In this document: positions 1 through 64,000 of the stretch, in pieces
Layout: each line of letters opens with the position of its first letter
Numbering within the stretch: position 1 is the stretch's first letter
From: Caloramator sp. E03
GTDB taxonomy: Bacteria > Bacillota > Clostridia > Clostridiales > Caloramatoraceae
Direction: 5' to 3'
DNA length: 64,000 nucleotides
Assembly: GCF_006016075.1 (NCBI RefSeq)
Contig: NZ_CP040093.1
Span: forward strand, 1,303,069-1,367,068
Position numbers and translations under genes: made by a program
Notes under the pieces: model-generated
Seen by the model: only the letters and a program-made list of their open reading frames with translations
Database searches by the model: none
What the model was told of the DNA's origin: nothing

Positions 1-260
<260 letters not shown>

Positions 261-992
261 TTACATCGTCATTGTAATTAGTATGCCAATTACAACTCCT
301 ACTATAATTGATAATGTAGAAAACACTCCTTTAAACAAATCCTTACTCTCTGGTATAAGTTCTCCACAAACTATATAAAGCATTGTACCTCCTGCAAATC
401 CAAGGCAAATAGTTATAAACGTTTTTGATATTTCTCCTAAAAAAGCACCTACATAAGCACCAATTGATGTTGGAAGAGCTGTTAAAGCCGTTAAGAGTAT
501 AATCTTAATCCTTGACAGCCTGCTCTTTAAAAGAGGTGATGCAACTGCAGCACCTTCTGGTATATCATGAAGGCCTATAACAATTGCAAGCTTAATACCA
601 AGGGTTTTTCCTCCCATAAACCCAGAACCTATTGCAAGGCCCTCTGGAAAGTTATGGGCTGCAAGTCCAAGTCCTAAAAGTAGAGCAGTTTTAACTGTGC
701 TGCCGTACTTTTTCATAATATGACTATTAGGAAGAGTTAAATCAAGTATAACAACAAATGTCACTCCTATAAATATTCCAACAAGAGTTGTATTCATTCC
801 TCCCATAAGTATAGCCTCTGGAATAAGATCAAAGGTTACAACAGAAAGCATAATGCCCCCTGCAATACCCATTATCATAGACATTAACAGAGTACTTGAT
901 TTTTTAAAAAGAGTAACCAAAACAGCCCCAAGCCCTGTTCCAACGCCACAAATAAACGTTGCAATAAATGTTACATATAAAATATTATTCAA
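261..992 (-). CDS. ZIP-family divalent metal transporter
   Basis: A 243-residue polytopic membrane protein with about eight hydrophobic segments. The two ZIP signature helices are visible, one with HNFPEGLAIGSGF near the middle and one with HDIPEGAAVASPL about 25 residues later; their His/Glu residues line the transport path for zinc or related metals (known for the family). The best start is TTG at 992, eight bases after GGGGAG; the nearby ATG runs into a stop. The CCCAAAAT/ATTTTGGG repeat at 1004-1038 partly covers this RBS, which may be chance. It lies between two small membrane proteins and the tRNA-modification gene, with no metal-specific regulator nearby. Substrate not determinable. 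Confidence 0.88.
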   Translation of the reverse strand: MNNILYVTFIATFICGVGTGLGAVLVTLFKKSSTLLMSMIMGIAGGIMLSVVTFDLIPEAILMGGMNTTLVGIFIGVTFVVILDLTLPNSHIMKKYGSTVKTALLLGLGLAAHNFPEGLAIGSGFMGGKTLGIKLAIVIGLHDIPEGAAVASPLLKSRLSRIKIILLTALTALPTSIGAYVGAFLGEISKTFITICLGFAGGTMLYIVCGELIPESKDLFKGVFSTLSIIVGVVIGILITMTM

Positions 993-1051
993 TTTTCCAT
1001 CTCCCCAAAATTTATATCTCTTTTAAATTTATTTTGGGAAGCATATATATA

Positions 1052-1666
1052 TTACCCTAAATTATATTCTTCGATAAAAGTTTTTATATACTCAATAGCA
1101 TCAGGAGAAAAAACGGCGTTATAGCAATTTTTATATAACATATAAAGCATTTGGTATTTTTTGCATCCGCCCTTTTTAACCATTAGGCAGTAAAATTTTT
1201 TATTTGGATAAGTTTCATGAAGATATTTATAGGCTTTCTTGTAAACACTCTTCATCTTTATAAAGCTGCTATCAAATTCAAAGAAACCCCTGCTTTTTTT
1301 GCCTTTATCCATTATAATTAAAATCTCAAAATCCCCTTGAGGCCTACTTGATACATCAACATACACTATCTTATTTGTATTTATTCCAATAGGAGATGCA
1401 AAAAGAGAATCTTTTATTTTAATTTTTTGGTTATTTATTGCAAATTCGAACTTATTATCGGATAGGCTTCTTATAATGTTAATTATAACTAATAAATCAA
1501 CAAAGGCTGCGTAAATGTAAGCAAAATAAACCTCCCAACCTATAAATATTCCTTCCCCATTTAACACATAAACCATATATGGCATTAAAACTCCAATAGA
1601 TGCTGATATTGCTATATCCCTTTTCCTTTTGGTTTCTTCCTTTTTAAGCTGCTTTTTTATCTTCAT
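1052..1666 (-). CDS. Uncharacterised protein with two N-terminal membrane segments
   Basis: A 204-residue protein that I do not assign to a named family. It begins with a Lys/Arg-rich stretch (MKIKKQLKKEETKRKRD), then two hydrophobic segments at about residues 18-35 and 47-65, followed by a soluble part rich in beta-prone sequence, probably cytoplasmic by the positive-inside rule. The soluble part has a Cys pair near KKGGCKKYQM and YKNCYN. ATG at 1666 is preceded by GAGGTGAAAGG. It lies 9 nt downstream of a similar small membrane protein, so the two probably form one operon. Function unknown. Confidence 0.75.
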   Translation of the reverse strand: MKIKKQLKKEETKRKRDIAISASIGVLMPYMVYVLNGEGIFIGWEVYFAYIYAAFVDLLVIINIIRSLSDNKFEFAINNQKIKIKDSLFASPIGINTNKIVYVDVSSRPQGDFEILIIMDKGKKSRGFFEFDSSFIKMKSVYKKAYKYLHETYPNKKFYCLMVKKGGCKKYQMLYMLYKNCYNAVFSPDAIEYIKTFIEEYNLG

Positions 1667-1675
1667 CCTTTCACC

Positions 1676-2050
1676 TCATTTTATACTTCCATCTCCTAAT
1701 ATCTCCTTTATAATATATCGGTCCTTTTTAACGTTTAATATATAAAAGCTTTTAGTCATTGTGTTAATTTTTATTATTATTGAGGTGTAAATAGCGCCTT
1801 CGTATTCTTTTACTGGTATTTTATAATTCTTTAAAAACGTATAAAAATAAATATTTTCCTTATCTCTTGATATTTTATAGCAAAATTTGAAAAGATAGTA
1901 TAGAAGTATTATAACATCAAATCCAATATTTACAATATTAACCCATAAAAAGCTTTTTTTATACATAAAAATCATATAAAAAATAATAACAGTAGAAACC
2001 ATGGCTGGGAAGATAAGATAAATAGAGTTTTTTAACCTATAACTTTTCAT
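1676..2050 (-). CDS. Small uncharacterised membrane protein
   Basis: A 124-residue protein, MKSYRLKNSIYL..., with two hydrophobic segments (about residues 9-27 and 33-55) followed by a short soluble tail with the pattern ISRDKENIYFYTFLKNYKIP. The layout, two transmembrane helices then a beta-rich tail, resembles the next gene downstream, and the two may be distant paralogues (inference). I chose ATG at 2050 rather than the in-frame TTG four codons upstream, because GGAGG lies 5-6 bases before this ATG. That RBS sits directly after the U-tract of the prfA terminator. Function unknown. Confidence 0.72.
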   Translation of the reverse strand: MKSYRLKNSIYLIFPAMVSTVIIFYMIFMYKKSFLWVNIVNIGFDVIILLYYLFKFCYKISRDKENIYFYTFLKNYKIPVKEYEGAIYTSIIIKINTMTKSFYILNVKKDRYIIKEILGDGSIK

Positions 2051-2061
2051 AATTACCTCCA

Positions 2062-2087
2062 AAAAAACACCACTAAACGTGGTGTTA
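2062..2087 (-). terminator. Intrinsic terminator of prfA, fused to the next gene's RBS
   Basis: Inverted repeat AACACCAC/GTGGTGTT (2066-2086) with a 5-nt loop, read on the minus strand and followed by seven T. The stem includes the prfA stop codon. The T-run is followed at once by GGAGG of the downstream gene, so any read-through RNA would place that RBS beside the hairpin. Confidence 0.8.
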
Positions 2088-3146
2088 TTCTCCTAATTCT
2101 TTTAATTTTTCTGCCTGATCTGCTGTAATTAGTGCATCTATTACCTCGTCCATATCCCCGTCAAGGAAAGCTTCAAGCCTGTATAGGGTAAGGCCTATTC
2201 TATGGTCTGTTACCCTTCCCTGTGGAAAATTGTATGTTCTAATTCTCTCACTTCTGTCACCACTACCAACCTGGCTTTTTCTCTCCTGTGCTATTTCAGC
2301 CCTTTGTTTTTCCATTTCCATCTCATAAAGTCTTGCCTTTAAAACCTTCATAGCCTTTTCCTTATTCTTAAGCTGGGATTTTTCATCCTGGCATGTAACA
2401 ACAAGTCCTGTTGGAATATGGGTAATTCTAACAGCCGAGTCAGTAGTGTTAACACACTGACCTCCATGACCAGATGCTCTGTAAACGTCTATTCTTAAAT
2501 CATTTGGATTTATTTCAATCTCAACGTCCTCAGCTTCTGGAAGAACAGCAACAGTTGAAGCTGAAGTATGAATTCTTCCTCCTGCTTCAGTTTCTGGAAC
2601 CCTTTGAACTCTGTGAACTCCACTTTCATACTTTAGTCTGCTATAGGCTCCTTTACCCTTTACCATAAATATTACTTCCTTAAAGCCACCAAGATCCGTT
2701 GGATTTGAAGACATTATTTCAACCTTCCAGTTGTGTCGTTCTGCATACCTTGTATACATTCTAAATAAATCCCCTGCAAAGAGAGCTGCCTCTTCTCCTC
2801 CTGTGCCTCCTCTAATTTCAATAAATACGTTCTTTTCATCGTTAGGATCCTTAGGCAGCAGTAGAACTTTAAGTTCACCTTCAAGTTTAACTTTAGCTTC
2901 TTCAAGCTCCTTAAGTTCCTCTTCAACAAGCTCCTTCATTTCTTTATCGTTTAAAAGCTCCTTATCCTCTTCTATTCTTTTTATAACATTCTTATACTCC
3001 CTATAGGCCATAACTATCTCTTCAAGGGAGTTATGTTCCTTACAATATTTTTGAAATAGCTGAGGATCTGAAATAACTTCAGGATCACTTATTTTCTTTG
3101 AAAGCTCATCATATTTTCCTTCTATAAAATCTAATTTATCAAGCAT
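2085..3146 (-). CDS. prfA: Peptide chain release factor 1
   Basis: A 353-residue class I release factor that recognises UAA and UAG stop codons and triggers peptidyl-tRNA hydrolysis in the ribosome. The GGQ loop is visible in [16 protein letters not shown] (around residue 227); this Gln is methylated by PrmC, whose gene lies about 1.1 kb upstream in the same direction. The codon-recognition PxT element appears as PET in [17 protein letters not shown]; the middle residue varies among RF1 proteins. Length and domain order are normal. ATG at 3146. The order DUF1385-prmC-prfA is a common clostridial arrangement, here interrupted only by the chromate transporter pair. Confidence 0.97.
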
Positions 3147-3230
3147 ATTAATTCCCCACTTTACCTCTATAGTTTCACAATTTTATATTATAGCATAATA
3201 CTTAATCAATGAACAAGAAATGTTTTGGTA

Positions 3231-3749
3231 TCAATAAAAAATTATTCCAAGAACTGCTGAAATTATAAGAACTAATATAGGATCCATCTTCTTTATAAAC
3301 AATATTCCAAAGGAAAATATAAAGATAAAAAGACTTTTTAAATCTAGTACATTACTTTTAGTAACCGAATAGGCTGCTGCCAATAGCAATCCTAAAACCG
3401 CAGGCCTAATACCTAAAAAAGCAGCTTTAACTTCTTTTTTGTCATAAAACTTTACAAAAAAAGTTGCAATTAAAATTATCATCAAAAAAGAAGGCAATAC
3501 TATTCCTAAGGTTGCAGCTACACTCCCTATAAATCCTGAAATTTTATAGCCTACAAAAGTTGCAGAGTTTATTGCAATAGGCCCTGGAGTCATTTGGGAT
3601 ATTGCAAGTATATCTGAAAACTCTTTTAGATTTAAGTAATGGTTTTTATCAATTATCTCCCTTTGAATAAAGGGAAGCATTGCATAGCCTCCTCCTATAG
3701 AAAAAGCTCCTATCTTTGCAAATATAATAAAAAGCTTAATTATTAGCAT
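3231..3749 (-). CDS. Chromate transporter family (CHR), short subunit B
   Basis: A 172-residue half-size CHR protein with about six hydrophobic segments. It shows the family's N-terminal FAKIGAFSIGGGYAMLPF and SQMTPGPIAINSATFVGY motifs. In short-chain CHR systems two homologous half-proteins with opposite topology form the transporter (known for the family); the partner overlaps upstream by 14 nt (3736-3749), a sign of translational coupling. The start codon is ATG at 3749 after AAGGGGG. The true substrate is uncertain: the family is named for chromate efflux, but many members are unassigned. Confidence 0.9.
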   Translation of the reverse strand: MLIIKLFIIFAKIGAFSIGGGYAMLPFIQREIIDKNHYLNLKEFSDILAISQMTPGPIAINSATFVGYKISGFIGSVAATLGIVLPSFLMIILIATFFVKFYDKKEVKAAFLGIRPAVLGLLLAAAYSVTKSNVLDLKSLFIFIFSFGILFIKKMDPILVLIISAVLGIIFY

Positions 3750-4281
3750 CCTTATTCCCCCTTACCCTTGAAACTATAATCCCTGTCACTGCTGAAAATA
3801 ATATTATAAGTATAGGATCAATTTTTATAAAGAAAGTAAGGACAAAAGCAGCTAATGTAATAACATACCAGTATGATTTTATATTACTACTCTTTCCGAT
3901 TTTATATACAGAAAAAGAAATAAGGGCTGCAACAGCTGGACGTATGCCACAAAATGCTCTTTCTACTATTTTGAGGCCCATAAATCTTGTAAAGAAAATA
4001 GCTATAATGAGTATTGAAAAAAAGGAGGGTGCAACACATCCTAATGTTGCAAAGACTGAACCTAAGACCCCCTTTTTTCTATATCCTATAAAAGTTGCCA
4101 TGTTAATAGCTAAAGCTCCTGGAGTTGATTGTGAAACTGCAAGTATGTCAATAAACTCATCTTTTTCTATCCACCTTTTCTTATCAACGACCTCAGACTG
4201 AATCAGGGGGACCATAGCATATCCTCCCCCTAATGTAAAAGCACCTATCTTTGCAAATACATAAAATAAATCTAAAAGCAT
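3736..4281 (-). CDS. Chromate transporter family (CHR), short subunit A
   Basis: A 181-residue half-size CHR protein, paralogous to the next gene downstream: compare FAKIGAFTLGGGYAMVPL and SQSTPGALAINMATFIGY with the equivalent motifs there. About six hydrophobic segments. ATG at 4281 follows GGAGGATGTGAT. It lies one base after the prmC stop and overlaps the second CHR gene by 14 nt, so prmC and the CHR pair are probably one transcript. Likely exports an oxyanion or another anion; substrate inferred only from the family name. Confidence 0.9.
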   Translation of the reverse strand: MLLDLFYVFAKIGAFTLGGGYAMVPLIQSEVVDKKRWIEKDEFIDILAVSQSTPGALAINMATFIGYRKKGVLGSVFATLGCVAPSFFSILIIAIFFTRFMGLKIVERAFCGIRPAVAALISFSVYKIGKSSNIKSYWYVITLAAFVLTFFIKIDPILIILFSAVTGIIVSRVRGNKDANN

Positions 4282-4282
4282 A

Positions 4283-5131
4283 TCACATCCTCCATCCTAA
4301 AACAGCTCTATCATGCCCTGCTAAATCCTTAAAACATAAAGTTTTATAAAATCCACTGTTCTTTAGAATGTTTTGAACATCATATCCTTGGTCATGACCT
4401 ATCTCGTAAGCTATAAAGCCATTATCTTTTAAAAAGGGCATAGACTCCTTTGTAATATTTTTATAAAAATAAAGTCCATCCTCTCCTCCATAAAGAGCCT
4501 CATAAGGCTCGTAATTTTTAACATCTTCCATAAGATTAGGTATTACTTCGCCTCTAATATATGGAGGATTTGAAACTATAACATCAACCTTACCATATAG
4601 TTCTTTGCTAAGACCTTTTAATATATCTGACTTTAAAACAATAACTTTCTCTTCAACTCCATTTAATTTTGAATTTTCTTTTGTTACTTCAAGGGGTATA
4701 TCCATTATATCAAGGGCATAAACTATAGCATCCTTTTTGTATCTTGCAATGCTAACTGAAATTGCCCCACTTCCACACCCTACATCAACTATTATTGGAG
4801 ATTTTATATCTTTTACATTCTCTAAAACTTTTTCTACCAGTATTTCAGTATCAGGCCTTGGGATTAATACTCCTTCTTTAACCTTAAAATTTAGGGACAT
4901 AAACTCCTTATACCCTGTTATATAGCTTACTGGTTCACCTTTTTTTCTTCTTTCAATCTTTGATAGGAATTTGTTTAATACATCCTCTGAAAGTTCCTTA
5001 TCCCTATTTATATATAAATATACTCTGTCTTTTTCTAATAGATTGCTTAATAGAACCTCAGCATCAAGCTGAGGCGTACTTGAATTATCAAGCATTCTTT
5101 TTGCAAGGTTTAAAGCTTCATATACCTTCAC
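4283..5131 (-). CDS. prmC: Release factor glutamine N5-methyltransferase
   Basis: A 282-residue SAM-dependent methyltransferase that modifies the GGQ glutamine of RF1 and RF2. An N-terminal helical domain (about residues 1-80) is followed by the Rossmann catalytic domain with the SAM loop VDVGCGSGAIS (about 115-125) and the substrate-binding NPPY motif in VSNPPYIRG (188-191). The start is GTG at 5131, 12 nt after GGGGA, overlapping the 3' end of the DUF1385 gene by 14 nt. Its substrate gene prfA is just downstream on the same strand, which supports the assignment. Confidence 0.95.
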   Translation of the reverse strand: MKVYEALNLAKRMLDNSSTPQLDAEVLLSNLLEKDRVYLYINRDKELSEDVLNKFLSKIERRKKGEPVSYITGYKEFMSLNFKVKEGVLIPRPDTEILVEKVLENVKDIKSPIIVDVGCGSGAISVSIARYKKDAIVYALDIMDIPLEVTKENSKLNGVEEKVIVLKSDILKGLSKELYGKVDVIVSNPPYIRGEVIPNLMEDVKNYEPYEALYGGEDGLYFYKNITKESMPFLKDNGFIAYEIGHDQGYDVQNILKNSGFYKTLCFKDLAGHDRAVLGWRM

Positions 5132-6053
5132 TTATTTCATCATTCCCCTTTTGTAAATTATCATCATAAATTACTGCCTTAAGAGCCTTAATTGCAACCT
5201 CAAGCTGAGATCTGTCAGGTTCTCTTGTTGTCATCTTCTGGAGCAAAAGCCCAGGTTTTATAAATATTTTTATAAGTTTGCTGTCGGATCTTCCAAAATA
5301 CTTTAATATCTCATAAGATATTCCTGCAACAAGCGGAAGAAGTATAATTCTTGATAATATCCTGTAATATAAATTAGGCCAGCCCAGAAAGCTAAATATA
5401 AATATGCTTACAACCATAACTATAAGCAAAAAGTTGGTTCCGCATCTTGGGTGAAGAGTCGAAAATTTTTCAGCATTTTCAGGTGTTAATTCAAGCTCAT
5501 TTTCATAACAATATATACTTTTATGTTCTGCTCCATGATATTGAAATACCCTTTGTATATCTTCCATATTACTAATAAAATAAAGATATGCAAAGAATAA
5601 TACAAGCCTTATTATCCCTTCTAAAAAGTTTATTATAATTGAATTGCCATTAATTTTTTTTACTAAACTTGCAGTATATGTTGGAAGTATGAAAAAAAGC
5701 CCTATAGCTATTGCAAAGGATATTAACATAGTAATACCCATCAAAATGCTATCTGCTCTATCGCCAAAGATTTTTTTCATAAATCTATCGAAGGAACTTT
5801 CCTCTTCTTCATAAAACGATGCAGAATAGCTTAATGTTTTCAGCCCTGCTGCAAGAGAGTCAAAAAGAGATACAGCCCCTCTTATTATTGGGAGAGAAAA
5901 TATCTTATTTTTCTTTGCAATAGGTATGCTATCTTCAACTTTAACCTCAATTTCCCCATCTGGCCTTCTTATTGCAACTGCTATTTTATCCTTTCCTCTC
6001 ATCATAACTCCCTCAATAACAGCTTGACCCCCAATATCTGTCTTTTTAGGCAT
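5118..6053 (-). CDS. DUF1385 (YqhQ-like) integral membrane protein
   Basis: A 311-residue membrane protein of the DUF1385 family (Bacillus YqhQ), function unproven. The N-terminus shows the diagnostic DIGGQAVIEGVMMRG sequence, then a soluble segment, about four transmembrane helices (about residues 95-125, 145-165, 210-245), the conserved YHGAEHKSIYCYE histidine motif and HPRCGTNFL. These conserved His/Glu/Cys residues suggest a membrane enzyme or metal site (inference). It overlaps prmC by 14 nt and follows DUF3006 and tdk; this neighbourhood is conserved in Clostridia. ATG at 6053 after GGTGATATA. Confidence 0.93.
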   Translation of the reverse strand: MPKKTDIGGQAVIEGVMMRGKDKIAVAIRRPDGEIEVKVEDSIPIAKKNKIFSLPIIRGAVSLFDSLAAGLKTLSYSASFYEEEESSFDRFMKKIFGDRADSILMGITMLISFAIAIGLFFILPTYTASLVKKINGNSIIINFLEGIIRLVLFFAYLYFISNMEDIQRVFQYHGAEHKSIYCYENELELTPENAEKFSTLHPRCGTNFLLIVMVVSIFIFSFLGWPNLYYRILSRIILLPLVAGISYEILKYFGRSDSKLIKIFIKPGLLLQKMTTREPDRSQLEVAIKALKAVIYDDNLQKGNDEISEGI

Positions 6054-6085
6054 TATATCACCCTACCTTCTTAACATTTAAAAAG

Positions 6086-6295
6086 TTAGTCCTCCCATAA
6101 TTCTAAATACTTCTGACTCCTTTTTCTTAATCTTTCGGTTTCTTCTTTATCTATAGCTATTTTACCATTTATTATTATAACATCTCCCTCTTTTGCATCT
6201 TTTGGAAGCTTTTCAATATTAATATTAAATACTTCTCCATTCAAATTTACTGCAACAGCAAATTCCCCCTCAAACCTGTCTATAACAGCCTTCAT
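6086..6295 (-). CDS. DUF3006 small protein
   Basis: A 69-residue protein, MKAVIDRFEGEFAVAVN..., of the DUF3006 type: a short beta-rich domain with the family's IDRFEGxxAV opening and a basic C-terminal helix (EETERLRKRSQKYLELW). I chose ATG at 6295, preceded by AAGAGGTGAAAG, rather than a longer reading that would run into tdk. It begins 4 nt after the tdk stop, so it is co-transcribed with tdk and the DUF1385 gene. Function unknown; the fold suggests a small OB-like or RNA/protein-binding module (inference). Confidence 0.85.
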   Translation of the reverse strand: MKAVIDRFEGEFAVAVNLNGEVFNINIEKLPKDAKEGDVIIINGKIAIDKEETERLRKRSQKYLELWED

Positions 6296-6299
6296 ACTT

Positions 6300-6911
6300 T
6301 CACCTCTTTTGAGATTTTTTAGCTTCGTATTCTTCTTTATGATTAAAATAGCACTTTGGACATAAAGACTCATACTCTATATTGTCTTCTTTATCTATTG
6401 CTATTTGTTTTCCTTCAAATACAAATTGACCATTTATCTTTCTTCCATTTAAAAGTGCTTTTTTGCCACATTTACATATAGTTTTAAGCTCCTCAATGCT
6501 ATGCGCAAGCAAGAGAAGCCTTTCACTTCCCTCAAATCCTTTCATCTGAAAATCAGTCCTAAGCCCATAGCATATAACTGGTATATCCATCTTAACAGCT
6601 ATTGAAAAAAGCTGATCTATTTGATCTCTTTTAAAAAACTGTACCTCATCAACTAATATGCAATCAACCTTTCCTTTATCCTTAATCCATTTATCAACTA
6701 TTTCATATATATCTTCATAATAATCAAGATACAAATCAACTTCCCTCGTAACCCCAAGCCTTGAAACAACCTTATTTCCACCCTTAGTATCAGTCTTTGG
6801 CTTTATAATTATAACCCTCATTCCTCTTTCTTCATAGTTGTAAGCAACCTGAAGAAGGTTTGTTGATTTTCCACAGTTCATTGCACCATATCTAAAATAG
6901 AGCTTGCTCAT
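6300..6911 (-). CDS. tdk: Thymidine kinase, type II
   Basis: A 203-residue salvage enzyme that phosphorylates thymidine with ATP. The P-loop GAMNCGKS is at residues 9-16, the Mg-binding/catalytic DEVQFF at 88-93, and a structural zinc site is formed by Cys146, Cys148, Cys184 and Cys187 (CKC...CPKC). Length is typical of the tetrameric type II enzyme. ATG at 6911 follows AAGGGGGATTTAT. It is first in a run tdk-DUF3006-DUF1385-prmC. Upstream is a 550-nt gene-free stretch full of dispersed repeats, so the run probably starts at its own promoter near 6950. Confidence 0.96.
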   Translation of the reverse strand: MSKLYFRYGAMNCGKSTNLLQVAYNYEERGMRVIIIKPKTDTKGGNKVVSRLGVTREVDLYLDYYEDIYEIVDKWIKDKGKVDCILVDEVQFFKRDQIDQLFSIAVKMDIPVICYGLRTDFQMKGFEGSERLLLLAHSIEELKTICKCGKKALLNGRKINGQFVFEGKQIAIDKEDNIEYESLCPKCYFNHKEEYEAKKSQKR

Positions 6912-7013
6912 ATAAATCCCCCTTAGAATTTGTATTAAACTTAATATTATTCTATACCTTTAAAGCCCAACAGTCCAATAAAAATTTTTTGTTTAAAATT
7001 CGGATAAAATCTA

Positions 7014-7292
7014 GGGACGGTTAGTGTGAAAAAGTTTTCTCCATCCTTGGTGCCTGGGAGAGTTCCGAAAAATAGCACATTAAAATTTGCTGTACAAGCC
7101 AAGGGACGGTTACAAGCCAAGGGACAGTTACTTATTTTATATACAATATCTGCAAAATTAGGGGTACATGCATAAAATATTTTATCTATTATTTAATATA
7201 ATAATTAACCGTCCCTGCTGTTGCCTTTGACAAGCCTAAAACTTTTTCATGCCGTCGTTGTGGCTACTTTTAGTCATGACCTGTTACTTATT
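7014..7292. repeat. Composite dispersed repeat, copy 1, in the 6912-7464 gene-free stretch
   Basis: This stretch holds no gene. It contains GGGACGGTTA (7014-7023), a degenerate GGTGCCTGG half palindrome (about 7049), a second GGGACGGTTA (7103-7112), and a 95-bp unit bounded by GGGACAGTTACTTATT (7121-7136) and TAACCGTCCC (7206-7215). It ends with the core TTTTTCATGCCGTCGTTG, a small TGGCT/AGTCA hairpin and CTGTTACTTATT (to 7292). Near-copies occur at 25902-26128 and 58663-58885. Confidence 0.9.
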
Positions 7293-7328
7293 ATCTATAA
7301 TTAATCAACTAAAATTCTGGAATATTTG

Positions 7329-7344
7329 GGGACAGTTACTTATT
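7329..7344 (+). repeat. Solo terminal motif GGGACAGTTACTTATT
   Basis: A single 16-bp copy of the terminal motif of the dispersed repeats, one base different from GGGACGGTTACTTATT. Confidence 0.85.
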
Positions 7345-7407
7345 AATTATAATTAAATAAATATTTTCTATATTAAAATCAGATTTAAACTATCAACTAT
7401 ACAATTA

Positions 7408-7456
7408 AAAAAGGCTTTTAAAAATGATGGGCTTCATCACTTCTAAAAGCCTTGTT
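7408..7456 (-). terminator. Intrinsic terminator of the chemoreceptor gene
   Basis: Inverted repeat AAGGCTTTTA (7411-7420) and TAAAAGCCTT (7444-7453), followed on the minus strand by a T-rich run. Confidence 0.75.
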
Positions 7457-7464
7457 TAATTCAG

Positions 7465-9471
7465 CTATAATTTAATTACATTCAGGGCCTCTTTAAGTTT
7501 ATTTGCACCTTCAAGGTTTTCATGGGATATCTTACTAACTTTTTCTATCTCGTTTACAACATTTTGCGTTTTATTTGCAATATTTTCTGTTCCAATAGCT
7601 CCTTCGTTTACAATCCTTGCTACATCCCCAATAGCCTTAACTATATCTGATACTGATTTTGTTGCTTCTACAATCTGAACTCTAATTTCTTCCATATAGT
7701 TTGCAATAGTATCAGAATCAGTATTATATTGACCTGCAAGTTCTATAAAAGCATTATAATCATATATTACATTGTTTTCAATAAAATCAAGTATCTCACT
7801 TCCACCGTCTGCAAGATTTTTAACCGAATTGTTAACAACTTCAACTACTTTTTGTATATCTTCTGCTATTTTAGAAGATTCCTCGGCAAGTTTCCTAACT
7901 TCATCTGCAACAACTGCAAAGCCTCGCCCTGCTTCTCCTGCCCTTGCTGCCTCAATTGCCGCATTAAGTGCAAGAAGGTTTGTTTGATTCGTAATACCAA
8001 TTATAGCATCTGCTAATTCATTTATTTTCTTTACCTGTTTTGAATCTTCAATAGCTTTTTCTAAGTCATCTTTTACTTTTTGATATACTTTAAGTGCATT
8101 ATCTTTGGAATCTTTTGTTCCATTTTCTATTAATTCTGCACCTTCTTTTATTTCATTTACATGTTGTGCTACCTTCTCAATTTTCTGCTTTATTTGCTCA
8201 ACATTTGAAAGTATCGCATCAGAAGTTGCAGTAACTTCCTCTGTTGAAGCTGATGTTTCTTCCATTCCAGCTGCTATCTGTTGAGTTGTAGCCATAGTTT
8301 CATCTGCTTCAAATTTTAAAGAATCAACAGTGCTATTCACATTATTAGCATTCATTTCTATTGTATCTGAAATTTCAAGTATTTTTTCTACTATATCCCT
8401 TATCTGCTTTCTAAGATTTGCTACTGAATTTGCAATATGCCCAACTTCTCCTTTGTATTTTAAAAGCTCATCATATTCTTCTTTATTATTTAGTTCAAAA
8501 TTTGAAGTTTCATCTATTAATTTTACTATTCTTTTAAGTGGCTTTGTAAACTTATCAACAAAGAAATATGCTAATAAACCAGCTATAATACCAATAAATC
8601 CAAAAATAGAAAGCAATAAATATATTATTTTATTAATTGGTGCCACTATCTCACTTTTATCTGCAGCAGTAACAACAATCCATCCTGTTGTCTTTGTAAA
8701 ACTATAGGCAGCTATTTTATCTACACCTTTGTAATTATAACTAACTACATCCATTGATACTTTTTGACCTGATTTTGTTTTTTCTACTATTCCTTTTATA
8801 ACATCATTTTCAACTGGTTTTCCTATTTTTTCTTTATCCTTATGATAAACTATATTTCCTTTTTCATCCACAATGTATGTATAGCCTGATTTTAAACCTG
8901 CAACACCTTCATCTTTAACAAATTTTGAAAGACTGCTACATTTTACTGCACATGAAACAAATCCTTTTACGTCTCCATCTATTATTACTGGATAAGTAAT
9001 CATAACAATAGGCTCTCCTGTTACTTTTGAGGCTAAAACTTCACTAACAATTGGTTTTTTATTATTAAATGTATCAGAAGTATATTGTCTATCCTTAAAA
9101 CTTTTTCCTATAAGCGTTCTATCATTACCCGCAACATCAGTTCCATTTTTATCTACTAAGAAAATTCCTGCTATATTATCAACACTTTTTGCGTGTCTAT
9201 CAAATATTTTATTAATTGATTCGGCATCCCCTTGCCCCAAAAGAAAATTTATAACATCGTTTGATTCTGCTAATCCATGAAGCTCAGATATCTCCTTTTC
9301 AATAAGAACATCTATCTTTTCAGCTTCTGAATTAGAAATATTTAACATCTCATCCTTTATTCTACCATTAATGTTTTCTTTAACCTTATAATTTGTAGTT
9401 ACACCCATTAAAATCATAGCTGAAACAAAAATCGTTAGTATCAATATTGTTATTTTTCTCCTCATAGTCAT
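7465..9471 (-). CDS. Methyl-accepting chemotaxis protein with periplasmic-side Cache domain
   Basis: A 668-residue transmembrane chemoreceptor. Order: short basic N-terminus; TM1 (about residues 5-26); extracellular double-Cache-type sensor (about 30-280, with [12 protein letters not shown] and [15 protein letters not shown] strands); TM2 (about 283-306); HAMP; long coiled-coil signalling domain with the highly conserved tip [17 protein letters not shown] and [18 protein letters not shown]. Cache domains usually bind small metabolites; the ligand here is unknown. ATG at 9471 (a second in-frame ATG lies two codons later) follows GGAGGTGGGG. It stands alone between repeat-rich gaps with its own terminator; no che genes are nearby. 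Confidence 0.95.
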
Positions 9472-9544
9472 CTTTTATCCCCACCTCCAGTTTTACTATA
9501 TTTATCGTTCTTCGACAAAAAAACTTAACCCTTTGGTACCCTTT

Positions 9545-9560
9545 GGGACGGTTACTTAAT
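9545..9560 (+). repeat. Terminal motif GGGACGGTTACTTAAT, downstream flank of the RAYT gene
   Basis: Copy of the dispersed terminal motif. Read on the RAYT coding strand it is TAAGTAACCGTCCC, downstream of the gene. Inverted partners lie upstream of the gene at 10746-10760 and 10856-10871. Confidence 0.85.
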
Positions 9561-9743
9561 TTTTCTATAATTAATTAAAATTAAAAATCTAACCTTTAAA
9601 TAAATTTTTTTACTATTTTTTTATAAGATTTAAGAATAATTAATAACTTTATCATAGCTTGTCCACTTATATAACATATTCTTACTTCAATACCATTTAT
9701 TTTTCTTTTCATTCAATTGACTTCTAATAAAAATAATATTATT

Positions 9744-10652
9744 CTACATTAGCGACACTAATATATCATTTACTATATTTTTATATTTCTCTTCCTTTAC
9801 AAGCTCCCTCCCAAGGGAACATAGCTTTGAAACGTTAGATTGCCCCATATTCCCAAGTATCCTGCATATATCGGCACATCTTAAATCACAAAACTTTCTT
9901 AACACAAAGCATAGTATTGCCTTCGCTTCCTTTGCCTCCTTTGCCCGCTTTATCCTTAGCATTAGCTTATCTACGTTGAATTTTTGTGATATTAATTCTA
10001 TTATTTTATCAGGGGATAGATCCCTTACAAGGATTGTTCTCATGCTCCTATACTCTGTTCCTTCTTTCTTAAACTCTTCCCTTTGCGCATCAACAATACT
10101 TTTTACTTTAAATACAAAGTCTTTGTATATAGCCCTTGCTGTAGCTTCCTTTAGGCTAAACATGGATAATATAAATTTGTCATCTATAAGCTCAAATTCA
10201 TCTGTCTTTTGCCCTAAGAATATGCCTAAAGATGAAAAGCGATAATCCTGTGGATTTTTATCGTAGCCTTTTAGGTCTGTTGCGTTAAAGTGAACGTAGG
10301 CTGTTAAGGCAAAGAGGTATCTATCATCCTTTACGATTAAGCTTTTGAACCTGTCTTGAAAGAGATGGCCACTTCTTTCATACCTTTTATTAAAATACAT
10401 GGCATATTTATAGTTTATAAAGTGCATTATTTTTGAGATATCTGCACCGTTTGCATCTATAATAAAATGAGCATGATTATCCATAAGGCAATAGGAATAA
10501 ACTCTAAATTCGAACTGTTCTTGGGCTTTTTTCATGTAGTCAAGGTATTTTATCTTATCTTTATCATCTTTATAGAGGGGAACTTCGGATATACTTTTAA
10601 CCATAACATGATAAATAGAGTCATAGCTTTTTTGCCTTGCCATTCTTGGCAT
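9744..10652 (-). CDS. REP-associated tyrosine transposase (RAYT, Y1 HUH superfamily)
   Basis: A 302-residue single-strand DNA transposase related to IS200/IS605 TnpA. The N-terminal Y1 domain (about 1-140) has the entry strand SYDSIYHVMVKS, the metal-binding HUH pair His60/His62 in YCLMDNHAHFII, and the catalytic Tyr119 in LTAYVHFNATDL. The C-terminal extension (about 150-302) is helical with a likely helix-turn-helix (ADICRILGNMGQSNVSKL), typical of RAYTs. The gene looks intact. ATG at 10652; its RBS GGAGGTG lies within a 15-bp inverted repeat. It is bracketed by inverted copies of the repeat motif found throughout the window, which suggests that these repeats are its substrates (inference). 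Confidence 0.92.
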   Translation of the reverse strand: MPRMARQKSYDSIYHVMVKSISEVPLYKDDKDKIKYLDYMKKAQEQFEFRVYSYCLMDNHAHFIIDANGADISKIMHFINYKYAMYFNKRYERSGHLFQDRFKSLIVKDDRYLFALTAYVHFNATDLKGYDKNPQDYRFSSLGIFLGQKTDEFELIDDKFILSMFSLKEATARAIYKDFVFKVKSIVDAQREEFKKEGTEYRSMRTILVRDLSPDKIIELISQKFNVDKLMLRIKRAKEAKEAKAILCFVLRKFCDLRCADICRILGNMGQSNVSKLCSLGRELVKEEKYKNIVNDILVSLM

Positions 10653-10660
10653 AAAAAAAC

Positions 10661-10709
10661 ACCTCCAACTTGGAATATATTTTTAGTATTATTTTTCCAA
10701 GTTGGAGGT
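10661..10709 (-). repeat. 15-bp inverted repeat covering the RAYT ribosome-binding site
   Basis: Perfect arms ACCTCCAACTTGGAA (10661-10675) and TTCCAAGTTGGAGGT (10695-10709), 19-nt loop. On the coding strand the second arm contains GGAGG of the RAYT gene, so the RNA hairpin would hide the RBS. A near-identical hairpin with the same loop sequence, but no transposase gene, is at 57441-57502. Confidence 0.88.
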
Positions 10710-10745
10710 TTGTTTATTCATAGAATTGGTGTGAATGTAGCTAAA

Positions 10746-10871
10746 ATGAGTAACCGTCCCAGAAAACCAGAAAACAAAAAACCGGAAAATATCTCGAGAG
10801 GCCACCAATAAACCTAGAAAAGAAATCTTCATTGAATTGGCATAGATATATAGAAAATAAGTAACCGTCCC
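10746..10871 (-). repeat. Two inverted terminal motifs upstream of the RAYT gene
   Basis: GAGTAACCGTCCC at 10748-10760 and AATAAGTAACCGTCCC at 10856-10871, both inverted relative to the 9545 copy. The second lies 8 nt from the nagB stop, so it also occupies the nagB 3' end. Confidence 0.85.
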
Positions 10872-10878
10872 TCAAGCC

Positions 10879-11625
10879 TCAAGCTATACAATTCCTCTTT
10901 TCAACAAAAGATGCTGCATCTTTATCTGCTATTATCTCAACATTCTTGTGGAGCTTTAGTATGGAAGCTGGTATATATGTGCTGATTCCTGTTTCAAGCA
11001 TACGCTTTACTATTGGTGCTTTGCTTTTGCCACTTGCAAGAAGTATTATCTTCTCTGCTCTCATTATATCCGAAATTCCCATAGTTATGGCTCTTGTTGG
11101 AACTTTACTAATATCATCAAAGAACCTTGCATTTGCCTTTCTAGTTTCTTCAGACAAATAAGCAACATGAGTTCTTAATACAAGATCTTTAGATGGTTCA
11201 TTAAATCCTATGTGACCATTCACACCTATACCCAATATTTGTATATCAATAGGCCCAAATCTTTCTAATAATACATCATATCTTTTACATTCCTGTTCTA
11301 AGTCTTCAGCCGTGCCATTTGGTATATATATACTTTCCTTATTTATGTTTATATGGCTAAAAAGATTATCATACATAAAATATATATAACTTTGTGGATC
11401 TTGTTTTGAAAGCCCTACATATTCATCAAGATTAAAGGTAATTACATTTGAAAAATCAACCTCACCATTTTTATAATAATCTATAAGTTTTTTATACATT
11501 CCTATAGGAGTTGATCCTGTTGCAAGCCCAAGAACAGAATCTGGTTTTTCATTTATTTGGCTTACAATCATTCTTGCTGCAACTTCACTCATTTTATGAT
11601 AATCATCAACAACTGTTATCTTCAT
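10879..11625 (-). CDS. nagB: Glucosamine-6-phosphate deaminase
   Basis: A 248-residue enzyme that converts glucosamine 6-phosphate to fructose 6-phosphate and ammonia, linking amino-sugar catabolism to glycolysis. Visible residues: phosphate loop [12 protein letters not shown] (about 33-44), general base Asp67 in FNLDEYVGL, and catalytic His138 and Glu143 in [13 protein letters not shown]. Length fits the Gram-positive type without the C-terminal allosteric extension. ATG at 11625 follows GGGGGAGAGGTTAAT. It lies 24 nt after a GntR/UTRA regulator gene, forming a two-gene operon without nagA. Confidence 0.96.
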
Positions 11626-11649
11626 ATTAACCTCTCCCCCTTTAAATAT

Positions 11650-12357
11650 CTAAAAATCATTGTTAATATTAATGTTTAGCTTATACACCTGGCAGTTATA
11701 AATTGAGTTTTCTATAAATATAAGCTCATTTTTTTCATTAAAATACTTACTTTCAACCATAAGTAGTGGAAGAACTCTATCCGTTTCAAAAAGCTTATGG
11801 TGTAACGTTGTCATAAGTATTGACTGTATACTTGCAGATGAAAATTTAATATTTTGTCCCTGTTCTTTAAGATAATTAAAAAGAGAGTTTTCCAAATCTT
11901 GTATTTTTATATTTTCTATATACTTAAAGGGTATATACACGCTTTCAATACCTACAACCTCATTTTCAATTTTTCTTCTTCTTTGAATTTCATATAAGCA
12001 GTCATTCTTAAATTCTGGTATAGACATCTCCTCTTTATCACACTTTCTAAAATTCAAAACTTCTGTTTTAGATTTTAGTCCTGATTTTATAACTATTTCC
12101 GTAAAACTCATTATATTATTTTGAGTAATTTTCGGAGAGCATACATAAGTTCCAATTCCCTTCCTTCTTTCTAAAACTCCTTGATTTACAAGGCTTCCTA
12201 TTGCCTGCCTTACAGTCATTCTGCTAAGGTTATATTTAACAGCCATATCCCTTTCGCTTTCAAGCCTTTCTCCTATCTTAAGCTCTCCTTTTTTAATTCT
12301 CTCCATTATATCATTTTGGATTTTAACATAAGCTGGCTCTTCTTTATTTATTGACAT
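11650..12357 (-). CDS. GntR-family regulator with UTRA domain (NagR/YvoA-like)
   Basis: A 235-residue repressor. The N-terminal winged helix (about 1-75) has the family's KIGERLESERDMAVKY and SRMTVRQAIGSLVNQG helices and the KGIGTYV wing; the C-terminal UTRA/HutC effector domain (about 95-235) has FTEIVIKSGLKSKTEVL and the ending QVYKLNI. In Bacillus, NagR/YvoA binds phosphorylated amino sugars; the adjacent nagB makes the same role likely here (inference). I chose ATG at 12357, seven bases after AGAGGG, over the TTG two codons upstream. Palindromic operator candidates lie over its own promoter, so autoregulation of gntR-nagB is expected. Confidence 0.9.
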   Translation of the reverse strand: MSINKEEPAYVKIQNDIMERIKKGELKIGERLESERDMAVKYNLSRMTVRQAIGSLVNQGVLERRKGIGTYVCSPKITQNNIMSFTEIVIKSGLKSKTEVLNFRKCDKEEMSIPEFKNDCLYEIQRRRKIENEVVGIESVYIPFKYIENIKIQDLENSLFNYLKEQGQNIKFSSASIQSILMTTLHHKLFETDRVLPLLMVESKYFNEKNELIFIENSIYNCQVYKLNININNDF

Positions 12358-12401
12358 GATCAACCCTCTACCTTCATCAATTAGTAAGTTTTTCTATATT
12401 T

Positions 12402-12430
12402 ATTATATCACAATATTTAAAATATGTATA
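12402..12430 (-). promoter_or_regulatory. Promoter of gntR-nagB
   Basis: On the minus strand: -35 TATACA (12430-12425), 17-bp spacer, -10 TATAAT (12407-12402). The -35 is embedded in the second operator copy. Confidence 0.65.
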
Positions 12431-12458
12431 TACCATTTTGAAATATTGGTATATACCA
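12424..12458. promoter_or_regulatory. Two GntR-type operators for the amino-sugar operon
   Basis: TGGTATATACCA (12447-12458) is a perfect 12-bp palindrome. A near copy, TGGTATATACAT on the minus strand, is at 12424-12435 and overlaps the -35 box. The centres are 23 bp apart, about two helical turns. NagR/YvoA sites in Bacillus are also TGGT...ACCA palindromes (known), so these are the likely sites of the protein encoded just downstream. Confidence 0.72.
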
Positions 12459-12465
12459 CACCAAA

Positions 12466-12491
12466 AAAAATTTTTAAGGGCTTTTAAGCCC
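12466..12491 (-). terminator. Intrinsic terminator of the amidase gene
   Basis: Minus strand: GGGCTTAAAAGCCC stem followed by TTAAAAATTTTTTTT. It begins at the amidase stop codon and insulates the nag operon promoter. Confidence 0.82.
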
Positions 12492-13654
12492 TATCCATTT
12501 ATATGAATTAAAATAAACTTTACATCCTTATCTCCCCACCCAAGATCCCAAGGTACATGATACCTATCTGTTGTATGGGAATTTACAAGGGGATATCCAT
12601 GGCTATCAAAGGATGTAATCACTGCAAAATGATCTGCCTTTCCCTTTTTTTCATAACATATAAGATCTCCTGCCTCAAGTTTATAAATAGCTCCTTTATA
12701 TCCTTCTATTGGCTTTGTTAAATCCTTATAAGTACCTTTTTTAATAATTCTACCTTTCCCACTATATATAATATAATCTTTAAAAGCTCCTGCATTTACC
12801 CAAGCCTTGCTTCCAAAGCATCTTCCACCTTTAGAGCTACTACAAAACCAAATTTTATCCTTTAAAAGTCCTCCCCCCTCTTCATCTCCAATGACTTGTG
12901 ATACAAAGTTTGTACAATCTCCTCCAAGGCCATTATAGTCACTATATTTTTTATTATATTTAAACTCGTTATCACTTCCCCAGGCAGCACCACAATATTT
13001 ATCTGCATACTCTACTGCTTTTTTTCTATTATAAGAAACTTTATATTCTATAGCTTCTGTTAAAGTTTCAGTTTGTGTACTTGACTGTATATCCTCATAA
13101 TCGTTAATCTCTCCAGAATATCTTTGCATTGCATCTTGAAAACAATCAGTATACCAGTCATTATATATAACATATTTACCTTTGTCCTTAATAAGTGTTA
13201 AATAATGTTTAAGCCCTATTCCAAAGGAATTAATATGTGAATTTTCATCATCACTATAAATATAATCAAACCTGCTGAGCTCATCAATTGAAAGTTTTAT
13301 TTTATCTTTAACCTCATAAATTCTTTTTATTCGTATCTTTGATTCTATATTAATGAATTTTATCCCCCTCTCCTTAGCCCAATCCTTCAAATATTTTACC
13401 CTCTTTACCTCATGTTCCATTGCCCATTGTCCATATTTTTGATTAGTATCAAACAACCCTATAAGAGCTTTTATGTCCCCATTTAAAAGTGCATAATTTC
13501 TTGTATTATACATTTTAGTAACTTCTGATTCTATCTCTTTAGGATAATTCATTGAGAGTACAAAAGTATCTGGAAAATAATGATATATATTAAACAGTGC
13601 TGTTATAAGTAAAAACATTAAAAAATAAATAGTTTTACTTTTTAATACCGGCAC
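12491..13654 (-). CDS. Membrane-anchored protein with putative amidase domain (amidase_6)
   Basis: A 387-residue protein. One N-terminal hydrophobic segment (about residues 7-24) anchors or exports it. The middle (about 30-200) is an unassigned region. The C-terminal 180 residues match the amidase_6 pattern seen in clostridial and bacillar exported proteins: YNRKKAVEYADKYCG, the probable nucleophile Cys in GGDCTNFVSQ, His in KADHFAVITSF, and NSHTTDRYHVPW. The fold is cysteine-peptidase-like and the substrate is unknown, possibly cell-wall peptide (inference). Start GTG at 13654, seven bases after GGAGGTTAG. It lies between the nag operon and rpmE with its own terminator. Confidence 0.85.
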   Translation of the reverse strand: MPVLKSKTIYFLMFLLITALFNIYHYFPDTFVLSMNYPKEIESEVTKMYNTRNYALLNGDIKALIGLFDTNQKYGQWAMEHEVKRVKYLKDWAKERGIKFINIESKIRIKRIYEVKDKIKLSIDELSRFDYIYSDDENSHINSFGIGLKHYLTLIKDKGKYVIYNDWYTDCFQDAMQRYSGEINDYEDIQSSTQTETLTEAIEYKVSYNRKKAVEYADKYCGAAWGSDNEFKYNKKYSDYNGLGGDCTNFVSQVIGDEEGGGLLKDKIWFCSSSKGGRCFGSKAWVNAGAFKDYIIYSGKGRIIKKGTYKDLTKPIEGYKGAIYKLEAGDLICYEKKGKADHFAVITSFDSHGYPLVNSHTTDRYHVPWDLGWGDKDVKFILIHING

Positions 13655-13700
13655 AACCTAACCTCCACAACAAAATCACTAATACAATTTATATTCAACA

Positions 13701-13732
13701 AAAAAGAAAAAAAGACCGGATTCCCGGTCTTA
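13701..13732 (-). terminator. Intrinsic terminator of rpmE
   Basis: Minus strand: AAGACCGGGAATCCGGTCTT hairpin followed by a T-rich tail, immediately after the rpmE stop. Confidence 0.88.
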
Positions 13733-13945
13733 TTATTCTTCTGACTTTAAGTTGTACTTCTTCATGAATTTTTCTACTCTACCACCAGTATCAACCATCT
13801 TGTGTTTTCCAGTGAAGAATGGGTGGCACTTTGAGCAGATTTCAACTTTTAATTCCTTCTTTACAGAACCAGTTGTAAAAGTGTTGCCACAAGCGCACTT
13901 AACTACTGCTTCATGTGTATAGTTTGGATGTAAATTCTCCTTCAT
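13733..13945 (-). CDS. rpmE: Ribosomal protein L31 (bL31, zinc-binding form)
   Basis: A 70-residue 50S subunit protein, [17 protein letters not shown]... The zinc-binding Cys set is intact (CACG near residue 16 and CSKCHP near residue 36), so this is the C+ form rather than the zinc-free paralogue induced during zinc starvation. The HPFFTGK and DTGGRVEKF motifs are standard. I chose ATG at 13945, after AGAGGTGATATGG, over a longer reading. It normally sits directly after rho; here a 1.3-kb IS30 element lies between them. Confidence 0.96.
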
Positions 13946-14155
13946 CCATATCACCTCTTTCTCTGCTTGTATTATTTCTAAAAAATCCATTTTCATGGTT
14001 ATTATTTCTGCTTACAATGCACATACCAAGCCAGCATTTTGACTCTTAAAATTATATCACATAAAATTTATATTATCAACTGTTTTTGCTATAAGTCTAA
14101 TCTTTTATTATTTTGATTCATTGTATAATTAAATGCAACAGGTAAAAAATATTTA

Positions 14156-15264
<1,109 letters not shown>

Positions 15265-15296
15265 ATCATATTATGAATATTGTAGATGCCACTTGT

Positions 15297-15344
15297 GGTA
15301 TGTCAAGGGTAAAGCTACGCCTGCTACGCAGCCCTTGACATACC
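15297..15344. repeat. 13-bp inverted repeat after the IS30 transposase gene
   Basis: GGTATGTCAAGGG (15297-15309) and CCCTTGACATACC (15332-15344), 22-nt loop that holds a GCTACGC/GCAGGCGTAGC-like partial repeat. There is no U-tract, so it is not a simple terminator; it may be a rho-independent stall, a second mobile fragment or a DNA-binding site. Confidence 0.7.
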
Positions 15345-15453
15345 CCTGCGTGACATATAGATTGATAATTAAGATGGATTTAAGGCTATTTTGACTATTT
15401 TTAGTCCTTATACTACATGATTTTTCACAGAGTGTTGCATTTATTATTGCAAT

Positions 15454-16827
15454 TTAAGCTTTTATTATTTTAGGAAATATCTGTACAAACTCCTTGTTAT
15501 TTTTAGTTCTAAGAAGAGCTGTTAAAAGCTTTTCTGTTGCCTCTTGTGTAGTTTCATTAGCAAGAAGCCTTCTTATTGCCATAACTGCATTATACTCATC
15601 GTTTGATAATAAAAGTTCTTCTTTTCTTGTTCCAGATTTGTTTATATCTATTGCTGGGAAAATTCTTCTTTCCTGAAGTTTTCTATCAAGATGAACTTCC
15701 ATATTACCTGTTCCTTTAAACTCTTCAAATATAACATCATCCATACGGCTCCCAGTTTCAACAAGGGCTGTTGAAATAATAGTAAGACTGCCTCCTTCTT
15801 CTATATTTCTTGCAGCTCCAAAGAATTTTTTAGGCTGAATTAGTGCTCCTGGATCAAGCCCTCCTGATAATGTTCTTCCTGTAGGAGAAATGGTAAGGTT
15901 ATATGCCCTTGCAAGCCTTGTAATACTATCAAGAAGTATTACAACGTCCCTTTTCATTTCAACAAGCCTCTTAGCTCTCTCTAAAACAAGCTCCGCAACC
16001 CTAATATGATTTTCTGGTTCTTCATCAAAGGTTGAATATACAATCTCGCCCTTTATAGATCTTTGTATATCAGTAACTTCTTCCGGCCTTTCATCAATTA
16101 AAAGAACAATAAGATCAATATCAGAATAATTTTGAGTTATTGCGTTTGCAATTTTCTTTAAAAGTATTGTCTTTCCCGCTTTAGGAGGTGCAACAATAAG
16201 TCCCCTTTGTCCTCTTCCAATTGGTGCCAATATATCTATAAGCCTTGTGGCAATATCATTCCCTGTTGTTTCAAGGTTTAACCTCCTATTTGGATATATA
16301 GGAGTTAATGCTTCAAAAGGCTTTCTATTAATTACTTTTTCCGGAGCTACACCATTTATTTCTTGAAGGTATATAAGTGCTTTATATTTTTCAGTTTCCT
16401 TTGGATATCTTGCTTTACCTTTTATTTTATCTCCTGTTTTTATATTAAACTTCCTTATCTGAGATGGAGAAACATATATATCCCTTGGGCCTTGTTGATA
16501 ATTATCAAGCCTTAAAAAGCCGTATGACTGATTTTCAACAAGCTCAAATATCCCTTCAACTGTTTCAGAATCAGCAATAAGCTCTTGCATTTTTCCTCTT
16601 TTATCTTCATCTATATCATTAAGTTTTATTTCTTCAACAAACTTATCAACTTCAGGAATAACAGGTTCACTTTTTACTTCTGTTTCTTTTTTCTTTTCCT
16701 CATCAACCTTTAAAATCTCTTCTATAAGTTCACTTTTTCTATATTTAGTCACAGATTTTATATCATACTGTTTTGCAATTTCTCTAAGTTCTTCAAGTGT
16801 TTTATGCTTTAAATCTTCAAAATCCAT
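15454..16827 (-). CDS. rho: Transcription termination factor Rho
   Basis: A 457-residue hexameric RNA helicase that terminates transcription. Order: Rho_N helical domain (about 1-45), short acidic Lys/Glu linker (45-70), cold-shock-type RNA-binding domain (about 90-160, [20 protein letters not shown]), ATPase core with P-loop APPKAGKT (213-220), [20 protein letters not shown] and the Q/R loops near [20 protein letters not shown] at 16827 follows GGAGGTGTGGT. It is flanked on both sides by insertion sequences: an IS6-like element begins about 30 bp upstream of its start, so its native promoter or link to glpX is probably displaced. Confidence 0.97.
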
Positions 16828-16877
16828 ACCACACCTCCAAAGTAAATAAAAAGTTTTGTTAAGTTATATGATATTTG

Positions 16878-16948
16878 AATTTCATCTCTCCTTTGAGTTA
16901 TCTTATATATAGCGAAAAACAAAATACCTCCGAAGGAGAGATGAAATT
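16878..16948 (+). repeat. 16-bp inverted repeat covering the IS6-like transposase RBS
   Basis: Perfect arms AATTTCATCTCTCCTT (16878-16893) and AAGGAGAGATGAAATT (16933-16948). The right arm holds the GGAG RBS and ends one base before the ATG at 16949. Confidence 0.9.
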
Positions 16949-17989
16949 ATGTGCAAGTCATTGAATAAAATTTCATGTCCAAGATGCCATAGTCAAAATC
17001 TCTATCGCTTTGGGAAAGACAAAGCAGGTAATCAAAAATATCAATGTAAAGACTGTAGACGTCAGTTTACTCTTGAAGATTATAAGGGTAAGAAAAATCG
17101 TGTATTGAGAGGGTATCCTCGTTGTCCTGTTTGTGGTAGTGGTACTTATTTGCACCATGATTATGAGTACTATTCCCATTATACTTGCAACTCTAAAAAA
17201 TGTGGTCATTCTATTTATGTTGCAAAACCTATTAATATACCCTCTGCATCTTGTGAATTAATTAAAGGAAAGACAGATTTTAAAAGAATGAGATTTCCAT
17301 TATTTTTAATTCTTACTGCACTTAACCTCTATTATCTAAATGGTTCTTCAACAAGAAGAATATCTCAATTTTTTAAACTAACCTACAATGTCAAAGTTTC
17401 TCATGTAACTATTGCATCTTGGTGCAAAAAATTTGCTCCAATTTTTCTAAGTATAGCTAATAAACTTACTGAAAATCTTGATTTAAGTGCATCTGATGAA
17501 TGGCATGCCGACGAAACTGTCGTTTTTATTAATGGTAAAAAACATTATCTTTGGTTAATTATAGATTCAGAAACCAGAATGGTTCTTGGTTTTAATTTAT
17601 CTCCTTCAAGAGATGCTTCTCAAGCTTTTTCCTTGTTTAAATCTGCAAGTAAGTTTGGATGTCCATCGGCTATTGTGACCGATAGATTAGGCTCATATAA
17701 TCTTGCTACTAAAACTATTTTTAATTCTTCAAAACACATAAAAGTTCAATCATTTAAAGATGATATATCCAACAACTTGCTAGAAGCTTTTAATGATACA
17801 TTTAAAGACTGGTATAAACGTAAAAGAGGTTTTAAATCATTTGAAAGTGCAAACACTCTAATAGCAATGTTTATTTTCCATTATAATTTTTTAAGACCTC
17901 ACTATTCTTTAAACAATCTAACTCCTGCACAAGTTGCTGGTATTTTAGTTGATGAAAAAAATATTAATAACTGGCTTCTGTCTGCTTAA
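16949..17989 (+). CDS. DDE transposase, IS6/IS240-like, with N-terminal zinc ribbons
   Basis: A 346-residue transposase. Two N-terminal zinc ribbons (CPRCHSQNLYRFG...CKDC about 10-38; CPVCGSGTYLHH...CNSKKCGHS about 56-85) precede a helical segment and an IS6-type DDE core: Asp in WHADETVVFINGKKHYLW, Asp in AIVTDRLGSYN, Glu in SNNLLEAFNDTFKDWYKRK, then FHYNFLRPH. All catalytic residues are present. ATG at 16949 lies directly after the inverted repeat that contains its RBS. The zinc-ribbon extension is longer than in classical IS6 enzymes such as IS26; assignment to IS6 rather than IS1595 rests on the VTDRLGSY and FKSFESA patterns. Confidence 0.88.
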   Translation: MCKSLNKISCPRCHSQNLYRFGKDKAGNQKYQCKDCRRQFTLEDYKGKKNRVLRGYPRCPVCGSGTYLHHDYEYYSHYTCNSKKCGHSIYVAKPINIPSASCELIKGKTDFKRMRFPLFLILTALNLYYLNGSSTRRISQFFKLTYNVKVSHVTIASWCKKFAPIFLSIANKLTENLDLSASDEWHADETVVFINGKKHYLWLIIDSETRMVLGFNLSPSRDASQAFSLFKSASKFGCPSAIVTDRLGSYNLATKTIFNSSKHIKVQSFKDDISNNLLEAFNDTFKDWYKRKRGFKSFESANTLIAMFIFHYNFLRPHYSLNNLTPAQVAGILVDEKNINNWLLSA

Positions 17990-18017
17990 TTCTCAAATAA
18001 ACCATATATTCTTAACA

Positions 18018-18345
18018 CACCTACATTTTAAGTTTTAAGTAGGTGCCTTCGGCATGCCTTTTTTTGATAAATCCAGTATTATCAAATTTTATTAATTTAG
18101 ATTACATAAAAAAACTGTGTAATTTTGTGTAATTATACGTGTAGCTACGCTATTTTTTCATATTTACTTAACACAATCAAATAAAATATGTAATTGTTAA
18201 GTCTGTAAAAACTATAGGGGAAAATATCTGTATTAGATGATATAGGAAGGTATAATCGAAAGTTAAAAAGATAATAGAATTGGCTATAAAACAAAAACTA
18301 TTAAATAGCTATATTCTAACTCATTAATTATATAGCTTCTGGATA
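18018..18345. other. Gene-free remnant between two insertion sequences
   Basis: About 330 bp without a credible ORF. It starts with an imperfect terminator-like hairpin reading AGGTGCCTTCGGCATGCCT plus T-run (18041-18065, + strand) that would end the IS6-like transcript. The rest is AT-rich. It is probably the former glpX-rho intergenic DNA. Confidence 0.55.
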
Positions 18346-18390
18346 AAAAAGTAAAGAGGTAATATTATTTTTACAATAAAAAACCGGACG
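18346..18390 (+). repeat. 45-bp direct repeat, left copy, flanking the IS1634-type element
   Basis: Identical over 45 bp to 20349-20393, from AAAAAGTAAAGAGG to AACCGGACG. The right copy is continuous with the intact glpX terminator, so the left copy is the duplicated target sequence. Confidence 0.95.
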
Positions 18391-18426
18391 CGGGTCTTTG
18401 ACAGTTGCAAGACAAAAAAAGTGCCT

Positions 18427-18455
18427 TAAAGCCTTGATATAGGCTTATTTTTTTG
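18427..18455 (+). terminator. Inward-facing terminator at the left end of the IS1634-type element
   Basis: AAGCC-TTGATATA-GGCTT followed by ATTTTTTTG on the + strand, upstream of the transposase gene. It should stop transcription entering from outside, the same purpose as the RBS-locking hairpins of the other elements. Confidence 0.7.
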
Positions 18456-18536
18456 TCAAATTTTAAATTTTTATAGTGCACAATGTGTAACAATGTGTTA
18501 TAATATAGATATAAATATATGAAGAGATGTGAAAAA

Positions 18537-20249
18537 ATGAGATTACAAATTGTTAAATCAAAAAATGCAGCATCCTTATACGTAGTTAAATCTGTTTATG
18601 AAAAAGGCAATCGTACTTCAAAAGTAGTTGAGAAGCTTGGCACTTATGATGAACTTTTAAAAAAACTAAACGGACAAGACCCTATAGAATGGGGGAAGAG
18701 GTACGTTGAAGAGTTAAATAGAAAAGAAAAAGAAGAGAAAAGAGAAATATTAGTAAAATACTCGCCTGTTAAACAAATTAACAAAGACGAACAGCATACT
18801 TTTAATGGTAGTTACTTGTTTTTACAAAAAATATATAACGAGCTTGGGCTGCAAAATATCTGTAAAAATATTTCGGATAAACATAAATTTAATTTTAATC
18901 TAAATTCAATACTATCAAGATTAATTTATGCAAGAATTATTTATCCATCATCTAAGCTTGCTACATACGAACTATCAAAAAAATTTATTGAGCAGCCTGA
19001 TTTTGAGCTTCAGCATATTTATAGAGCTTTAGAAGTAATTTCAGAAGAAACAGATTTTATTCAGTCAGAATTATATAAGAACAGTCTTAAAGTTTGCAAT
19101 CGTAATAAAGGAGTTCTCTATTATGACTGCACCAACTATTTCTTTGAAATTGAACAGGAAGAAGGATTAAAACAGTATGGAGTATCGAAGGAACATAGAC
19201 CCAATCCAATTGTTCAAATGGGACTTTTCATGGATGGAGACGGCATCCCCCTTGCATTTTGTATAAACAAAGGTAATACTAATGAACAAGTAACTTTAAA
19301 ACCTTTAGAGCAAAAAATTATATCCGAATTTGGGCTTTCAAAATTTATCATTTGTACAGATGCAGGGCTTGCATCTACAGCTAATAGAAAATTTAATAAT
19401 ATACAAAATCGAGCTTTTATTACTACACAATCTATTAAAAAATTAAAATCACATTTAAAAGAATGGGCGTTAGACCCCAAAGGATGGCATCTTAGCGATT
19501 CAGACAAAGTATATAATTTAAACGAAATTAACGAAGAAGCAGATATTAATAAAATTTTTTATAAGGAACGCTGGATAAAAGAAGACGGGCTTGAACAAAA
19601 ACTTATTGTAACATTTTCCTTGAAATATAGAAACTATCAAAGAACTATAAGAGGTAACCAAATAGAGAGAGCTCAAGAGGTTATTGATACCAATCCTACA
19701 AAATTGAAGAAATGTAATGCTAATGATTACAAACGCTTTATTTCAAAGACTCACTACACACCTGACGGTGAAGTAGCTGAAAAAGAATTATACAGCATTA
19801 ATGCTGATTTAATAGCACAAGAGGCAATGTATGATGGTTTTTACGCAGTATGTACAAATATAAGTGATGATGCTGCCGCAATTATAAAAATTAATAGAAG
19901 GCGTTGGGAAATAGAAGAGTCCTTCCGTATTATGAAATCAGAGTTTAAGGCAAGACCAGTATATTTAAGAAGAGATGATAGAATAAAAGCGCATTTTACA
20001 ACTTGTTTCATTTCCCTGATGATATATAGGCTATTAGAAAAAAAGCTTTCAGAAAAATATACGTGTAGCGATATTATATCAGGACTTAGAGAAATGAATT
20101 TTTATGAGATTAAGAATGAGGGCTATATTCCAATATATACAAGGACTGATTTTACAGATGATTTACATGACAAATTTGGCTTTAGAACGGATTATCAAAT
20201 AATTAATATGAAACAAATGAAGAAAATTTTTAAAGACACGAAAAAATAA
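18537..20249 (+). CDS. IS1634-family transposase (IS4 superfamily)
   Basis: A 570-residue DDE transposase. N-terminal domain MRLQIVKSKNAASLYVVKSVYE and VEKLGTYDEL is typical of IS1634. Catalytic residues: Asp in LYYDCTNYFFE (about 200), Asp in FIICTDAGLAS (about 275), and Glu in RRRWEIEESFRIMKSEF (about 465, the YREK-type segment). Full length and apparently intact. I place the start at ATG 18537 because homologues begin MRLxxVKSKN; an in-frame ATG at 18519 is possible and neither has a strong RBS. A TATAAT box lies at 18499-18504. Confidence 0.92.
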   Translation: MRLQIVKSKNAASLYVVKSVYEKGNRTSKVVEKLGTYDELLKKLNGQDPIEWGKRYVEELNRKEKEEKREILVKYSPVKQINKDEQHTFNGSYLFLQKIYNELGLQNICKNISDKHKFNFNLNSILSRLIYARIIYPSSKLATYELSKKFIEQPDFELQHIYRALEVISEETDFIQSELYKNSLKVCNRNKGVLYYDCTNYFFEIEQEEGLKQYGVSKEHRPNPIVQMGLFMDGDGIPLAFCINKGNTNEQVTLKPLEQKIISEFGLSKFIICTDAGLASTANRKFNNIQNRAFITTQSIKKLKSHLKEWALDPKGWHLSDSDKVYNLNEINEEADINKIFYKERWIKEDGLEQKLIVTFSLKYRNYQRTIRGNQIERAQEVIDTNPTKLKKCNANDYKRFISKTHYTPDGEVAEKELYSINADLIAQEAMYDGFYAVCTNISDDAAAIIKINRRRWEIEESFRIMKSEFKARPVYLRRDDRIKAHFTTCFISLMIYRLLEKKLSEKYTCSDIISGLREMNFYEIKNEGYIPIYTRTDFTDDLHDKFGFRTDYQIINMKQMKKIFKDTKK

Positions 20250-20280
20250 AAAACATTGTTCACTTTTTTGAAAAGTATAA

Positions 20281-20323
20281 AAGCCTGAGAGCCCTTGATA
20301 TTCAATGGTTCTACAGGCTTTTT
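20281..20323 (+). terminator. Terminator at the right end of the IS1634-type element
   Basis: AAGCCTG (20281-20287) and CAGGCTT (20314-20320) followed by TTT; it ends the transposase transcript within the element. Confidence 0.65.
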
Positions 20324-20348
20324 GCTTCTCGCAACTGTCAAAGATGAG

Positions 20349-20393
20349 AAAAAGTAAAGAGGTAATATTATTTTTACAATAAAAAACCGGACG
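20349..20393 (+). repeat. 45-bp direct repeat, right copy, flanking the IS1634-type element
   Basis: Identical to 18346-18390. It ends at 20393, directly beside the last base of the glpX stop codon (20394-20396), and includes half of the glpX terminator stem. Confidence 0.95.
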
Positions 20394-20406
20394 TTATCGT
20401 CCGGTT
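20376..20406 (-). terminator. Intrinsic terminator of glpX
   Basis: Minus strand: AACCGGACG-ATAA-CGTCCGGTT followed by TTTTATTGT. The loop contains the glpX stop codon. The stem is intact despite the adjacent insertion, because the target duplication kept one full copy. Confidence 0.88.
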
Positions 20407-21362
20407 GACATCATTTTTAGATTATGAATTGTATTAACAAATCTTACAGTTCCAGTTTGAGCTCTCATTACAACTGATTGAGTCCTTGCTCTTTCATTTT
20501 GATAATAAACTACACCTTTCAAAAGATCTCCATCGGATACCCCAGTTGCAGCAAAATATACATCATCACCCTTTACTATATCATCAAGCATCATTATTTT
20601 TTTTAAATCTTCTATTCCCATTTCTTTGCATCTTTGTCTTTCTTCTTCAGTTTCTGGATAAAGTCTTGCCTGCATATCTCCACCAAGGCATTTTAAAGCT
20701 GCTGCAGCAATAACTCCTTCTGGTGCTCCTCCTATACCTACCATAATATCAACGCCAGTATCTTCAAACCCCGTTGCAATAGCTGCAGCAATATCTCCAT
20801 CACCAATAAGCTTCATTCTTGCTCCAACCTTTCTTACTTCATCCATAAGATAATTATGTCTTTCTCTATCAAGCATTATAACCGTTACATCTTCAACAGA
20901 TTTTGAAAGAGCTTTTGCTACATTTTTAATGTTTTCACTAAGAGGAGCATCAAGACTAACGCATCCTTTTGCCTTAGGCCCTACTGCTATCTTTTCCATA
21001 TACATATCAGGTGCATGAAGCAATCCTCCTTTTGTTGCCAAAGCAACAACAGCAAGAGCATTAGGAAGTCCTCTTGCAACGCATTTTGTTCCATCAAGGG
21101 GGTCAACTGCAATGTCAACTTCTAAAGAATTCTCGTCCCCACATCCTACTTTTTCACCGATGTATAGCATAGGAGCTTCATCCATTTCTCCTTCTCCTAT
21201 AACAACAGTACCTCTAATATCAAGAGAATCAAACATTTTTCTCATTCCGTCAACAGCTGCCTGATCAGCAGCATTCTTGTCTCCTCTGCCCATAAACTTT
21301 GCCCCTCCAAGGGCCGCAGCCTCAGTAACCCTAATCAGTCCTAATGCTAGATCAATATTCAT
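20394..21362 (-). CDS. glpX: Fructose-1,6-bisphosphatase class II
   Basis: A 322-residue gluconeogenic phosphatase converting fructose 1,6-bisphosphate to fructose 6-phosphate. Visible signatures: RGTVVIGEGEMDEAPMLYIG (metal and phosphate site, about 50-70), DIAVDPLDGTKCVARG (the Li-sensitive phosphatase DPxDGT motif), and GVDIMVGIGGAPEGVIAAAA near the C-terminal third. I chose ATG at 21362, preceded by GGGGGATTATTT, over an in-frame GTG seven codons upstream. GlpX next to rho is common in Clostridia; here two insertion sequences separate the two genes. Confidence 0.95.
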   Translation of the reverse strand: MNIDLALGLIRVTEAAALGGAKFMGRGDKNAADQAAVDGMRKMFDSLDIRGTVVIGEGEMDEAPMLYIGEKVGCGDENSLEVDIAVDPLDGTKCVARGLPNALAVVALATKGGLLHAPDMYMEKIAVGPKAKGCVSLDAPLSENIKNVAKALSKSVEDVTVIMLDRERHNYLMDEVRKVGARMKLIGDGDIAAAIATGFEDTGVDIMVGIGGAPEGVIAAAALKCLGGDMQARLYPETEEERQRCKEMGIEDLKKIMMLDDIVKGDDVYFAATGVSDGDLLKGVVYYQNERARTQSVVMRAQTGTVRFVNTIHNLKMMSTGR

Positions 21363-21530
21363 AAATAATCCCCCAAATTTCACTAAATAATATATAAAAT
21401 ATTATATTTTATAAAAATTTAAACGTCAATATAGCATATATTTAAATTTAATGTGCTATACTATTTCGTGTAAAAAAATAGCACTAAGCTATTTTTTACA
21501 TATTTTAGAATTAAAATATGTTTTTTCATC

Positions 21531-21899
21531 TTACTTAATGCCTAGTGCTTTTAAAAGTTCAATCATATCATTTCTATATTTTTCTACAATGCCTTCTACA
21601 TAGCTTTCATTTCCTATAAAAGCTATTTCTATCCCTGAATTAGGGCAACTAATTATATTTATTTGGTTTGACATTAAATCCCTAATTTTAAACTTATAAC
21701 TATGAATATTTTCACAACCAATACAACTGATATCAAATATTAACGTTTTATTTATTTTCTTAACCTTATAAGGTACTTGACCGCACTCACATTTTATACC
21801 TGTTGGCTCCTTTAGTTTAAATATATCTACATCAGCTATATTATATTCCCCGCAATTACTACATCTCACTGCAATCTTACAGGAAGTATTTATAATCAT
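21531..21899 (-). CDS. Cysteine-rich zinc-ribbon-like protein of unknown function
   Basis: A 122-residue protein. Three Cys pairs are visible: CSNCGEYN (about 13-16), CECGQVPY (about 37-39) and CIGCENIHSYKF (about 59-62), suggesting two zinc ribbons or one ribbon plus extra ligands. The C-terminal third (VEGIVEKYRNDMIELLKALGIK) is helical. ATG at 21899 follows GGAGGTGAATAT. It stands between glpX and pyrG as a single gene. Function unknown; it may be nucleic-acid-binding or a metal sensor (inference). Confidence 0.72.
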   Translation of the reverse strand: MIINTSCKIAVRCSNCGEYNIADVDIFKLKEPTGIKCECGQVPYKVKKINKTLIFDISCIGCENIHSYKFKIRDLMSNQINIISCPNSGIEIAFIGNESYVEGIVEKYRNDMIELLKALGIK

Positions 21900-21969
21900 A
21901 TATTCACCTCCATATAATATTTATTCTCCATTTATTTTATAAATCCTCCTAATGTCGAAAAATATCACA

Positions 21970-21994
21970 AAACAAAAAAAGGGCTTATGCCCTT

Positions 21995-21996
<2 letters not shown>
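21970..21996 (-). terminator. Intrinsic terminator of pyrG
   Basis: Minus strand: AAAGGGC-ATAA-GCCC stem with TTTTTTTGTTTTG tail. Confidence 0.85.
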
Positions 21997-23647
<1,651 letters not shown>

Positions 23648-23730
23648 TCAAATATCTACTTAAATCAACCAAAAATAATCTTGAAATTTATACATAAATT
23701 AGTATACCATATATAAAATTTTTAAAACAA

Positions 23731-23761
23731 AAAAATATAAATAGACGGGTATCCGTCTATT
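23731..23761 (-). terminator. Intrinsic terminator of the UPF0173 gene
   Basis: Minus strand: AATAGACGG-ATAC-CCGTCTATT followed by a T-rich run; the stem begins at the stop codon. Confidence 0.85.
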
Positions 23762-24398
23762 CATAATTTAACACATAAACTAAAGTTTCAGTATTATTAA
23801 GGTTTTCATTATTTATCTCAACAACTTGGGATTTCAATTTTTCAACTCTATTAAAGTATTTAAGGAATTTATCCACTTCATCTAAATTCATTTTAAGTGC
23901 AGGTGTTTTATAATGCATAGGTATTACTATACCTGGTTTAATTTTATTTACTATTTCAAATGCTTCATCAGAATTTACGGTATATGTTCCTCCAACAGGT
24001 ATTAAAAGCACATCAACTTTACCAAGCATTTTAATTTGCTCATCAGATAAAACATGCCCCAAATCACCAAGATGGCAAACCCTTATTCCTTCTTTTTCAA
24101 ATACATAAACTGTATTATCTCCTCTTTTGGCTCCATTAACTTCATCATGATATGTATGTATACCTGTTATAGCAACATCCTTTATATAAAAATTTCCAAC
24201 CTTATTTACAAGCTCAAATTTCCCTTTAATACAATCAGTAAAATTATGATCATAATGATTGTGGCTTACGGTAACAATATCCGCTTCGACAGATGGAATT
24301 TTATAGCCAACATTATCATCAAACGGATCTGTAAGAACCCTTACACCATCACTATAAGTAATTTTAAAACATGCATGTCCAAGCCATTTAATTCTCAT
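23757..24398 (-). CDS. Metallo-beta-lactamase-fold hydrolase (UPF0173 family)
   Basis: A 213-residue metal-dependent hydrolase of the UPF0173 type. The metal-binding motif appears as VSHNHYDHNF (HxHxDH pattern, about residues 51-56), with other ligands in GIHTYHD, CHLGDLGH and PMHYKT near the C-terminus. I chose ATG at 24398, preceded by GGAGGGGTTTT, because the following MRIKWLGHACFKI is the family's usual N-terminus. Members of this family are annotated only as putative hydrolases; the substrate is unknown. Single gene with strong terminator. Confidence 0.9.
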   Translation of the reverse strand: MRIKWLGHACFKITYSDGVRVLTDPFDDNVGYKIPSVEADIVTVSHNHYDHNFTDCIKGKFELVNKVGNFYIKDVAITGIHTYHDEVNGAKRGDNTVYVFEKEGIRVCHLGDLGHVLSDEQIKMLGKVDVLLIPVGGTYTVNSDEAFEIVNKIKPGIVIPMHYKTPALKMNLDEVDKFLKYFNRVEKLKSQVVEINNENLNNTETLVYVLNYE

Positions 24399-24482
24399 AA
24401 AACCCCTCCATTTAATTATATAATCTTGAGATAGTTTTACCATTATTATAAATAATATTCAATAGATTTTAAAAAAATTTAT

Positions 24483-24532
24483 TGAATATTAAGCCATTAC
24501 AGTAAAAAATTACTGTAATGGCTTAATATTCA
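24483..24532. repeat. 22-bp perfect inverted repeat overlapping the DUF1934 stop codon
   Basis: TGAATATTAAGCCATTACAG.. at 24483-24504 pairs perfectly with 24511-24532 around a 6-nt loop. On the minus strand a T-rich run follows, so it acts as a terminator, but the 22-bp stem is long and includes the last seven codons of the gene. Confidence 0.85.
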
Positions 24533-24932
24533 GCTCAAGAGAATTATCTATAGGCTCAAACCCTGCAGCTTCCATCCTATATTCAAGTTCAACCTTTCCA
24601 CCTTTTTCATTAATATCAATATCTACCTTAGTTGGTTTTATCAAAACCTCCAGTGAACCAAATGGAGTACTATAAATACTTCTGTCACTAACTCCTTTTT
24701 TAAATACAAGATTTGAATTAGTAGTTCCTCTTCTAATTATAGTTAAGGAATTATCTTCAATTTTTAAAGTTGTCTTTGTACCTTCCATACCAGATATTTC
24801 TGATTCTTCATATTCTGCCATATATCTATTATCTTCCTTAAAAAATTTTCCTTCAGTAATGAGTTCAATGGTTTCATACTCTCCATCTATTGCCTGTTTA
24901 GTCTTAACTGAAATTAAAGCCTTGTATTCCAT
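24510..24932 (-). CDS. DUF1934 (YwiB-like) calycin-fold protein
   Basis: A 140-residue beta-barrel-type protein of the DUF1934 family (Bacillus YwiB), function unknown. Typical features are the N-terminal ALISVKTKQ strand, the EGKFFKEDNRYMAEYEESEISGMEGTKTTL region written in the family's alternating pattern, and TPFGSLEVLIKPTKVD near residue 90. ATG at 24932; RBS AGGAGGG. It is 20 nt downstream of murI, so the two are co-transcribed and end at the long hairpin that overlaps this gene's stop codon. Confidence 0.85.
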   Translation of the reverse strand: MEYKALISVKTKQAIDGEYETIELITEGKFFKEDNRYMAEYEESEISGMEGTKTTLKIEDNSLTIIRRGTTNSNLVFKKGVSDRSIYSTPFGSLEVLIKPTKVDIDINEKGGKVELEYRMEAAGFEPIDNSLELNIKPLQ

Positions 24933-24952
24933 TTTTTACCCTCCTTTTTCTT

Positions 24953-25759
24953 TTAGTACTTTTCGATATCAATCTTTATGATTTCTGTAATATCACTATT
25001 TAGAAACCTTCCTCCAACTGTTGAAAATCTTCCCGGATTATCGCTTACATAATACTTATAATTCCCTTCTTTGTTTATATTATTTTGAAGATTATTTGCA
25101 TATAATATTTCCTTTAGTTTAGCAGCAGTAGCTTCGGCTGGGTTTATTAATTTTACACTTTTTCCCATAACCTCACTGACAACATTTGTTAAAAGAGGAT
25201 AGTGGGTACATCCCATAACAAGGGTATCAATATTAAGTTGTCTTAATGGCTTTAAATACTCTTTTGCAACAAGTAGTGATACTTCAGTCTGTGCCCATCC
25301 CTCTTCAACTATTGGTACAAACAACGGGCATGGATATGCAAAAAGCTCCGCCTCCGGCTTTAACTTTTTTATAGCTTTTTCATAAGCTCTACTACCAATA
25401 GTCCCTTCTGTCCCAATAATGCCTATTCTATTAGTTAAAGTAGCCTTAACTGCCATATTGGCTCCAGGCTCAATAACTCCTATTATCGGTATTTTAAACT
25501 CATCTTGAAGTTTTTCAAGGCTTAACGCAGAAGCAGTATTACATGCAACAACAATCGCCTTTACATTCATACTCATTAGAAATCTGGTATTTTGAAAGGA
25601 AAATTTTGTAATAGTTTCAGTAGATTTACTACCATAAGGAACTCTTGCAGTATCTCCAAAATATATAATATCTTCATTTGGAAGTATTTTCATAATCTCT
25701 TTCACTACAGTAAGTCCACCTATTCCTGAATCGAACACTCCAACAGCTCTATTGTCCAT
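24953..25759 (-). CDS. murI: Glutamate racemase
   Basis: A 268-residue cofactor-independent racemase that makes D-glutamate for peptidoglycan. The N-terminal VGVFDSGIGGLTVVKEI is diagnostic; the two catalytic cysteines are in VVACNTASAL (about residue 73) and VMGCTHYPLL (about 184), with the conserved PxxGVIEPG segment between them. ATG at 25759 follows a modest AGGCAGGG. The gene is followed closely by DUF1934. Upstream lies a 550-nt repeat-rich gap without genes. Confidence 0.96.
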   Translation of the reverse strand: MDNRAVGVFDSGIGGLTVVKEIMKILPNEDIIYFGDTARVPYGSKSTETITKFSFQNTRFLMSMNVKAIVVACNTASALSLEKLQDEFKIPIIGVIEPGANMAVKATLTNRIGIIGTEGTIGSRAYEKAIKKLKPEAELFAYPCPLFVPIVEEGWAQTEVSLLVAKEYLKPLRQLNIDTLVMGCTHYPLLTNVVSEVMGKSVKLINPAEATAAKLKEILYANNLQNNINKEGNYKYYVSDNPGRFSTVGGRFLNSDITEIIKIDIEKY

Positions 25760-25901
25760 AATATCCCTGCCTTATATACTATAATAATATTATATTACTG
25801 CAATATTGTATTTTTAACTATTTAATCAACATTTTATCCATATAATAATAAAACAACTTTAATAATTTGTAAATATCACAAGCAAGATAAGCGGTTAAGC
25901 A

Positions 25902-26128
25902 GGGACGGTTAGTGTGAAAATGTCCATTTACAAAAAAGGAAAAAAGTACAAGCCAAGGGACGGTTACTTATTTCATACACAATATCTGCAAAATCAGGGG
26001 GACATGTATAAAATATTTTATCTATTATTTAATATAATAATTAACCGTCCCTGCTGTTGCCTTTGACAAGCCTAAAACTTTTTCATTCCGTCGTTGTGGC
26101 TACTTTTAGTCATGACCTGTTACTTATT
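25902..26128. repeat. Composite dispersed repeat, copy 2, in the 25760-26311 gene-free stretch
   Basis: Contains GGGACGGTTA (25902), a 95-bp unit bounded by GGGACGGTTACTTATT (25957-25972) and TAACCGTCCC (26042-26051), then the core TTTTTCATTCCGTCGTTG, the TGGCT/AGTCA hairpin and TTACTTATT (to 26128). It is nearly identical to 58663-58885 across about 225 bp. No gene lies in the gap. Confidence 0.92.
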
Positions 26129-26193
26129 TGTTTGAATTTTTTATCAAATAGATAGTGTTCTCCCTTCTGACAAATCGATATGAAATTAACTAA

Positions 26194-26258
26194 AATAAGT
26201 AACCGTCCCTTGAAGTTTTGAAATTTTTATTAAATTAGTTAAAATAAGTAACTGTCCC
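26194..26258 (-). repeat. Two inverted solo terminal motifs
   Basis: AATAAGTAACCGTCCC at 26194-26209 and AATAAGTAACTGTCCC at 26243-26258, 49 bp apart and in the same orientation, each preceded by a TTAA..TAAA(A) tract (AAATTAACTAAAATAAG, TTAGTTAAAATAAG), so the repeated part extends about 12 bp beyond the motif. Confidence 0.85.
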
Positions 26259-26285
26259 TGAAATCTAATCTTGAAGTTTTTAACA

Positions 26286-26318
26286 TAAAAAAGAGCCGGA
26301 AGACCGGCTCTTTATTTT
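26286..26318 (-). terminator. Intrinsic terminator of the SASP gene
   Basis: Minus strand: AAAGAGCCGG-TCTT-CCGGCTCTTT followed by TTTATG. Confidence 0.88.
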
Positions 26319-26491
26319 GAGTTATTGTGAACTGTTCTTTCAGCTAAGCGAATAGCAGCAGTAACAAGATTGCCACAGTCCCTTGATGGTACTGATCCCC
26401 ATCCTTCTCGCTGGACTATGTCATAAACCCCAAGTTCCTTTGCAAGCTCCATCTTAAGCTCATCAGACATTAAGCTGTGATGCCTGCTCAT
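26312..26491 (-). CDS. Small acid-soluble spore protein, alpha/beta type
   Basis: A 59-residue protein, MSRHHSLMSDELKMELAKELGV..., ending in DCGNLVTAAIRLAERTVHNNSK. Alpha/beta SASPs coat spore DNA and change it to an A-like form that resists UV and heat; they are degraded by GPR at germination. The KxELAKELGV helix and the EGWGSVPSRDCGNLVTAAI segment fit the clostridial variant with Ser-Arg-Asp-Cys-Gly replacing the usual GxxGG turn; the GPR cleavage signature is weak, so I am less sure. I chose ATG at 26491, after GGGGGGATATT. It lies 67 nt downstream of ypeB and may share its late-sporulation expression. Confidence 0.75.
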   Translation of the reverse strand: MSRHHSLMSDELKMELAKELGVYDIVQREGWGSVPSRDCGNLVTAAIRLAERTVHNNSK

Positions 26492-26558
26492 AATATCCCC
26501 CCTAATCTTGTTACTATTATTATTTTCCCCCGTTATATTTAAAGTATCCATGCAATAT

Positions 26559-27914
26559 TTACATAGTAAGTTCGCCATTTTCTGTATCAATAATCTTTAA
26601 TATTTTTTCCTCTGTTCCGTCTAAAGCGTTTATATAAACAAGGTACTTCTCTCCTTTATAATCACCGAAAAACTCATAACATAATATCTCTCTTTGGGAT
26701 TCCATAGGTATTATAGTAAGCCTTATGTTTTTAACGTTAAGGTTTTGGCTTACGTTTACTCTGGCTTCTTTTGCAGTAATTCTCGGCTTTTTAATTTCTC
26801 TCTCGTAATGAGCAACAAGGTAGTGGGCTGCTTCTATACCAATAATTTCCCCATTATCAAGTGCGACCTTAAGCTTTATCTGATCTGGATATACCACAAC
26901 TTTATCCTTTACATAAACATAATTTATAACAGCAACGTTGTCATATTTTAATGAATATGTAGGAATCATATCTTTATATCCATTATTTTCCAAGAATTCC
27001 ATGCCTTTTTTTATTGCTGATTTTATATCTATAGATGATTTTGGAACTTCCCTTGTATATAACATATAAACTACTTTACCACCATTTTTGCTTATATCTA
27101 TATTGACTTGCTCATCCTTTTTGTCTTTTATTTTTACTGTAAAAGAATAAGCTGGAATCTTCTCACCCTTTTTATCGCTATATAAATTAATGCTTTCTAT
27201 GTTTTTATTTTTTAATATATTTGAAACTATATCCTTAGCTTCCTTTTGACTAATCTCTTTTTCAGATAAAACCCTTGGTTTTATATTAAGTACATTTTCA
27301 GCAAAGGGGCCGTCATAAATAAGTGTTGGATATTGTTGCATCTCATCAGAAAGGGTTTTAAACTGGGCATCTATAGTTTTGCTTGCAGCTTTATTAAAAG
27401 ATGTACTGCCTCCTTCTTTTATTTCACCCCATTTTATATCACCTTCTGTTAATGATGCTTCAAAATTTCTAAGCTGAATACTAAGATAACCTGCAAAGTC
27501 CCTTAACTTTTCTACGTTATTTAGTTCTGTTTGTGAAAGCTTTTGCCCACTATTACTTGCCTTTAAAAGAGAATAGCTAAAATCAGCAACTTGGGCTAAA
27601 AATTTACTCGTCTGACTTATTGAAGTATGTGATACTGGAAGAGAATTTAGCTTCTGTTGAGCATCACTTGCATTTTTCCAAATCTCACTAAAAACAAGTA
27701 TCTTTTGTTTTGTAGAGGAAGCAACCGGAACTTTTGAAAGTGAAACAGATAATCCCTCAACATCATTTACTATATCATATAAATCCTTCTCATACTGATT
27801 TTGAAGATAATTTCTATAATCCCTTCTGTCAAGATACATAAGAATTCCAAAAGTTGTCGAACCTACAACTATAAAACAAATTATCAAAGCAAATATAGCT
27901 CTTTTTTTAAACAT
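26559..27914 (-). CDS. ypeB: Germination protein YpeB
   Basis: A 451-residue spore membrane protein required in Bacillus for stability and location of the cortex-lytic enzyme SleB. One N-terminal TM (about 5-26) precedes a helical region (30-190) and tandem PepSY-like domains (about 215-440, e.g. KGMEFLENNGYKDMIPTYSL and ITAKEARVNVSQNLNVKNI). ATG at 27914 follows GGGGCGGTATAA. In most spore formers sleB is directly upstream in an operon; here the upstream neighbour is a divergent glycosyltransferase and no sleB is visible in the window, so SleB is either elsewhere or absent. Confidence 0.92.
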   Translation of the reverse strand: MFKKRAIFALIICFIVVGSTTFGILMYLDRRDYRNYLQNQYEKDLYDIVNDVEGLSVSLSKVPVASSTKQKILVFSEIWKNASDAQQKLNSLPVSHTSISQTSKFLAQVADFSYSLLKASNSGQKLSQTELNNVEKLRDFAGYLSIQLRNFEASLTEGDIKWGEIKEGGSTSFNKAASKTIDAQFKTLSDEMQQYPTLIYDGPFAENVLNIKPRVLSEKEISQKEAKDIVSNILKNKNIESINLYSDKKGEKIPAYSFTVKIKDKKDEQVNIDISKNGGKVVYMLYTREVPKSSIDIKSAIKKGMEFLENNGYKDMIPTYSLKYDNVAVINYVYVKDKVVVYPDQIKLKVALDNGEIIGIEAAHYLVAHYEREIKKPRITAKEARVNVSQNLNVKNIRLTIIPMESQREILCYEFFGDYKGEKYLVYINALDGTEEKILKIIDTENGELTM

Positions 27915-28108
27915 TTATACCGCCCCTTGATAGAATAAACTTTCATACATTCTAAAAGGTATTTTTTGCATTTATATGATTTTTATACTTATAATTGTTT
28001 CATAATAATTAATAATTAATTTTCACAAACATAACAATTATAAATTAATATATTTTTTGATATAATAAAATATGCTTACATAAGCTAAGCAAGGTCAGGA
28101 GTGGTTAT

Positions 28109-29224
28109 ATGAAAGTTTTAGCTCTTTCAGTATCAGCAGGAACAGGCCATTTTAAAGCGGCAAAAGCAATTAAAAATTATTTTGAATCAAACTACAAAAA
28201 TGTAGAAATGAACATAATTGATACTTTAAAATACATTAATCCCTTGATTAACAAAATCGTTATTGGAAGCTATCTTAAATCCATAAAAGTTACTCCTAAA
28301 ATATATGCAAAACTATATGAGCATGCAGATGAAGATGAAACTATTTCAAGTTTTTCAGAAATAGCAAACCACATATTATCAATTAAAATTAAAAACCTTA
28401 TTTTAGATACTAATCCAGACATAATACTTTGTACCCATCCTTTTCCTCTTGAGATGGTTTCAATTTTGAAACGAAAAGGTAAAATATCTATCCCTGCTGT
28501 GGGAGTTTTAACTGACTATGCCATACATTCATTTTGGTTTTATGAATGTATAGATGGCTATATCATTCCTAATGAAGACTTCATTGATGAAGCAGTTGAA
28601 AAAGGTGCAGAAATAGATACTTTATATCCTCTTGGAATTCCTGTTGAACAAAAATTTCTAATATCAATTGATAAAAATAAAGCAAAACAACAGTTAGGCT
28701 TTGATATAAACAAACCATCAATTCTTTTAATGGGTGGAAGCCTTGGTATTGGAAATATAAAAAAAATATATGAAACCTTATCTTCAAGCCCTCTTGATAT
28801 ACAGATAATAGTATGTACAGGAAGGAATTATAGGCTTAAGGAAAAAATTGAAGATATACATAGATTCACCCAGAAAAAATCTTTAATTTTAAGCTATACA
28901 GAAAATATAAATACAATCATGTGTGCTACTGACATACTAATAACAAAACCAGGAGGTCTTACAATAGCAGAATCTTTAGTAAAGGGACTTCCTATAATAA
29001 TAAACTCAACAATCCCTGGGCATGAAGAAAAAAATGCAAACTATCTTATAAACAGCGGAATAGCCGCAACAATTAAAGATAGTAAAGATATAACTTGCGT
29101 TGTAAGGCAGCTTATAAAAAACAAATCACGTCTTGAGCAAATGAGTAAAATGGCTTTTGAAAAGGCAAAACCAACTGCAGCAAAAGATATATGTGAGCTT
29201 TTAATAGAAAAGGCAAAAAAATAA
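28109..29224 (+). CDS. MGDG synthase/MurG-like glycosyltransferase (UgtP-type)
   Basis: A 371-residue GT28-fold enzyme. The N-terminal MGDG-synthase domain (about 1-165) starts VLALSVSAGTGHFKAAKAI, a glycine-rich acceptor loop; the C-terminal donor-binding domain has ILLMGGSLGIGNIKKI (about 208) and the UDP-sugar motif ITKPGGLTIAESLVKGLP (about 290). The family adds glucose or galactose to diacylglycerol, giving membrane glycolipids and lipoteichoic-acid anchors; which sugar is not clear. ATG at 28109 follows CAGGAGTGGTTAT. It is divergent from ypeB and convergent with spoIIR, sharing a terminator. Confidence 0.9.
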   Translation: MKVLALSVSAGTGHFKAAKAIKNYFESNYKNVEMNIIDTLKYINPLINKIVIGSYLKSIKVTPKIYAKLYEHADEDETISSFSEIANHILSIKIKNLILDTNPDIILCTHPFPLEMVSILKRKGKISIPAVGVLTDYAIHSFWFYECIDGYIIPNEDFIDEAVEKGAEIDTLYPLGIPVEQKFLISIDKNKAKQQLGFDINKPSILLMGGSLGIGNIKKIYETLSSSPLDIQIIVCTGRNYRLKEKIEDIHRFTQKKSLILSYTENINTIMCATDILITKPGGLTIAESLVKGLPIIINSTIPGHEEKNANYLINSGIAATIKDSKDITCVVRQLIKNKSRLEQMSKMAFEKAKPTAAKDICELLIEKAKK

Positions 29225-29247
29225 CCTGAATTACAGGTTATTTTTTA
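29215..29247. terminator. Bidirectional terminator between the UgtP-type gene and spoIIR
   Basis: AAATAACCTG-AATTA-CAGGTTATTT with T-run on the + strand and A-run/T-run on the minus strand; serves both convergent genes. Confidence 0.85.
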
Positions 29248-29938
29248 TCATTTCTTTTAATTTGTCAAATATCTCAACACTTTTAAGTCTAATTTCAATA
29301 CCTTTATTATTTTTATAATTATTATTCTTACTAATACCTTCATTTTTTACCTTTGATACTACTTCTACCTTTTCATCAATCTGCTTAAAGGCAGTTATGC
29401 TTTCTATCTCATCTTCATCTAAAACTTTTCTAAGCTCTTCATCAGTTTCCTTTGATGTAACACCTTTTGTAATATCAATAAAGCACAGAGGAGGAAACAT
29501 AACGCACCACCAATTTTTACCATCACCGTTTCCTAAAACAACTCTAACAGCCTTATAATTACCTGCTGGAAGAGTTATAAAACCATAAGTTTTTACAGGA
29601 AAACTAAACTCCCCAAGCATTACCTTTGCAGTATAGTTTTTACCTTCTTCTTTCAAAACATCGTTTGATATCTTTTCTATTTTATCCTTATTTGCCTCTA
29701 TCACTTTTATAGATTCATTTACATTAGAGCATTTTGCCATTTCAGGACCAATGCTCTTTAAGATTGCATCCCTAACCTTTAGTTTTACATTTTGATCATC
29801 AATTGAATCGCTGTTGGCAATTACATGGAATCTTAGAAGTTTTTGATTAATTCCCTTTGTATTTTCAGCTTTATTTGATATAAAAAACAAAGAAATTATT
29901 ATAATTGGCAACACAATATAACAAATAAGTTTTTTCAT
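29231..29938 (-). CDS. spoIIR: Stage II sporulation protein R
   Basis: A 235-residue secreted signalling protein made in the forespore under sigma-F; it triggers the protease SpoIIGA to activate pro-sigma-E in the mother cell. The N-terminal signal/TM (about 5-22) is followed by the family's LLRFHVIANSDSIDDQNVKLKVRD, the central GNGDGKNWWCVMFPPLCF block (about 136-153), and a variable Lys-rich C-terminus. ATG at 29938 after GGGTGATTAATT. No signal peptidase lipobox. Standalone gene next to the germination operon. Confidence 0.95.
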   Translation of the reverse strand: MKKLICYIVLPIIIISLFFISNKAENTKGINQKLLRFHVIANSDSIDDQNVKLKVRDAILKSIGPEMAKCSNVNESIKVIEANKDKIEKISNDVLKEEGKNYTAKVMLGEFSFPVKTYGFITLPAGNYKAVRVVLGNGDGKNWWCVMFPPLCFIDITKGVTSKETDEELRKVLDEDEIESITAFKQIDEKVEVVSKVKNEGISKNNNYKNNKGIEIRLKSVEIFDKLKEMIKNNL

Positions 29939-30007
29939 AATTAATCACCCTGAATTTATATGTTATCTTTAAGTATTTCCAAAATTTCAGATTTTAAACA
30001 TTAAAAT

Positions 30008-31195
30008 TTACTCTTTTGCTATACCTATCCTTCTTATAAAAGCTTTAACTTCATATTTTATTTCAGAATTTCTAAAAACTTCATCCCAATTATCTTTATA
30101 CTTTTGATAAATTTTATTATTATATTTATGTGTATAGTCTCCAAACCCTAAATAATCACTTCCTATAACCTTTTGAAAATATTCTGTAGTTTCTTCAAAC
30201 TCCTTTTTAGCATATTCTTCTATTGCTTTGCTCATTTTTTCTATTATCTCTTCATTAAATACCTCTTTGCCAAATTTGTATTCTTCTGCATCACCCTCAA
30301 ATTCAATCTTAACATTGAATTTAAGCTTATTTTCATTTTCTTCAATCCAAATCCTTTTATTTAAAGTGTATATATAATAAGGGATTATTGTATCTTCATA
30401 ATTTACAAGAATCCTTCCTTTTTTAAAGTTATTATTCATAATTCTAAATACTTTAACATATTTAGTATCAAGATATGATAAAAATTTATAATCTTTAATT
30501 AATGCAAGTTTATTTATAATTAGATCATAATCGTCTCCTTTTTCTTTTACTTCCAGTACAGGTATTGCACAAGAGCCATTATTATTTCTTAAATTTGAAA
30601 TTAACTTATAAAGAGGCAAAGCCGAAGTATTTGATGTTATTTTTGAGTTTTCTGTAATCCCTAATATATATGCTGCTAATGTGCTTTCAATCTTAGGCTC
30701 AACTTTAGCTAATATGTCAATATCCCCTTTTACAACTACTACATAAGCTGTTTCATTTATTTTTGGGCTTTTGTCCAAACGATCTAAAGCTTCTATAAAA
30801 ACCTTTTGATTTTTAATAAACTTTTCCGAAAAATACATCATTCTCATTTGTGCAAAATAAGGAGTTCTCGACATTTTTTGACCAAGTTTTTCTAAAGAAT
30901 CAGGCATATTTGCAGCTTTAACTTCAATTGTTTCGTAAGCCTTTTCACCTACCTGAATTTTTGAAGGAATTATGACGCCAAAAACAGATTTTAATGGCCC
31001 TTCCAAATTCTCGTTTATTTTGCTATTAGCACTCATTTGTTTTGTTATATTTAATGTTTCTTCTGCATCATCAGTAACATCTAAAGAAGCTGCACCTACA
31101 ATCCCTCTTTGCTCAATTTCAACCCTGTCCCAGCATCCTGTAGTAAATATTAGTTCAATTATCAATAAGAATAAAATCCCTTTTTTAATTTTCAC
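30008..31195 (-). CDS. Spore germination lipoprotein, Ger(x)C family (GerAC/GerKC)
   Basis: A 395-residue C subunit of a nutrient germinant receptor. The signal peptide ends in a lipobox, FTTGCWDRVEIEQRG, which is also the family's conserved start of the mature protein (CWDxxEIxxR). The remainder matches the Ger(x)C layout, including VGEKAYETIEV and a C-terminal domain with VEFxGDAEEYKFG. The start is GTG at 31195, overlapping gerAB by 11 nt. Lipidation by Lgt anchors it on the outer face of the inner spore membrane. Last gene of a gerAA-gerAB-gerAC operon. Confidence 0.93.
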   Translation of the reverse strand: MKIKKGILFLLIIELIFTTGCWDRVEIEQRGIVGAASLDVTDDAEETLNITKQMSANSKINENLEGPLKSVFGVIIPSKIQVGEKAYETIEVKAANMPDSLEKLGQKMSRTPYFAQMRMMYFSEKFIKNQKVFIEALDRLDKSPKINETAYVVVVKGDIDILAKVEPKIESTLAAYILGITENSKITSNTSALPLYKLISNLRNNNGSCAIPVLEVKEKGDDYDLIINKLALIKDYKFLSYLDTKYVKVFRIMNNNFKKGRILVNYEDTIIPYYIYTLNKRIWIEENENKLKFNVKIEFEGDAEEYKFGKEVFNEEIIEKMSKAIEEYAKKEFEETTEYFQKVIGSDYLGFGDYTHKYNNKIYQKYKDNWDEVFRNSEIKYEVKAFIRRIGIAKE

Positions 31196-32288
31196 CCTTT
31201 TTCACATCCTTTTTAAAAAGAGAAAATATAAACATAAGTAAAGGCAACAGTGCAATTACATAAAACCCAAATGTATTTGTAATTCTATCGCTTATATTAA
31301 AAATCTCAACAATACTGTCACCAATAAGGGCAATTATATATATAATTGGTATAGACATTGTCACTATATGCTTTTGTTTTTTATGATTTAAAAAATCTGC
31401 TGCAACAATTGAAAACGAAAATGTTAATCCTACCAGGGTAGTAAATACTGAGATTACCCAAAGTGCAACAAGAAGTCCTTCAAGCCTTTCAACAAACCCT
31501 CCTGGAACCTGTGATGCCCTAACCAGTGAAACAGTTGGGTAAATTAAAGCTTGAGTTTCTTTCACCCCAAATTTTGCAATACATTGGATTTCAACTAATG
31601 CATAACATACTATTATAACAATCAAAGCCATACTCGAAGATTTAAAGGCCTTTTTTGGGCTTCTCAAGTAAGGAAATAGAACAAGCAGAACTTCAAACCC
31701 AGCGTATGAAAAAGCAGCCACACCAACTCCTTTTATGATTTTAATCAAAGGCGTACCAAGAAAAGGCCTTATATTTGAATAATCACTATTGGGAATAGTC
31801 ACTAAAAGCAAGATAAATATTAAAAAAATAATGACAGGCATTATAGTTTCATAAAACCTTGCTATAGCTTCAACTCCAGCTCTTACAAGGATAACCATTA
31901 GAAAAATAAGAGGTAATATGATAAATTCAAGTGGAGTATTGGGCAAAAGATAAAGCTTCGCAGTTTCAGCAAAGAGCCTTATCTCTACTCCAGCAAAAAA
32001 TATTAAATATACTATTACTGGCAGAGCCATTATACTCCCTATAAATCTTCCAAATAGTTTTTTTAAAGTACCAACAAGGCCGTATTGGGAGTATTTTTGC
32101 CCAACATAACACATTAAATAGATAAATAATATACACAATAAACCAGATAGTATACAAAGTATCCATCCATCATTTTCTGCTACCTTTGTAAGGCTTGATG
32201 GTAGAGACAGTATTCCTATGCCAAAAACTGTATTAAATATAAAAACTCCAAGCTGGAAAGTTGATATCTTATCATCATTTGGTGTCAT
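31185..32288 (-). CDS. Spore germination permease, GerAB/endospore germination permease family
   Basis: A 367-residue B subunit with about ten transmembrane helices of the amino-acid/polyamine/organocation superfamily, the likely germinant-binding subunit (known for GerBB). Conserved opening ISTFQLGVFIFNTVFGIGIL and the FAETAKLYLLPNTPLE segment are visible. I chose ATG at 32288, after GGGGAGTGGAGAAA, over an in-frame GTG three codons upstream. It overlaps gerAA by 14 nt and gerAC by 11 nt, so translation is coupled. The germinant cannot be predicted. Confidence 0.93.
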   Translation of the reverse strand: MTPNDDKISTFQLGVFIFNTVFGIGILSLPSSLTKVAENDGWILCILSGLLCILFIYLMCYVGQKYSQYGLVGTLKKLFGRFIGSIMALPVIVYLIFFAGVEIRLFAETAKLYLLPNTPLEFIILPLIFLMVILVRAGVEAIARFYETIMPVIIFLIFILLLVTIPNSDYSNIRPFLGTPLIKIIKGVGVAAFSYAGFEVLLVLFPYLRSPKKAFKSSSMALIVIIVCYALVEIQCIAKFGVKETQALIYPTVSLVRASQVPGGFVERLEGLLVALWVISVFTTLVGLTFSFSIVAADFLNHKKQKHIVTMSIPIIYIIALIGDSIVEIFNISDRITNTFGFYVIALLPLLMFIFSLFKKDVKKGEN

Positions 32289-33846
32289 TTTCTCCACTCC
32301 CCTGCCTTATTTCATCCTGAGGATCATAATGCTTTGGCCTTTTTTTCATGTATTTCCATGAAAGCCTTAAAAACACGCTATCTTTAATATCTTCACTTTC
32401 AAAAGGTGCAAGAGGAGCCATAAAGGGCGTTCCAAAGCTTTTAATATTAACAAGGTGTATTAAAGTTGCTATCATCCCAAGCATGACACCATAAAGGCCA
32501 TATATTGATGCCAGTATCATAAGCAAGAATCTTATTAGCCTAAATCCAGCAGCAAGTTCATAGTTAGGAATTGAAAAGGAGGCTATTGCAGTAACTGCAA
32601 CTACAATAACCATTATCGGGCTTACTATTCCTGCTTGAACTGCAGCCTGCCCTATTACAAGACCTCCAACTATTCCAATAGTTGAACCAATAGGCCTTGG
32701 AAGTCTAACTCCTGCTTCCCTTAAAAACTCAATAGTAAATTCCATAACAAAGGCCTCTATATAAGCCGGGAAAGGAACGCCCTCTCTGGATGCTGCAATT
32801 GAAAAAAGCAGCTTTGTAGGAATTACACCAGGATTAAAAGAAATAAGCCCTATATAAGTTCCAGGTGCAATAATGGATATTGCCCCTGATAAAAGCCTTA
32901 AAAACCTTACAAAAGTTGTAATACTTGAGCGAGAATAATAATCCTCTGAAGATTGCAAAAAGGCATTTAATGTAACAGGAACAATTAATGCAAAGGGTGA
33001 ATTATCAACGATTATAGCAATTCTTCCCTCGTAAATAGCTCCTGCAACAACATCAGGTCTCTCTGTTGTCTGAATCTGAGGAAAAGGGGTGAACTGTCTA
33101 TCTTCTATAAACTGTTGTATATAACCGCTATCAATAATTGCATCTATGCTAATTTTATTTATTCTCCTTTCAACTTCCTCAAGTACTCTTTTGTCTGCTA
33201 TATCATCTATATATATTATTGCAATATCGGTTTTTGATCTTTCTCCAACTTGTAATTGCTTAACTTTAAGCCTTGTATCTCTTATTCTTCTCCTAATAAG
33301 TGCTGTATTAAAACGTATTGTTTCAACAAATCCATCCCTTGGCCCTCTAATTACAGTTTCTGCTGTAGGTTCACTTGTATTTCTTGCAGGCCAAAGCCTT
33401 GTTGCAATAATAATAGCCTTATTATACCCATCTATAAAAAGAGCTGTTTCACCAGATAAAATAGCAACATAAGCATCCTCAATTTTTTTAACTTCCCTAA
33501 AATCAGTAACAGCCATAGAAGATTTTTTTATAGATTCAGCAATATTATCTTTTATATCTTCAAGCTCAGGCTTTACTGCTCTACTTATAAGCATAAGAGG
33601 CATCAGCACAAAATCATTCAAAAGATCCTTATCACTCATTCCATCTATGTAGGTCAAAAACATTTTCCTTCCATTGCTGCTGCCTACATAAAACTCCCTA
33701 AAGACAACATCATCACATCCTTTAAATGTTTCCTTAATTTTAGATATATTATCATCTATCTTTTCACTTATATCCGTACTGCTTTGTGGCTTATATTCAA
33801 TTATAGGCTTTGGAGATTTAAACCTGCCTTTATTCCAAAATGTCAT
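32275..33846 (-). CDS. Spore germination protein, GerAA family
   Basis: A 523-residue A subunit of a germinant receptor, the pore-forming part in current models. The soluble N-terminal region (about 1-260) includes YVGSSNGRKMFLTYIDGM and the GPRDGFVETIRFNTALIRRRIRD block; the C-terminal half has about five TM helices with the conserved PGTYIGLISFNPGVIPTKLL and LPRPIGSTIGIVGGLVIGQ. ATG at 33846 follows GAGGTGGTTTAA. A small two-TM protein gene lies just upstream (12 nt) and is probably part of the operon. Confidence 0.94.
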   Translation of the reverse strand: MTFWNKGRFKSPKPIIEYKPQSSTDISEKIDDNISKIKETFKGCDDVVFREFYVGSSNGRKMFLTYIDGMSDKDLLNDFVLMPLMLISRAVKPELEDIKDNIAESIKKSSMAVTDFREVKKIEDAYVAILSGETALFIDGYNKAIIIATRLWPARNTSEPTAETVIRGPRDGFVETIRFNTALIRRRIRDTRLKVKQLQVGERSKTDIAIIYIDDIADKRVLEEVERRINKISIDAIIDSGYIQQFIEDRQFTPFPQIQTTERPDVVAGAIYEGRIAIIVDNSPFALIVPVTLNAFLQSSEDYYSRSSITTFVRFLRLLSGAISIIAPGTYIGLISFNPGVIPTKLLFSIAASREGVPFPAYIEAFVMEFTIEFLREAGVRLPRPIGSTIGIVGGLVIGQAAVQAGIVSPIMVIVVAVTAIASFSIPNYELAAGFRLIRFLLMILASIYGLYGVMLGMIATLIHLVNIKSFGTPFMAPLAPFESEDIKDSVFLRLSWKYMKKRPKHYDPQDEIRQGSGENDTK

Positions 33847-33857
33847 TTAAACCACCT

Positions 33858-34070
33858 CTATATCCTTATATATCTTGCTGCAATAAATAACACCGTTCCA
33901 AAAATTATGTATAGAATACCAGTAACCCTTGTAAATTTATATTCTTTTGTCAAATTATTTTTCTTATAATCCTTTGAATCTATAAATATCAAAATAGCCC
34001 CTGAAATTAAAAAAAGAATATATACTGTTAAATCAAAGGTATTTACTATAAAACTTAATATATTATACAT
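33858..34070 (-). CDS. Small two-helix membrane protein (CLC_0170-like) preceding the ger operon
   Basis: A 70-residue protein with two hydrophobic segments (about residues 7-27 and 47-66) joined by a charged loop, SKDYKKNNLTKEYKFTRV. Small proteins of this layout (named CLC_0170 family in clostridial genomes, from memory) often precede germination receptor genes. I chose ATG at 34070, preceded by AAGGTGAGAGA, over an in-frame GTG. It ends 11 nt before gerAA. A fourth, D-type subunit that modulates germinant receptors in Bacillus (GerD-like small two-TM proteins of ger operons) is a possible analogue, but this is inference. Confidence 0.75.
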   Translation of the reverse strand: MYNILSFIVNTFDLTVYILFLISGAILIFIDSKDYKKNNLTKEYKFTRVTGILYIIFGTVLFIAARYIRI

Positions 34071-34127
34071 TTCTCTCACCTTCTTATATAATTTGTGCTA
34101 ATATATTCTAATTTATTCTAAACAAAA

Positions 34128-34150
34128 CAAAAAAGGCAGCAATGCTGCCC
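34128..34150 (-). terminator. Intrinsic terminator of the nucleotidyltransferase gene
   Basis: Minus strand: GGCAGC-ATT-GCTGCC followed by TTTTTTGTTTTG. Confidence 0.85.
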
Positions 34151-34161
34151 TAAATCCCTAT

Positions 34162-34890
34162 TTAAGATATGTACTTATTTACAAAATCAATATCTGCCTC
34201 TTTATCAACATCATTTCCAATTTCAGGGTAAGGCGTTGCAATAGCAGCTCCTTTTACCTGAAACATGCTACATATTTTTTTTTCTACATCCTTAACCGGA
34301 AGTATGCCAAATGCAAGCCTTAAGAGGAAGGAAAACCCAAGAACCTGTCCCATTTTCAAAGGCTTTTTTCTATACTCAATAAGTTGCTCTGCCTTTTTAG
34401 TACAGTTTTCTGCAACTTTAGGATTTATATATACAATATTTCCTCCTGTATATACTCCTTCCTTCATTTTAACATAAGTTCTTTTAACTTCAGGATATTT
34501 ATCATCATTTAGCCTCTTATCAATAATAGGGTATCCAACATCAAGCCCCATTTCTTCACATCTTTTTACAAAATCCCTTATGGCCTCCCCCTTTACCATA
34601 GGTATATCTGAAGTGCAAATCAAAATAGGATTATTATAATCTCCTATTTGTTTTATACTATTTCTAATATTATTCATAATACTGCCATTACTTTTAATAA
34701 ATCCATCTACTATATCGCTAATCTTTTCATTTAAAGCTTCATTTCCTGTTACATATATTTTTGAGATTACCCCTGATTCTCTTAAAGCTTTAATCACGTA
34801 TTCAATCATATACATGGATTTTATCTTTAAAAGAGCCTTAGGCTGTCCATTAGAGTCCTCATCTCCTGCTAAAATCAGAGCATTTACCAT
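34162..34890 (-). CDS. MobA-like nucleotidyltransferase family protein
   Basis: A 242-residue protein of the NTP_transferase (GT-A-like) fold. The N-terminal MVNALILAGDEDSNGQPKALLKI resembles the GGxxxRxGxPKALL nucleotide-binding loop, although the usual GG is GD here. The metal-binding Asp lies in LICTSDIPMVKGEAI (about residue 95). The C-terminal part contains VKGAAIATPYPEIGNDVDKEADIDF, with the Asp-Val-Asp ending typical of MobA-like proteins. I chose ATG at 34890, after AGGAGGGATATAC. It starts 11 nt after the ispE stop. The nucleotide and acceptor substrates are not evident. Confidence 0.85.
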   Translation of the reverse strand: MVNALILAGDEDSNGQPKALLKIKSMYMIEYVIKALRESGVISKIYVTGNEALNEKISDIVDGFIKSNGSIMNNIRNSIKQIGDYNNPILICTSDIPMVKGEAIRDFVKRCEEMGLDVGYPIIDKRLNDDKYPEVKRTYVKMKEGVYTGGNIVYINPKVAENCTKKAEQLIEYRKKPLKMGQVLGFSFLLRLAFGILPVKDVEKKICSMFQVKGAAIATPYPEIGNDVDKEADIDFVNKYIS

Positions 34891-34901
34891 GTATATCCCT
34901 C

Positions 34902-35756
34902 CTAATTGCAAGTTTTAACAAGGAAAACTTCTTTAAGGTAATCCCTTAATCTATTATAGCATTTCTCCGCAGCATTTTTACTTTCAAACATCCCAAAAAC
35001 CGTTGGCCCACTTCCACTCATAAGACTCCCTAAAGCATTAAATTCCATCATTATATTTTTTATTTCAAATATAATAGGATATTCCTTTATAGTAACATTT
35101 TCTAAAACATTTACCATGTTTTCTGCAAGGTTTACGTAATCGCCTTTTTCAATATAGCCTATCAATCTTTCAATATCAGGATGCTTTGGTATTTCATCTA
35201 TTTTAAGTTTGCTATAAACCTCCCTTGTCGATACTGAAAATTGAGGTTTTGCAAGTACACACCAAAGTCCACCTAAAGGCTTTATGGGGGTTAATATTTC
35301 TCCTATTCCTTCTGCAAGTGCTGTCCCGCCTAAAATGCAAAATGGAACATCAGCTCCTATATTAACTCCTATTTTCATCATCTCATCAAGTGACAATTTC
35401 AAGTCATAAAGTTCATTTACTGCCTTTATAACACCTGCTGCATCAGTACTTCCCCCTGCAAGCCCTGCTGCAACAGGTATTTTTTTATCAATGAGGATTT
35501 CAACCCCTCCAGAAATATTAAATTTTTCAAACATAAGTTTTGCTGCTTTATATGCAGAATTAGTTTCATTACAAGGAACATCTTTAGTATCACAATAAAT
35601 TTTAATCTCATTATTACTTTTTCTTACGGTAATTAAATCCTCAAGGCTTATACTTTGCATTAGCATTTTAACAAAATGATATCCATCTTCTCTCTTTCCT
35701 AAAACATCAAGGGAAAGATTTATCTTAGCGGGACATACAATTTTAATTTCGTCCAT
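34902..35756 (-). CDS. ispE: 4-diphosphocytidyl-2-C-methyl-D-erythritol kinase
   Basis: A 284-residue GHMP kinase of the MEP isoprenoid pathway. Visible signatures: PAKINLSLDVLGKREDGYH (substrate and ATP entry, about 10-28), the glycine-rich ATP loop PVAAGLAGGSTDAAGVI (about 93-108), and the C-terminal GSLMSGSGPTVFGMF (about 250-264). I chose ATG at 35756, after AGAGGTGGGATAAAT, over an upstream in-frame start. In Bacillus ispE follows veg and sspF after yabG; here veg and yabG lie 5-8 kb upstream with cyanophycin and coat genes between. Confidence 0.96.
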   Translation of the reverse strand: MDEIKIVCPAKINLSLDVLGKREDGYHFVKMLMQSISLEDLITVRKSNNEIKIYCDTKDVPCNETNSAYKAAKLMFEKFNISGGVEILIDKKIPVAAGLAGGSTDAAGVIKAVNELYDLKLSLDEMMKIGVNIGADVPFCILGGTALAEGIGEILTPIKPLGGLWCVLAKPQFSVSTREVYSKLKIDEIPKHPDIERLIGYIEKGDYVNLAENMVNVLENVTIKEYPIIFEIKNIMMEFNALGSLMSGSGPTVFGMFESKNAAEKCYNRLRDYLKEVFLVKTCN

Positions 35757-35852
35757 ATTTATCCCACCTCTCAATATTATCTGTGTGTAATAATATATTA
35801 TATATTAATTGGTAAATTCCTGCAAACAATTGAAGTTAATTTTAAAAATCTT

Positions 35853-38492
35853 TTAAACGACCTTTATGTTTTTTAAATCAAAGTCTCCTTTAGCCTTATT
35901 TTTATATTTTTCAATTGCCCCAATAACAGCTCCATAATCCTCGTAAAAAACTGCAATAATATCTCCTTCCTTTGCATTTACCATTGCTTCGTAGAGGGCC
36001 TCACCTTCATCTAATATTATTTTATAATCATCAGGCTTTTTTCCCGATTGAATAACCCCATGCTCTAAAAGTTTTGCAACTTCATACTCATTTCTCCCTC
36101 TTTTATCAACATCTTCTTTAATATAAATAAAGTCAAAACCACACCCGCAAATATATCCGCATCGTATTATGCTCTCATCCATTCTATCACCTGGAACCCC
36201 TATAATTCCAATAAGCCTTTTAGCCTCCATCTTTTTCATTGAGTTTAATACTGCTTTAAAAGCTTCAGCATTATGCCCATAGTCCACAATTATCTTGAAA
36301 TTATTAACATTATACACATTAAAACGCCCTGGGTTTTGTGTAGCATCAAGAAAAAAGGTCTTTAACCCCTTTGATATAAGCTCAATATCTATATTAAGCG
36401 CAGCACAAGCACCACAAGCTGCCATAGCGTTTTCTATATTATATTCAAGTTTTCCATCTAAAGTTGAAGGTATCTCTCTAACATCTACAACTGGTTGAAT
36501 TCTTTCCCCATCTGCGAAATATATAAAATTATCTTTTAAAAATACAGCAAGACCTCCATTTAATATATGCTTTTTTATTATTATATTCTCAGCATTCTTA
36601 GAAAAATAAACTATGTTGCTTTTAACCCTTTGTTTTAATATGTTTACACTGTTATCATCTGCATTTAAAACCACATAGCCATAATCCTTTACAGCTTCTG
36701 CGACAAGAGATTTTACATCTATCAAATCCTCTATTGTTTCAATTCCATCAATTCCTAAATGGTCATCTGAAATATTAGTAATAACCCCAACATCAGCAAG
36801 ATCGTATCCAAGACCTCTTTTTACTATTCCTCCTCTTGCTGTTTCAAGCACTGCCACTTCAACTCTTTTATCCATTAAAACTGTATAGGCACTTTCAGGT
36901 CCTGTTGTATCACCCTTTAATACGCATTTATTATTTAGATAAATACCACCTGTTGTAGTCATACCAACATACATACCCTTCATAGAGAAAATATGGCCTA
37001 TCATTCTTGTTGTAGTTGTCTTACCATTAGTTCCTGTTACTGAAATAACAGGTATTGATGTCTTCTCTAAATTAGGAAAAAGGTAGTCTATTATATCTGC
37101 TGCAACATTTCTTCCTTTACCATGAGTAGGGTTAATATGCATTCTAAGCCCAGGTGATGCATTCACTTCAATTACAGCCCCTTTATTTAAAGAAATAGAC
37201 TTTGATATATCATTAGTACATATATCAACCCCTGCAATATCAAGGCCTATAGCCTCTGCAGCCCTTATAGCATAATTTATATTATCAGGATGAATTATAT
37301 CAGTACAATCCTTTGAAGTTCCACCAGTTGAAAGGTTAGCATTTTGCCTTAAATAAACAGTTTCATCCTTTATAGGTATATAATCAAGGTTTAATCCCAT
37401 AGATTTTAGATTATTAATCACAACATCATCAACAACAATCTTAGTTAATGGTTTTTCATGGCCATATCCTCTTTGAGGATTTAAATTTTCAATATCAATT
37501 AGCTCTTTTATGCTGTGGACTCCATCACCTACAACAAATGGAGGTATCCTTAAAGATACAGCACAAACTTTACCATTTACCACAAGAACTCTATAATCTT
37601 TACCTTCTATATATTTTTCAACAATAACCTTTTTGTTTATTTTTGAAGCTATATCATAAGCTTTGGCTGCATCTTCATCATTTGCTATTTTAACAGTAAC
37701 TCCCCTGCCTTGATTCCCATCAACAGGCTTTATTACAACTGGATAACCTATATCTTTGCAGATTTTAATTACATCTTCTATATTATTTGCAACATCCCCC
37801 TCTGCAACAGGAATACATGCACTCTTTAAAAGATTTTTTGTCATTAATTTATCACAGGCAATGTCAACAGATACAGTAGATGTAGCATCACTAATTGCAG
37901 CTTCAATCCTCCTTTGATATTTCCCATATCCAAGCTGTAATATACTGTTTTTACCTATTCTAATTACCGGTATCCCTCTTTTCAATGCCTCATTATAAAT
38001 TGCAAGGGTACTTTGACCAAGCCTTACTTTCTCAATACTTTTTTCTATTTCTTCAATAGCTCTTTTAATATCATAATCCTTATTATTTATAAAAGCATTA
38101 AGGCATTCCATTCCATATTTAACACAAAGTGCTCCAGCCTCTTCAAGTTCATACTGAAATATTATGTTATAAATACTATTTTCAACAAGTCGTGCCTTCC
38201 CAAACTTAACCTTGTCAAATCCGAGCATATTTTGCATCTCAATTAAAACATGCTCAAATACATGCGGAAGATAGGTCCCTTCCTTAAGCCGTTGCAAAAA
38301 TCCCCCAACATACCCAAGAGAACATTTATGGTTTTTAAGTCCAGGGAAGGCCTCTTTAAGCCTGTTATTAAAATTTTCAATATCCTTTGTAGGTATATCA
38401 GCCATATCTTCAACATCAATTGTAATCCTTATACAGGGCTTATGGCTGTAGATATTTCGGCCTGTATAAACTCTTTCATCGATAAGTTTCAT
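35853..38492 (-). CDS. cphA: Cyanophycin synthetase
   Basis: An 879-residue enzyme that polymerises aspartate and arginine into multi-L-arginyl-poly-L-aspartate. Domains in order: N-terminal domain (about 1-160), ATP-grasp domain (about 165-470, e.g. YPVVIKPVDGNQGRGVTVKI and the VDICTNDI/EVNASPGLRMH metal site), and Mur-ligase-like domain (about 480-879) with the P-loop ISVTGTNGKTTTTRMIGHI. All catalytic motifs look intact. I chose ATG at 38492, after AAGGAGGAAAAAA. It overlaps the end of the cyanophycinase gene by 17 nt, so synthesis and degradation are co-expressed. Confidence 0.96.
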   Translation of the reverse strand: MKLIDERVYTGRNIYSHKPCIRITIDVEDMADIPTKDIENFNNRLKEAFPGLKNHKCSLGYVGGFLQRLKEGTYLPHVFEHVLIEMQNMLGFDKVKFGKARLVENSIYNIIFQYELEEAGALCVKYGMECLNAFINNKDYDIKRAIEEIEKSIEKVRLGQSTLAIYNEALKRGIPVIRIGKNSILQLGYGKYQRRIEAAISDATSTVSVDIACDKLMTKNLLKSACIPVAEGDVANNIEDVIKICKDIGYPVVIKPVDGNQGRGVTVKIANDEDAAKAYDIASKINKKVIVEKYIEGKDYRVLVVNGKVCAVSLRIPPFVVGDGVHSIKELIDIENLNPQRGYGHEKPLTKIVVDDVVINNLKSMGLNLDYIPIKDETVYLRQNANLSTGGTSKDCTDIIHPDNINYAIRAAEAIGLDIAGVDICTNDISKSISLNKGAVIEVNASPGLRMHINPTHGKGRNVAADIIDYLFPNLEKTSIPVISVTGTNGKTTTTRMIGHIFSMKGMYVGMTTTGGIYLNNKCVLKGDTTGPESAYTVLMDKRVEVAVLETARGGIVKRGLGYDLADVGVITNISDDHLGIDGIETIEDLIDVKSLVAEAVKDYGYVVLNADDNSVNILKQRVKSNIVYFSKNAENIIIKKHILNGGLAVFLKDNFIYFADGERIQPVVDVREIPSTLDGKLEYNIENAMAACGACAALNIDIELISKGLKTFFLDATQNPGRFNVYNVNNFKIIVDYGHNAEAFKAVLNSMKKMEAKRLIGIIGVPGDRMDESIIRCGYICGCGFDFIYIKEDVDKRGRNEYEVAKLLEHGVIQSGKKPDDYKIILDEGEALYEAMVNAKEGDIIAVFYEDYGAVIGAIEKYKNKAKGDFDLKNIKVV

Positions 38493-39315
38493 TTTTTTCC
38501 TCCTTAGATACATTCTTAAGTATGGGTTTTCTCTGCTTTATATCATATTTATATCCCCTTGGAAGTACATGAAGTTTCATATCAGTAATAGCAAGAGTTT
38601 CATCAGAAGAAAGTTCAGATACATTTGTATATTTAATTGTATAACCATCGACAATAGTAACTGCTCCTGATCCTATAACCCTAAATACACTGCTCCCCTC
38701 AATAACCAGGGCTGTATTCTCATCTATACCTATTCCTATTATCTGAGGGTTTTGAGCAACTGCATTAAAGAGCCTTCCATAACGCCCTCTTTGGGCAAAG
38801 TGCTGGTCTATTAAAACTCCTTTTATAATATCAAGCCCTGGAGCCATTTTTATAGTACATTTCCTTGGGGAGTCTTCAGCTTTTCCTGAAACTATCATAG
38901 TTGAGCAAAGACAAGACGCCCCTGCACTTGTTCCAACAATCAAAGTACCTTCTTTAAAAGCTTTTTTAAGGCTATCAAACAAAAAGGTACCTCCTATTAA
39001 ACTGGTTATTTTAAGCTGATCTCCTCCTGTAAAAAATATACAGCTGCTTCTTTCTATTTCCATCCTGTATACAGCATCAAAAGCATTTTTCCTATCTTCT
39101 ATATCAATAACTTTAATATCACCACACCCAAGCTTTTTGAAAACTCTTGTATACTCTTTTCCTACCCTCTCAGGATAATCGGTAGCAGCTGTAAGTATAA
39201 TTAAAGGACCTTCTTTTTTTCTTGATTTTTTTATTACTTCCCTTAGTATTTCACACTTCCCCTCTTTATCCTCATTTCCTCCAATTATTATAAGATTCCC
39301 ATAATACATTCCCAT
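38476..39315 (-). CDS. cphB: Cyanophycinase
   Basis: A 279-residue serine peptidase of family S51 that cleaves cyanophycin to beta-Asp-Arg dipeptides. Visible motifs: LIIIGGNEDKEG at the N-terminus, FFTGGDQLKITSL, the nucleophile elbow GTSAGASCLCSTMIV (Ser about residue 135), and IGIGIDENTALVIEG. ATG at 39315 follows GGTGATGAT; a second ATG two codons later is an alternative. CphB and cphA overlap, and lie among coat and cortex genes (SPOCS-LysM, veg, SpoIID-amidase, yabG), suggesting a nitrogen store used in sporulation or germination (inference). Confidence 0.95.
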   Translation of the reverse strand: MGMYYGNLIIIGGNEDKEGKCEILREVIKKSRKKEGPLIILTAATDYPERVGKEYTRVFKKLGCGDIKVIDIEDRKNAFDAVYRMEIERSSCIFFTGGDQLKITSLIGGTFLFDSLKKAFKEGTLIVGTSAGASCLCSTMIVSGKAEDSPRKCTIKMAPGLDIIKGVLIDQHFAQRGRYGRLFNAVAQNPQIIGIGIDENTALVIEGSSVFRVIGSGAVTIVDGYTIKYTNVSELSSDETLAITDMKLHVLPRGYKYDIKQRKPILKNVSKEEKNETYR

Positions 39316-39404
39316 ATCATCACCAGTATAAACTTTCTAATATATTAAATAGTTTTTCCATTATAGATATCTTTATGCAAAAATTTACTTCAAACACACA
39401 AAAA

Positions 39405-39429
39405 TAGGGAGCCTGTAATAAGCTCCCTT
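39405..39429 (-). terminator. Intrinsic terminator of the SPOCS-LysM gene
   Basis: Minus strand: GGGAGC-TTATTACAG-GCTCCC followed by TATTTTTG. Confidence 0.8.
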
Positions 39430-39437
39430 AATATTTT

Positions 39438-41003
39438 TTACTTCATAAACGTCTTTTTAGGAACTAAAAGTTTCATTCCCGGCATTATATTATCAGCATC
39501 CTGAAGATCATTTATCTTTACAATATCCTCTATAGTGGTTCCATATTTTTTAGCTATTTTCCAAAGAGTATCATTCTTTTGAACAACATATATAACAATA
39601 CTTGGCATATTTAAAATACTTTCTGGTATTTCAGATTCAACTACTGCTTTTACAAATTCTACGCTGATTTTATAAAAGACCTTTGCACTAGATTCAAGTA
39701 TTATTTTAACATCAATTTCCCTTGGAGATATCCTTTCACAGGATATATGATCAACATCAACGTATACTTCTGGAATCATATCTATTTTTATGTTAGGAAT
39801 ATCTATAACAGATTTAAAAGGTATTTCTTCTTCGTAACTTGACATTCCTCCTTCTTCACTTGCCATCATATACATTATGCAGCAGCTTACAATTCCTTCT
39901 ATAGCTACCTTATCTTCAAAAACCTTTACATCAGTTATAATAGGCTTTGCCGATATATGCTTTATCTGGGCAATTGCTTCAGCATCAGATGGAAGTACTA
40001 TTCTTTCCTTTATAGTCTGGCTATCACTTCCTTCGCCAAAGAAGCTATTTGCTTTAAGGCTCTGTTTTTCAAGCTCATATCTCTCCTCTGATGAGTAAGC
40101 GTCATCAATAATCTGAAGCTCTCTTTTTAAGTATCCTTTCATGGATATTCCAAGGACTACCTCAGATTCAATTATCCTTTTTTCACCATTTTCATTTTCT
40201 TTAATCTGAGTATTTACATCCTCAACCTTAAAGTATACATCACACCTCATATTAGGCTTAATCTCTGCCATTGCTATTTCATGAGTAAATACTAAATCCT
40301 GCTCGTTTAAATATATGTCGTTTCCACTGTTAGAATCATATAATACCCTAACATGAGCACAGCCATTAATTATTGCTTTTCCATCCTGAAGGAATATATC
40401 TTTTTTATGAATATTCACATCAGTTTTAAGTATAGAATCAGCCTGTGGTCTATCTTCAGCTATATCCATGCTTCCTTTTATTACAATTTGAGCATTATCT
40501 CCAATTAAGCATTCATCAACTTCAACAGCATTTTTGAGCAATTGAACATCTTGACCTTTTATGTCCACTATTGCTTCTGTTGTTTTTCTATCATAGACTA
40601 TCCCTTTTAAATTAATTACTGCATTAACCTTTACCTTCTTGTTTGTTAAAACTTCATATTCTGTGTGTTCAATACTTGGTATAATTTTGCAGTACATGTT
40701 AGGCATTGCCCCTGCAACCTGTATGTTATGGGTAAAAGTTGTTGATGCCCCTGTTTTGTATATTCCTCTATTTTCATCATAAGAAGCATAGAGAATATCA
40801 AAGTTCATCTTGCCTTCAATTATTATCTTGTCCTCAACAACCTCACTGCTTAATATCAAAACCTTCCCATCCATATTAAGTACTCTTGATATTTCCGGAC
40901 TTCTGTCATTTATTAATATGTCACCATTAACCATAGTTTGACTTGAGCCTTCTCCAATAAGTTCTTCGTAATTTATTATATCCCTTATAAGCTCTACGGA
41001 CAT
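39438..41003 (-). CDS. SPOCS (DUF3794) repeat and LysM spore coat protein
   Basis: A 521-residue protein. Three to four DUF3794/SPOCS-type beta domains (about residues 30-135, 160-290, 310-440), as in SpoVID- and CotE-partner-like proteins, are followed by a C-terminal LysM domain (about 470-516: IVIYVVQKNDTLWKIAKKYG and PGMKLLVPK). SPOCS proteins build the morphogenetic layer of the spore coat; LysM can bind cortex peptidoglycan, so this probably links coat to cortex. I chose ATG at 41003 after GGGAGGGATATA. It shows no signal peptide, consistent with a mother-cell cytoplasmic coat protein. Confidence 0.9.
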   Translation of the reverse strand: MSVELIRDIINYEELIGEGSSQTMVNGDILINDRSPEISRVLNMDGKVLILSSEVVEDKIIIEGKMNFDILYASYDENRGIYKTGASTTFTHNIQVAGAMPNMYCKIIPSIEHTEYEVLTNKKVKVNAVINLKGIVYDRKTTEAIVDIKGQDVQLLKNAVEVDECLIGDNAQIVIKGSMDIAEDRPQADSILKTDVNIHKKDIFLQDGKAIINGCAHVRVLYDSNSGNDIYLNEQDLVFTHEIAMAEIKPNMRCDVYFKVEDVNTQIKENENGEKRIIESEVVLGISMKGYLKRELQIIDDAYSSEERYELEKQSLKANSFFGEGSDSQTIKERIVLPSDAEAIAQIKHISAKPIITDVKVFEDKVAIEGIVSCCIMYMMASEEGGMSSYEEEIPFKSVIDIPNIKIDMIPEVYVDVDHISCERISPREIDVKIILESSAKVFYKISVEFVKAVVESEIPESILNMPSIVIYVVQKNDTLWKIAKKYGTTIEDIVKINDLQDADNIMPGMKLLVPKKTFMK

Positions 41004-41104
41004 TATATCCCTCCCACCCAAAATTTACTATTATAGTATATATTTATCTAATTTAAAATATGCCTCCTATATACTACTTATTACAAATTTTAAGCAAAAA
41101 ATAA

Positions 41105-41130
41105 AATAAACCGATTTTAATCGGTTTATC
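41105..41130 (-). terminator. Intrinsic terminator of veg
   Basis: Minus strand: ATAAACCGATT-AAAATCGGTTTAT followed by TTTATTTTTTG. Confidence 0.82.
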
Positions 41131-41386
41131 CAATGGCAGCATTATTGCTTTTAAATATCAACTGTACTGTTTGTGTCAATATATCTGAATAGCTATATGA
41201 TATCATTCTTGAAGAATTGTCATCTCCATCTACTCTTATCACAAATATGTTTGGGTATGTTTTTTCGAGGATTCCTTCTTTCACAATTATTTTTCTTCTC
41301 CCACTATTTGCCTTCAAAAGAACCTTTTCGCCAATGTGCTCATCCATATTCTTTTTAATGGCACTTAATACTTCTTTACCCTTCAT
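41126..41386 (-). CDS. veg: Veg protein
   Basis: An 86-residue protein of the Veg (DUF1021) family, highly transcribed in Bacillus and reported to influence biofilm formation. The family pattern is visible: AIKKNMDEHIGEKVLLKANSGRRK, the IVKEGILEKTYPNIFVIRVD strand pair, and ISYSYSDILTQTVQL. I chose ATG at 41386, five bases after GAGGGTG, over another ATG seven codons upstream. The order yabG-veg-ispE is conserved in spore formers; here an amidase and the coat/cyanophycin genes are interposed. A 236-nt gap upstream has no other gene. Confidence 0.93.
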   Translation of the reverse strand: MKGKEVLSAIKKNMDEHIGEKVLLKANSGRRKIIVKEGILEKTYPNIFVIRVDGDDNSSRMISYSYSDILTQTVQLIFKSNNAAIG

Positions 41387-41643
41387 AAAAACACCCTCTT
41401 TCACCATATATTTTACAACGCAAAAAAAATTCCGTCAATATAAATTATAATATTTTATCAGCAATTTTTGAAGGTGTCAATATTAAAAAAATGTTTATTT
41501 ATTGTTAACAAATTATATATCACATAAAAATTTAAATATATCACTATTTTTCTGTTCTTTATGCATACTATTAGAGCTTGACATAAAAAATATAAATTTA
41601 TTAATCTCTATATTCTAATAAAAACCTTAATTTATTCAGCTTT

Positions 41644-42984
41644 TTAGGGTATCACATTATAAAAATTACATAAACTTTCATATACACATTTTGCAATTAT
41701 TAAATAATTTTCATTATTGTATTTCATACTATCCCTATCCCCAGACATATATAGGCACTCTACTATAACCCCATTTACTTTAGCTTCTCTTAAAATATAA
41801 TAATTTCCAAACCTTACTCCCCTTTTTACAGTACCTACTTCTTTACTTATGCTGCCACATATCAAATCCCCAAGATATTTAGAATCATAGTCATTTTCAC
41901 TAAAGCAATATGCCTCAACTCCATTTACACCTTTTAAGAAAAAACTATTTTGATGTATACTTATATAAAAATCTGGCCTCACGTTATTTATAATCCTTAC
42001 CCTTTCGGATAAAGGTACGTCCTTGTCTGTATCCCTTGTTAAAATAACATTGGCGTCCCTTTTTTCAAGCATCTCCTTTATATATTTTGATATAATAAGG
42101 TTCACATCTTTCTCTAATATTCCATTTACCTCATTGCCTTTGTCTTCTCCTCCATGGCCTGGATCTATAACTATCTTCCTACCTTTTAAAGAGTTTAATA
42201 TTTCATCATCACAGAGTTTCTCATATTCAATTCCTGTATAATAATAATTAATTATATCTTTATAGCCATATCCTTTTTTAGCCATATTATTAGCACCTTC
42301 AAGGCATATTCCAAGACCAAGTCCTTTTCCTACTACCTTTATAGCAATATTTTGTTCAAGAAAATAAGCCCTGCTTCCTTCAACTTCAAATAGCTTTATA
42401 AACTCCTCTGCATCCATATCCTTTCCCATTACATTTAACCTTATTATCCTTCCTGTATCATCCCTTAATACTTTTTTTATTATATTTCCTAATTCTTCTT
42501 TATAATTTAGATTCTTATCTAGCTTTTTAGCTATACTCTCTGCATCAACTATTCTTTTAGAATAATTATCATTGCAAAAATGGCAAAGTACTTTTCTTAA
42601 ATAATTGATTTGATATCCTAATACATCCTCTGAATTTGAAGTTCCTCCTCCGCAACACTCAGTATAATAAAGATCCACAGTAGAGTCCTTATACAAAGCT
42701 ATAATCCCCTCTGTTTCATTTATTGCTTTTTTAAGCAATCCATCTTCTACTTCAAAGTTTAAATCGTCAATCACAATGGGTTTTTTATTTTTAAAGCAAT
42801 ATCTTGAATTTTTTATATAACCAGATAGATAACTTCTTTTTAATACTGCAAAAGCCTTTAAGACTTCAATTTCATAATCATTTGTATCCAAGCTAAGTTT
42901 TAAAAGTTCATATAATAAAACCCTCTCTATATCCATCTTTATTGTATTATTTTTAAAGCACACATCAATTAATATATTGCTCAT
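41644..42984 (-). CDS. SpoIID-like domain fused to N-acetylmuramoyl-L-alanine amidase (Amidase_3)
   Basis: A 446-residue fusion. The N-terminal half (about 20-255) resembles SpoIID/LytB, a lytic transglycosylase: YEIEVLKAFAVLKRSYLSG matches its catalytic Glu helix and TECCGGGTSNSEDVLG its Cys/Gly metal region. The C-terminal half (about 268-440) is a zinc amidase with ligands in IVIDPGHGGEDKG, EKDVNLIISKY and SIHQNSFF, and the late Glu in VIVECLYMS. In Bacillus, SpoIID and the amidase SpoIIP are separate subunits of the engulfment machine; a fusion of the two activities is informative. No signal peptide is visible, which is odd for a wall enzyme. ATG at 42984. Confidence 0.86.
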   Translation of the reverse strand: MSNILIDVCFKNNTIKMDIERVLLYELLKLSLDTNDYEIEVLKAFAVLKRSYLSGYIKNSRYCFKNKKPIVIDDLNFEVEDGLLKKAINETEGIIALYKDSTVDLYYTECCGGGTSNSEDVLGYQINYLRKVLCHFCNDNYSKRIVDAESIAKKLDKNLNYKEELGNIIKKVLRDDTGRIIRLNVMGKDMDAEEFIKLFEVEGSRAYFLEQNIAIKVVGKGLGLGICLEGANNMAKKGYGYKDIINYYYTGIEYEKLCDDEILNSLKGRKIVIDPGHGGEDKGNEVNGILEKDVNLIISKYIKEMLEKRDANVILTRDTDKDVPLSERVRIINNVRPDFYISIHQNSFFLKGVNGVEAYCFSENDYDSKYLGDLICGSISKEVGTVKRGVRFGNYYILREAKVNGVIVECLYMSGDRDSMKYNNENYLIIAKCVYESLCNFYNVIP

Positions 42985-42995
42985 AAAAAACCCTC

Positions 42996-43868
42996 CTACT
43001 CATAAGGAGATTTTGGAGAAAGCTCACGGTATTTTCCTCTTGTCTGAAGTCCTCCTATACCCTTTTCCCCTGTTATAGTATTTTCTAAAACTTCTATAGG
43101 AGACACAAACTTAGATATACTCGCATAAGCTATTTTTTCACATATAAACACCGGATCAAGAGCATGTATCAATACCCTGTGAGGTGAACTGGCAAAATTT
43201 GCTCCTGCATCCATAAGAGCCTCATAGCATGACTGGCAGGCTCCTGCAAATATAACAAGATCATCATAGGAAGGTTCGTATTCCCTTGCATTTTTTACAG
43301 CTTCTACAAAATACCTTGAATTACGGTAACTATCAAGATTTTTATAATCCAAAGCTCCTTTAATCATAGCATCATGACCTGTCAGAACTAAAAGATCTGG
43401 CCTATACTGTTTTAAAAGAGGTATGACAACCTCAGGCTGTGATGCTTCAGGAACCAATTTCCCGATAGCAGTTATTTCAAGTTGTCTGTATCCCCGAAGA
43501 CATATATTAAGATATTCTTCATCTCCATCTATATGAAGTACTTTCCCTGATTTACCTAATACAGATTCAGAGGATCTTGGAGAAAGCTTCCCTCTTGAAT
43601 TTGATATATTTGCCTTCCTTTGAAGTATTATTTTTTTCATTGAAGTTGTTATTTTTTTCTTATAGCCTTCACTATAATCGTTTATCCTATCAAAACTTGG
43701 TTTTTCAAGATCCCCTTCAAAGGCATCTGCTAATATCCTAAGTTCAGTACCTTTTAATAAATAAACTTTTTGTCCATCCTGCTTTTTTATTATCTGAATT
43801 ATTTTAAAATATACATCCCCTCCATAGGATTTCCGTACAACTATATCTCCAACTTTAAATTCATCCAT
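42996..43868 (-). CDS. yabG: Sporulation-specific protease YabG
   Basis: A 290-residue protease that trims several spore coat proteins during maturation. The N-terminal 60 residues form a small barrel (FKVGDIVVRKSYGGDVYFKI); the remainder holds the family's LVLTGHDAMIKG, VIFAGACQSCYEALMDAGANFASSPHRVLIHALDPV and SKFVSPIEVLENTITGEKGIGGLQTRGK. The Cys/His-containing block GACQSCYEA...SSPHR is a plausible catalytic site (inference). I chose ATG at 43868, after GGGGTGTTTAT. It directly precedes the SpoIID-amidase gene (11-nt gap), so the two are co-expressed late in the mother cell. Confidence 0.94.
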   Translation of the reverse strand: MDEFKVGDIVVRKSYGGDVYFKIIQIIKKQDGQKVYLLKGTELRILADAFEGDLEKPSFDRINDYSEGYKKKITTSMKKIILQRKANISNSRGKLSPRSSESVLGKSGKVLHIDGDEEYLNICLRGYRQLEITAIGKLVPEASQPEVVIPLLKQYRPDLLVLTGHDAMIKGALDYKNLDSYRNSRYFVEAVKNAREYEPSYDDLVIFAGACQSCYEALMDAGANFASSPHRVLIHALDPVFICEKIAYASISKFVSPIEVLENTITGEKGIGGLQTRGKYRELSPKSPYE

Positions 43869-43937
43869 ATAAACACCCCATATATTGCATATATTACATA
43901 ATATGGGATGTTTCATCATTTTGTTAACATTAAAATT

Positions 43938-43981
43938 AAAGCCTATAAATCTCTAATTATCTCTTGAGATTTATAGGCTTT
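43938..43981 (-). terminator. Intrinsic terminator of the first cotS gene
   Basis: 16-bp stem AAAGCCTATAAATCTC (43938-43953) and GAGATTTATAGGCTTT (43966-43981); on the minus strand it follows the cotS stop. Confidence 0.82.
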
Positions 43982-43988
43982 TTACAAT

Positions 43989-44981
43989 TTACATTATTTC
44001 ATGCATCTTCTCAAGGAAATTCATATAGTTTTCTCTCTCATCAATAATTTCTTTAAGTTTCCTAATAAAGGACTGCTCATTCCAGCCTGCTTCTTTATAG
44101 TAATACCTATTAGCAAGCCTCCAGAACCTTTGAGGGAATATTAAAAGAGTTTTTAATATATTATACTCTTCTTTAGTTATTTGCCTTACACTATTATAGG
44201 AATCAAGTATTATTTTAGCATAGTCCGAATTCCAATTTAGCCTTTTTAAAGCTTTTATCATAAGAGTTGCAACATCATAAATTTGTACCTCAGCTTTACA
44301 GTAATCAAAGTCAACAATATAAGTATTACCATCATTATCAAATATTATGTTATGGTATGTGTAATCATGATGACAAAGAACACTTTCTTTTATAGAATCA
44401 TTACATACTTTAAAGTACATATTCATGTCTAAAAAATTCATTGCATCCTTTGCAAGGTTTATATAAAAATTTACATTAGACATATATATTTCATCAAACT
44501 CACTTTTTTTCTTATTCTTCCTTGCAATGTCGTACATCTTGTTTAAAGTTGCAACCCGTTTTTCAAGGGTTGTTGGCAGTTTTCCAATATCATTTCTTAC
44601 CTTAAGATTTTCATCTGGTATAAATCCTCTCGCTGATAAATGAAAATTTGCAAGGTTTAAAGCAGCCTTTTTCAGCTCTTCAATCTTCTTAAAATCACAC
44701 TCTCTGCCCTCAATCCATTCAGTAACAACATATATGTCATCATTAACCAGCGCATAGGGGCATCCATCCGGCGTTAATACGTATCTATCTACTCTTTCAT
44801 AACCATTTTGTATGATATGTTCTTTTGCTTTATAAAGATACATAATCTTTTGAATACCATAATTGACCTTCTTTAAGCACTTATTACCTTTGTCTGTTTT
44901 TATCAAATATACTCCCTTCATTGGCACTAATTCATATATTCGAAATCCGAATTGATTTGATATTTCGGTTTCACGTACCAT
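43989..44981 (-). CDS. CotS-family spore coat protein (kinase-like), copy 1
   Basis: A 330-residue protein with the APH/choline-kinase-like fold. The phosphotransferase loop LCHHDYTYHNIIFDNDG and the metal-binding VDFDYCKAEVQIYDVA are present (about 205-250), so catalytic competence is possible. CotS in Bacillus is an inner-coat protein; the true substrate of the family is unknown, possibly a coat glycan or protein. ATG at 44981 follows GGGGGCGATTGT. Three related genes lie at 53-56 kb. It is divergent from pepF and stands alone with a strong terminator. Confidence 0.9.
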   Translation of the reverse strand: MVRETEISNQFGFRIYELVPMKGVYLIKTDKGNKCLKKVNYGIQKIMYLYKAKEHIIQNGYERVDRYVLTPDGCPYALVNDDIYVVTEWIEGRECDFKKIEELKKAALNLANFHLSARGFIPDENLKVRNDIGKLPTTLEKRVATLNKMYDIARKNKKKSEFDEIYMSNVNFYINLAKDAMNFLDMNMYFKVCNDSIKESVLCHHDYTYHNIIFDNDGNTYIVDFDYCKAEVQIYDVATLMIKALKRLNWNSDYAKIILDSYNSVRQITKEEYNILKTLLIFPQRFWRLANRYYYKEAGWNEQSFIRKLKEIIDERENYMNFLEKMHEIM

Positions 44982-45212
44982 ACAATCGCCCCCTTATCTA
45001 TTTTATATGTTAGTGATTTATTATATATGATAAAAATTATGGCAAGACTTAAAATACAACAAAACTTTTATTTTTTAGTATCAATAACTTAACATTTTCA
45101 TAAATAAATTTAATTTGTTAAATAGATAATTTATATAATTCTTATATCTTGAATATACTATCAATTATAATTAAAGTAGATATATAGTATTTTTTATAAA
45201 GGGGGTTATATA

Positions 45213-46979
45213 ATGGATATGCGCTGGAGCCTTAATGAGCTCTATACATCTTATGATTCTGATGAATTTCAAAAGGATTTAAAACGCTGTGATGAAGAAA
45301 TCGAAAAAATTATAAAATGGGCACAAGTGAAATTAACTGATAAAAATCCTGCTCAAACTATAGAAGAGTACATAAAAATGTCACAGGAATTTGGTCATAT
45401 ATTTTCAAGGCTTTATAATTACCTTTCACTTATTCTAAGCGTTGACGTTAACGATAATAAAGCATTAAACTATCTTGAAAAGCTTGAAGATAAATCAACT
45501 AAACTTACAAAGCCTCAAGTTGAGTTTCAAAGATGGCTTAAGGGTATAGATAATATAGCAGATATAATTTCATCGTCACCTATTCTTAAAGAACATGAAT
45601 TTTTTATTAGAGAAAACCAGGAAAAATCACAGTATCTTTTAAGTACACAAGAAGAAATAATAATATCAAAGATGAAAACAACAGGCTCTATGGCATGGGC
45701 TAAACTTCAGGAAAATTTAATTTCAAATCATACTGTTGAAATTACAATAGATGGCACTGAAAAGTCTCTGCCCCTTCCTGTTGTAAGAAACATGGCAAAT
45801 GAAAAGGATGCCTCTTTAAGAAAAAATGCATATCAAGCAGAATTAAAATCCTACGAAAAAATAGCAAAATCCTCAGCAGCCTGCCTTAACGGAATAAAAG
45901 GGGAAGTTATAACACTTTGCAAATTAAGAGGCTATAAATCACCTCTTGATAAGACTTTAGAGGATTCAAGACTTGATAGACAAACTCTTGAGGCTATGCT
46001 TGAGGCTATGAAGGAGAGCCTTCCTTATTTTAGAAAATACTTAAGGAAAAAAGCCGAAATATTAGGTCATAAAAACGGTCTTCCTTTCTATGATTTGTTT
46101 GCACCTGTTGGAAATGCCGATATGAAATTTACCTATGATAAGGCAAGGGAATTTATAGTAAAAAATTTCAAAAGTTTTAGCCCAAAGCTTTCAAATTTTG
46201 TAGATAACGCCTTTGAAAAAAGATGGATAGATGCAGAGCCACGAAAAGGGAAACAAAGTGGCGCCTTTTGTGCAAATCTTCACTGTATAGGGCAGTCGAG
46301 GATTATGACAAACTTTACAGGAAGCTTTAGTGATGTTACAACCCTTGCCCATGAACTTGGCCATGCATATCACGGGCATTGCCTTATAAGCGAAAGCTAT
46401 CTAAACAGTGATTACCCAATGCCCCTTGCAGAAACAGCTTCAATATTTAATGAAACTATTATAACAAATGCAGCACTTAAAGAGGCTTCTAAAGAAGAGG
46501 CAATTTCAATACTCGAAAACAGCCTTCAGGGCTCAACACAGGTTATTGTAGATATTTTAAGCAGATACATATTTGAAACAGAGCTTTTTAAAAGAAGAGA
46601 AGAGAGCTCCCTTTCAGTTGAGGAATTAAAGGAAATAATGCTCGATGCACAAAGACAGACATACAGCGATGGACTTGATGAAAATTATCTTCACCCATAT
46701 ATGTGGGTTTGCAAACCCCATTATTACTACGCAGACTGCAACTTCTACAACTTCCCCTACGCCTTTGGAGAACTCTTTGCAAAGGGACTTTATGCTGAAT
46801 ATGTAAAGAGAGGTAAAAGCTTTGTAGAAGAATATGATAATCTTCTTAAAGTTACAGGCAAAATGAAGGTTAGAGATGTTGCTCTGATTATGGGAATAGA
46901 CATTCACTCAATAGATTTTTGGAGAAGCTCCCTTAACGTTATAAAAGAGGATATAGAAAAGTTTATAAGTCTTGTATAA
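45213..46979 (+). CDS. M3-family oligoendopeptidase (PepF type)
   Basis: A 588-residue zinc metallopeptidase that cleaves short cytoplasmic peptides. The N-terminal oligopeptidase_F domain is followed by the M3 catalytic domain with zinc motif TTLAHELGHAYHGH (about residue 375) and the downstream Glu in LAETASIFNETI. The C-terminal DGLDENYLHPYMWVCKPHYY and NFPYAFGELFAKGLYAEY are standard. ATG at 45213 follows AAGGGGGTTATATA. There is no signal peptide, so it acts in the cytoplasm. Divergent from cotS; convergent with the symporter gene and sharing its terminator. Confidence 0.94.
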   Translation: MDMRWSLNELYTSYDSDEFQKDLKRCDEEIEKIIKWAQVKLTDKNPAQTIEEYIKMSQEFGHIFSRLYNYLSLILSVDVNDNKALNYLEKLEDKSTKLTKPQVEFQRWLKGIDNIADIISSSPILKEHEFFIRENQEKSQYLLSTQEEIIISKMKTTGSMAWAKLQENLISNHTVEITIDGTEKSLPLPVVRNMANEKDASLRKNAYQAELKSYEKIAKSSAACLNGIKGEVITLCKLRGYKSPLDKTLEDSRLDRQTLEAMLEAMKESLPYFRKYLRKKAEILGHKNGLPFYDLFAPVGNADMKFTYDKAREFIVKNFKSFSPKLSNFVDNAFEKRWIDAEPRKGKQSGAFCANLHCIGQSRIMTNFTGSFSDVTTLAHELGHAYHGHCLISESYLNSDYPMPLAETASIFNETIITNAALKEASKEEAISILENSLQGSTQVIVDILSRYIFETELFKRREESSLSVEELKEIMLDAQRQTYSDGLDENYLHPYMWVCKPHYYYADCNFYNFPYAFGELFAKGLYAEYVKRGKSFVEEYDNLLKVTGKMKVRDVALIMGIDIHSIDFWRSSLNVIKEDIEKFISLV

Positions 46980-47170
46980 TTTGAGAATAGTGAAAAATAA
47001 AAAATACAGTTCTTTTCTTTTAAAGCTGTATTTGTCTACAAACTTGAATATTCTTAAATATCTATGTTTAAAAATATTTTCATACTTGAAAAAGATTTTA
47101 TATCGTAAGATTTCTCAGGATAATAAAAAACTTATTTTTAATTTGAACCTATAGGGCACTCATTAAAAAA

Positions 47171-47218
47171 TTAAGAAAACTCAGAATGCAAAATTTTAAG
47201 CAGACTGAGTTTTCTTAA
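47171..47218. terminator. Bidirectional terminator between pepF and the symporter gene
   Basis: 14-bp perfect arms TTAAGAAAACTCAG (47171-47184) and CTGAGTTTTCTTAA (47205-47218); A/T-rich flanks on both sides. Confidence 0.75.
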
Positions 47219-47223
47219 TCTGT

Positions 47224-48543
47224 TTAAACTGTATTCAATTCGAGTTCGTCAATATCCTTGTTAAAGGCTTCTCTGTCAAATTGATTTTCAGAATTAGCTA
47301 CAATAAGTGCTGTAACTGATGCTCCAGTTACATTGGTTGCTGTTCTTATCATATCGATTATTACATCTATACCAAGAAGCATCGCTAGACCTTCAATTGG
47401 AAGTCCAAGTACCGAAAGCACAACTGTTGTTGCAATTGATGCTGTTCCTGGAACACCTGCAATTCCAATTGATGCAAAAGTAGTTGTTGCAATCAATAAC
47501 AAATAATCATTTATATTAAGAGGAATATTAAATACATTTGCAACAAATATGGCTGCAATTGCAGGATACAGACCTCCGCAGGCATTCATGCCAATAGTTG
47601 CTCCAATTGGGGCAGCAAAACTTGCTATTTGTTCAGAGATTTTTGTTCTCCCAGTTAATGATTTTATAGTTATAGGAAGAGTTCCATAGCTGCTTTGAGT
47701 TGTAAATGCCACAAGCTGTGCTGGATATATACTTTTAAAAAAACGTAAAGGATTAATTTTAACAACAAATGCAACAAGTCCTCCGTGAACTATAACTATT
47801 TGTAATAAACATGCCAAATATACTGCAATTATAAACTTCCCAAGCGGAATCAATGTTGATAGTCCATAGGCTGCTGAAATAGAAGCCATAAGGCTGAATA
47901 CTCCATATGGGGCAAGCTTAATAATAATTTTTGTAATTCTAAACATTATTTTAGCAAAGGCATTAATAAAATCTTTTACTGGCTTTACATAAATTGGGTT
48001 TTTGTCTTCTTCAATAATTATTGCAATTGAAATAATTATTGAGAAAATAATCACAGGTATTGTCTTACCATCAGCCATTGCAGCTATAGGATTTGATGGA
48101 ATCATGTCAGTTAATACCTTTGAAAATGTTGGTATTTCTCTTGCTTTAAACGATGAATCTTGTACAAACTTTAATCCTGTACCTAAATTAAAGGGCAGAG
48201 CAACTAAAATTCCAATTGCTGTAGCTATCGCTGTGGTAAACAAAAGAAGCATAATTGTCTTTAATCCTATTTTTTTTATTTGATTTGTAGAGTTTAATGA
48301 TGTAATGCTTGAAATTATAGATGTAATTATTAAAGGTATTACAATCATTTTAATCAAACCTACAAATATTTTTCCAACAGGCTCAATGATCAAAGCATTT
48401 TTTTTAAAAAATGCCCCAATGACTATACCTAAAAACATTGCTATTAAAACTCTTATGCCAAAGCTGATTTTCTTAGTCTTTAGAAAATAAAGAAAGAATA
48501 ATATTATTATCGAAAATACTAAACTAATATATGATGAACTCAT
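47224..48543 (-). CDS. Dicarboxylate/amino acid:cation symporter (DAACS, GltP/SdcF-like)
   Basis: A 439-residue secondary transporter with eight TM helices plus two re-entrant loops. Diagnostic sequence includes FTTQSSYGTLPITIKSL (HP1, Ser-rich), IGATIGMNACGGLYPAIAAI (TM7), and VPGTASIATTVVLSVLGLPIEGLAMLLGIDVIIDMIRTATNVTG (HP2-TM8). The Arg near IDMIRTATN suggests acidic substrates such as glutamate/aspartate or C4-dicarboxylates, but a neutral amino acid cannot be excluded. ATG at 48543 follows AAGGAGGTTTAAA. Upstream is a T-box leader, so expression responds to uncharged tRNA; this argues for an amino-acid substrate. Confidence 0.92.
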   Translation of the reverse strand: MSSSYISLVFSIIILFFLYFLKTKKISFGIRVLIAMFLGIVIGAFFKKNALIIEPVGKIFVGLIKMIVIPLIITSIISSITSLNSTNQIKKIGLKTIMLLLFTTAIATAIGILVALPFNLGTGLKFVQDSSFKAREIPTFSKVLTDMIPSNPIAAMADGKTIPVIIFSIIISIAIIIEEDKNPIYVKPVKDFINAFAKIMFRITKIIIKLAPYGVFSLMASISAAYGLSTLIPLGKFIIAVYLACLLQIVIVHGGLVAFVVKINPLRFFKSIYPAQLVAFTTQSSYGTLPITIKSLTGRTKISEQIASFAAPIGATIGMNACGGLYPAIAAIFVANVFNIPLNINDYLLLIATTTFASIGIAGVPGTASIATTVVLSVLGLPIEGLAMLLGIDVIIDMIRTATNVTGASVTALIVANSENQFDREAFNKDIDELELNTV

Positions 48544-48602
48544 TTTAAACCTCCTTAAATTAATTCACTTTTCTACATAAGACATAGCGCGCATTTGTCT
48601 AT

Positions 48603-48866
48603 GCAAAACAAAAACCTTCTACCCCTTTGTACAGAGGCAGAAGGTTACTTCCGCGGTTCCACTCTGATTAGGCATAAAATGCCCATCTCATATCAGGTAC
48701 AATCATACCTTACCTCTGTAACGTGAGGATACGTAACAGCCTACTTAAATTCGGCCTAACACTCAAAGGGGCACTTGGGCCATAATCCTTCATAAAGCTC
48801 TCTCAGCCAATGGAGCTTCTCTCTGTCTGATTCATATAGCCTACTTTTCCTTATCATTGTGTTTAA
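48603..48866 (-). ncRNA. T-box riboswitch controlling the symporter gene
   Basis: A leader of about 260 nt on the minus strand. The T-box antiterminator core AGAGTGGAACCGCGG is at 48665-48651, followed by a terminator with AACCTTCT/AGAAGGTT arms (48613-48646) and TTTTTGTTTTG. Upstream lie Stem I/Stem III-like elements, including GGCCGAATTTAAGTAGGCT. T-boxes sense uncharged tRNA and allow read-through when it is scarce. I could not assign the specifier codon with confidence. Confidence 0.88.
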
Positions 48867-49069
48867 TTCTTTTTATTTGACAGGGTTAATATAGCACATA
48901 TTTATGAAGATCTTATGAAGAAATAAATATAATTTATTAAAAAGAATTTTATTTCCTATAAATATAAGAATTCAAATAACCTCAATGGAAGGATTTTATC
49001 CTTCCTTTTTCACATTATTCTTTGATAATCCATATTATGTAGTGTAATTAATTTTAGGAAAGGTTTTTT

Positions 49070-50194
49070 ATGAATATAGGGATAGACGCAAGAGCTGCAA
49101 GGTGGTACAGGGGAACAGGAATAGGAACCTATACCTATCAGCTTATATACAACATAAACCTTATGGATAAGATAAACCGCTATCTTCTTTTTTTACCCGA
49201 TGAGAACGTTTCTGATTTAAACCCTGGGGATAACATAGACATAAAGCTTATATCAGAGGATAGAAAAGAAAACTTTTGGGAAGAAATAGACATCCCAAAC
49301 ATTTTAACAGACACAGGAATAGATGTTTACCATGTGCCTCAAAATGGAATAGGACTTCCAATTATAAAAAGCTGTCCCTTCGTAATTACCCTTCACGATG
49401 TTATACCTTATAGGATGCCTGAAACCGTTGGCCCTCAATATTATGAGATTTATATGAGAGAAATACCAAAAATCATTCCTCTTTGCGATGCTATAATAAC
49501 CGTATCAGAATATTCGAGGGAGGATATTGCAAAAGCTTTATCCTATCCCAAAGAAAAGATATTTGTAACCCATCTTGCTGCAGAGGATATATACTATCCA
49601 AGAAACAAAAAACTTTGCAAAGATTATATAAAAGAAAAATATGGAATTGAGGATAAGTTTATACTTTATGTTGGAGGATTCAGTCCAAGGAAAAACATTA
49701 AAGGTCTGATACAAGCTTTTAGCATAATAAAGCCTAAATTAGATGAAAAAATTAAGCTTGTAATACTTGGCAAAAAGGGCCGTTCCTACTACGACTATAG
49801 AGATTTAGCCTACTCTTTAGGCCTTAAGGAAGATGTTATTTTTACAGGATATGTACCTGTAGAGGATCTACCTTATTTTTATAATGCCGCCTATATTTTC
49901 TGCTACCCTTCCTTCTATGAAGGTTTTGGCCTTCCTCCCCTTGAAGCTATGGCCTGCGGCATACCAACTATTGCATCAAATGTTACATCAATACCTGAAG
50001 TGTTACAGGAGGACGCCCTATATATAAACCCAAAGGATGCTAAGGATATAGCTGAAAAAATTTTAATGCTTATTAACGATAACACCCTTTATACCCAGCT
50101 TACCCTTAAAGCTCTTAAAAGGAGCTCTATGTTTTCATGGAAGAAAACTGCAGTTGAAACAATTGAAGTACTTTATAAGACTGCAAAAATTTAG
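49070..50194 (+). CDS. Glycosyltransferase family 4, coat-cluster copy 1
   Basis: A 374-residue GT-B retaining glycosyltransferase. The N-terminus IGIDARAARWYRGTGIGTYT is the acceptor side; YHVPQNGIGLP and ITLHDVIPYRMPETVG are shared with the paralogue at 56132. The C-terminal donor site has ILYVGGFSPRKNIKGLI and the EX7E motif in PSFYEGFGLPPLEAMACG. Spore-coat clusters often pair such enzymes with CotS proteins (in Bacillus, cotSA next to cotS). ATG at 49070 follows TTAGGAAAGG. Likely decorates a coat or crust polysaccharide (inference). Confidence 0.9.
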   Translation: MNIGIDARAARWYRGTGIGTYTYQLIYNINLMDKINRYLLFLPDENVSDLNPGDNIDIKLISEDRKENFWEEIDIPNILTDTGIDVYHVPQNGIGLPIIKSCPFVITLHDVIPYRMPETVGPQYYEIYMREIPKIIPLCDAIITVSEYSREDIAKALSYPKEKIFVTHLAAEDIYYPRNKKLCKDYIKEKYGIEDKFILYVGGFSPRKNIKGLIQAFSIIKPKLDEKIKLVILGKKGRSYYDYRDLAYSLGLKEDVIFTGYVPVEDLPYFYNAAYIFCYPSFYEGFGLPPLEAMACGIPTIASNVTSIPEVLQEDALYINPKDAKDIAEKILMLINDNTLYTQLTLKALKRSSMFSWKKTAVETIEVLYKTAKI

Positions 50195-50208
50195 ATCAAA
50201 TATAATAT

Positions 50209-50260
50209 AATAAGTAACCGTCCTTTTTCGTCTTTTCATTTTAGGGGACGGTTACTTATT
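50209..50260. repeat. Minimal inverted pair of the dispersed terminal motif
   Basis: AATAAGTAACCGTCC (50209-50223) and GGACGGTTACTTATT (50246-50260), a perfect 15-bp inverted repeat with a 22-nt T-rich spacer. It lies 14 nt after the glycosyltransferase stop and could act as a terminator. In the longer elements the arms face the other way (GGGACGG outward), so this is the reverse arrangement. Confidence 0.9.
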
Positions 50261-50349
50261 ATGTGTAATATGTATTATCTTAAATATAATAGGCTTGTCC
50301 TAATTTAGCCTAAAAAATTATTCATGGTATATAAAGGATATATGTTTTA

Positions 50350-51075
50350 TTAGATTATATTATTCCTCTCCAAAAGTTCTTTATTGTTTACAACGCTCTC
50401 AAAGGGAGCGTCCTCTATAATAGTGTGCTCCTTTGAAAAAACTATTGCTCTTTTAAAAAGTCCCTTTACATAGTCAAAATCATGGGTTGCACATATTATA
50501 GTTTTTCCGCTTTCACTAAGTCTTAATAAAAGCTCCCCTAAAAATTTCTTATTCTTTGGGTCAAGCCCGTTCATAGGCTCATCGAGGAGTATTACCTGAG
50601 GGTTTACAGATAAAACTGCAGCTAAAGCAGTTTTTTTCATCTCCCCTCCGCTAAGGTTATAGGGAGCTCTGTCCCTTAAATCCCATATACCAAGAAGATT
50701 TAAGCAGTCAAAAACCCTTTTTTGCACCTCATCCTTTGAAAATCCCATCTGATACGGCCCAAAGGAGACCTCATCGTAAACCGTAGGGCAAAAAAGCTGA
50801 AGCTGAGGGTTTTGAAATAAAAATCCTATATTCTTATGAAAGGTTTTTGAAAATACTCCATCCTGCATTCTCTTTTCATCGATTAAAGTGCCATTAAAAA
50901 AGAACTGTCCCTCACTTTTAAATATTATTCCGCTAAGGAGCTTTAAGAGGGTAGACTTGCCGCAGCCATTAGGCCCAATTAATGCAACAGATTCTCCCTT
51001 TTCTATTTTTAAATTTATATTTTTTAGTGCAGTTACATCTTTATAGCTAAAACATATATTTTTAAGCTCTATCAT
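50350..51075 (-). CDS. cbiO: ECF transporter ATPase (CbiO-like)
   Basis: A 241-residue ATP-binding subunit of the energy-coupling factor importer for cobalt or nickel. Walker A GPNGCGKSTLLKL (about 36-48), Q-loop in FLFQNPQLQLF, signature NLSGGEMKKTALA (about 140-152), Walker B VILLDEPMNGLDPKNKK, and H-loop ATHDFDYV are all present. ATG at 51075 follows GGAGGTCTAA. It is the last gene of cbiM-cbiQ-cbiO, 24 nt after cbiQ. Confidence 0.93.
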   Translation of the reverse strand: MIELKNICFSYKDVTALKNINLKIEKGESVALIGPNGCGKSTLLKLLSGIIFKSEGQFFFNGTLIDEKRMQDGVFSKTFHKNIGFLFQNPQLQLFCPTVYDEVSFGPYQMGFSKDEVQKRVFDCLNLLGIWDLRDRAPYNLSGGEMKKTALAAVLSVNPQVILLDEPMNGLDPKNKKFLGELLLRLSESGKTIICATHDFDYVKGLFKRAIVFSKEHTIIEDAPFESVVNNKELLERNNII

Positions 51076-51099
51076 TTAGACCTCCAAAGAAAACTATTT

Positions 51100-51885
51100 T
51101 TAAAAGAAAAAATAAGCGGATATCAAAAATATTATAACTAATATAAAAATAAAATCATATATATTAAGTTTAAGATTTATTTCCCTTTTGTATTCCCCTG
51201 TAAATCCTCTTAACTCCATAGCACTGTACATTTCATCAGACATAAGCTTTGATTGTATAAAAACATTTCCAATTATATTAGATAGTGAAGAATATTTTTT
51301 ATCTAACTTTCCAACAGTCCTGATTTTTAGTGCATAAAGCATATTTAGTGCCAAATCGCCAAGTATATATATATAAATTATTGCAATATCCAATATGAAA
51401 ATAAAAATATCAGGAACATAGATAAGCTTCAGGGAATTAGTTATATCCTTCCACTTTGTAGTAATGCTAAAAATATTTACTATAACAATATCTCCAAAAA
51501 CCTTTACAGGAATAATTAAGCTGTTAAAACTTTTATAGATAAATATCGATGGAAAAATCATTAAAAAAGAAAAGGCAAAAGCGGCAAAGCTAAAGTAAAG
51601 AACTTTGCCGCTGCTATTTTTAAGAAGCAGTGTACAAAATATTAAAAGCAAATCTAAAGATAATAGGAAAAATATATTTTTTGATAATGAAATAAAAATT
51701 ATCAATACAAAAACCGAAAGGAGCTTTAAAGCAGGATTAATACTATATAAAAATCCATGTCTTTCTATAAAATCCTGCCTTCTTATATTAGACGCTACAC
51801 TCAAAAGTGCTTTAACAGTCTTATCTGTAAATGTATCTTTATCTTCCTTTGGGGTAAAATCATCCTCTTTAAAAAGCCAATCCAT
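51100..51885 (-). CDS. cbiQ: ECF transporter transmembrane component (CbiQ-like)
   Basis: A 261-residue T component with about five hydrophobic segments. It links the metal-binding CbiM to the ATPase through helices with Ala-Arg-Gly-type coupling motifs; ELRGFTGEYKREINLK near residue 220 is such a cytoplasmic motif, and MLYALKIRTVGKLDKKYSSL the other. The N-terminal 40 residues are hydrophilic. ATG at 51885 follows AGGAGGATTT. The gap to cbiM is 8 nt, so the genes are translationally linked. Confidence 0.9.
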   Translation of the reverse strand: MDWLFKEDDFTPKEDKDTFTDKTVKALLSVASNIRRQDFIERHGFLYSINPALKLLSVFVLIIFISLSKNIFFLLSLDLLLIFCTLLLKNSSGKVLYFSFAAFAFSFLMIFPSIFIYKSFNSLIIPVKVFGDIVIVNIFSITTKWKDITNSLKLIYVPDIFIFILDIAIIYIYILGDLALNMLYALKIRTVGKLDKKYSSLSNIIGNVFIQSKLMSDEMYSAMELRGFTGEYKREINLKLNIYDFIFILVIIFLISAYFFF

Positions 51886-51893
51886 AAATCCTC

Positions 51894-52862
51894 CTATTTT
51901 TCATGTTTTAAATATTTCATATTTATAAGCTTAAATATTAAAAATATAATTGCTATACCTGCTGCTGCTGATATTATATACCCTAAAGTCTCTGAAAGTC
52001 CAGAAACAGTGTAATCTGGCATTAAAGAGTTAAAGCTTATCCCTTTTTCCATTCCCTTTGGAACATATCCTAAAAGGCTTACAACTTCTTCAGTTCCCCA
52101 TTCTCCCCAAGCTGTACCCTGGGCTAAAAGCCCAAGGGGGCAAAGTATAACCATAGCTATAAGGAGTATATATAAAGGCTTATAGGATACACTTCCATCA
52201 TATACTGTATCTGGAGATACCTTTTTAACATAAGCATAAGCAAGTGATGTTACAAGGCCTTCAACAACTCCTGCAACCAAAAGGTGAGGTATCATCATAG
52301 CAGGTATTGAAACTGAAAGAGGATATGGGCAGTATAGAGGAAGTCCTGCTGCATCCTTAAATAAAGCAGGCTGAATGCCAAATTCAACTGCTGCAAAGAA
52401 TGCTGCTAAGTTAAGACCAATATATGCTGCAATAAAGGATGCTATATACTCTCCTTTTTCCTTTTTAAAATATTTCTTTAAAATAGAAAATGTATAATAT
52501 CCACTAAAGGGCATTATAAAGGCCATATTAAAGCAGTTTGCTCCAAAGGCAAGTACTCCTCCGTCTCCAAAGAACAGCGCCTGAACTAAAAGTGATGCAG
52601 TAACTGCAATACATGCACTATAGGGCCCTAAAAGTATTGCAACTAAAACTGCACCTACCGCATGACCTGTTGTCCCTCCAGGAAGGGGAAGATTAAACAT
52701 CATAATCAAAAATGAAAAGGCAGCTCCTATGCCAAGCATTGGTATCTTTTTTCTTGGGATTTCGTCTTTAATCTTTTTTACAGCTCTTCTCCATGCTGGA
52801 ATCATAGCCGCCCCAAAGACAGCACAGGTTGACGGGCTAAGGTAATTATCAGGTATATGCAT
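51894..52862 (-). CDS. cbiM: ECF cobalt/nickel transporter substrate-binding component, CbiM fused to a CbiN-like (PDGLE) domain
   Basis: A 322-residue membrane protein. The mature N-terminus MHIPDNYLSPSTC is diagnostic: in CbiM/NikM the N-terminal Met-His2 motif enters the metal site, with other ligands such as His in PGGTTGHAVGAV. The C-terminal part (about 240-322: LLAQGTAWGEWGTEEVVSLLGYVPKGMEKG, then a final TM) corresponds to the PDGLE/CbiN accessory module, here fused. I chose ATG at 52862, after GGAGGTGTTTTT. Cobalt versus nickel cannot be separated by sequence alone. Its leader holds a twin-hairpin attenuator, described separately. Confidence 0.93.
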   Translation of the reverse strand: MHIPDNYLSPSTCAVFGAAMIPAWRRAVKKIKDEIPRKKIPMLGIGAAFSFLIMMFNLPLPGGTTGHAVGAVLVAILLGPYSACIAVTASLLVQALFFGDGGVLAFGANCFNMAFIMPFSGYYTFSILKKYFKKEKGEYIASFIAAYIGLNLAAFFAAVEFGIQPALFKDAAGLPLYCPYPLSVSIPAMMIPHLLVAGVVEGLVTSLAYAYVKKVSPDTVYDGSVSYKPLYILLIAMVILCPLGLLAQGTAWGEWGTEEVVSLLGYVPKGMEKGISFNSLMPDYTVSGLSETLGYIISAAAGIAIIFLIFKLINMKYLKHEK

Positions 52863-52870
52863 AAAAACAC

Positions 52871-52902
52871 CTCCAAAAAATAAAAAGGCAGCAAAAGCTA
52901 CC
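52871..52902 (-). terminator. Intrinsic terminator in the cbiM leader
   Basis: Minus strand: GGTAGC-TTTT-GCTGCC (52902-52887) followed by TTTTTATTTTTTGGAG. Its 5' arm GGTA is also the 3' arm of the second CC-ACGAA-GG hairpin, so the two structures exclude each other. Confidence 0.85.
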
Positions 52903-52946
52903 TTCGTGGTATAATTCAAATTATTAAGCCTTCGTGGCTTTATTCG
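52887..52946 (-). promoter_or_regulatory. Twin-hairpin attenuator leader of cbiMQO
   Basis: RNA from about 52946. Hairpin 1 AAGCC-ACGAA-GGCUU (52940-52926), 14-nt AU linker, hairpin 2 UACC-ACGAA-GGUA (52911-52899), then the terminator that shares GGUA. Both hairpins have the same five-base loop and the same CC/GG closing pairs. Stabilising hairpin 2 would prevent the terminator. The whole leader is about 85 nt to the cbiM start. I do not recognise it as a standard cobalamin, NiCo or guanidine-II riboswitch. Confidence 0.75.
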
Positions 52947-52952
52947 TATATA

Positions 52953-52981
52953 ATTATATAATAAATTGGTATTATTTTCAA
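52953..52981 (-). promoter_or_regulatory. Promoter of cbiMQO
   Basis: Minus strand: -35 TTGAAA (52981-52976), 17-bp spacer, -10 TATAAT (52958-52953). Predicted start at about 52946, so hairpin 1 begins within about 7 nt of the RNA 5' end. Confidence 0.82.
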
Positions 52982-53101
52982 CCATTTAAAAAGCCATAAT
53001 TATAAGCCCCTATATTATAAATCACCAAATAATGAACTTTGAAGCTTATACAATCAAGTATTGCTATCTATTGATTTAAGTATATATTTAAAAACTACAA
53101 T

Positions 53102-54121
53102 TTAATTACATAAATATGCTCTACTATTTTTTAAAAAATATTCCCTCTCTTCCTTGTATCCAGCTCTTCTAATTAGCTTATCTACAAACTCACTTTCTTC
53201 CCAATTTTTAGTTCTCATATAATAGCTTGATGAAATATCATAAAAATCCTGCGGGAAAAGTAAATATCCATAAAGTACATTAAGTTCTTCACTGCTTATT
53301 TTTCTTTCTGATGTGTATGCATCAATTATATTATAAGCCATTTCAATATTCCATCCATTATGTTTTATAGCTCTTGTAATCATATTACAAATATCATGGC
53401 AAGGAATATCGATTATGCAGTAATCAAAATCAATAAAATATACATTGTTATCGTTTCCTATAATTATATTGTGATGAGCAAGATCATGATGGCAAAGAGT
53501 ATAAATACTTTGGCATAAATTATTATAACATGAGGATTCAAGATGAACTAATGCATCGTTAGCACAGCTTATATAATAATCTGTATACTGAAGATATAAT
53601 ATGTCAAATTCGCTTTTATTAACATGCATTAAAGCTATATCCTTATATTTTTTCATATCTTCTATCCTGCTTTTAAATTTATCAATTATTCTTCCAAGCT
53701 GGTTTCTTACATTATTTTTAAATTCAATTTCAAGTCCTGCATTATGAAACCTTGCAAGTCCTTTAGCTGACATTGAAAGATCTATTGGATTTTCAAAAAC
53801 ACATTCCCTTCCTTCTATTAAATCCAAAACCACATAGATTCCGCCTTCATATTCTACATAAGGCTTTCCATCAGTACTCAACCTGAAATTTATTATATAA
53901 GGGTATTTCTTCCTTACAGCATTTAAGGAATTATATATAAAATTTAGCGTATCTGTATTATACTCAACTTTTTTTAATATCTTAAAACCTTCATTTGTAT
54001 TTAAAATATATATTGATCGTACAGGGGATGCATCTTCAACCAAAAAATCAAACTTATCAAAAAGTTTTGTATCAAGCATGTAATTTGACAGATATGCTTT
54101 GTCCCTATACCTGTACTCCAT
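53102..54121 (-). CDS. CotS-family spore coat protein (kinase-like), copy 2
   Basis: A 339-residue kinase-fold CotS-type protein. The catalytic loop TLCHHDLAHHNIIIGNDN and metal site FIDFDYCIIDIPCHD are intact (about 210-240). The N-terminal lobe shows the family's LNTNEGFKILKKVEYN and LIEGRECVFENPIDL. ATG at 54121 follows GGAGGTGTAGGA, just 2 nt after the preceding gene's stop. It is the last of three tandem CotS-type genes transcribed together. Its probable partners are the two flanking glycosyltransferases (coat glycan assembly, inference). Confidence 0.9.
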   Translation of the reverse strand: MEYRYRDKAYLSNYMLDTKLFDKFDFLVEDASPVRSIYILNTNEGFKILKKVEYNTDTLNFIYNSLNAVRKKYPYIINFRLSTDGKPYVEYEGGIYVVLDLIEGRECVFENPIDLSMSAKGLARFHNAGLEIEFKNNVRNQLGRIIDKFKSRIEDMKKYKDIALMHVNKSEFDILYLQYTDYYISCANDALVHLESSCYNNLCQSIYTLCHHDLAHHNIIIGNDNNVYFIDFDYCIIDIPCHDICNMITRAIKHNGWNIEMAYNIIDAYTSERKISSEELNVLYGYLLFPQDFYDISSSYYMRTKNWEESEFVDKLIRRAGYKEEREYFLKNSRAYLCN

Positions 54122-54123
54122 TC

Positions 54124-54984
54124 CTACACCTCCATTAAATTTGATATCTTCTCAATTTGATATACTCTTTTAAACTTATCTATATATTCTTCATCATCTT
54201 TACTATTTTCCATATATTTCTTTATTGTTTTTAAAGTATAATATGGAAAAGAAACATAGGATTTTATTATTTTATCTGTGCCATTATCAATTTTCCTAAT
54301 GCTGCTGTATTTTTTAATAATATCTTTATAAACCCTTTTATCCATTGAATCTTCAATCGAATGTTTTATAAGCAGTGCTACATCTTCTATACACAGGTTA
54401 TATCCCATATCAAATACCTTTACTATTAAAGGCCTTCCATTTTTCACAACAGCAGTGCAGCTTGATGCAGAATTTATACATACTTCCTTTTTCTTCATGC
54501 TATCTTCCAAGGCCTTTAAATATTCTTTTGATTTAAATATCTTCTGACAAGCCTTTGCCCTTATTATAAGCTCATCAAGATACGGCATTACATACTCTTC
54601 AAATTGTGATAGATTTTCTTTATTTGAAACTTCATTTTTAAATCTTTCAAGTTTTGAGATGAGTGCTCTGTATTTTTCTGCTCTTTTTCCCCAGTAAACC
54701 TTTGCTTTTATCCCCTGAGGCTGAACAAACCCTTCAGCACAGTTATGAAAATGAGCAAGCATTGCTGCCATAATCATTATATTTTTCTTATTATCAAGTC
54801 TAAAATTTTCGCTTCCATACTCATTTATATTTATAAATAATCCATTAGTATTTTTTGTGTATATCTTCCCATTTTCTACAATATTAATTCTAATTAAACT
54901 TTTAAACCCATTTGATACAGCATAATTTATAATTGCATTGGCCGATAGAATTTCCCATTCCTTTGCATCAACTAAAATCTCCAT
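54124..54984 (-). CDS. Divergent CotS-like protein without kinase catalytic residues
   Basis: A 286-residue protein placed between two intact CotS genes and sharing their length and helical pattern (MAAMLAHFHNCAEGFVQP matches the LANFHLSARGF helix). Where CotS proteins have LCHHD...HN and DFDYC, this one has NSASSCTAVVKNG and VKVFDMGYN, so both phosphotransfer motifs are lost. It is probably a pseudokinase-like structural coat protein or regulator. ATG at 54984 follows GGAGGGGCAAT and overlaps the upstream cotS by 17 nt. It is not a pseudogene: the frame is open with good RBS and tight operon packing. Confidence 0.82.
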   Translation of the reverse strand: MEILVDAKEWEILSANAIINYAVSNGFKSLIRINIVENGKIYTKNTNGLFININEYGSENFRLDNKKNIMIMAAMLAHFHNCAEGFVQPQGIKAKVYWGKRAEKYRALISKLERFKNEVSNKENLSQFEEYVMPYLDELIIRAKACQKIFKSKEYLKALEDSMKKKEVCINSASSCTAVVKNGRPLIVKVFDMGYNLCIEDVALLIKHSIEDSMDKRVYKDIIKKYSSIRKIDNGTDKIIKSYVSFPYYTLKTIKKYMENSKDDEEYIDKFKRVYQIEKISNLMEV

Positions 54985-55990
54985 ATTGCCCCTCCTTTAG
55001 TCTTTGTTCAAATTCCCTTAAAAAGCTCATCCTTTCTTTACTATCTTCTACAATTCTTTTCAGCTTTCTTAAAAAAAACTCCTCTTCCCAAGGCTGTTTC
55101 TCAACATAATACTGAAGCCCTACCTGCCAAAAATCCTGTGGGAATTGCATAAAGCAAAAGATTAAATATATCTCATCATTACTTATAGGTATCTTTTCAT
55201 AATACACTGAAAGTATAAAATCCAAAATTTCAAAATCCCAATTACCATATTTTAAGTTTCTTATAATAATGCTTGATAGATCGTGAAGGTTAGTATCTAA
55301 TATACAGTAATCAAAATCTATCATGTACATATCAAGATTTGATGTAATAAGAAAATTATGATTTGCAGTATCGTGATGGCAAAGATAAGATAACTCCTTA
55401 TGCCTTTCCATAATTTCAAAGTATTTTGATTCTTCAAGATCCTTAATAGCCTTAAGCCCTTGTCTATAATGAGAATCAAAATATTTTAAATATATGTTAT
55501 CAAAATCAGAAAGCTTATCCTTGGATTTAATAAGTGCTTTAAAATATAAAAGCTCATCACATCTTTTCTTAAACCTTTTAATCCATTTCCCATAATAATT
55601 TCTGTTCTTTATATAAAAATCTATCTTAAATCCCATCGATGCTATATGAAGATTGCTTAAAGTATTAACACACATTTTAAGCTCAACAGGATTTTTAAAA
55701 TCAGCTTCCCTGGAATCAATCCACTTACACAAATATCCATAGCCTTCATTTACTTTTATAAAATTTTCTCCATTTTTTGTTTTAATGGGTGGAAGTACCC
55801 CTTCAAACCCTCTTTTATATAAATAATCTATTGCACTTACTATAAACCTGAACTGATCTATATCATAATTTGAGGATTTAAAGCACATATATTCATTGTC
55901 AGTTTTAATCCTAAAAGCATTTTTAATTTTTTCAATCTCATAAACTTCAATTTTATAATTATTTTGAATAAGCTCCTTTATTCCATCCAT
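54968..55990 (-). CDS. CotS-family spore coat protein (kinase-like), copy 3
   Basis: A 340-residue kinase-fold CotS-type protein, first in the three-gene run. Catalytic loop SYLCHHDTANHNFLITSN and MIDFDYCILDTNLHD are intact. The KWIDSREADFKNPVELKM segment corresponds to the hinge region WIEGRECDFK of copy 1. I chose ATG at 55990, with GGAG about nine bases upstream, over an in-frame TTG eight codons earlier. It is divergent from a glycosyltransferase gene 140 bp away, so both may share a late sporulation control region. Confidence 0.9.
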   Translation of the reverse strand: MDGIKELIQNNYKIEVYEIEKIKNAFRIKTDNEYMCFKSSNYDIDQFRFIVSAIDYLYKRGFEGVLPPIKTKNGENFIKVNEGYGYLCKWIDSREADFKNPVELKMCVNTLSNLHIASMGFKIDFYIKNRNYYGKWIKRFKKRCDELLYFKALIKSKDKLSDFDNIYLKYFDSHYRQGLKAIKDLEESKYFEIMERHKELSYLCHHDTANHNFLITSNLDMYMIDFDYCILDTNLHDLSSIIIRNLKYGNWDFEILDFILSVYYEKIPISNDEIYLIFCFMQFPQDFWQVGLQYYVEKQPWEEEFFLRKLKRIVEDSKERMSFLREFEQRLKEGQYGDFS

Positions 55991-56131
55991 CCTATCATCT
56001 CCAGGGTAAAACAAATTCTATTTTATAATATGAAAGCAGTAACTAAATGTGATAAGAAATGAGATTTTATGCACAATATAATAAAAATTATAATATTAAT
56101 AATATATAGGCTAAATTGGAGAGTGAATCAG

Positions 56132-57259
56132 GTGAAAATTGCTATAGATGCAAGGGGTGCCAACTGGTATGCAGGTACAGGAATAGGGACATATACCCAG
56201 CAAGTTTTAAAATATATTCTTAAACTTGATACTGAAAATGAGTATATTCTTTATTGGTGTGGAACTAATTATAAAGATATGTATTTGAATCCAAATATTA
56301 CTATAAGCATAGCATCTAAAAAGCACCACAGGTTTTTTGAGGAATACTTTATACCGGAAAATATAAAAAATAAATCTATAGATATATATCATGTACCTCA
56401 AAACGGTATCGGTCTTCCCCATAAAAAAAACTGCCTGTATATATCAACAATTCATGATCTTATACCATATATAATGCCGGAAACCGTTGGAAGAGGATAC
56501 CTTAAAAGATTCATTGCCCAAATGCCTGAAATAATTCAAAACTCAGATATGATAATAACTGTATCAGAGTTTTCAAAGAAAGATATAATGAGAATATTTG
56601 ACGTTGATGAATATAGAATAAAAGTAACTCCCCTTGCAGCAGACAGCTGCTTTATGCCAATAGATAAAAATACTGCTAAAGAATTTATTAAAAACAACTA
56701 TTCTATAGAATATAATTATATACTTTATCTTGGAGGCTTTAGCCCAAGAAAAAATGTAAAATCCCTTATTGTTGCCTATTCAAGAATTTTTAAAGACATT
56801 CAAAGGGATATAAAATTAGTTATACTTGGTCCATCAAAGGACGACCATTCCTATTTAATAGAGCTTTGCACAAGCCTTGGAATAAAAGACAATGTAATAT
56901 TTACAGGCTTTGTACCTTATGAGCACCTTCCCTATTTTTACAACGCCTCTACTATTTTTGTATATCCATCCTTATATGAGGGATTTGGCCTTCCTCCCCT
57001 TGAGGCTATGTCCTGTAAAGTTCCTGTTATAACATCAAACATATCTTCAATTCCTGAAGTTACAGGGGATGGTGCTATTTTAATTAATCCCTTTGATACA
57101 GAGGATCTAAAATGTGCAATAGAAAGATTACTTGAAAATGAAAACTTAAGATATGAAATTGCCCAAAAAGGATTCTTGCGTTCAAAGGAGTTTTCATGGA
57201 TTAAAACCGCCAAAAACACCCTTAACATATATAAAGAAACCTACGAAAGATTTAAATAG
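56132..57259 (+). CDS. Glycosyltransferase family 4, coat-cluster copy 2
   Basis: A 375-residue GT-B glycosyltransferase paralogous to that at 49070: KIAIDARGANWYAGTGIGTYT, IYHVPQNGIGLPH and YLGGFSPRKNVKSLI line up with it, and the EX7E region is YEGFGLPPLEAMSCK. I chose GTG at 56132, eight bases after GGAGAG, because this gives the same length and N-terminus as the paralogue; an ATG 21 codons upstream adds an unconserved hydrophobic leader. Probably acts on the same coat polysaccharide (inference). A repeat block begins 10 nt after its stop. Confidence 0.9.
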   Translation: MKIAIDARGANWYAGTGIGTYTQQVLKYILKLDTENEYILYWCGTNYKDMYLNPNITISIASKKHHRFFEEYFIPENIKNKSIDIYHVPQNGIGLPHKKNCLYISTIHDLIPYIMPETVGRGYLKRFIAQMPEIIQNSDMIITVSEFSKKDIMRIFDVDEYRIKVTPLAADSCFMPIDKNTAKEFIKNNYSIEYNYILYLGGFSPRKNVKSLIVAYSRIFKDIQRDIKLVILGPSKDDHSYLIELCTSLGIKDNVIFTGFVPYEHLPYFYNASTIFVYPSLYEGFGLPPLEAMSCKVPVITSNISSIPEVTGDGAILINPFDTEDLKCAIERLLENENLRYEIAQKGFLRSKEFSWIKTAKNTLNIYKETYERFK

Positions 57260-57269
57260 GTGAGGTAGG

Positions 57270-57418
57270 GGGACGGTTACTTATTTATGCCATTTTCTCC
57301 ATCATTGGTGCCTGGCACCGGAGATGGAGAAAATGGAGAAAAACTGCCGCCAGTTGAAGTGACAAACTTTTTCATGCCGTCGTTGTGGCTATTGATTAGC
57401 CATAACCTGTTACTTATC
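57270..57418. repeat. Composite dispersed repeat, copy with GGTGCCTGGCACCGG palindrome
   Basis: GGGACGGTTACTTATT (57270-57285), palindrome GGTGCCTGGCACCGG (57307-57321), a GGAGATGGAGAAAA tract, core TTTTTCATGCCGTCGTTG, a TGGCTA/TAGCCA hairpin and CTGTTACTTAT (to 57417). Closest to the copies at 58878-59046 and 60135-60280. Confidence 0.9.
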
Positions 57419-57440
57419 TTAGATATATTGACATCAAGTA

Positions 57441-57502
57441 AAAAAAACTCCAACTTGGTAAATAATACTAAAAAATGTATTCCAAGTTGGAGTGCTTTTT
57501 TA
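57441..57502 (+). repeat. Solo copy of the RAYT leader hairpin
   Basis: Arms ACTCCAACTTGG (57447-57458) and CCAAGTTGGAGT (57482-57493), then GCTTTTTT. The 23-nt loop matches the loop before the RAYT gene on its coding strand (AAATAATACTAAAAA shared). No transposase gene follows. It also acts as a plausible terminator for manC or the glycosyltransferase gene. Confidence 0.85.
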
Positions 57503-57526
57503 TCCTGCTATTTTAGCAAGCACTAT

Positions 57527-58591
57527 TTACATAAACCTCTCCAATTCATCTTTGCTGCACATATTCTTTACAAGCTCCTTTATCTGCTGACACCTATCCT
57601 TTGGGCATATTAAAAGAGCATCCTCAGTATCTACTATAAGCATATCCTTTAATCCAATTGCAGAGATTAGCCTTTTTTCTCCAAGTATCATTGTATTGGA
57701 AACATCCAAAAGCCCCACATGACACCCTGATATTATATTGTTGTTTTCATCATGGTTTAAAAATCTTTCAAGGGATACAAAACTTCCAATATCATCCCAA
57801 TCAAATGATGTTTCAAGCACAACAGCCCTATGAGTTCTTTGCATAACTCCAAAGTCAATTGAAATCCCATCAATCTTTGAATATTCCTCATCTATTATTT
57901 CTTCTTCTTTTTCTGTTCCTATATATTCATACATCTTCATAAGGTTTTTATAAAGGTCAGGAAGATACTTTTTTATCTCCCTAAGGAGTCTATCTGCTCT
58001 CCATACGAACATACCGCTGTTCCAAAGATAATTTCCCTTTTCAAGAAAGCTCTTTGCAACATCAACATTAGGTTTTTCTACAAATCTTTTTACTTTAAAA
58101 ATTCCATTTTCAATTTGTTCACCTTTTTCTATATATCCATATCCCGACTCAGGCCTTGTTGGGTTTATTCCCATAGTTACAAGATAATCTCCATCATACG
58201 CTATATCTATTGCCTTTTTTAGCGTTTTCTCAAACTCCTCCTGCCCTATGATAATATGATCCGAAGGAAGCACAACCATAATAGCCTCAAAGTCCCTCTT
58301 TAAAAGTTTTATTGCAGCAAGCCCTATACAAGAAGCAGTTTCTTTATTAAGGGGCTCTTTAAATATGTTTTCTTCATTTATATCAAGAAGGTTTTGAATA
58401 ATTGGAACATAGACTTTATTAGTCACAACACATATTTTTGAAGGTTCAATAACATTTCTTATTCTGTCAACAGTACACTCAATCATGCTTTTTTCTCCAA
58501 CAGTTTTTAAAAACTGCTTAGGAAGACTTTTTCGTGATTTTGGCCAAAACCTTGATCCTAATCCTCCTGACATTATAACAGCATAAACCAT
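57527..58591 (-). CDS. Mannose-1-phosphate guanylyltransferase
   Basis: A 354-residue nucleotidyltransferase making GDP-mannose. The GGLGSRFWPKSRKSLPKQFL loop (about 9-28) is the diagnostic GTP-binding motif, MVVLPSDHII the metal-binding segment, and RPESGYGYIEKG and FVEKPNVDVAKSFLEKGNYLWNSGMFVW the sugar-phosphate site. It lacks the C-terminal isomerase domain, so it is the monofunctional short ManC type. ATG at 58591 follows GGAGGGATTTTT. It likely supplies GDP-mannose to the coat-cluster glycosyltransferases (inference). No phosphomannomutase is in the window. Confidence 0.93.
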   Translation of the reverse strand: MVYAVIMSGGLGSRFWPKSRKSLPKQFLKTVGEKSMIECTVDRIRNVIEPSKICVVTNKVYVPIIQNLLDINEENIFKEPLNKETASCIGLAAIKLLKRDFEAIMVVLPSDHIIIGQEEFEKTLKKAIDIAYDGDYLVTMGINPTRPESGYGYIEKGEQIENGIFKVKRFVEKPNVDVAKSFLEKGNYLWNSGMFVWRADRLLREIKKYLPDLYKNLMKMYEYIGTEKEEEIIDEEYSKIDGISIDFGVMQRTHRAVVLETSFDWDDIGSFVSLERFLNHDENNNIISGCHVGLLDVSNTMILGEKRLISAIGLKDMLIVDTEDALLICPKDRCQQIKELVKNMCSKDELERFM

Positions 58592-58662
58592 AAAAATCCC
58601 TCCGTATAATCATAGTATGCAAAGGGATTATTTTGGTTACATTTAATACATGGCAAACTGCT

Positions 58663-59046
58663 GGGACGGTTAGTGTGAAAATGTTCATTTACAAAAAAGG
58701 AAAAAGTACAAGCCAAGGGACGGTTACTTATTTTATACACAATATCTGCAAAATCAGGGGGACATGCATAAAATATTATGTCTATTATCTAATATAATAA
58801 GTAACCGTCCCTTCTGTTACCTTTGAAAAACCACAAACTTTTTCATGCCGTCGTTGTGGCTACTTTTAGTCATGACCTGTTAGTGTGAAAAAGTTTTCTC
58901 CATCCTTGGTGCCTGGCACCGGAAATGGAGAAAAGATGAAAAAAGTGCCACCAGTTAATAAGTGACAAACTTTTTCATGCCGTCGTTGTGGCTATTTATT
59001 AGTCATGCCCTGTTACTTATTGAAACTACGGGCACGGTTACTTATT
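58663..59046. repeat. Tandem composite repeats, copies 3 and 4, in the 58592-59137 gene-free stretch
   Basis: Copy 3 (58663-58885) has the 95-bp unit 58717-58811 bounded by GGGACGGTTACTTATT and AATAAGTAACCGTCCC. It runs at CTGTTAGTGTGAAAAAG directly into copy 4, which has GGTGCCTGGCACCGG (58908-58922), the core TTTTTCATGCCGTCGTTG and CTGTTACTTATT (to 59021), and a final GGGCACGGTTACTTATT (59030-59046). No gene lies here. Confidence 0.92.
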
Positions 59047-59098
59047 TATATCAAAATCTACATAAACTATATATATGTTAATACTAAAAAGTAAATCA

Positions 59099-59130
59099 GC
59101 CGTTTATAAGATAGACATCTTATAAACGGC
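59099..59130 (-). terminator. Hairpin terminator after the 44-residue peptide gene
   Basis: 14-bp arms GCCGTTTATAAGAT (59099-59112) and ATCTTATAAACGGC (59117-59130), 4-nt loop, followed on the minus strand by TGATTTACTTTTT. It begins 7 nt after the small gene's stop codon. Confidence 0.75.
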
Positions 59131-59137
59131 AATTAAG

Positions 59138-59272
59138 TCATCTCCTTCTTATTCTAAAAAAATCCTTAAATATCAAAACTATTCCCCTAAAAATAAACTC
59201 AAACAAAGTTTCTAAAAGGATTATTATTCCTGAGATAATAATTCCAACAACAAGCAATGTAAAATTAAACAT
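59138..59272 (-). CDS. Predicted 44-residue hydrophobic peptide
   Basis: A small gene not easily seen because of its length: MFNFTLLVVGIIISGIIILL then ETLFEFIFRGIVLIFKDFFR and a basic IRRR end. One clear membrane helix (about residues 4-21) is followed by an amphipathic Phe/Ile-rich helix. ATG at 59272 follows GGTGACAATT; a strong 14-bp terminator stands 7 nt after the stop. Gene-plus-terminator spacing supports a real transcript. I do not recognise the family; a small spore or toxin-like membrane peptide are both possible. It lies between a repeat block and the LysM-CAP gene on the same strand. Confidence 0.55.
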   Translation of the reverse strand: MFNFTLLVVGIIISGIIILLETLFEFIFRGIVLIFKDFFRIRRR

Positions 59273-59332
59273 AATTGTCACCAAAAAAAATGCTTTATAT
59301 TATAATATTAATAAAAAAAAGATAGGGATACA

Positions 59333-59369
59333 AAATTTAAGGTGACAGAATATCTGTCACCTTAAATTT
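59333..59369 (-). terminator. 17-bp perfect hairpin at the end of the LysM-CAP gene
   Basis: Arms AAATTTAAGGTGACAGA (59333-59349) and TCTGTCACCTTAAATTT (59353-59369), 3-nt loop. The stem contains the stop codon. Minus-strand tail TGTATCCCTATCTTTTTTTTATT is partly T-rich. Confidence 0.78.
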
Positions 59370-59985
59370 AATACGGCTTTATGAACATCTGTGTCCAATA
59401 GCATACTCCATTTGCATCTTTTGCAAGACCTACTCCTATTTGAGTATAAGATGGGCTTAGTATATTAGCCCTGTGCCCTGAAGAATTCATCCAAGCGTTC
59501 ATAACCTCTTGGGGGGTTCTCTGCCCATAAGCTATGTTTTCTCCAGCAGATGAAAATCTTATCCCAAAGTTTTGCATCATAGTAAAAGGAGAGCCGTAAG
59601 TTGGAGATGTATGAGAGAAATATTTCTTATCAATCATATCCTGTGACTTATACCTTGCAACTCTGCAAAGCTGCCAATTTTTACTTAATGCCTGAAGCCC
59701 AGCTTTTGCCCTTTCAACATTTACAAGTCTTATAACTTCATCCTCCATACCTACTATAGTCTGATCTATAGATGGTATGTTTATCTTTTGTCCAGGGTAT
59801 ATAAGGTTTGGATTTGGTATTTGTTTATTAGCATCAATTATCTCTTTTACGCCTACCTGATACTTTACAGCTATTTTCCATAAGCTGTCTCCAGGCTGTA
59901 CTACATAAACATTGCTTTGCTTAGCATTAGCTGGAAAACAAACTAATGTAAAAAGAAATAAAAATATAAAAATCTTTTTCTTCAT
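59368..59985 (-). CDS. Secreted LysM and CAP (SCP-like) domain protein
   Basis: A 205-residue secreted protein. Signal peptide (about 1-22, ending PANAKQ), one LysM domain (about 26-70: VYVVQPGDSLWKIAVKYQ and YPGQKINIPS), then a CAP domain of the YkwD type (about 80-205: LVNVERAKAGLQALS, KYFSHTSPTYGSP, SSAGENIAYGQRTPQEVMNAWMNSSGHRANIL, YWTQMF). CAP His/Glu residues (FSH, GENIA, GHR) are present. Such proteins occur in spores (SafA-like partners) or the cell wall. I chose ATG at 59985, after AGAGGTGATATTT. Confidence 0.92.
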   Translation of the reverse strand: MKKKIFIFLFLFTLVCFPANAKQSNVYVVQPGDSLWKIAVKYQVGVKEIIDANKQIPNPNLIYPGQKINIPSIDQTIVGMEDEVIRLVNVERAKAGLQALSKNWQLCRVARYKSQDMIDKKYFSHTSPTYGSPFTMMQNFGIRFSSAGENIAYGQRTPQEVMNAWMNSSGHRANILSPSYTQIGVGLAKDANGVCYWTQMFIKPY

Positions 59986-60134
59986 AAATATCACCTCTAT
60001 TTTATTTTCTATAGAGGTTTAATATTTTATAACAAGAATATTATTCCAATTAGTGTTTTAAAGCAAAAAAGTTCATTAAAGCCATAATACTTATTTCTAT
60101 TCTTTTGCTTAAAAAAATTTACGAAAGTATCTAT

Positions 60135-60280
60135 AATAAGTAACCGTCCCCGATAACGATAACTTGGTGCCTGGCACCGGAGATGGAGAAAATAGGGAAA
60201 AAGTGCCACCCAGTTGACAAGTGACAAACTTTTTCATGCATTCGTTGTGGCTATTACTTAATCATGACCTGTTACTTATT
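60135..60280. repeat. Composite dispersed repeat, copy 6, in the 59995-60371 gene-free stretch
   Basis: AATAAGTAACCGTCCC (60135-60150), palindrome GGTGCCTGGCACCGG (60166-60180), GGAGATGGAGAAAA, core TTTTTCATGCATTCGTTG (two changes) and CTGTTACTTATT (to 60280). Here the first motif is inverted relative to the 57270 copy. The rest of the gap is AT-rich promoter-like DNA for the next gene. Confidence 0.9.
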
Positions 60281-60371
60281 TATTAATATTACTAAACAAT
60301 TGAACATAATAAAAAATTGGTTATTTTTAAATTTAAATTATGTGATATAATACTATGCAGGAGGGCTGAAA

Positions 60372-61364
60372 ATGAAAAGATTTTTATTAATAATTCTGCC
60401 TGTTATACTTCTATCATCCTTTGCCCTTATAAAGAGTTCTTCAAAGAAAGATTCTAAAATAATTTCAGATATAAAAAATACTAAAAAAATAATAGATGCT
60501 GAAGTTTTAGAAGCAAAAGTTGATAACAAAATTAAAGCTGTTAGTGTAGATGGATCATTCCCATTTGATGTATCAAAGGTTAAAGATTTGGAATTTAATC
60601 TTATAATACTAAAAAATGCAGGAGTTAGAATACCTTCGTCTCCTTATAAAACAGATTATAAAGCTTTAAAATCCCTTGAAAAAAACATTAAAGAAATTGA
60701 AAAGGTTAATATGAATTATATAATCGATGTTACTTCTGGGCCTGGGTTTTCTTCTGATGGAAATATTTCAAGTATCTTTACAAACGATACCGAAGCTTTA
60801 TATTTTTCAAAGATGCTTTGTGAAATAATAAAAAGGCATAGCAATAGCAAGTATTTTAAAGGAATAATGTTAGACTTGGAAAATACAAATGTACTTGAAG
60901 AAAACTACTATAATACTACAAAATATATAATTGAAAAAGTTCAAAAAAACTATCCCGATGTAAAAATACTGCTCAGCCTTTATCCGCTTTCCTTTGAAAA
61001 CAACTTTCAAAATATTTTAGTACCTAAGCTTAGCAACGTTACTTTAAATGGAGTAGTTTACTTTAAAGGCATGTCATACCCGGGGTATGCAGCAGGATAC
61101 AAAACATCACTAAAACTTAATAAAAACATACTGCTATCAAACCTACAAACCTTTAAGGAATTTAGTGACAGGAACAATTATGATATGATAATTACAGTAA
61201 AAATACCATGGACTGAAAAATCCGATATATTACTGCAAGATATATTTGAAATTTCAAAGATGCTTCATCTAAATATTAATATATATAACATAAACAGCTT
61301 AGACGATTATGATTTTTCACAAAACAAAGATGTGTTAAAGATAATAGAAAGAAATAACAAATAG
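60372..61364 (+). CDS. Exported protein of unknown function, TIM-barrel-like
   Basis: A 330-residue protein with an N-terminal signal or anchor (about 1-21, MKRFLLIILPVILLSSFALI). The remainder suggests alternating beta/alpha segments: IKAVSVDGSFPFDVSKVKDL, MNYIIDVTSGPGFSSDG, KGIMLDLENTNVLEENY, VKILLSLYPLSFENN, VVYFKGMSYPGYAAGY and YDMIITVKIPWTEK, the order expected of a TIM-barrel glycoside hydrolase-like protein with Asp/Glu at strand ends (DLEN). I cannot name a family. ATG at 60372 follows CAGGAGGGCTGAAA. It is convergent with uppP and shares a terminator. Confidence 0.72.
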   Translation: MKRFLLIILPVILLSSFALIKSSSKKDSKIISDIKNTKKIIDAEVLEAKVDNKIKAVSVDGSFPFDVSKVKDLEFNLIILKNAGVRIPSSPYKTDYKALKSLEKNIKEIEKVNMNYIIDVTSGPGFSSDGNISSIFTNDTEALYFSKMLCEIIKRHSNSKYFKGIMLDLENTNVLEENYYNTTKYIIEKVQKNYPDVKILLSLYPLSFENNFQNILVPKLSNVTLNGVVYFKGMSYPGYAAGYKTSLKLNKNILLSNLQTFKEFSDRNNYDMIITVKIPWTEKSDILLQDIFEISKMLHLNINIYNINSLDDYDFSQNKDVLKIIERNNK

Positions 61365-61385
61365 GGTGCTCATGCACCCTATTTT
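61360..61385. terminator. Bidirectional terminator between the exported protein gene and uppP
   Basis: AATAGGGTGC-TCAT-GCACCCTATT with T-run on the + strand; contains the stop region of both convergent genes. Confidence 0.85.
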
Positions 61386-62167
61386 TATATGAACAATAAA
61401 ACTATAATTCCAAGTATTATCCTATAGTATGCAAAAGGAGCAAGCTTTCTCTTCTTTATATAGCTCATAAAGAAAGCAATTACAATATAAGCAACTATAA
61501 ATGAAACTACTGTTCCAACAAGCATTACAATCCACTGATATAGGCTAAAAGCAAGTCCTCCTTTAACCACCATCAATACTGCAGCTCCAATTAAAGTTGG
61601 AATAGCTAAAAAGAATGAAAACTCTGCTGCAACCTCACGTGAAAGCCCAATTAAAAGACCTCCTATAATAGTTGAGGCAGAACGGGACATCCCTGGCCAC
61701 ATCGCAAGGCATTGAATTAGCCCAATTACAAAAGCATCTTTATAGGATATCTCATCTGTATTATAAACCCTTACCCTCTTTAGCCTACTCTCTGCATATA
61801 AAAGAAGCAGCGCACCAACTATAAGAGCCAAAGCAACAGGCTTTGGATAGAAAAGATGTTCCTCAAGGAAATCTTTAAATAAAAGCCCTAAAACCATTGC
61901 CGGCAAAAAACCAACCACTACCTTTGCCCATAGCCTATATACCTTTTTTGACTGCTTACTGTGCCCCAGCTTTGGAAATAGCTTATCCTTAAAATAAATT
62001 ATTACAGCAAGTATTGCCCCAACCTGAATAACAACATCAAAAGCATTTGCAAAACTACCTGTGAACTTTATAAATTTGTTTGCAATAATAAGATGCCCTG
62101 TTGATGATATTGGCAAAAATTCTGTAAGACCTTCAATAATTCCAAGTATTATTGCCTTTATTATCAT
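61385..62167 (-). CDS. uppP: Undecaprenyl-diphosphatase (BacA/UppP)
   Basis: A 260-residue membrane enzyme that dephosphorylates undecaprenyl diphosphate for reuse as lipid carrier in wall synthesis. Motifs: GIIEGLTEFLPISSTGHLII (about 9-28, with catalytic Glu and Ser-Ser-Thr-Gly-His) and IQCLAMWPGMSRSASTIIGG (about 150-169, PGxSRS). About eight TM helices. I chose ATG at 62167, after AGGAGGGTTAAA, over a longer reading that would pass through a repeat palindrome. The GGTGCC palindrome lies 29 bp upstream of the start and so is in its leader. Confidence 0.95.
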   Translation of the reverse strand: MIIKAIILGIIEGLTEFLPISSTGHLIIANKFIKFTGSFANAFDVVIQVGAILAVIIYFKDKLFPKLGHSKQSKKVYRLWAKVVVGFLPAMVLGLLFKDFLEEHLFYPKPVALALIVGALLLLYAESRLKRVRVYNTDEISYKDAFVIGLIQCLAMWPGMSRSASTIIGGLLIGLSREVAAEFSFFLAIPTLIGAAVLMVVKGGLAFSLYQWIVMLVGTVVSFIVAYIVIAFFMSYIKKRKLAPFAYYRIILGIIVLLFI

Positions 62168-62195
62168 TTTAACCCTCCTATCTTTTTCTCCAGTG

Positions 62196-62224
62196 TTTTC
62201 TCCGGTGCCAGGCACCGGAGAAAA
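62196..62224. repeat. 29-nt perfect palindrome containing GGTGCCAGGCACC, in the uppP leader
   Basis: Arms TTTTCTCCGGTGCC (62196-62209) and GGCACCGGAGAAAA (62211-62224) around one A. It is the same GGTGCCTGGCACC palindrome as in the composite repeats, in isolation. On the RNA it would form a strong hairpin upstream of the uppP RBS. Confidence 0.9.
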
Positions 62225-62338
62225 GTAGCTGTCTTTTTTAACCTACCTTTTAGGATACAACAAATAAAAGCTTCATTCAACTTTATATATACATAATTAT
62301 CATATTATTAATAAATAAAAAATATATTTTAATAATAA

Positions 62339-62839
62339 ATGGTTGGGGGGATTTTTATAAATTATTTTGATTGTATAAATGAAATCATGATAAAAAATAA
62401 AAATACTCTCTCTATTCGCTTTCTTGGAGTTTTTAGCACTATAAAAAAGCTTGTTGAAAAACGTCTTTTAAGCCCTTATAAGGATATTAGCTTTCTTGGA
62501 GAAATTGAGATAAAGGGAAGAAAAAAAATACAAATAAGGTGCTGCAACAAAGACAATAAAATATCAAAATCTAAAGGATTACTTTGCTTTTTTGATAAGA
62601 TAACACCATCGAAATTCGATTATCTTGTATGCGTATATCTTGATAAATACAAAAACATACAGGGGCACTATATATTCACTAAAAATGAGGTTGTAAAATA
62701 TTTCCCACAGATGATAGATGTAAACGGGAATATAATAAAAGAGTATAAAGGTCTTTACATACCTTTAGATGAAAATATTGATGAACCTTTGAAATCTTTA
62801 ATAGACAGCTCATTTGAAAACTGGGAAAAAATCAAGTAG
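62339..62839 (+). CDS. Protein of unknown function, 166 residues
   Basis: A soluble-looking protein with alternating helix/strand pattern and charged surface (KSKGLLCFFDKITPSKFDYLVCVYLDKY in the middle). No family recognised; the KYKNIQGHYIFTKNEVVKYFP segment has the look of a nuclease-like or binding domain, but I do not assign it. The start is uncertain: ATG at 62339 has no upstream RBS, a GGGGGG lies just inside, and the next ATG is at 62387. It ends in a clear + strand terminator, so it is transcribed alone. Confidence 0.62.
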   Translation: MVGGIFINYFDCINEIMIKNKNTLSIRFLGVFSTIKKLVEKRLLSPYKDISFLGEIEIKGRKKIQIRCCNKDNKISKSKGLLCFFDKITPSKFDYLVCVYLDKYKNIQGHYIFTKNEVVKYFPQMIDVNGNIIKEYKGLYIPLDENIDEPLKSLIDSSFENWEKIK

Positions 62840-62870
62840 GGAGGCAACTTTATTTACGCCTCCCTTTAAA
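62838..62870 (+). terminator. Intrinsic terminator after the 166-residue protein gene
   Basis: GGGAGGC (62839-62845) and GCCTCCC (62858-62864) followed by TTTAAAAT; starts at the stop codon. Confidence 0.82.
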
Positions 62871-62953
62871 ATCCTGTATAAATAAAGGGCAGGCATTTTG
62901 AATAAATACCAGCCCAACTATTGACAAAGAGCCCCATTAAGAAAGAGCCTATT

Positions 62954-64000
62954 TTAATTCCCTATAACTTTAACATAGCTTACAGTTCCTTCTTTTAAAT
63001 ATGCTCCGTTCTCTCCTTTTACCGTTGGGTTAACTACAAAGTAGTACTCCCCTGAATTTTTTAAATTATTTTTTGGTATTGCTTTAACAGTTTTACTATC
63101 AACAAATTCAAAGCTTAAAGGTATTCTCTCTCCAGTCTTTGAATCCCAAAGCTCTATGCTTTTTTCTACCGTGCTCTTATCTACATTAGAACTGAAAGTT
63201 ACAGTAAATTTCTTATCAACGGGAACATTTAAAAGCTCCTGAAGCTCTTTATATTCTGGATAATACATAAAGTATGCCTTATTCTTATATTCAGAAGGAA
63301 TATCTGTCCATCCAAGGCTTGTACCTATCTTTATTTCGTTTCCACTTTCCCTTGCCTTTTCAAGTATAAGATTATATGCTTTATAGTATTTTTCCTGCCT
63401 TGCTAATTTTAAATCTATTTCAAAATATCTTCCATCTATTTTAACCTTTAAAAATCCTGTCTTATTACAAGCATCTTTAGAGTCTCCAGATAAAAGCTCT
63501 GCAACAAGCATTGAATTATTATACTCAGCATTAAAATCCGGAGTAATTCCAACCTTATTTATCTCATTTCCCTTTGGTGAAAAGAACTTTAAAACCGTAA
63601 GTTTTATATAACTTCCATCTGATAAGCTGAACATAGTTTGAACAAGCCCCTTGCCAAAGGTTCTGTTTCCAATTATATAGGCTGCACCATAATCTTTTAT
63701 TGCTCCTGTTAAAACTTCAGAAGCACTGGCACTATTTTCATTGGTTAAAAATATTACTGGCTTATCTATTTTTGTTCTATGAGTATACCCTTTATATTCT
63801 GCTTCATCTCCATCTCTATCCCTTACTTTAACAACAGTATTATTCCCAATAAAATACCCTGCTATGTTAAGAGCTGCATCCAAAAATCCTCCAGGATTAT
63901 CCCTTAAATCTATTATGTAATTGCTTGGACTTTTTTTATTCAAATCATCTAAAATGCTTCCAAACTTATCTGCCGTATCTTCTCCAAAGGAAGATATTTT
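62954..64000 (-). CDS. S41-family C-terminal processing protease, C-terminal part, cut by window edge
   Basis: The visible 348 residues are the end of a CtpA-type serine protease. NYIIDLRDNPGGFLDAALNIAGYF precedes the catalytic Ser in NENSASASEVLTGAIKDYGA and the Lys in GNRTFGKGLVQTMFSL. After the protease fold comes an extra C-terminal region: a linker (PDFNAEYNNSMLV...), a segment with LGWTDIPSEYKNKAYFMYYP, and an Ig-like Big_5-type domain (about the last 110 residues: TVTFSSNVDKSTVEKSIELWDSKTGERIPL). This domain may bind the cell surface. The N-terminus lies outside the window. Confidence 0.9.
   Translation of the reverse strand, partial: KISSFGEDTADKFGSILDDLNKKSPSNYIIDLRDNPGGFLDAALNIAGYFIGNNTVVKVRDRDGDEAEYKGYTHRTKIDKPVIFLTNENSASASEVLTGAIKDYGAAYIIGNRTFGKGLVQTMFSLSDGSYIKLTVLKFFSPKGNEINKVGITPDFNAEYNNSMLVAELLSGDSKDACNKTGFLKVKIDGRYFEIDLKLARQEKYYKAYNLILEKARESGNEIKIGTSLGWTDIPSEYKNKAYFMYYPEYKELQELLNVPVDKKFTVTFSSNVDKSTVEKSIELWDSKTGERIPLSFEFVDSKTVKAIPKNNLKNSGEYYFVVNPTVKGENGAYLKEGTVSYVKVIGN

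Follow-up and report, generated by a model that had tools for sequence, protein, structure and literature searches.

The window, meaning the whole 64,000-nucleotide stretch of DNA that was analysed, comes from Caloramator sp. E03, a thermophilic relative of Clostridium whose genome of 2.98 Mb is close to that of Caloramator quimbayensis (CbiM identity 95%). Its minus strand carries an operon for an ECF nickel/cobalt transporter, preceded by a compact leader, with the following features:

52953-52981, minus strand: sigma-70-type promoter TTGAAA-17-TATAAT, 11 of 12 consensus positions (-35 TTGAAA at 52981-52976, -10 TATAAT at 52958-52953, 17 bp between them)
52926-52940, minus strand: hairpin P1, AAGCC-ACGAA-GGCTT, conserved with covariation
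52899-52911, minus strand: hairpin P2, the putative antiterminator, TACC-ACGAA-GGTA, conserved, -2.9 kcal/mol
52875-52905, minus strand: intrinsic terminator, stem 52905-52884 followed by a U-rich tract, -12.0 kcal/mol
51894-52862, minus strand: cbiM/nikM, S-component of an ECF nickel/cobalt transporter (NF005598, 512.5 bits against a cut-off of 401)
51100-51885, minus strand: cbiQ, ECF T-component (TIGR02454, 68.3 bits, under the cut-off of 111.8)
50350-51075, minus strand: cbiO, ECF ATPase (ECF ATPase models at up to 208.5 bits, under their cut-offs)

The leader region as a whole occupies 52981-52862, ending at the cbiM ATG (52862), and the 5' arm of the terminator is the 3' half of P2. Assuming that transcription begins about 7 nt past the -10 box, the predicted leader would measure approximately 84 nt. 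The sequence-only reading had described precisely this architecture, with a near-consensus promoter, two hairpins sharing one loop, a terminator borrowing the 3' arm of the second hairpin and about 85 nt from start site to AUG, and each of these elements was recovered. When an 86-nt leader was folded and compared with shuffled sequences, a z score of -3.1 was obtained, with 2 of 200 shuffles folding equally well. The string CCACGAAGG occurs six times in the genome (18 times for a reversed-pattern control), and a pair of copies within 30 bp is found genome-wide only at the cbiM leader. Elsewhere in the window, a T-box leader lies at 48630-48866 on the minus strand (103.4 bits, above the gathering score), and three consecutive minus-strand ORFs (53102-56014) are situated upstream of the cbiM promoter, that at 53102-54121 encoding a CotS-family spore coat protein.

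Searches against Rfam 15 returned only unrelated sub-threshold matches for the leader, the best being SQ1002 (21.6 bits, where the gathering score is 128). In the other loci scanned, no Rfam match covered the motif. The Rfam model of the cobalamin riboswitch had no match in the window, in 20 of the 80 CbiM loci considered below or at the further motif loci scanned, and that of the NiCo riboswitch had none in the window. These results agree with the earlier suggestion that the loop does not belong to the cobalamin, NiCo, Mn (yybP) or guanidine-II families. The NiCo (czcD) riboswitch, a larger aptamer residing on exporter genes, shares the cobalt/nickel link with the present leader but is not matched by it. 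Another candidate RNA, TwoAYGGAY, which is listed in a table of PMC2864571, is named in the leader by no Rfam match at E <= 10. TwoAYGGAY also consists of two hairpins with a repeated loop, but that loop is AYGGAY and differs from the one found here.

The twin hairpins recur in relatives. Among 17 genomes of the family, 14 contain a CbiM relative, and all 10 that share the CbiM type of the window have twin hairpins upstream of cbiM. In two further loci (L012 in genome G003 and L013 in G001), which precede a different CbiM, a single hairpin CCC-ACGAA-GGG is present and pairs with a downstream copy as a terminator. Considering these loci together with sites where no P1 is recognised, two hairpins are not strictly required everywhere. 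A scanner for two A-Y-G-A-R hairpins with an overlapping terminator was run on both strands of the best 80 of 539 CbiM loci (471 kb), yielding 18 sites, each directly upstream of cbiM on the same strand; the rest of these loci gave no site on either strand. With 59 permuted orders of the loop letters, 56 gave no site in the 80 loci, and the three that did (8, 8 and 1 sites) were patterns overlapping the true loop. The majority of these best 80 of 539 loci lack the motif and carry other leaders.

Several such leaders were noticed by eye. In eight loci from Lacrimispora and other organisms (L061, L065, L066, L068, L092, L097, L101 and L107), a conserved TATCCYCC...GGGCTTG stretch stands upstream of cbiM, directly upstream of a TATAAT-like box, and may serve this importer as another kind of operator. 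A sigma-54-like TGGCAT-N5-TTGC element, often following an inverted repeat, precedes cbiM in seven others (L050, L059, L064, L080, L082, L087 and L112). At L005/L026 (G008), L028 and L278 (G015), stops or frame breaks interrupt the motif-bearing cbiM or ECF S-component gene, reflecting either assembly error or decay.

Model-based searches extended the distribution. With one model (R2), 49 of 225 genomes of the order gave a match at E <= 0.1; with another (R3), matches at E <= 0.05 were obtained in 68 of 218 genomes of the order, spread over 31 of 56 genera. Among 391 genomes drawn from the class, R3 matched 28 at the same threshold, several of which appear by eye to be chance. The sequence-only reading had proposed a model search of clostridial upstream regions, naming recurrent twin hairpins, compensatory stem changes and invariant loops as support for a twin-hairpin attenuator in which P2 excludes the terminator. 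The hairpins do recur, with compensatory changes in their stems and near-constant loops.

Across 33 distinct P1 hairpins, all with a pentaloop because they were chosen as such, 93.1% of cells are paired and two-sided changes occur in all seven pairs. Their 77 two-sided changes compare with 22.7 in shuffles, none of 500 shuffles being as high, and slid-partner controls reached at most 15. Pairing amounts to 99.2% in 12 Clostridium leaders and to 92.1%, with 71 two-sided changes, in 29 mixed leaders. In the family of the window, 91.1% of cells are paired and the covariation score was reached by none of 500 shuffles, while the number of pairs with two-sided change did not exceed that in shuffles (137 of 500 as high). 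These pairing values are inflated, given that hairpins were picked for this loop and some stem; related species likewise inflate the shuffle tests, and the slid controls guard against kinship only, not against selection bias. P2 is less variable than P1. The terminator helix, which is 94.6% paired, changes little between sites and accordingly shows little covariation.

Over the relatives as a whole, near constancy is confined to the pentaloop with its innermost pairs, and the outer stem varies with pairing kept. The pentaloop consensus is A-N-G-A-R, from which the leader is here called the ANGAR leader. At 92 assigned sites, the P2 loop reads ACGAA in 79, ACGAG in seven, ATGAA in two and AAGAA in two, with two unread; the P1 loop within the model match reads ACGAA in 46, ACGAG in 23, ATGAA in seven, AAGAA in three and otherwise in 13. 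These 13 comprise one ACGAT, four sites whose proper P1 lies upstream or one base off (L138, L142, L183 and L285), two one-letter variants (L177 and L236) and six sites without a recognised P1 within 260 nt (L156, L158, L235, L244, L291 and, with an isolated candidate, L290). In all, 84 of the 92 sites have a recognisable P1 whose loop reads A-N-G-A-[AGT], and a wider look placed a strong P1 further upstream at L138, L142, L180 and L183. The P1-P2 linker measures 9-62 nt (median 37) in the model matches and well over 60 nt where P1 lies further up. At five sites, P2 consists of just two G-C pairs around the loop.

Of 193 matches listed, 127 together with L285 (128 in total) were taken for merging, after removal of duplicates of one place and of matches below about 28 bits. 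One match under this level was kept (L047, 27.6), two were dropped after reading (L243, 27.8; L245, 27.7), and L098, L074, L088, L192 and L201 were dropped by score, though real-looking by eye. Merging identical cores left 106 distinct matches, and gene classes were assigned by hand from sequence signatures of the first ORF. A nickel-linked gene lies downstream of 93 of the 106. The first gene encodes CbiM/NikM at 49, a share inflated by the initial training of the models on cbiM leaders; an ECF S-component at 18; FmdE at nine plus one recognised by eye (L247); a NikB-type permease at four; NicO/NixA at three; CbiQ at three; DUF3842-CooT at two; and LarC, LarE, a FecB-type binding protein and a 59-aa protein with a His-rich tail at one each. 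No ORF was called at seven sites, including a cbiM leader (L028) and an ECF S-component leader (L278) with broken frames, and six sites have some other first gene. Family-model cut-offs were exceeded by NicO, DUF3842, CooT, FmdE, HoxN/NixA, LarC, the ECF S-component and a peptide/nickel-type binding protein; NikB and LarE (an 80-aa piece) fell below NCBIfam cut-offs, as did the CbiQ of L129 below its Pfam cut-off.

One operon reads, from its translations, DUF3842-CooT-ECF S-component-methyltransferase-FmdE (L287), others join FmdE to a NikABCD-type transporter (L292) or a FecCD-type transporter (L279), and cbiM-cbiQ-cbiO-larE-larB-larC is found in Youngiibacter (L294) and at L114. LarC, LarE and CooT are established nickel-handling proteins, and the Pfam name of PF01969 is Ni_insertion. 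A protein search for FmdE that was blind to the motif found the gene in 6 of 17 family genomes, in each case with the twin motif upstream. The predicted connection with nickel or cobalt import is upheld by these 93 of 106 matches and widened to a nickel regulon.

No cobalamin-synthesis gene stands first at the tallied sites. In two genomes (G006 and G008), a cobalamin riboswitch sits on a distant CbiM paralogue, whereas the MHIPDNYL-type CbiM has an ANGAR leader. Cobalamin riboswitches also control CbiM-type importers, as in the Clostridium difficile example given in the available text of PMC11477304, but they are large aptamers. Judging from these two genomes and the company of genes, nickel is likelier than cobalt as the signal.

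Some matches appear to be chance or unrelated (L206/L240, L223, L225, L226, L227, L234, L242, L243, L245, L295, L205 and L209-L211). Among them, the second match in the genome of the window (L295, G000:C1:2805244) was judged to be chance, being a lone hairpin with no terminator seen. Three others (L223, L225 and L227) contain a recurring element, GTGCCACGATGGCAC, whose hairpin is GCC-AATTT-GGC; the element is present in several genomes and matches R3 in unrelated contexts. The match at L293 precedes a mobile element, and that at L190 shows P2 and a T-run before a 321-aa protein that matches nothing in Pfam or NCBIfam and has no known nickel link.

The energies bear on the sign of control. In the window, P2 is worth -2.9 against -12.0 kcal/mol for the terminator; medians over the 84 evaluable of the 106 leaders are -3.0 kcal/mol for P2 and -14.1 kcal/mol for the segment from P2 to the T-run, and the minimum-energy fold of that segment retains P2 in 10 of the 84. 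Because P2 is weak relative to the overlapping terminator, termination should be the default and P2 would need to be held. Since importers are switched on when P2 is held, whatever holds it should report scarcity; a sensor protein in its metal-free state or a metabolite that marks shortage would have the required sign, and Ni2+ itself the opposite one. The initial proposal that a metal or cobalamin stabilises the hairpins is consequently disfavoured, as such a ligand would have the wrong sign for an importer of its own metal; for cobalamin, the Rfam-scanned motif loci moreover lack its riboswitch, which in G006 and G008 sits on a different CbiM paralogue.

The preferred reading, to which a probability of roughly 70% is assigned, is that the ANGAR twin-hairpin leader is a conserved cis-regulatory RNA family of Clostridia that probably mediates nickel-shortage antitermination through a loop-binding, trans-acting reader. 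Recurrence, covariation, the constant loop, terminator overlap and gene association were established at the level of sequence, and we infer the sign (nickel-poor meaning on), nickel over cobalt and a protein as reader. In the proposed sequence of events, P1 would form near the 5' end of the RNA and P2 would lose to the overlapping terminator, giving termination by default; the putative reader, which should act under nickel shortage and would most probably be an RNA-binding nickel sensor in its metal-free state, would bind the ANGAR pentaloops of both P1 and P2, and P2, once held, would block the terminator and permit transcription of the operon. Near-constant loops on both hairpins, variable linkers and loop self-complementarity that is not kept together favour separate recognition of each hairpin. 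With slightly less confidence, the leaders may be regarded as defining a clostridial regulon, not described before, that responds to nickel shortage at the RNA level and in which the ANGAR pair and a putative nickel sensor (a metal-free RNA-binding protein or a directly bound small molecule) would switch on several unrelated types of nickel transporter, LarC/LarE, CooT, FmdE and an uncharacterised ECF S-component with a methyltransferase, the last two perhaps serving a nickel-carrying compound.

FmdE was considered as a general reader and refuted, as it is absent from the genome of the window.

The most serious alternative, although unlikely, is a true riboswitch in which the ANGAR hairpins directly bind a small molecule accumulating in nickel shortage and thereby hold P2. 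Near-constant loops, a compact leader and the presence of P1 at most sites would suit this explanation, and guanidine-II, as described in the available text of PMC5486947, provides a precedent for two tiny hairpins sufficing. However, the hairpins are small and variable, the linkers range from 9 nt to lengths far above 60 nt, and single hairpins occur at a few sites. Loop self-complementarity is also lost, ATGAA and AAGAA loops occurring even in combination with ACGAA, and kissing loops of the guanidine-II kind were rejected on the same grounds, complementarity between the loops not being kept. The sole concrete ligand candidate, the LarC substrate, fails as an obligatory or general one: LarC is missing from 10 of the 68 motif genomes, six with strong motif matches at E <= 6.7e-6 (G017, G026, G076, G078, G183 and G184) and four with weak ones at E 0.003 to 0.03 (G174, G175, G196 and G221). 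The motif does show an association with LarC (58 of 68 motif genomes against 73 of 150 others; Fisher p = 2.3e-7, with species not independent), and eight lar loci of family genomes show no motif in the stretch examined, which mostly starts inside larE.

A canonical ANTAR protein acting as reader, as EutV does on eut leaders, is improbable. The layout is alike: in the available parts of PMC3369931 and PMC8934654, ANTAR-target leaders (eut, nasF, amiE) have two small hairpins with similar loops, the second overlapping an intrinsic terminator, and binding of the factor causes antitermination; one ANTAR protein is also encoded in the genome of the window. Nevertheless, ANTAR targets are hexaloops with A1 and G4 that serve ethanolamine or nitrogen genes, in contrast to the A-N-G-A-R pentaloop, with G third, on nickel genes, and the linkers here vary over 9-62 nt and more, whereas a 20-nt extension of the eut linker abolished antitermination according to the same available text. 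The single ANTAR protein of the genome adjoins an apparent glutamine synthetase gene; no ANTAR-type twin hexaloop with stems of at least 4 pairs lies upstream of glnA in that genome, which is weak evidence.

The two remaining explanations can be set aside as very improbable. In the first, the protein-operator alternative of the sequence-only reading, a metalloregulator would bind DNA at two CCTTCGTGG copies and the hairpins would be incidental; two identical 9-mers do stand near the promoter, but the stems covary as RNA pairs, the distance between copies varies widely, and the copies lie downstream of the promoter inside the transcribed leader, with P2 overlapping the terminator, and the idea is rejected. 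In the second, a guanidine-II (mini-ykkC) variant would sense guanidine, with the importers induced to feed a nickel-dependent guanidine hydrolase; the twin similar hairpins, the ACGA loop core and the variable linker are indeed those of guanidine-II in the available text of PMC5486947, yet guanidine-II has ACGR tetraloops with conserved C-G cross pairing, whereas the ANGAR loop is one base longer, has C, U or A at position 2 and is closed by C-G or U-A, five Rfam matches at E <= 10 in 52800-53050 do not include the family, and the tallied first genes include no guanidine export or modification gene, neither an SMR exporter (emrE) nor a carboxylase.

The ANGAR leaders form an apparently undescribed family, in which the antitermination proposed for the twin hairpins would be joined to a loop and a regulon that are both new and to a putative reader. 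Searches of open-licence PMC papers found nickel uptake nowhere described as controlled by an RNA leader of this kind, although it may have been named in a supplement or a closed paper; searches by term in the available main text of PMC11109978, PMC8632094 and PMC6429828, and the available text of PMC11477304 and PMC2864571, gave no description of it. The regulon gives nickel-related roles to genes whose function is unclear, namely those for the PF12822 ECF S-component, FmdE, DUF3842 and the linked SAM methyltransferase, and the leaders separate nickel from cobalt ECF importers. The ANGAR hairpin also offers a defined bait for a new metal sensor or a new class of small riboswitch.

Two minor observations concern genes under these leaders. 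A SAM methyltransferase-like gene follows the ECF S-component in five loci (L284, L286, L287, L290 and L291), and in L287 FmdE follows as well. In L072 (1721-2240), a second twin motif precedes a small gene that lies directly upstream of cbiM and encodes 59 aa with the C-terminal sequence HSHEHVHTHE; its product has no Pfam match and is a possible small metal-binding or sensor protein.
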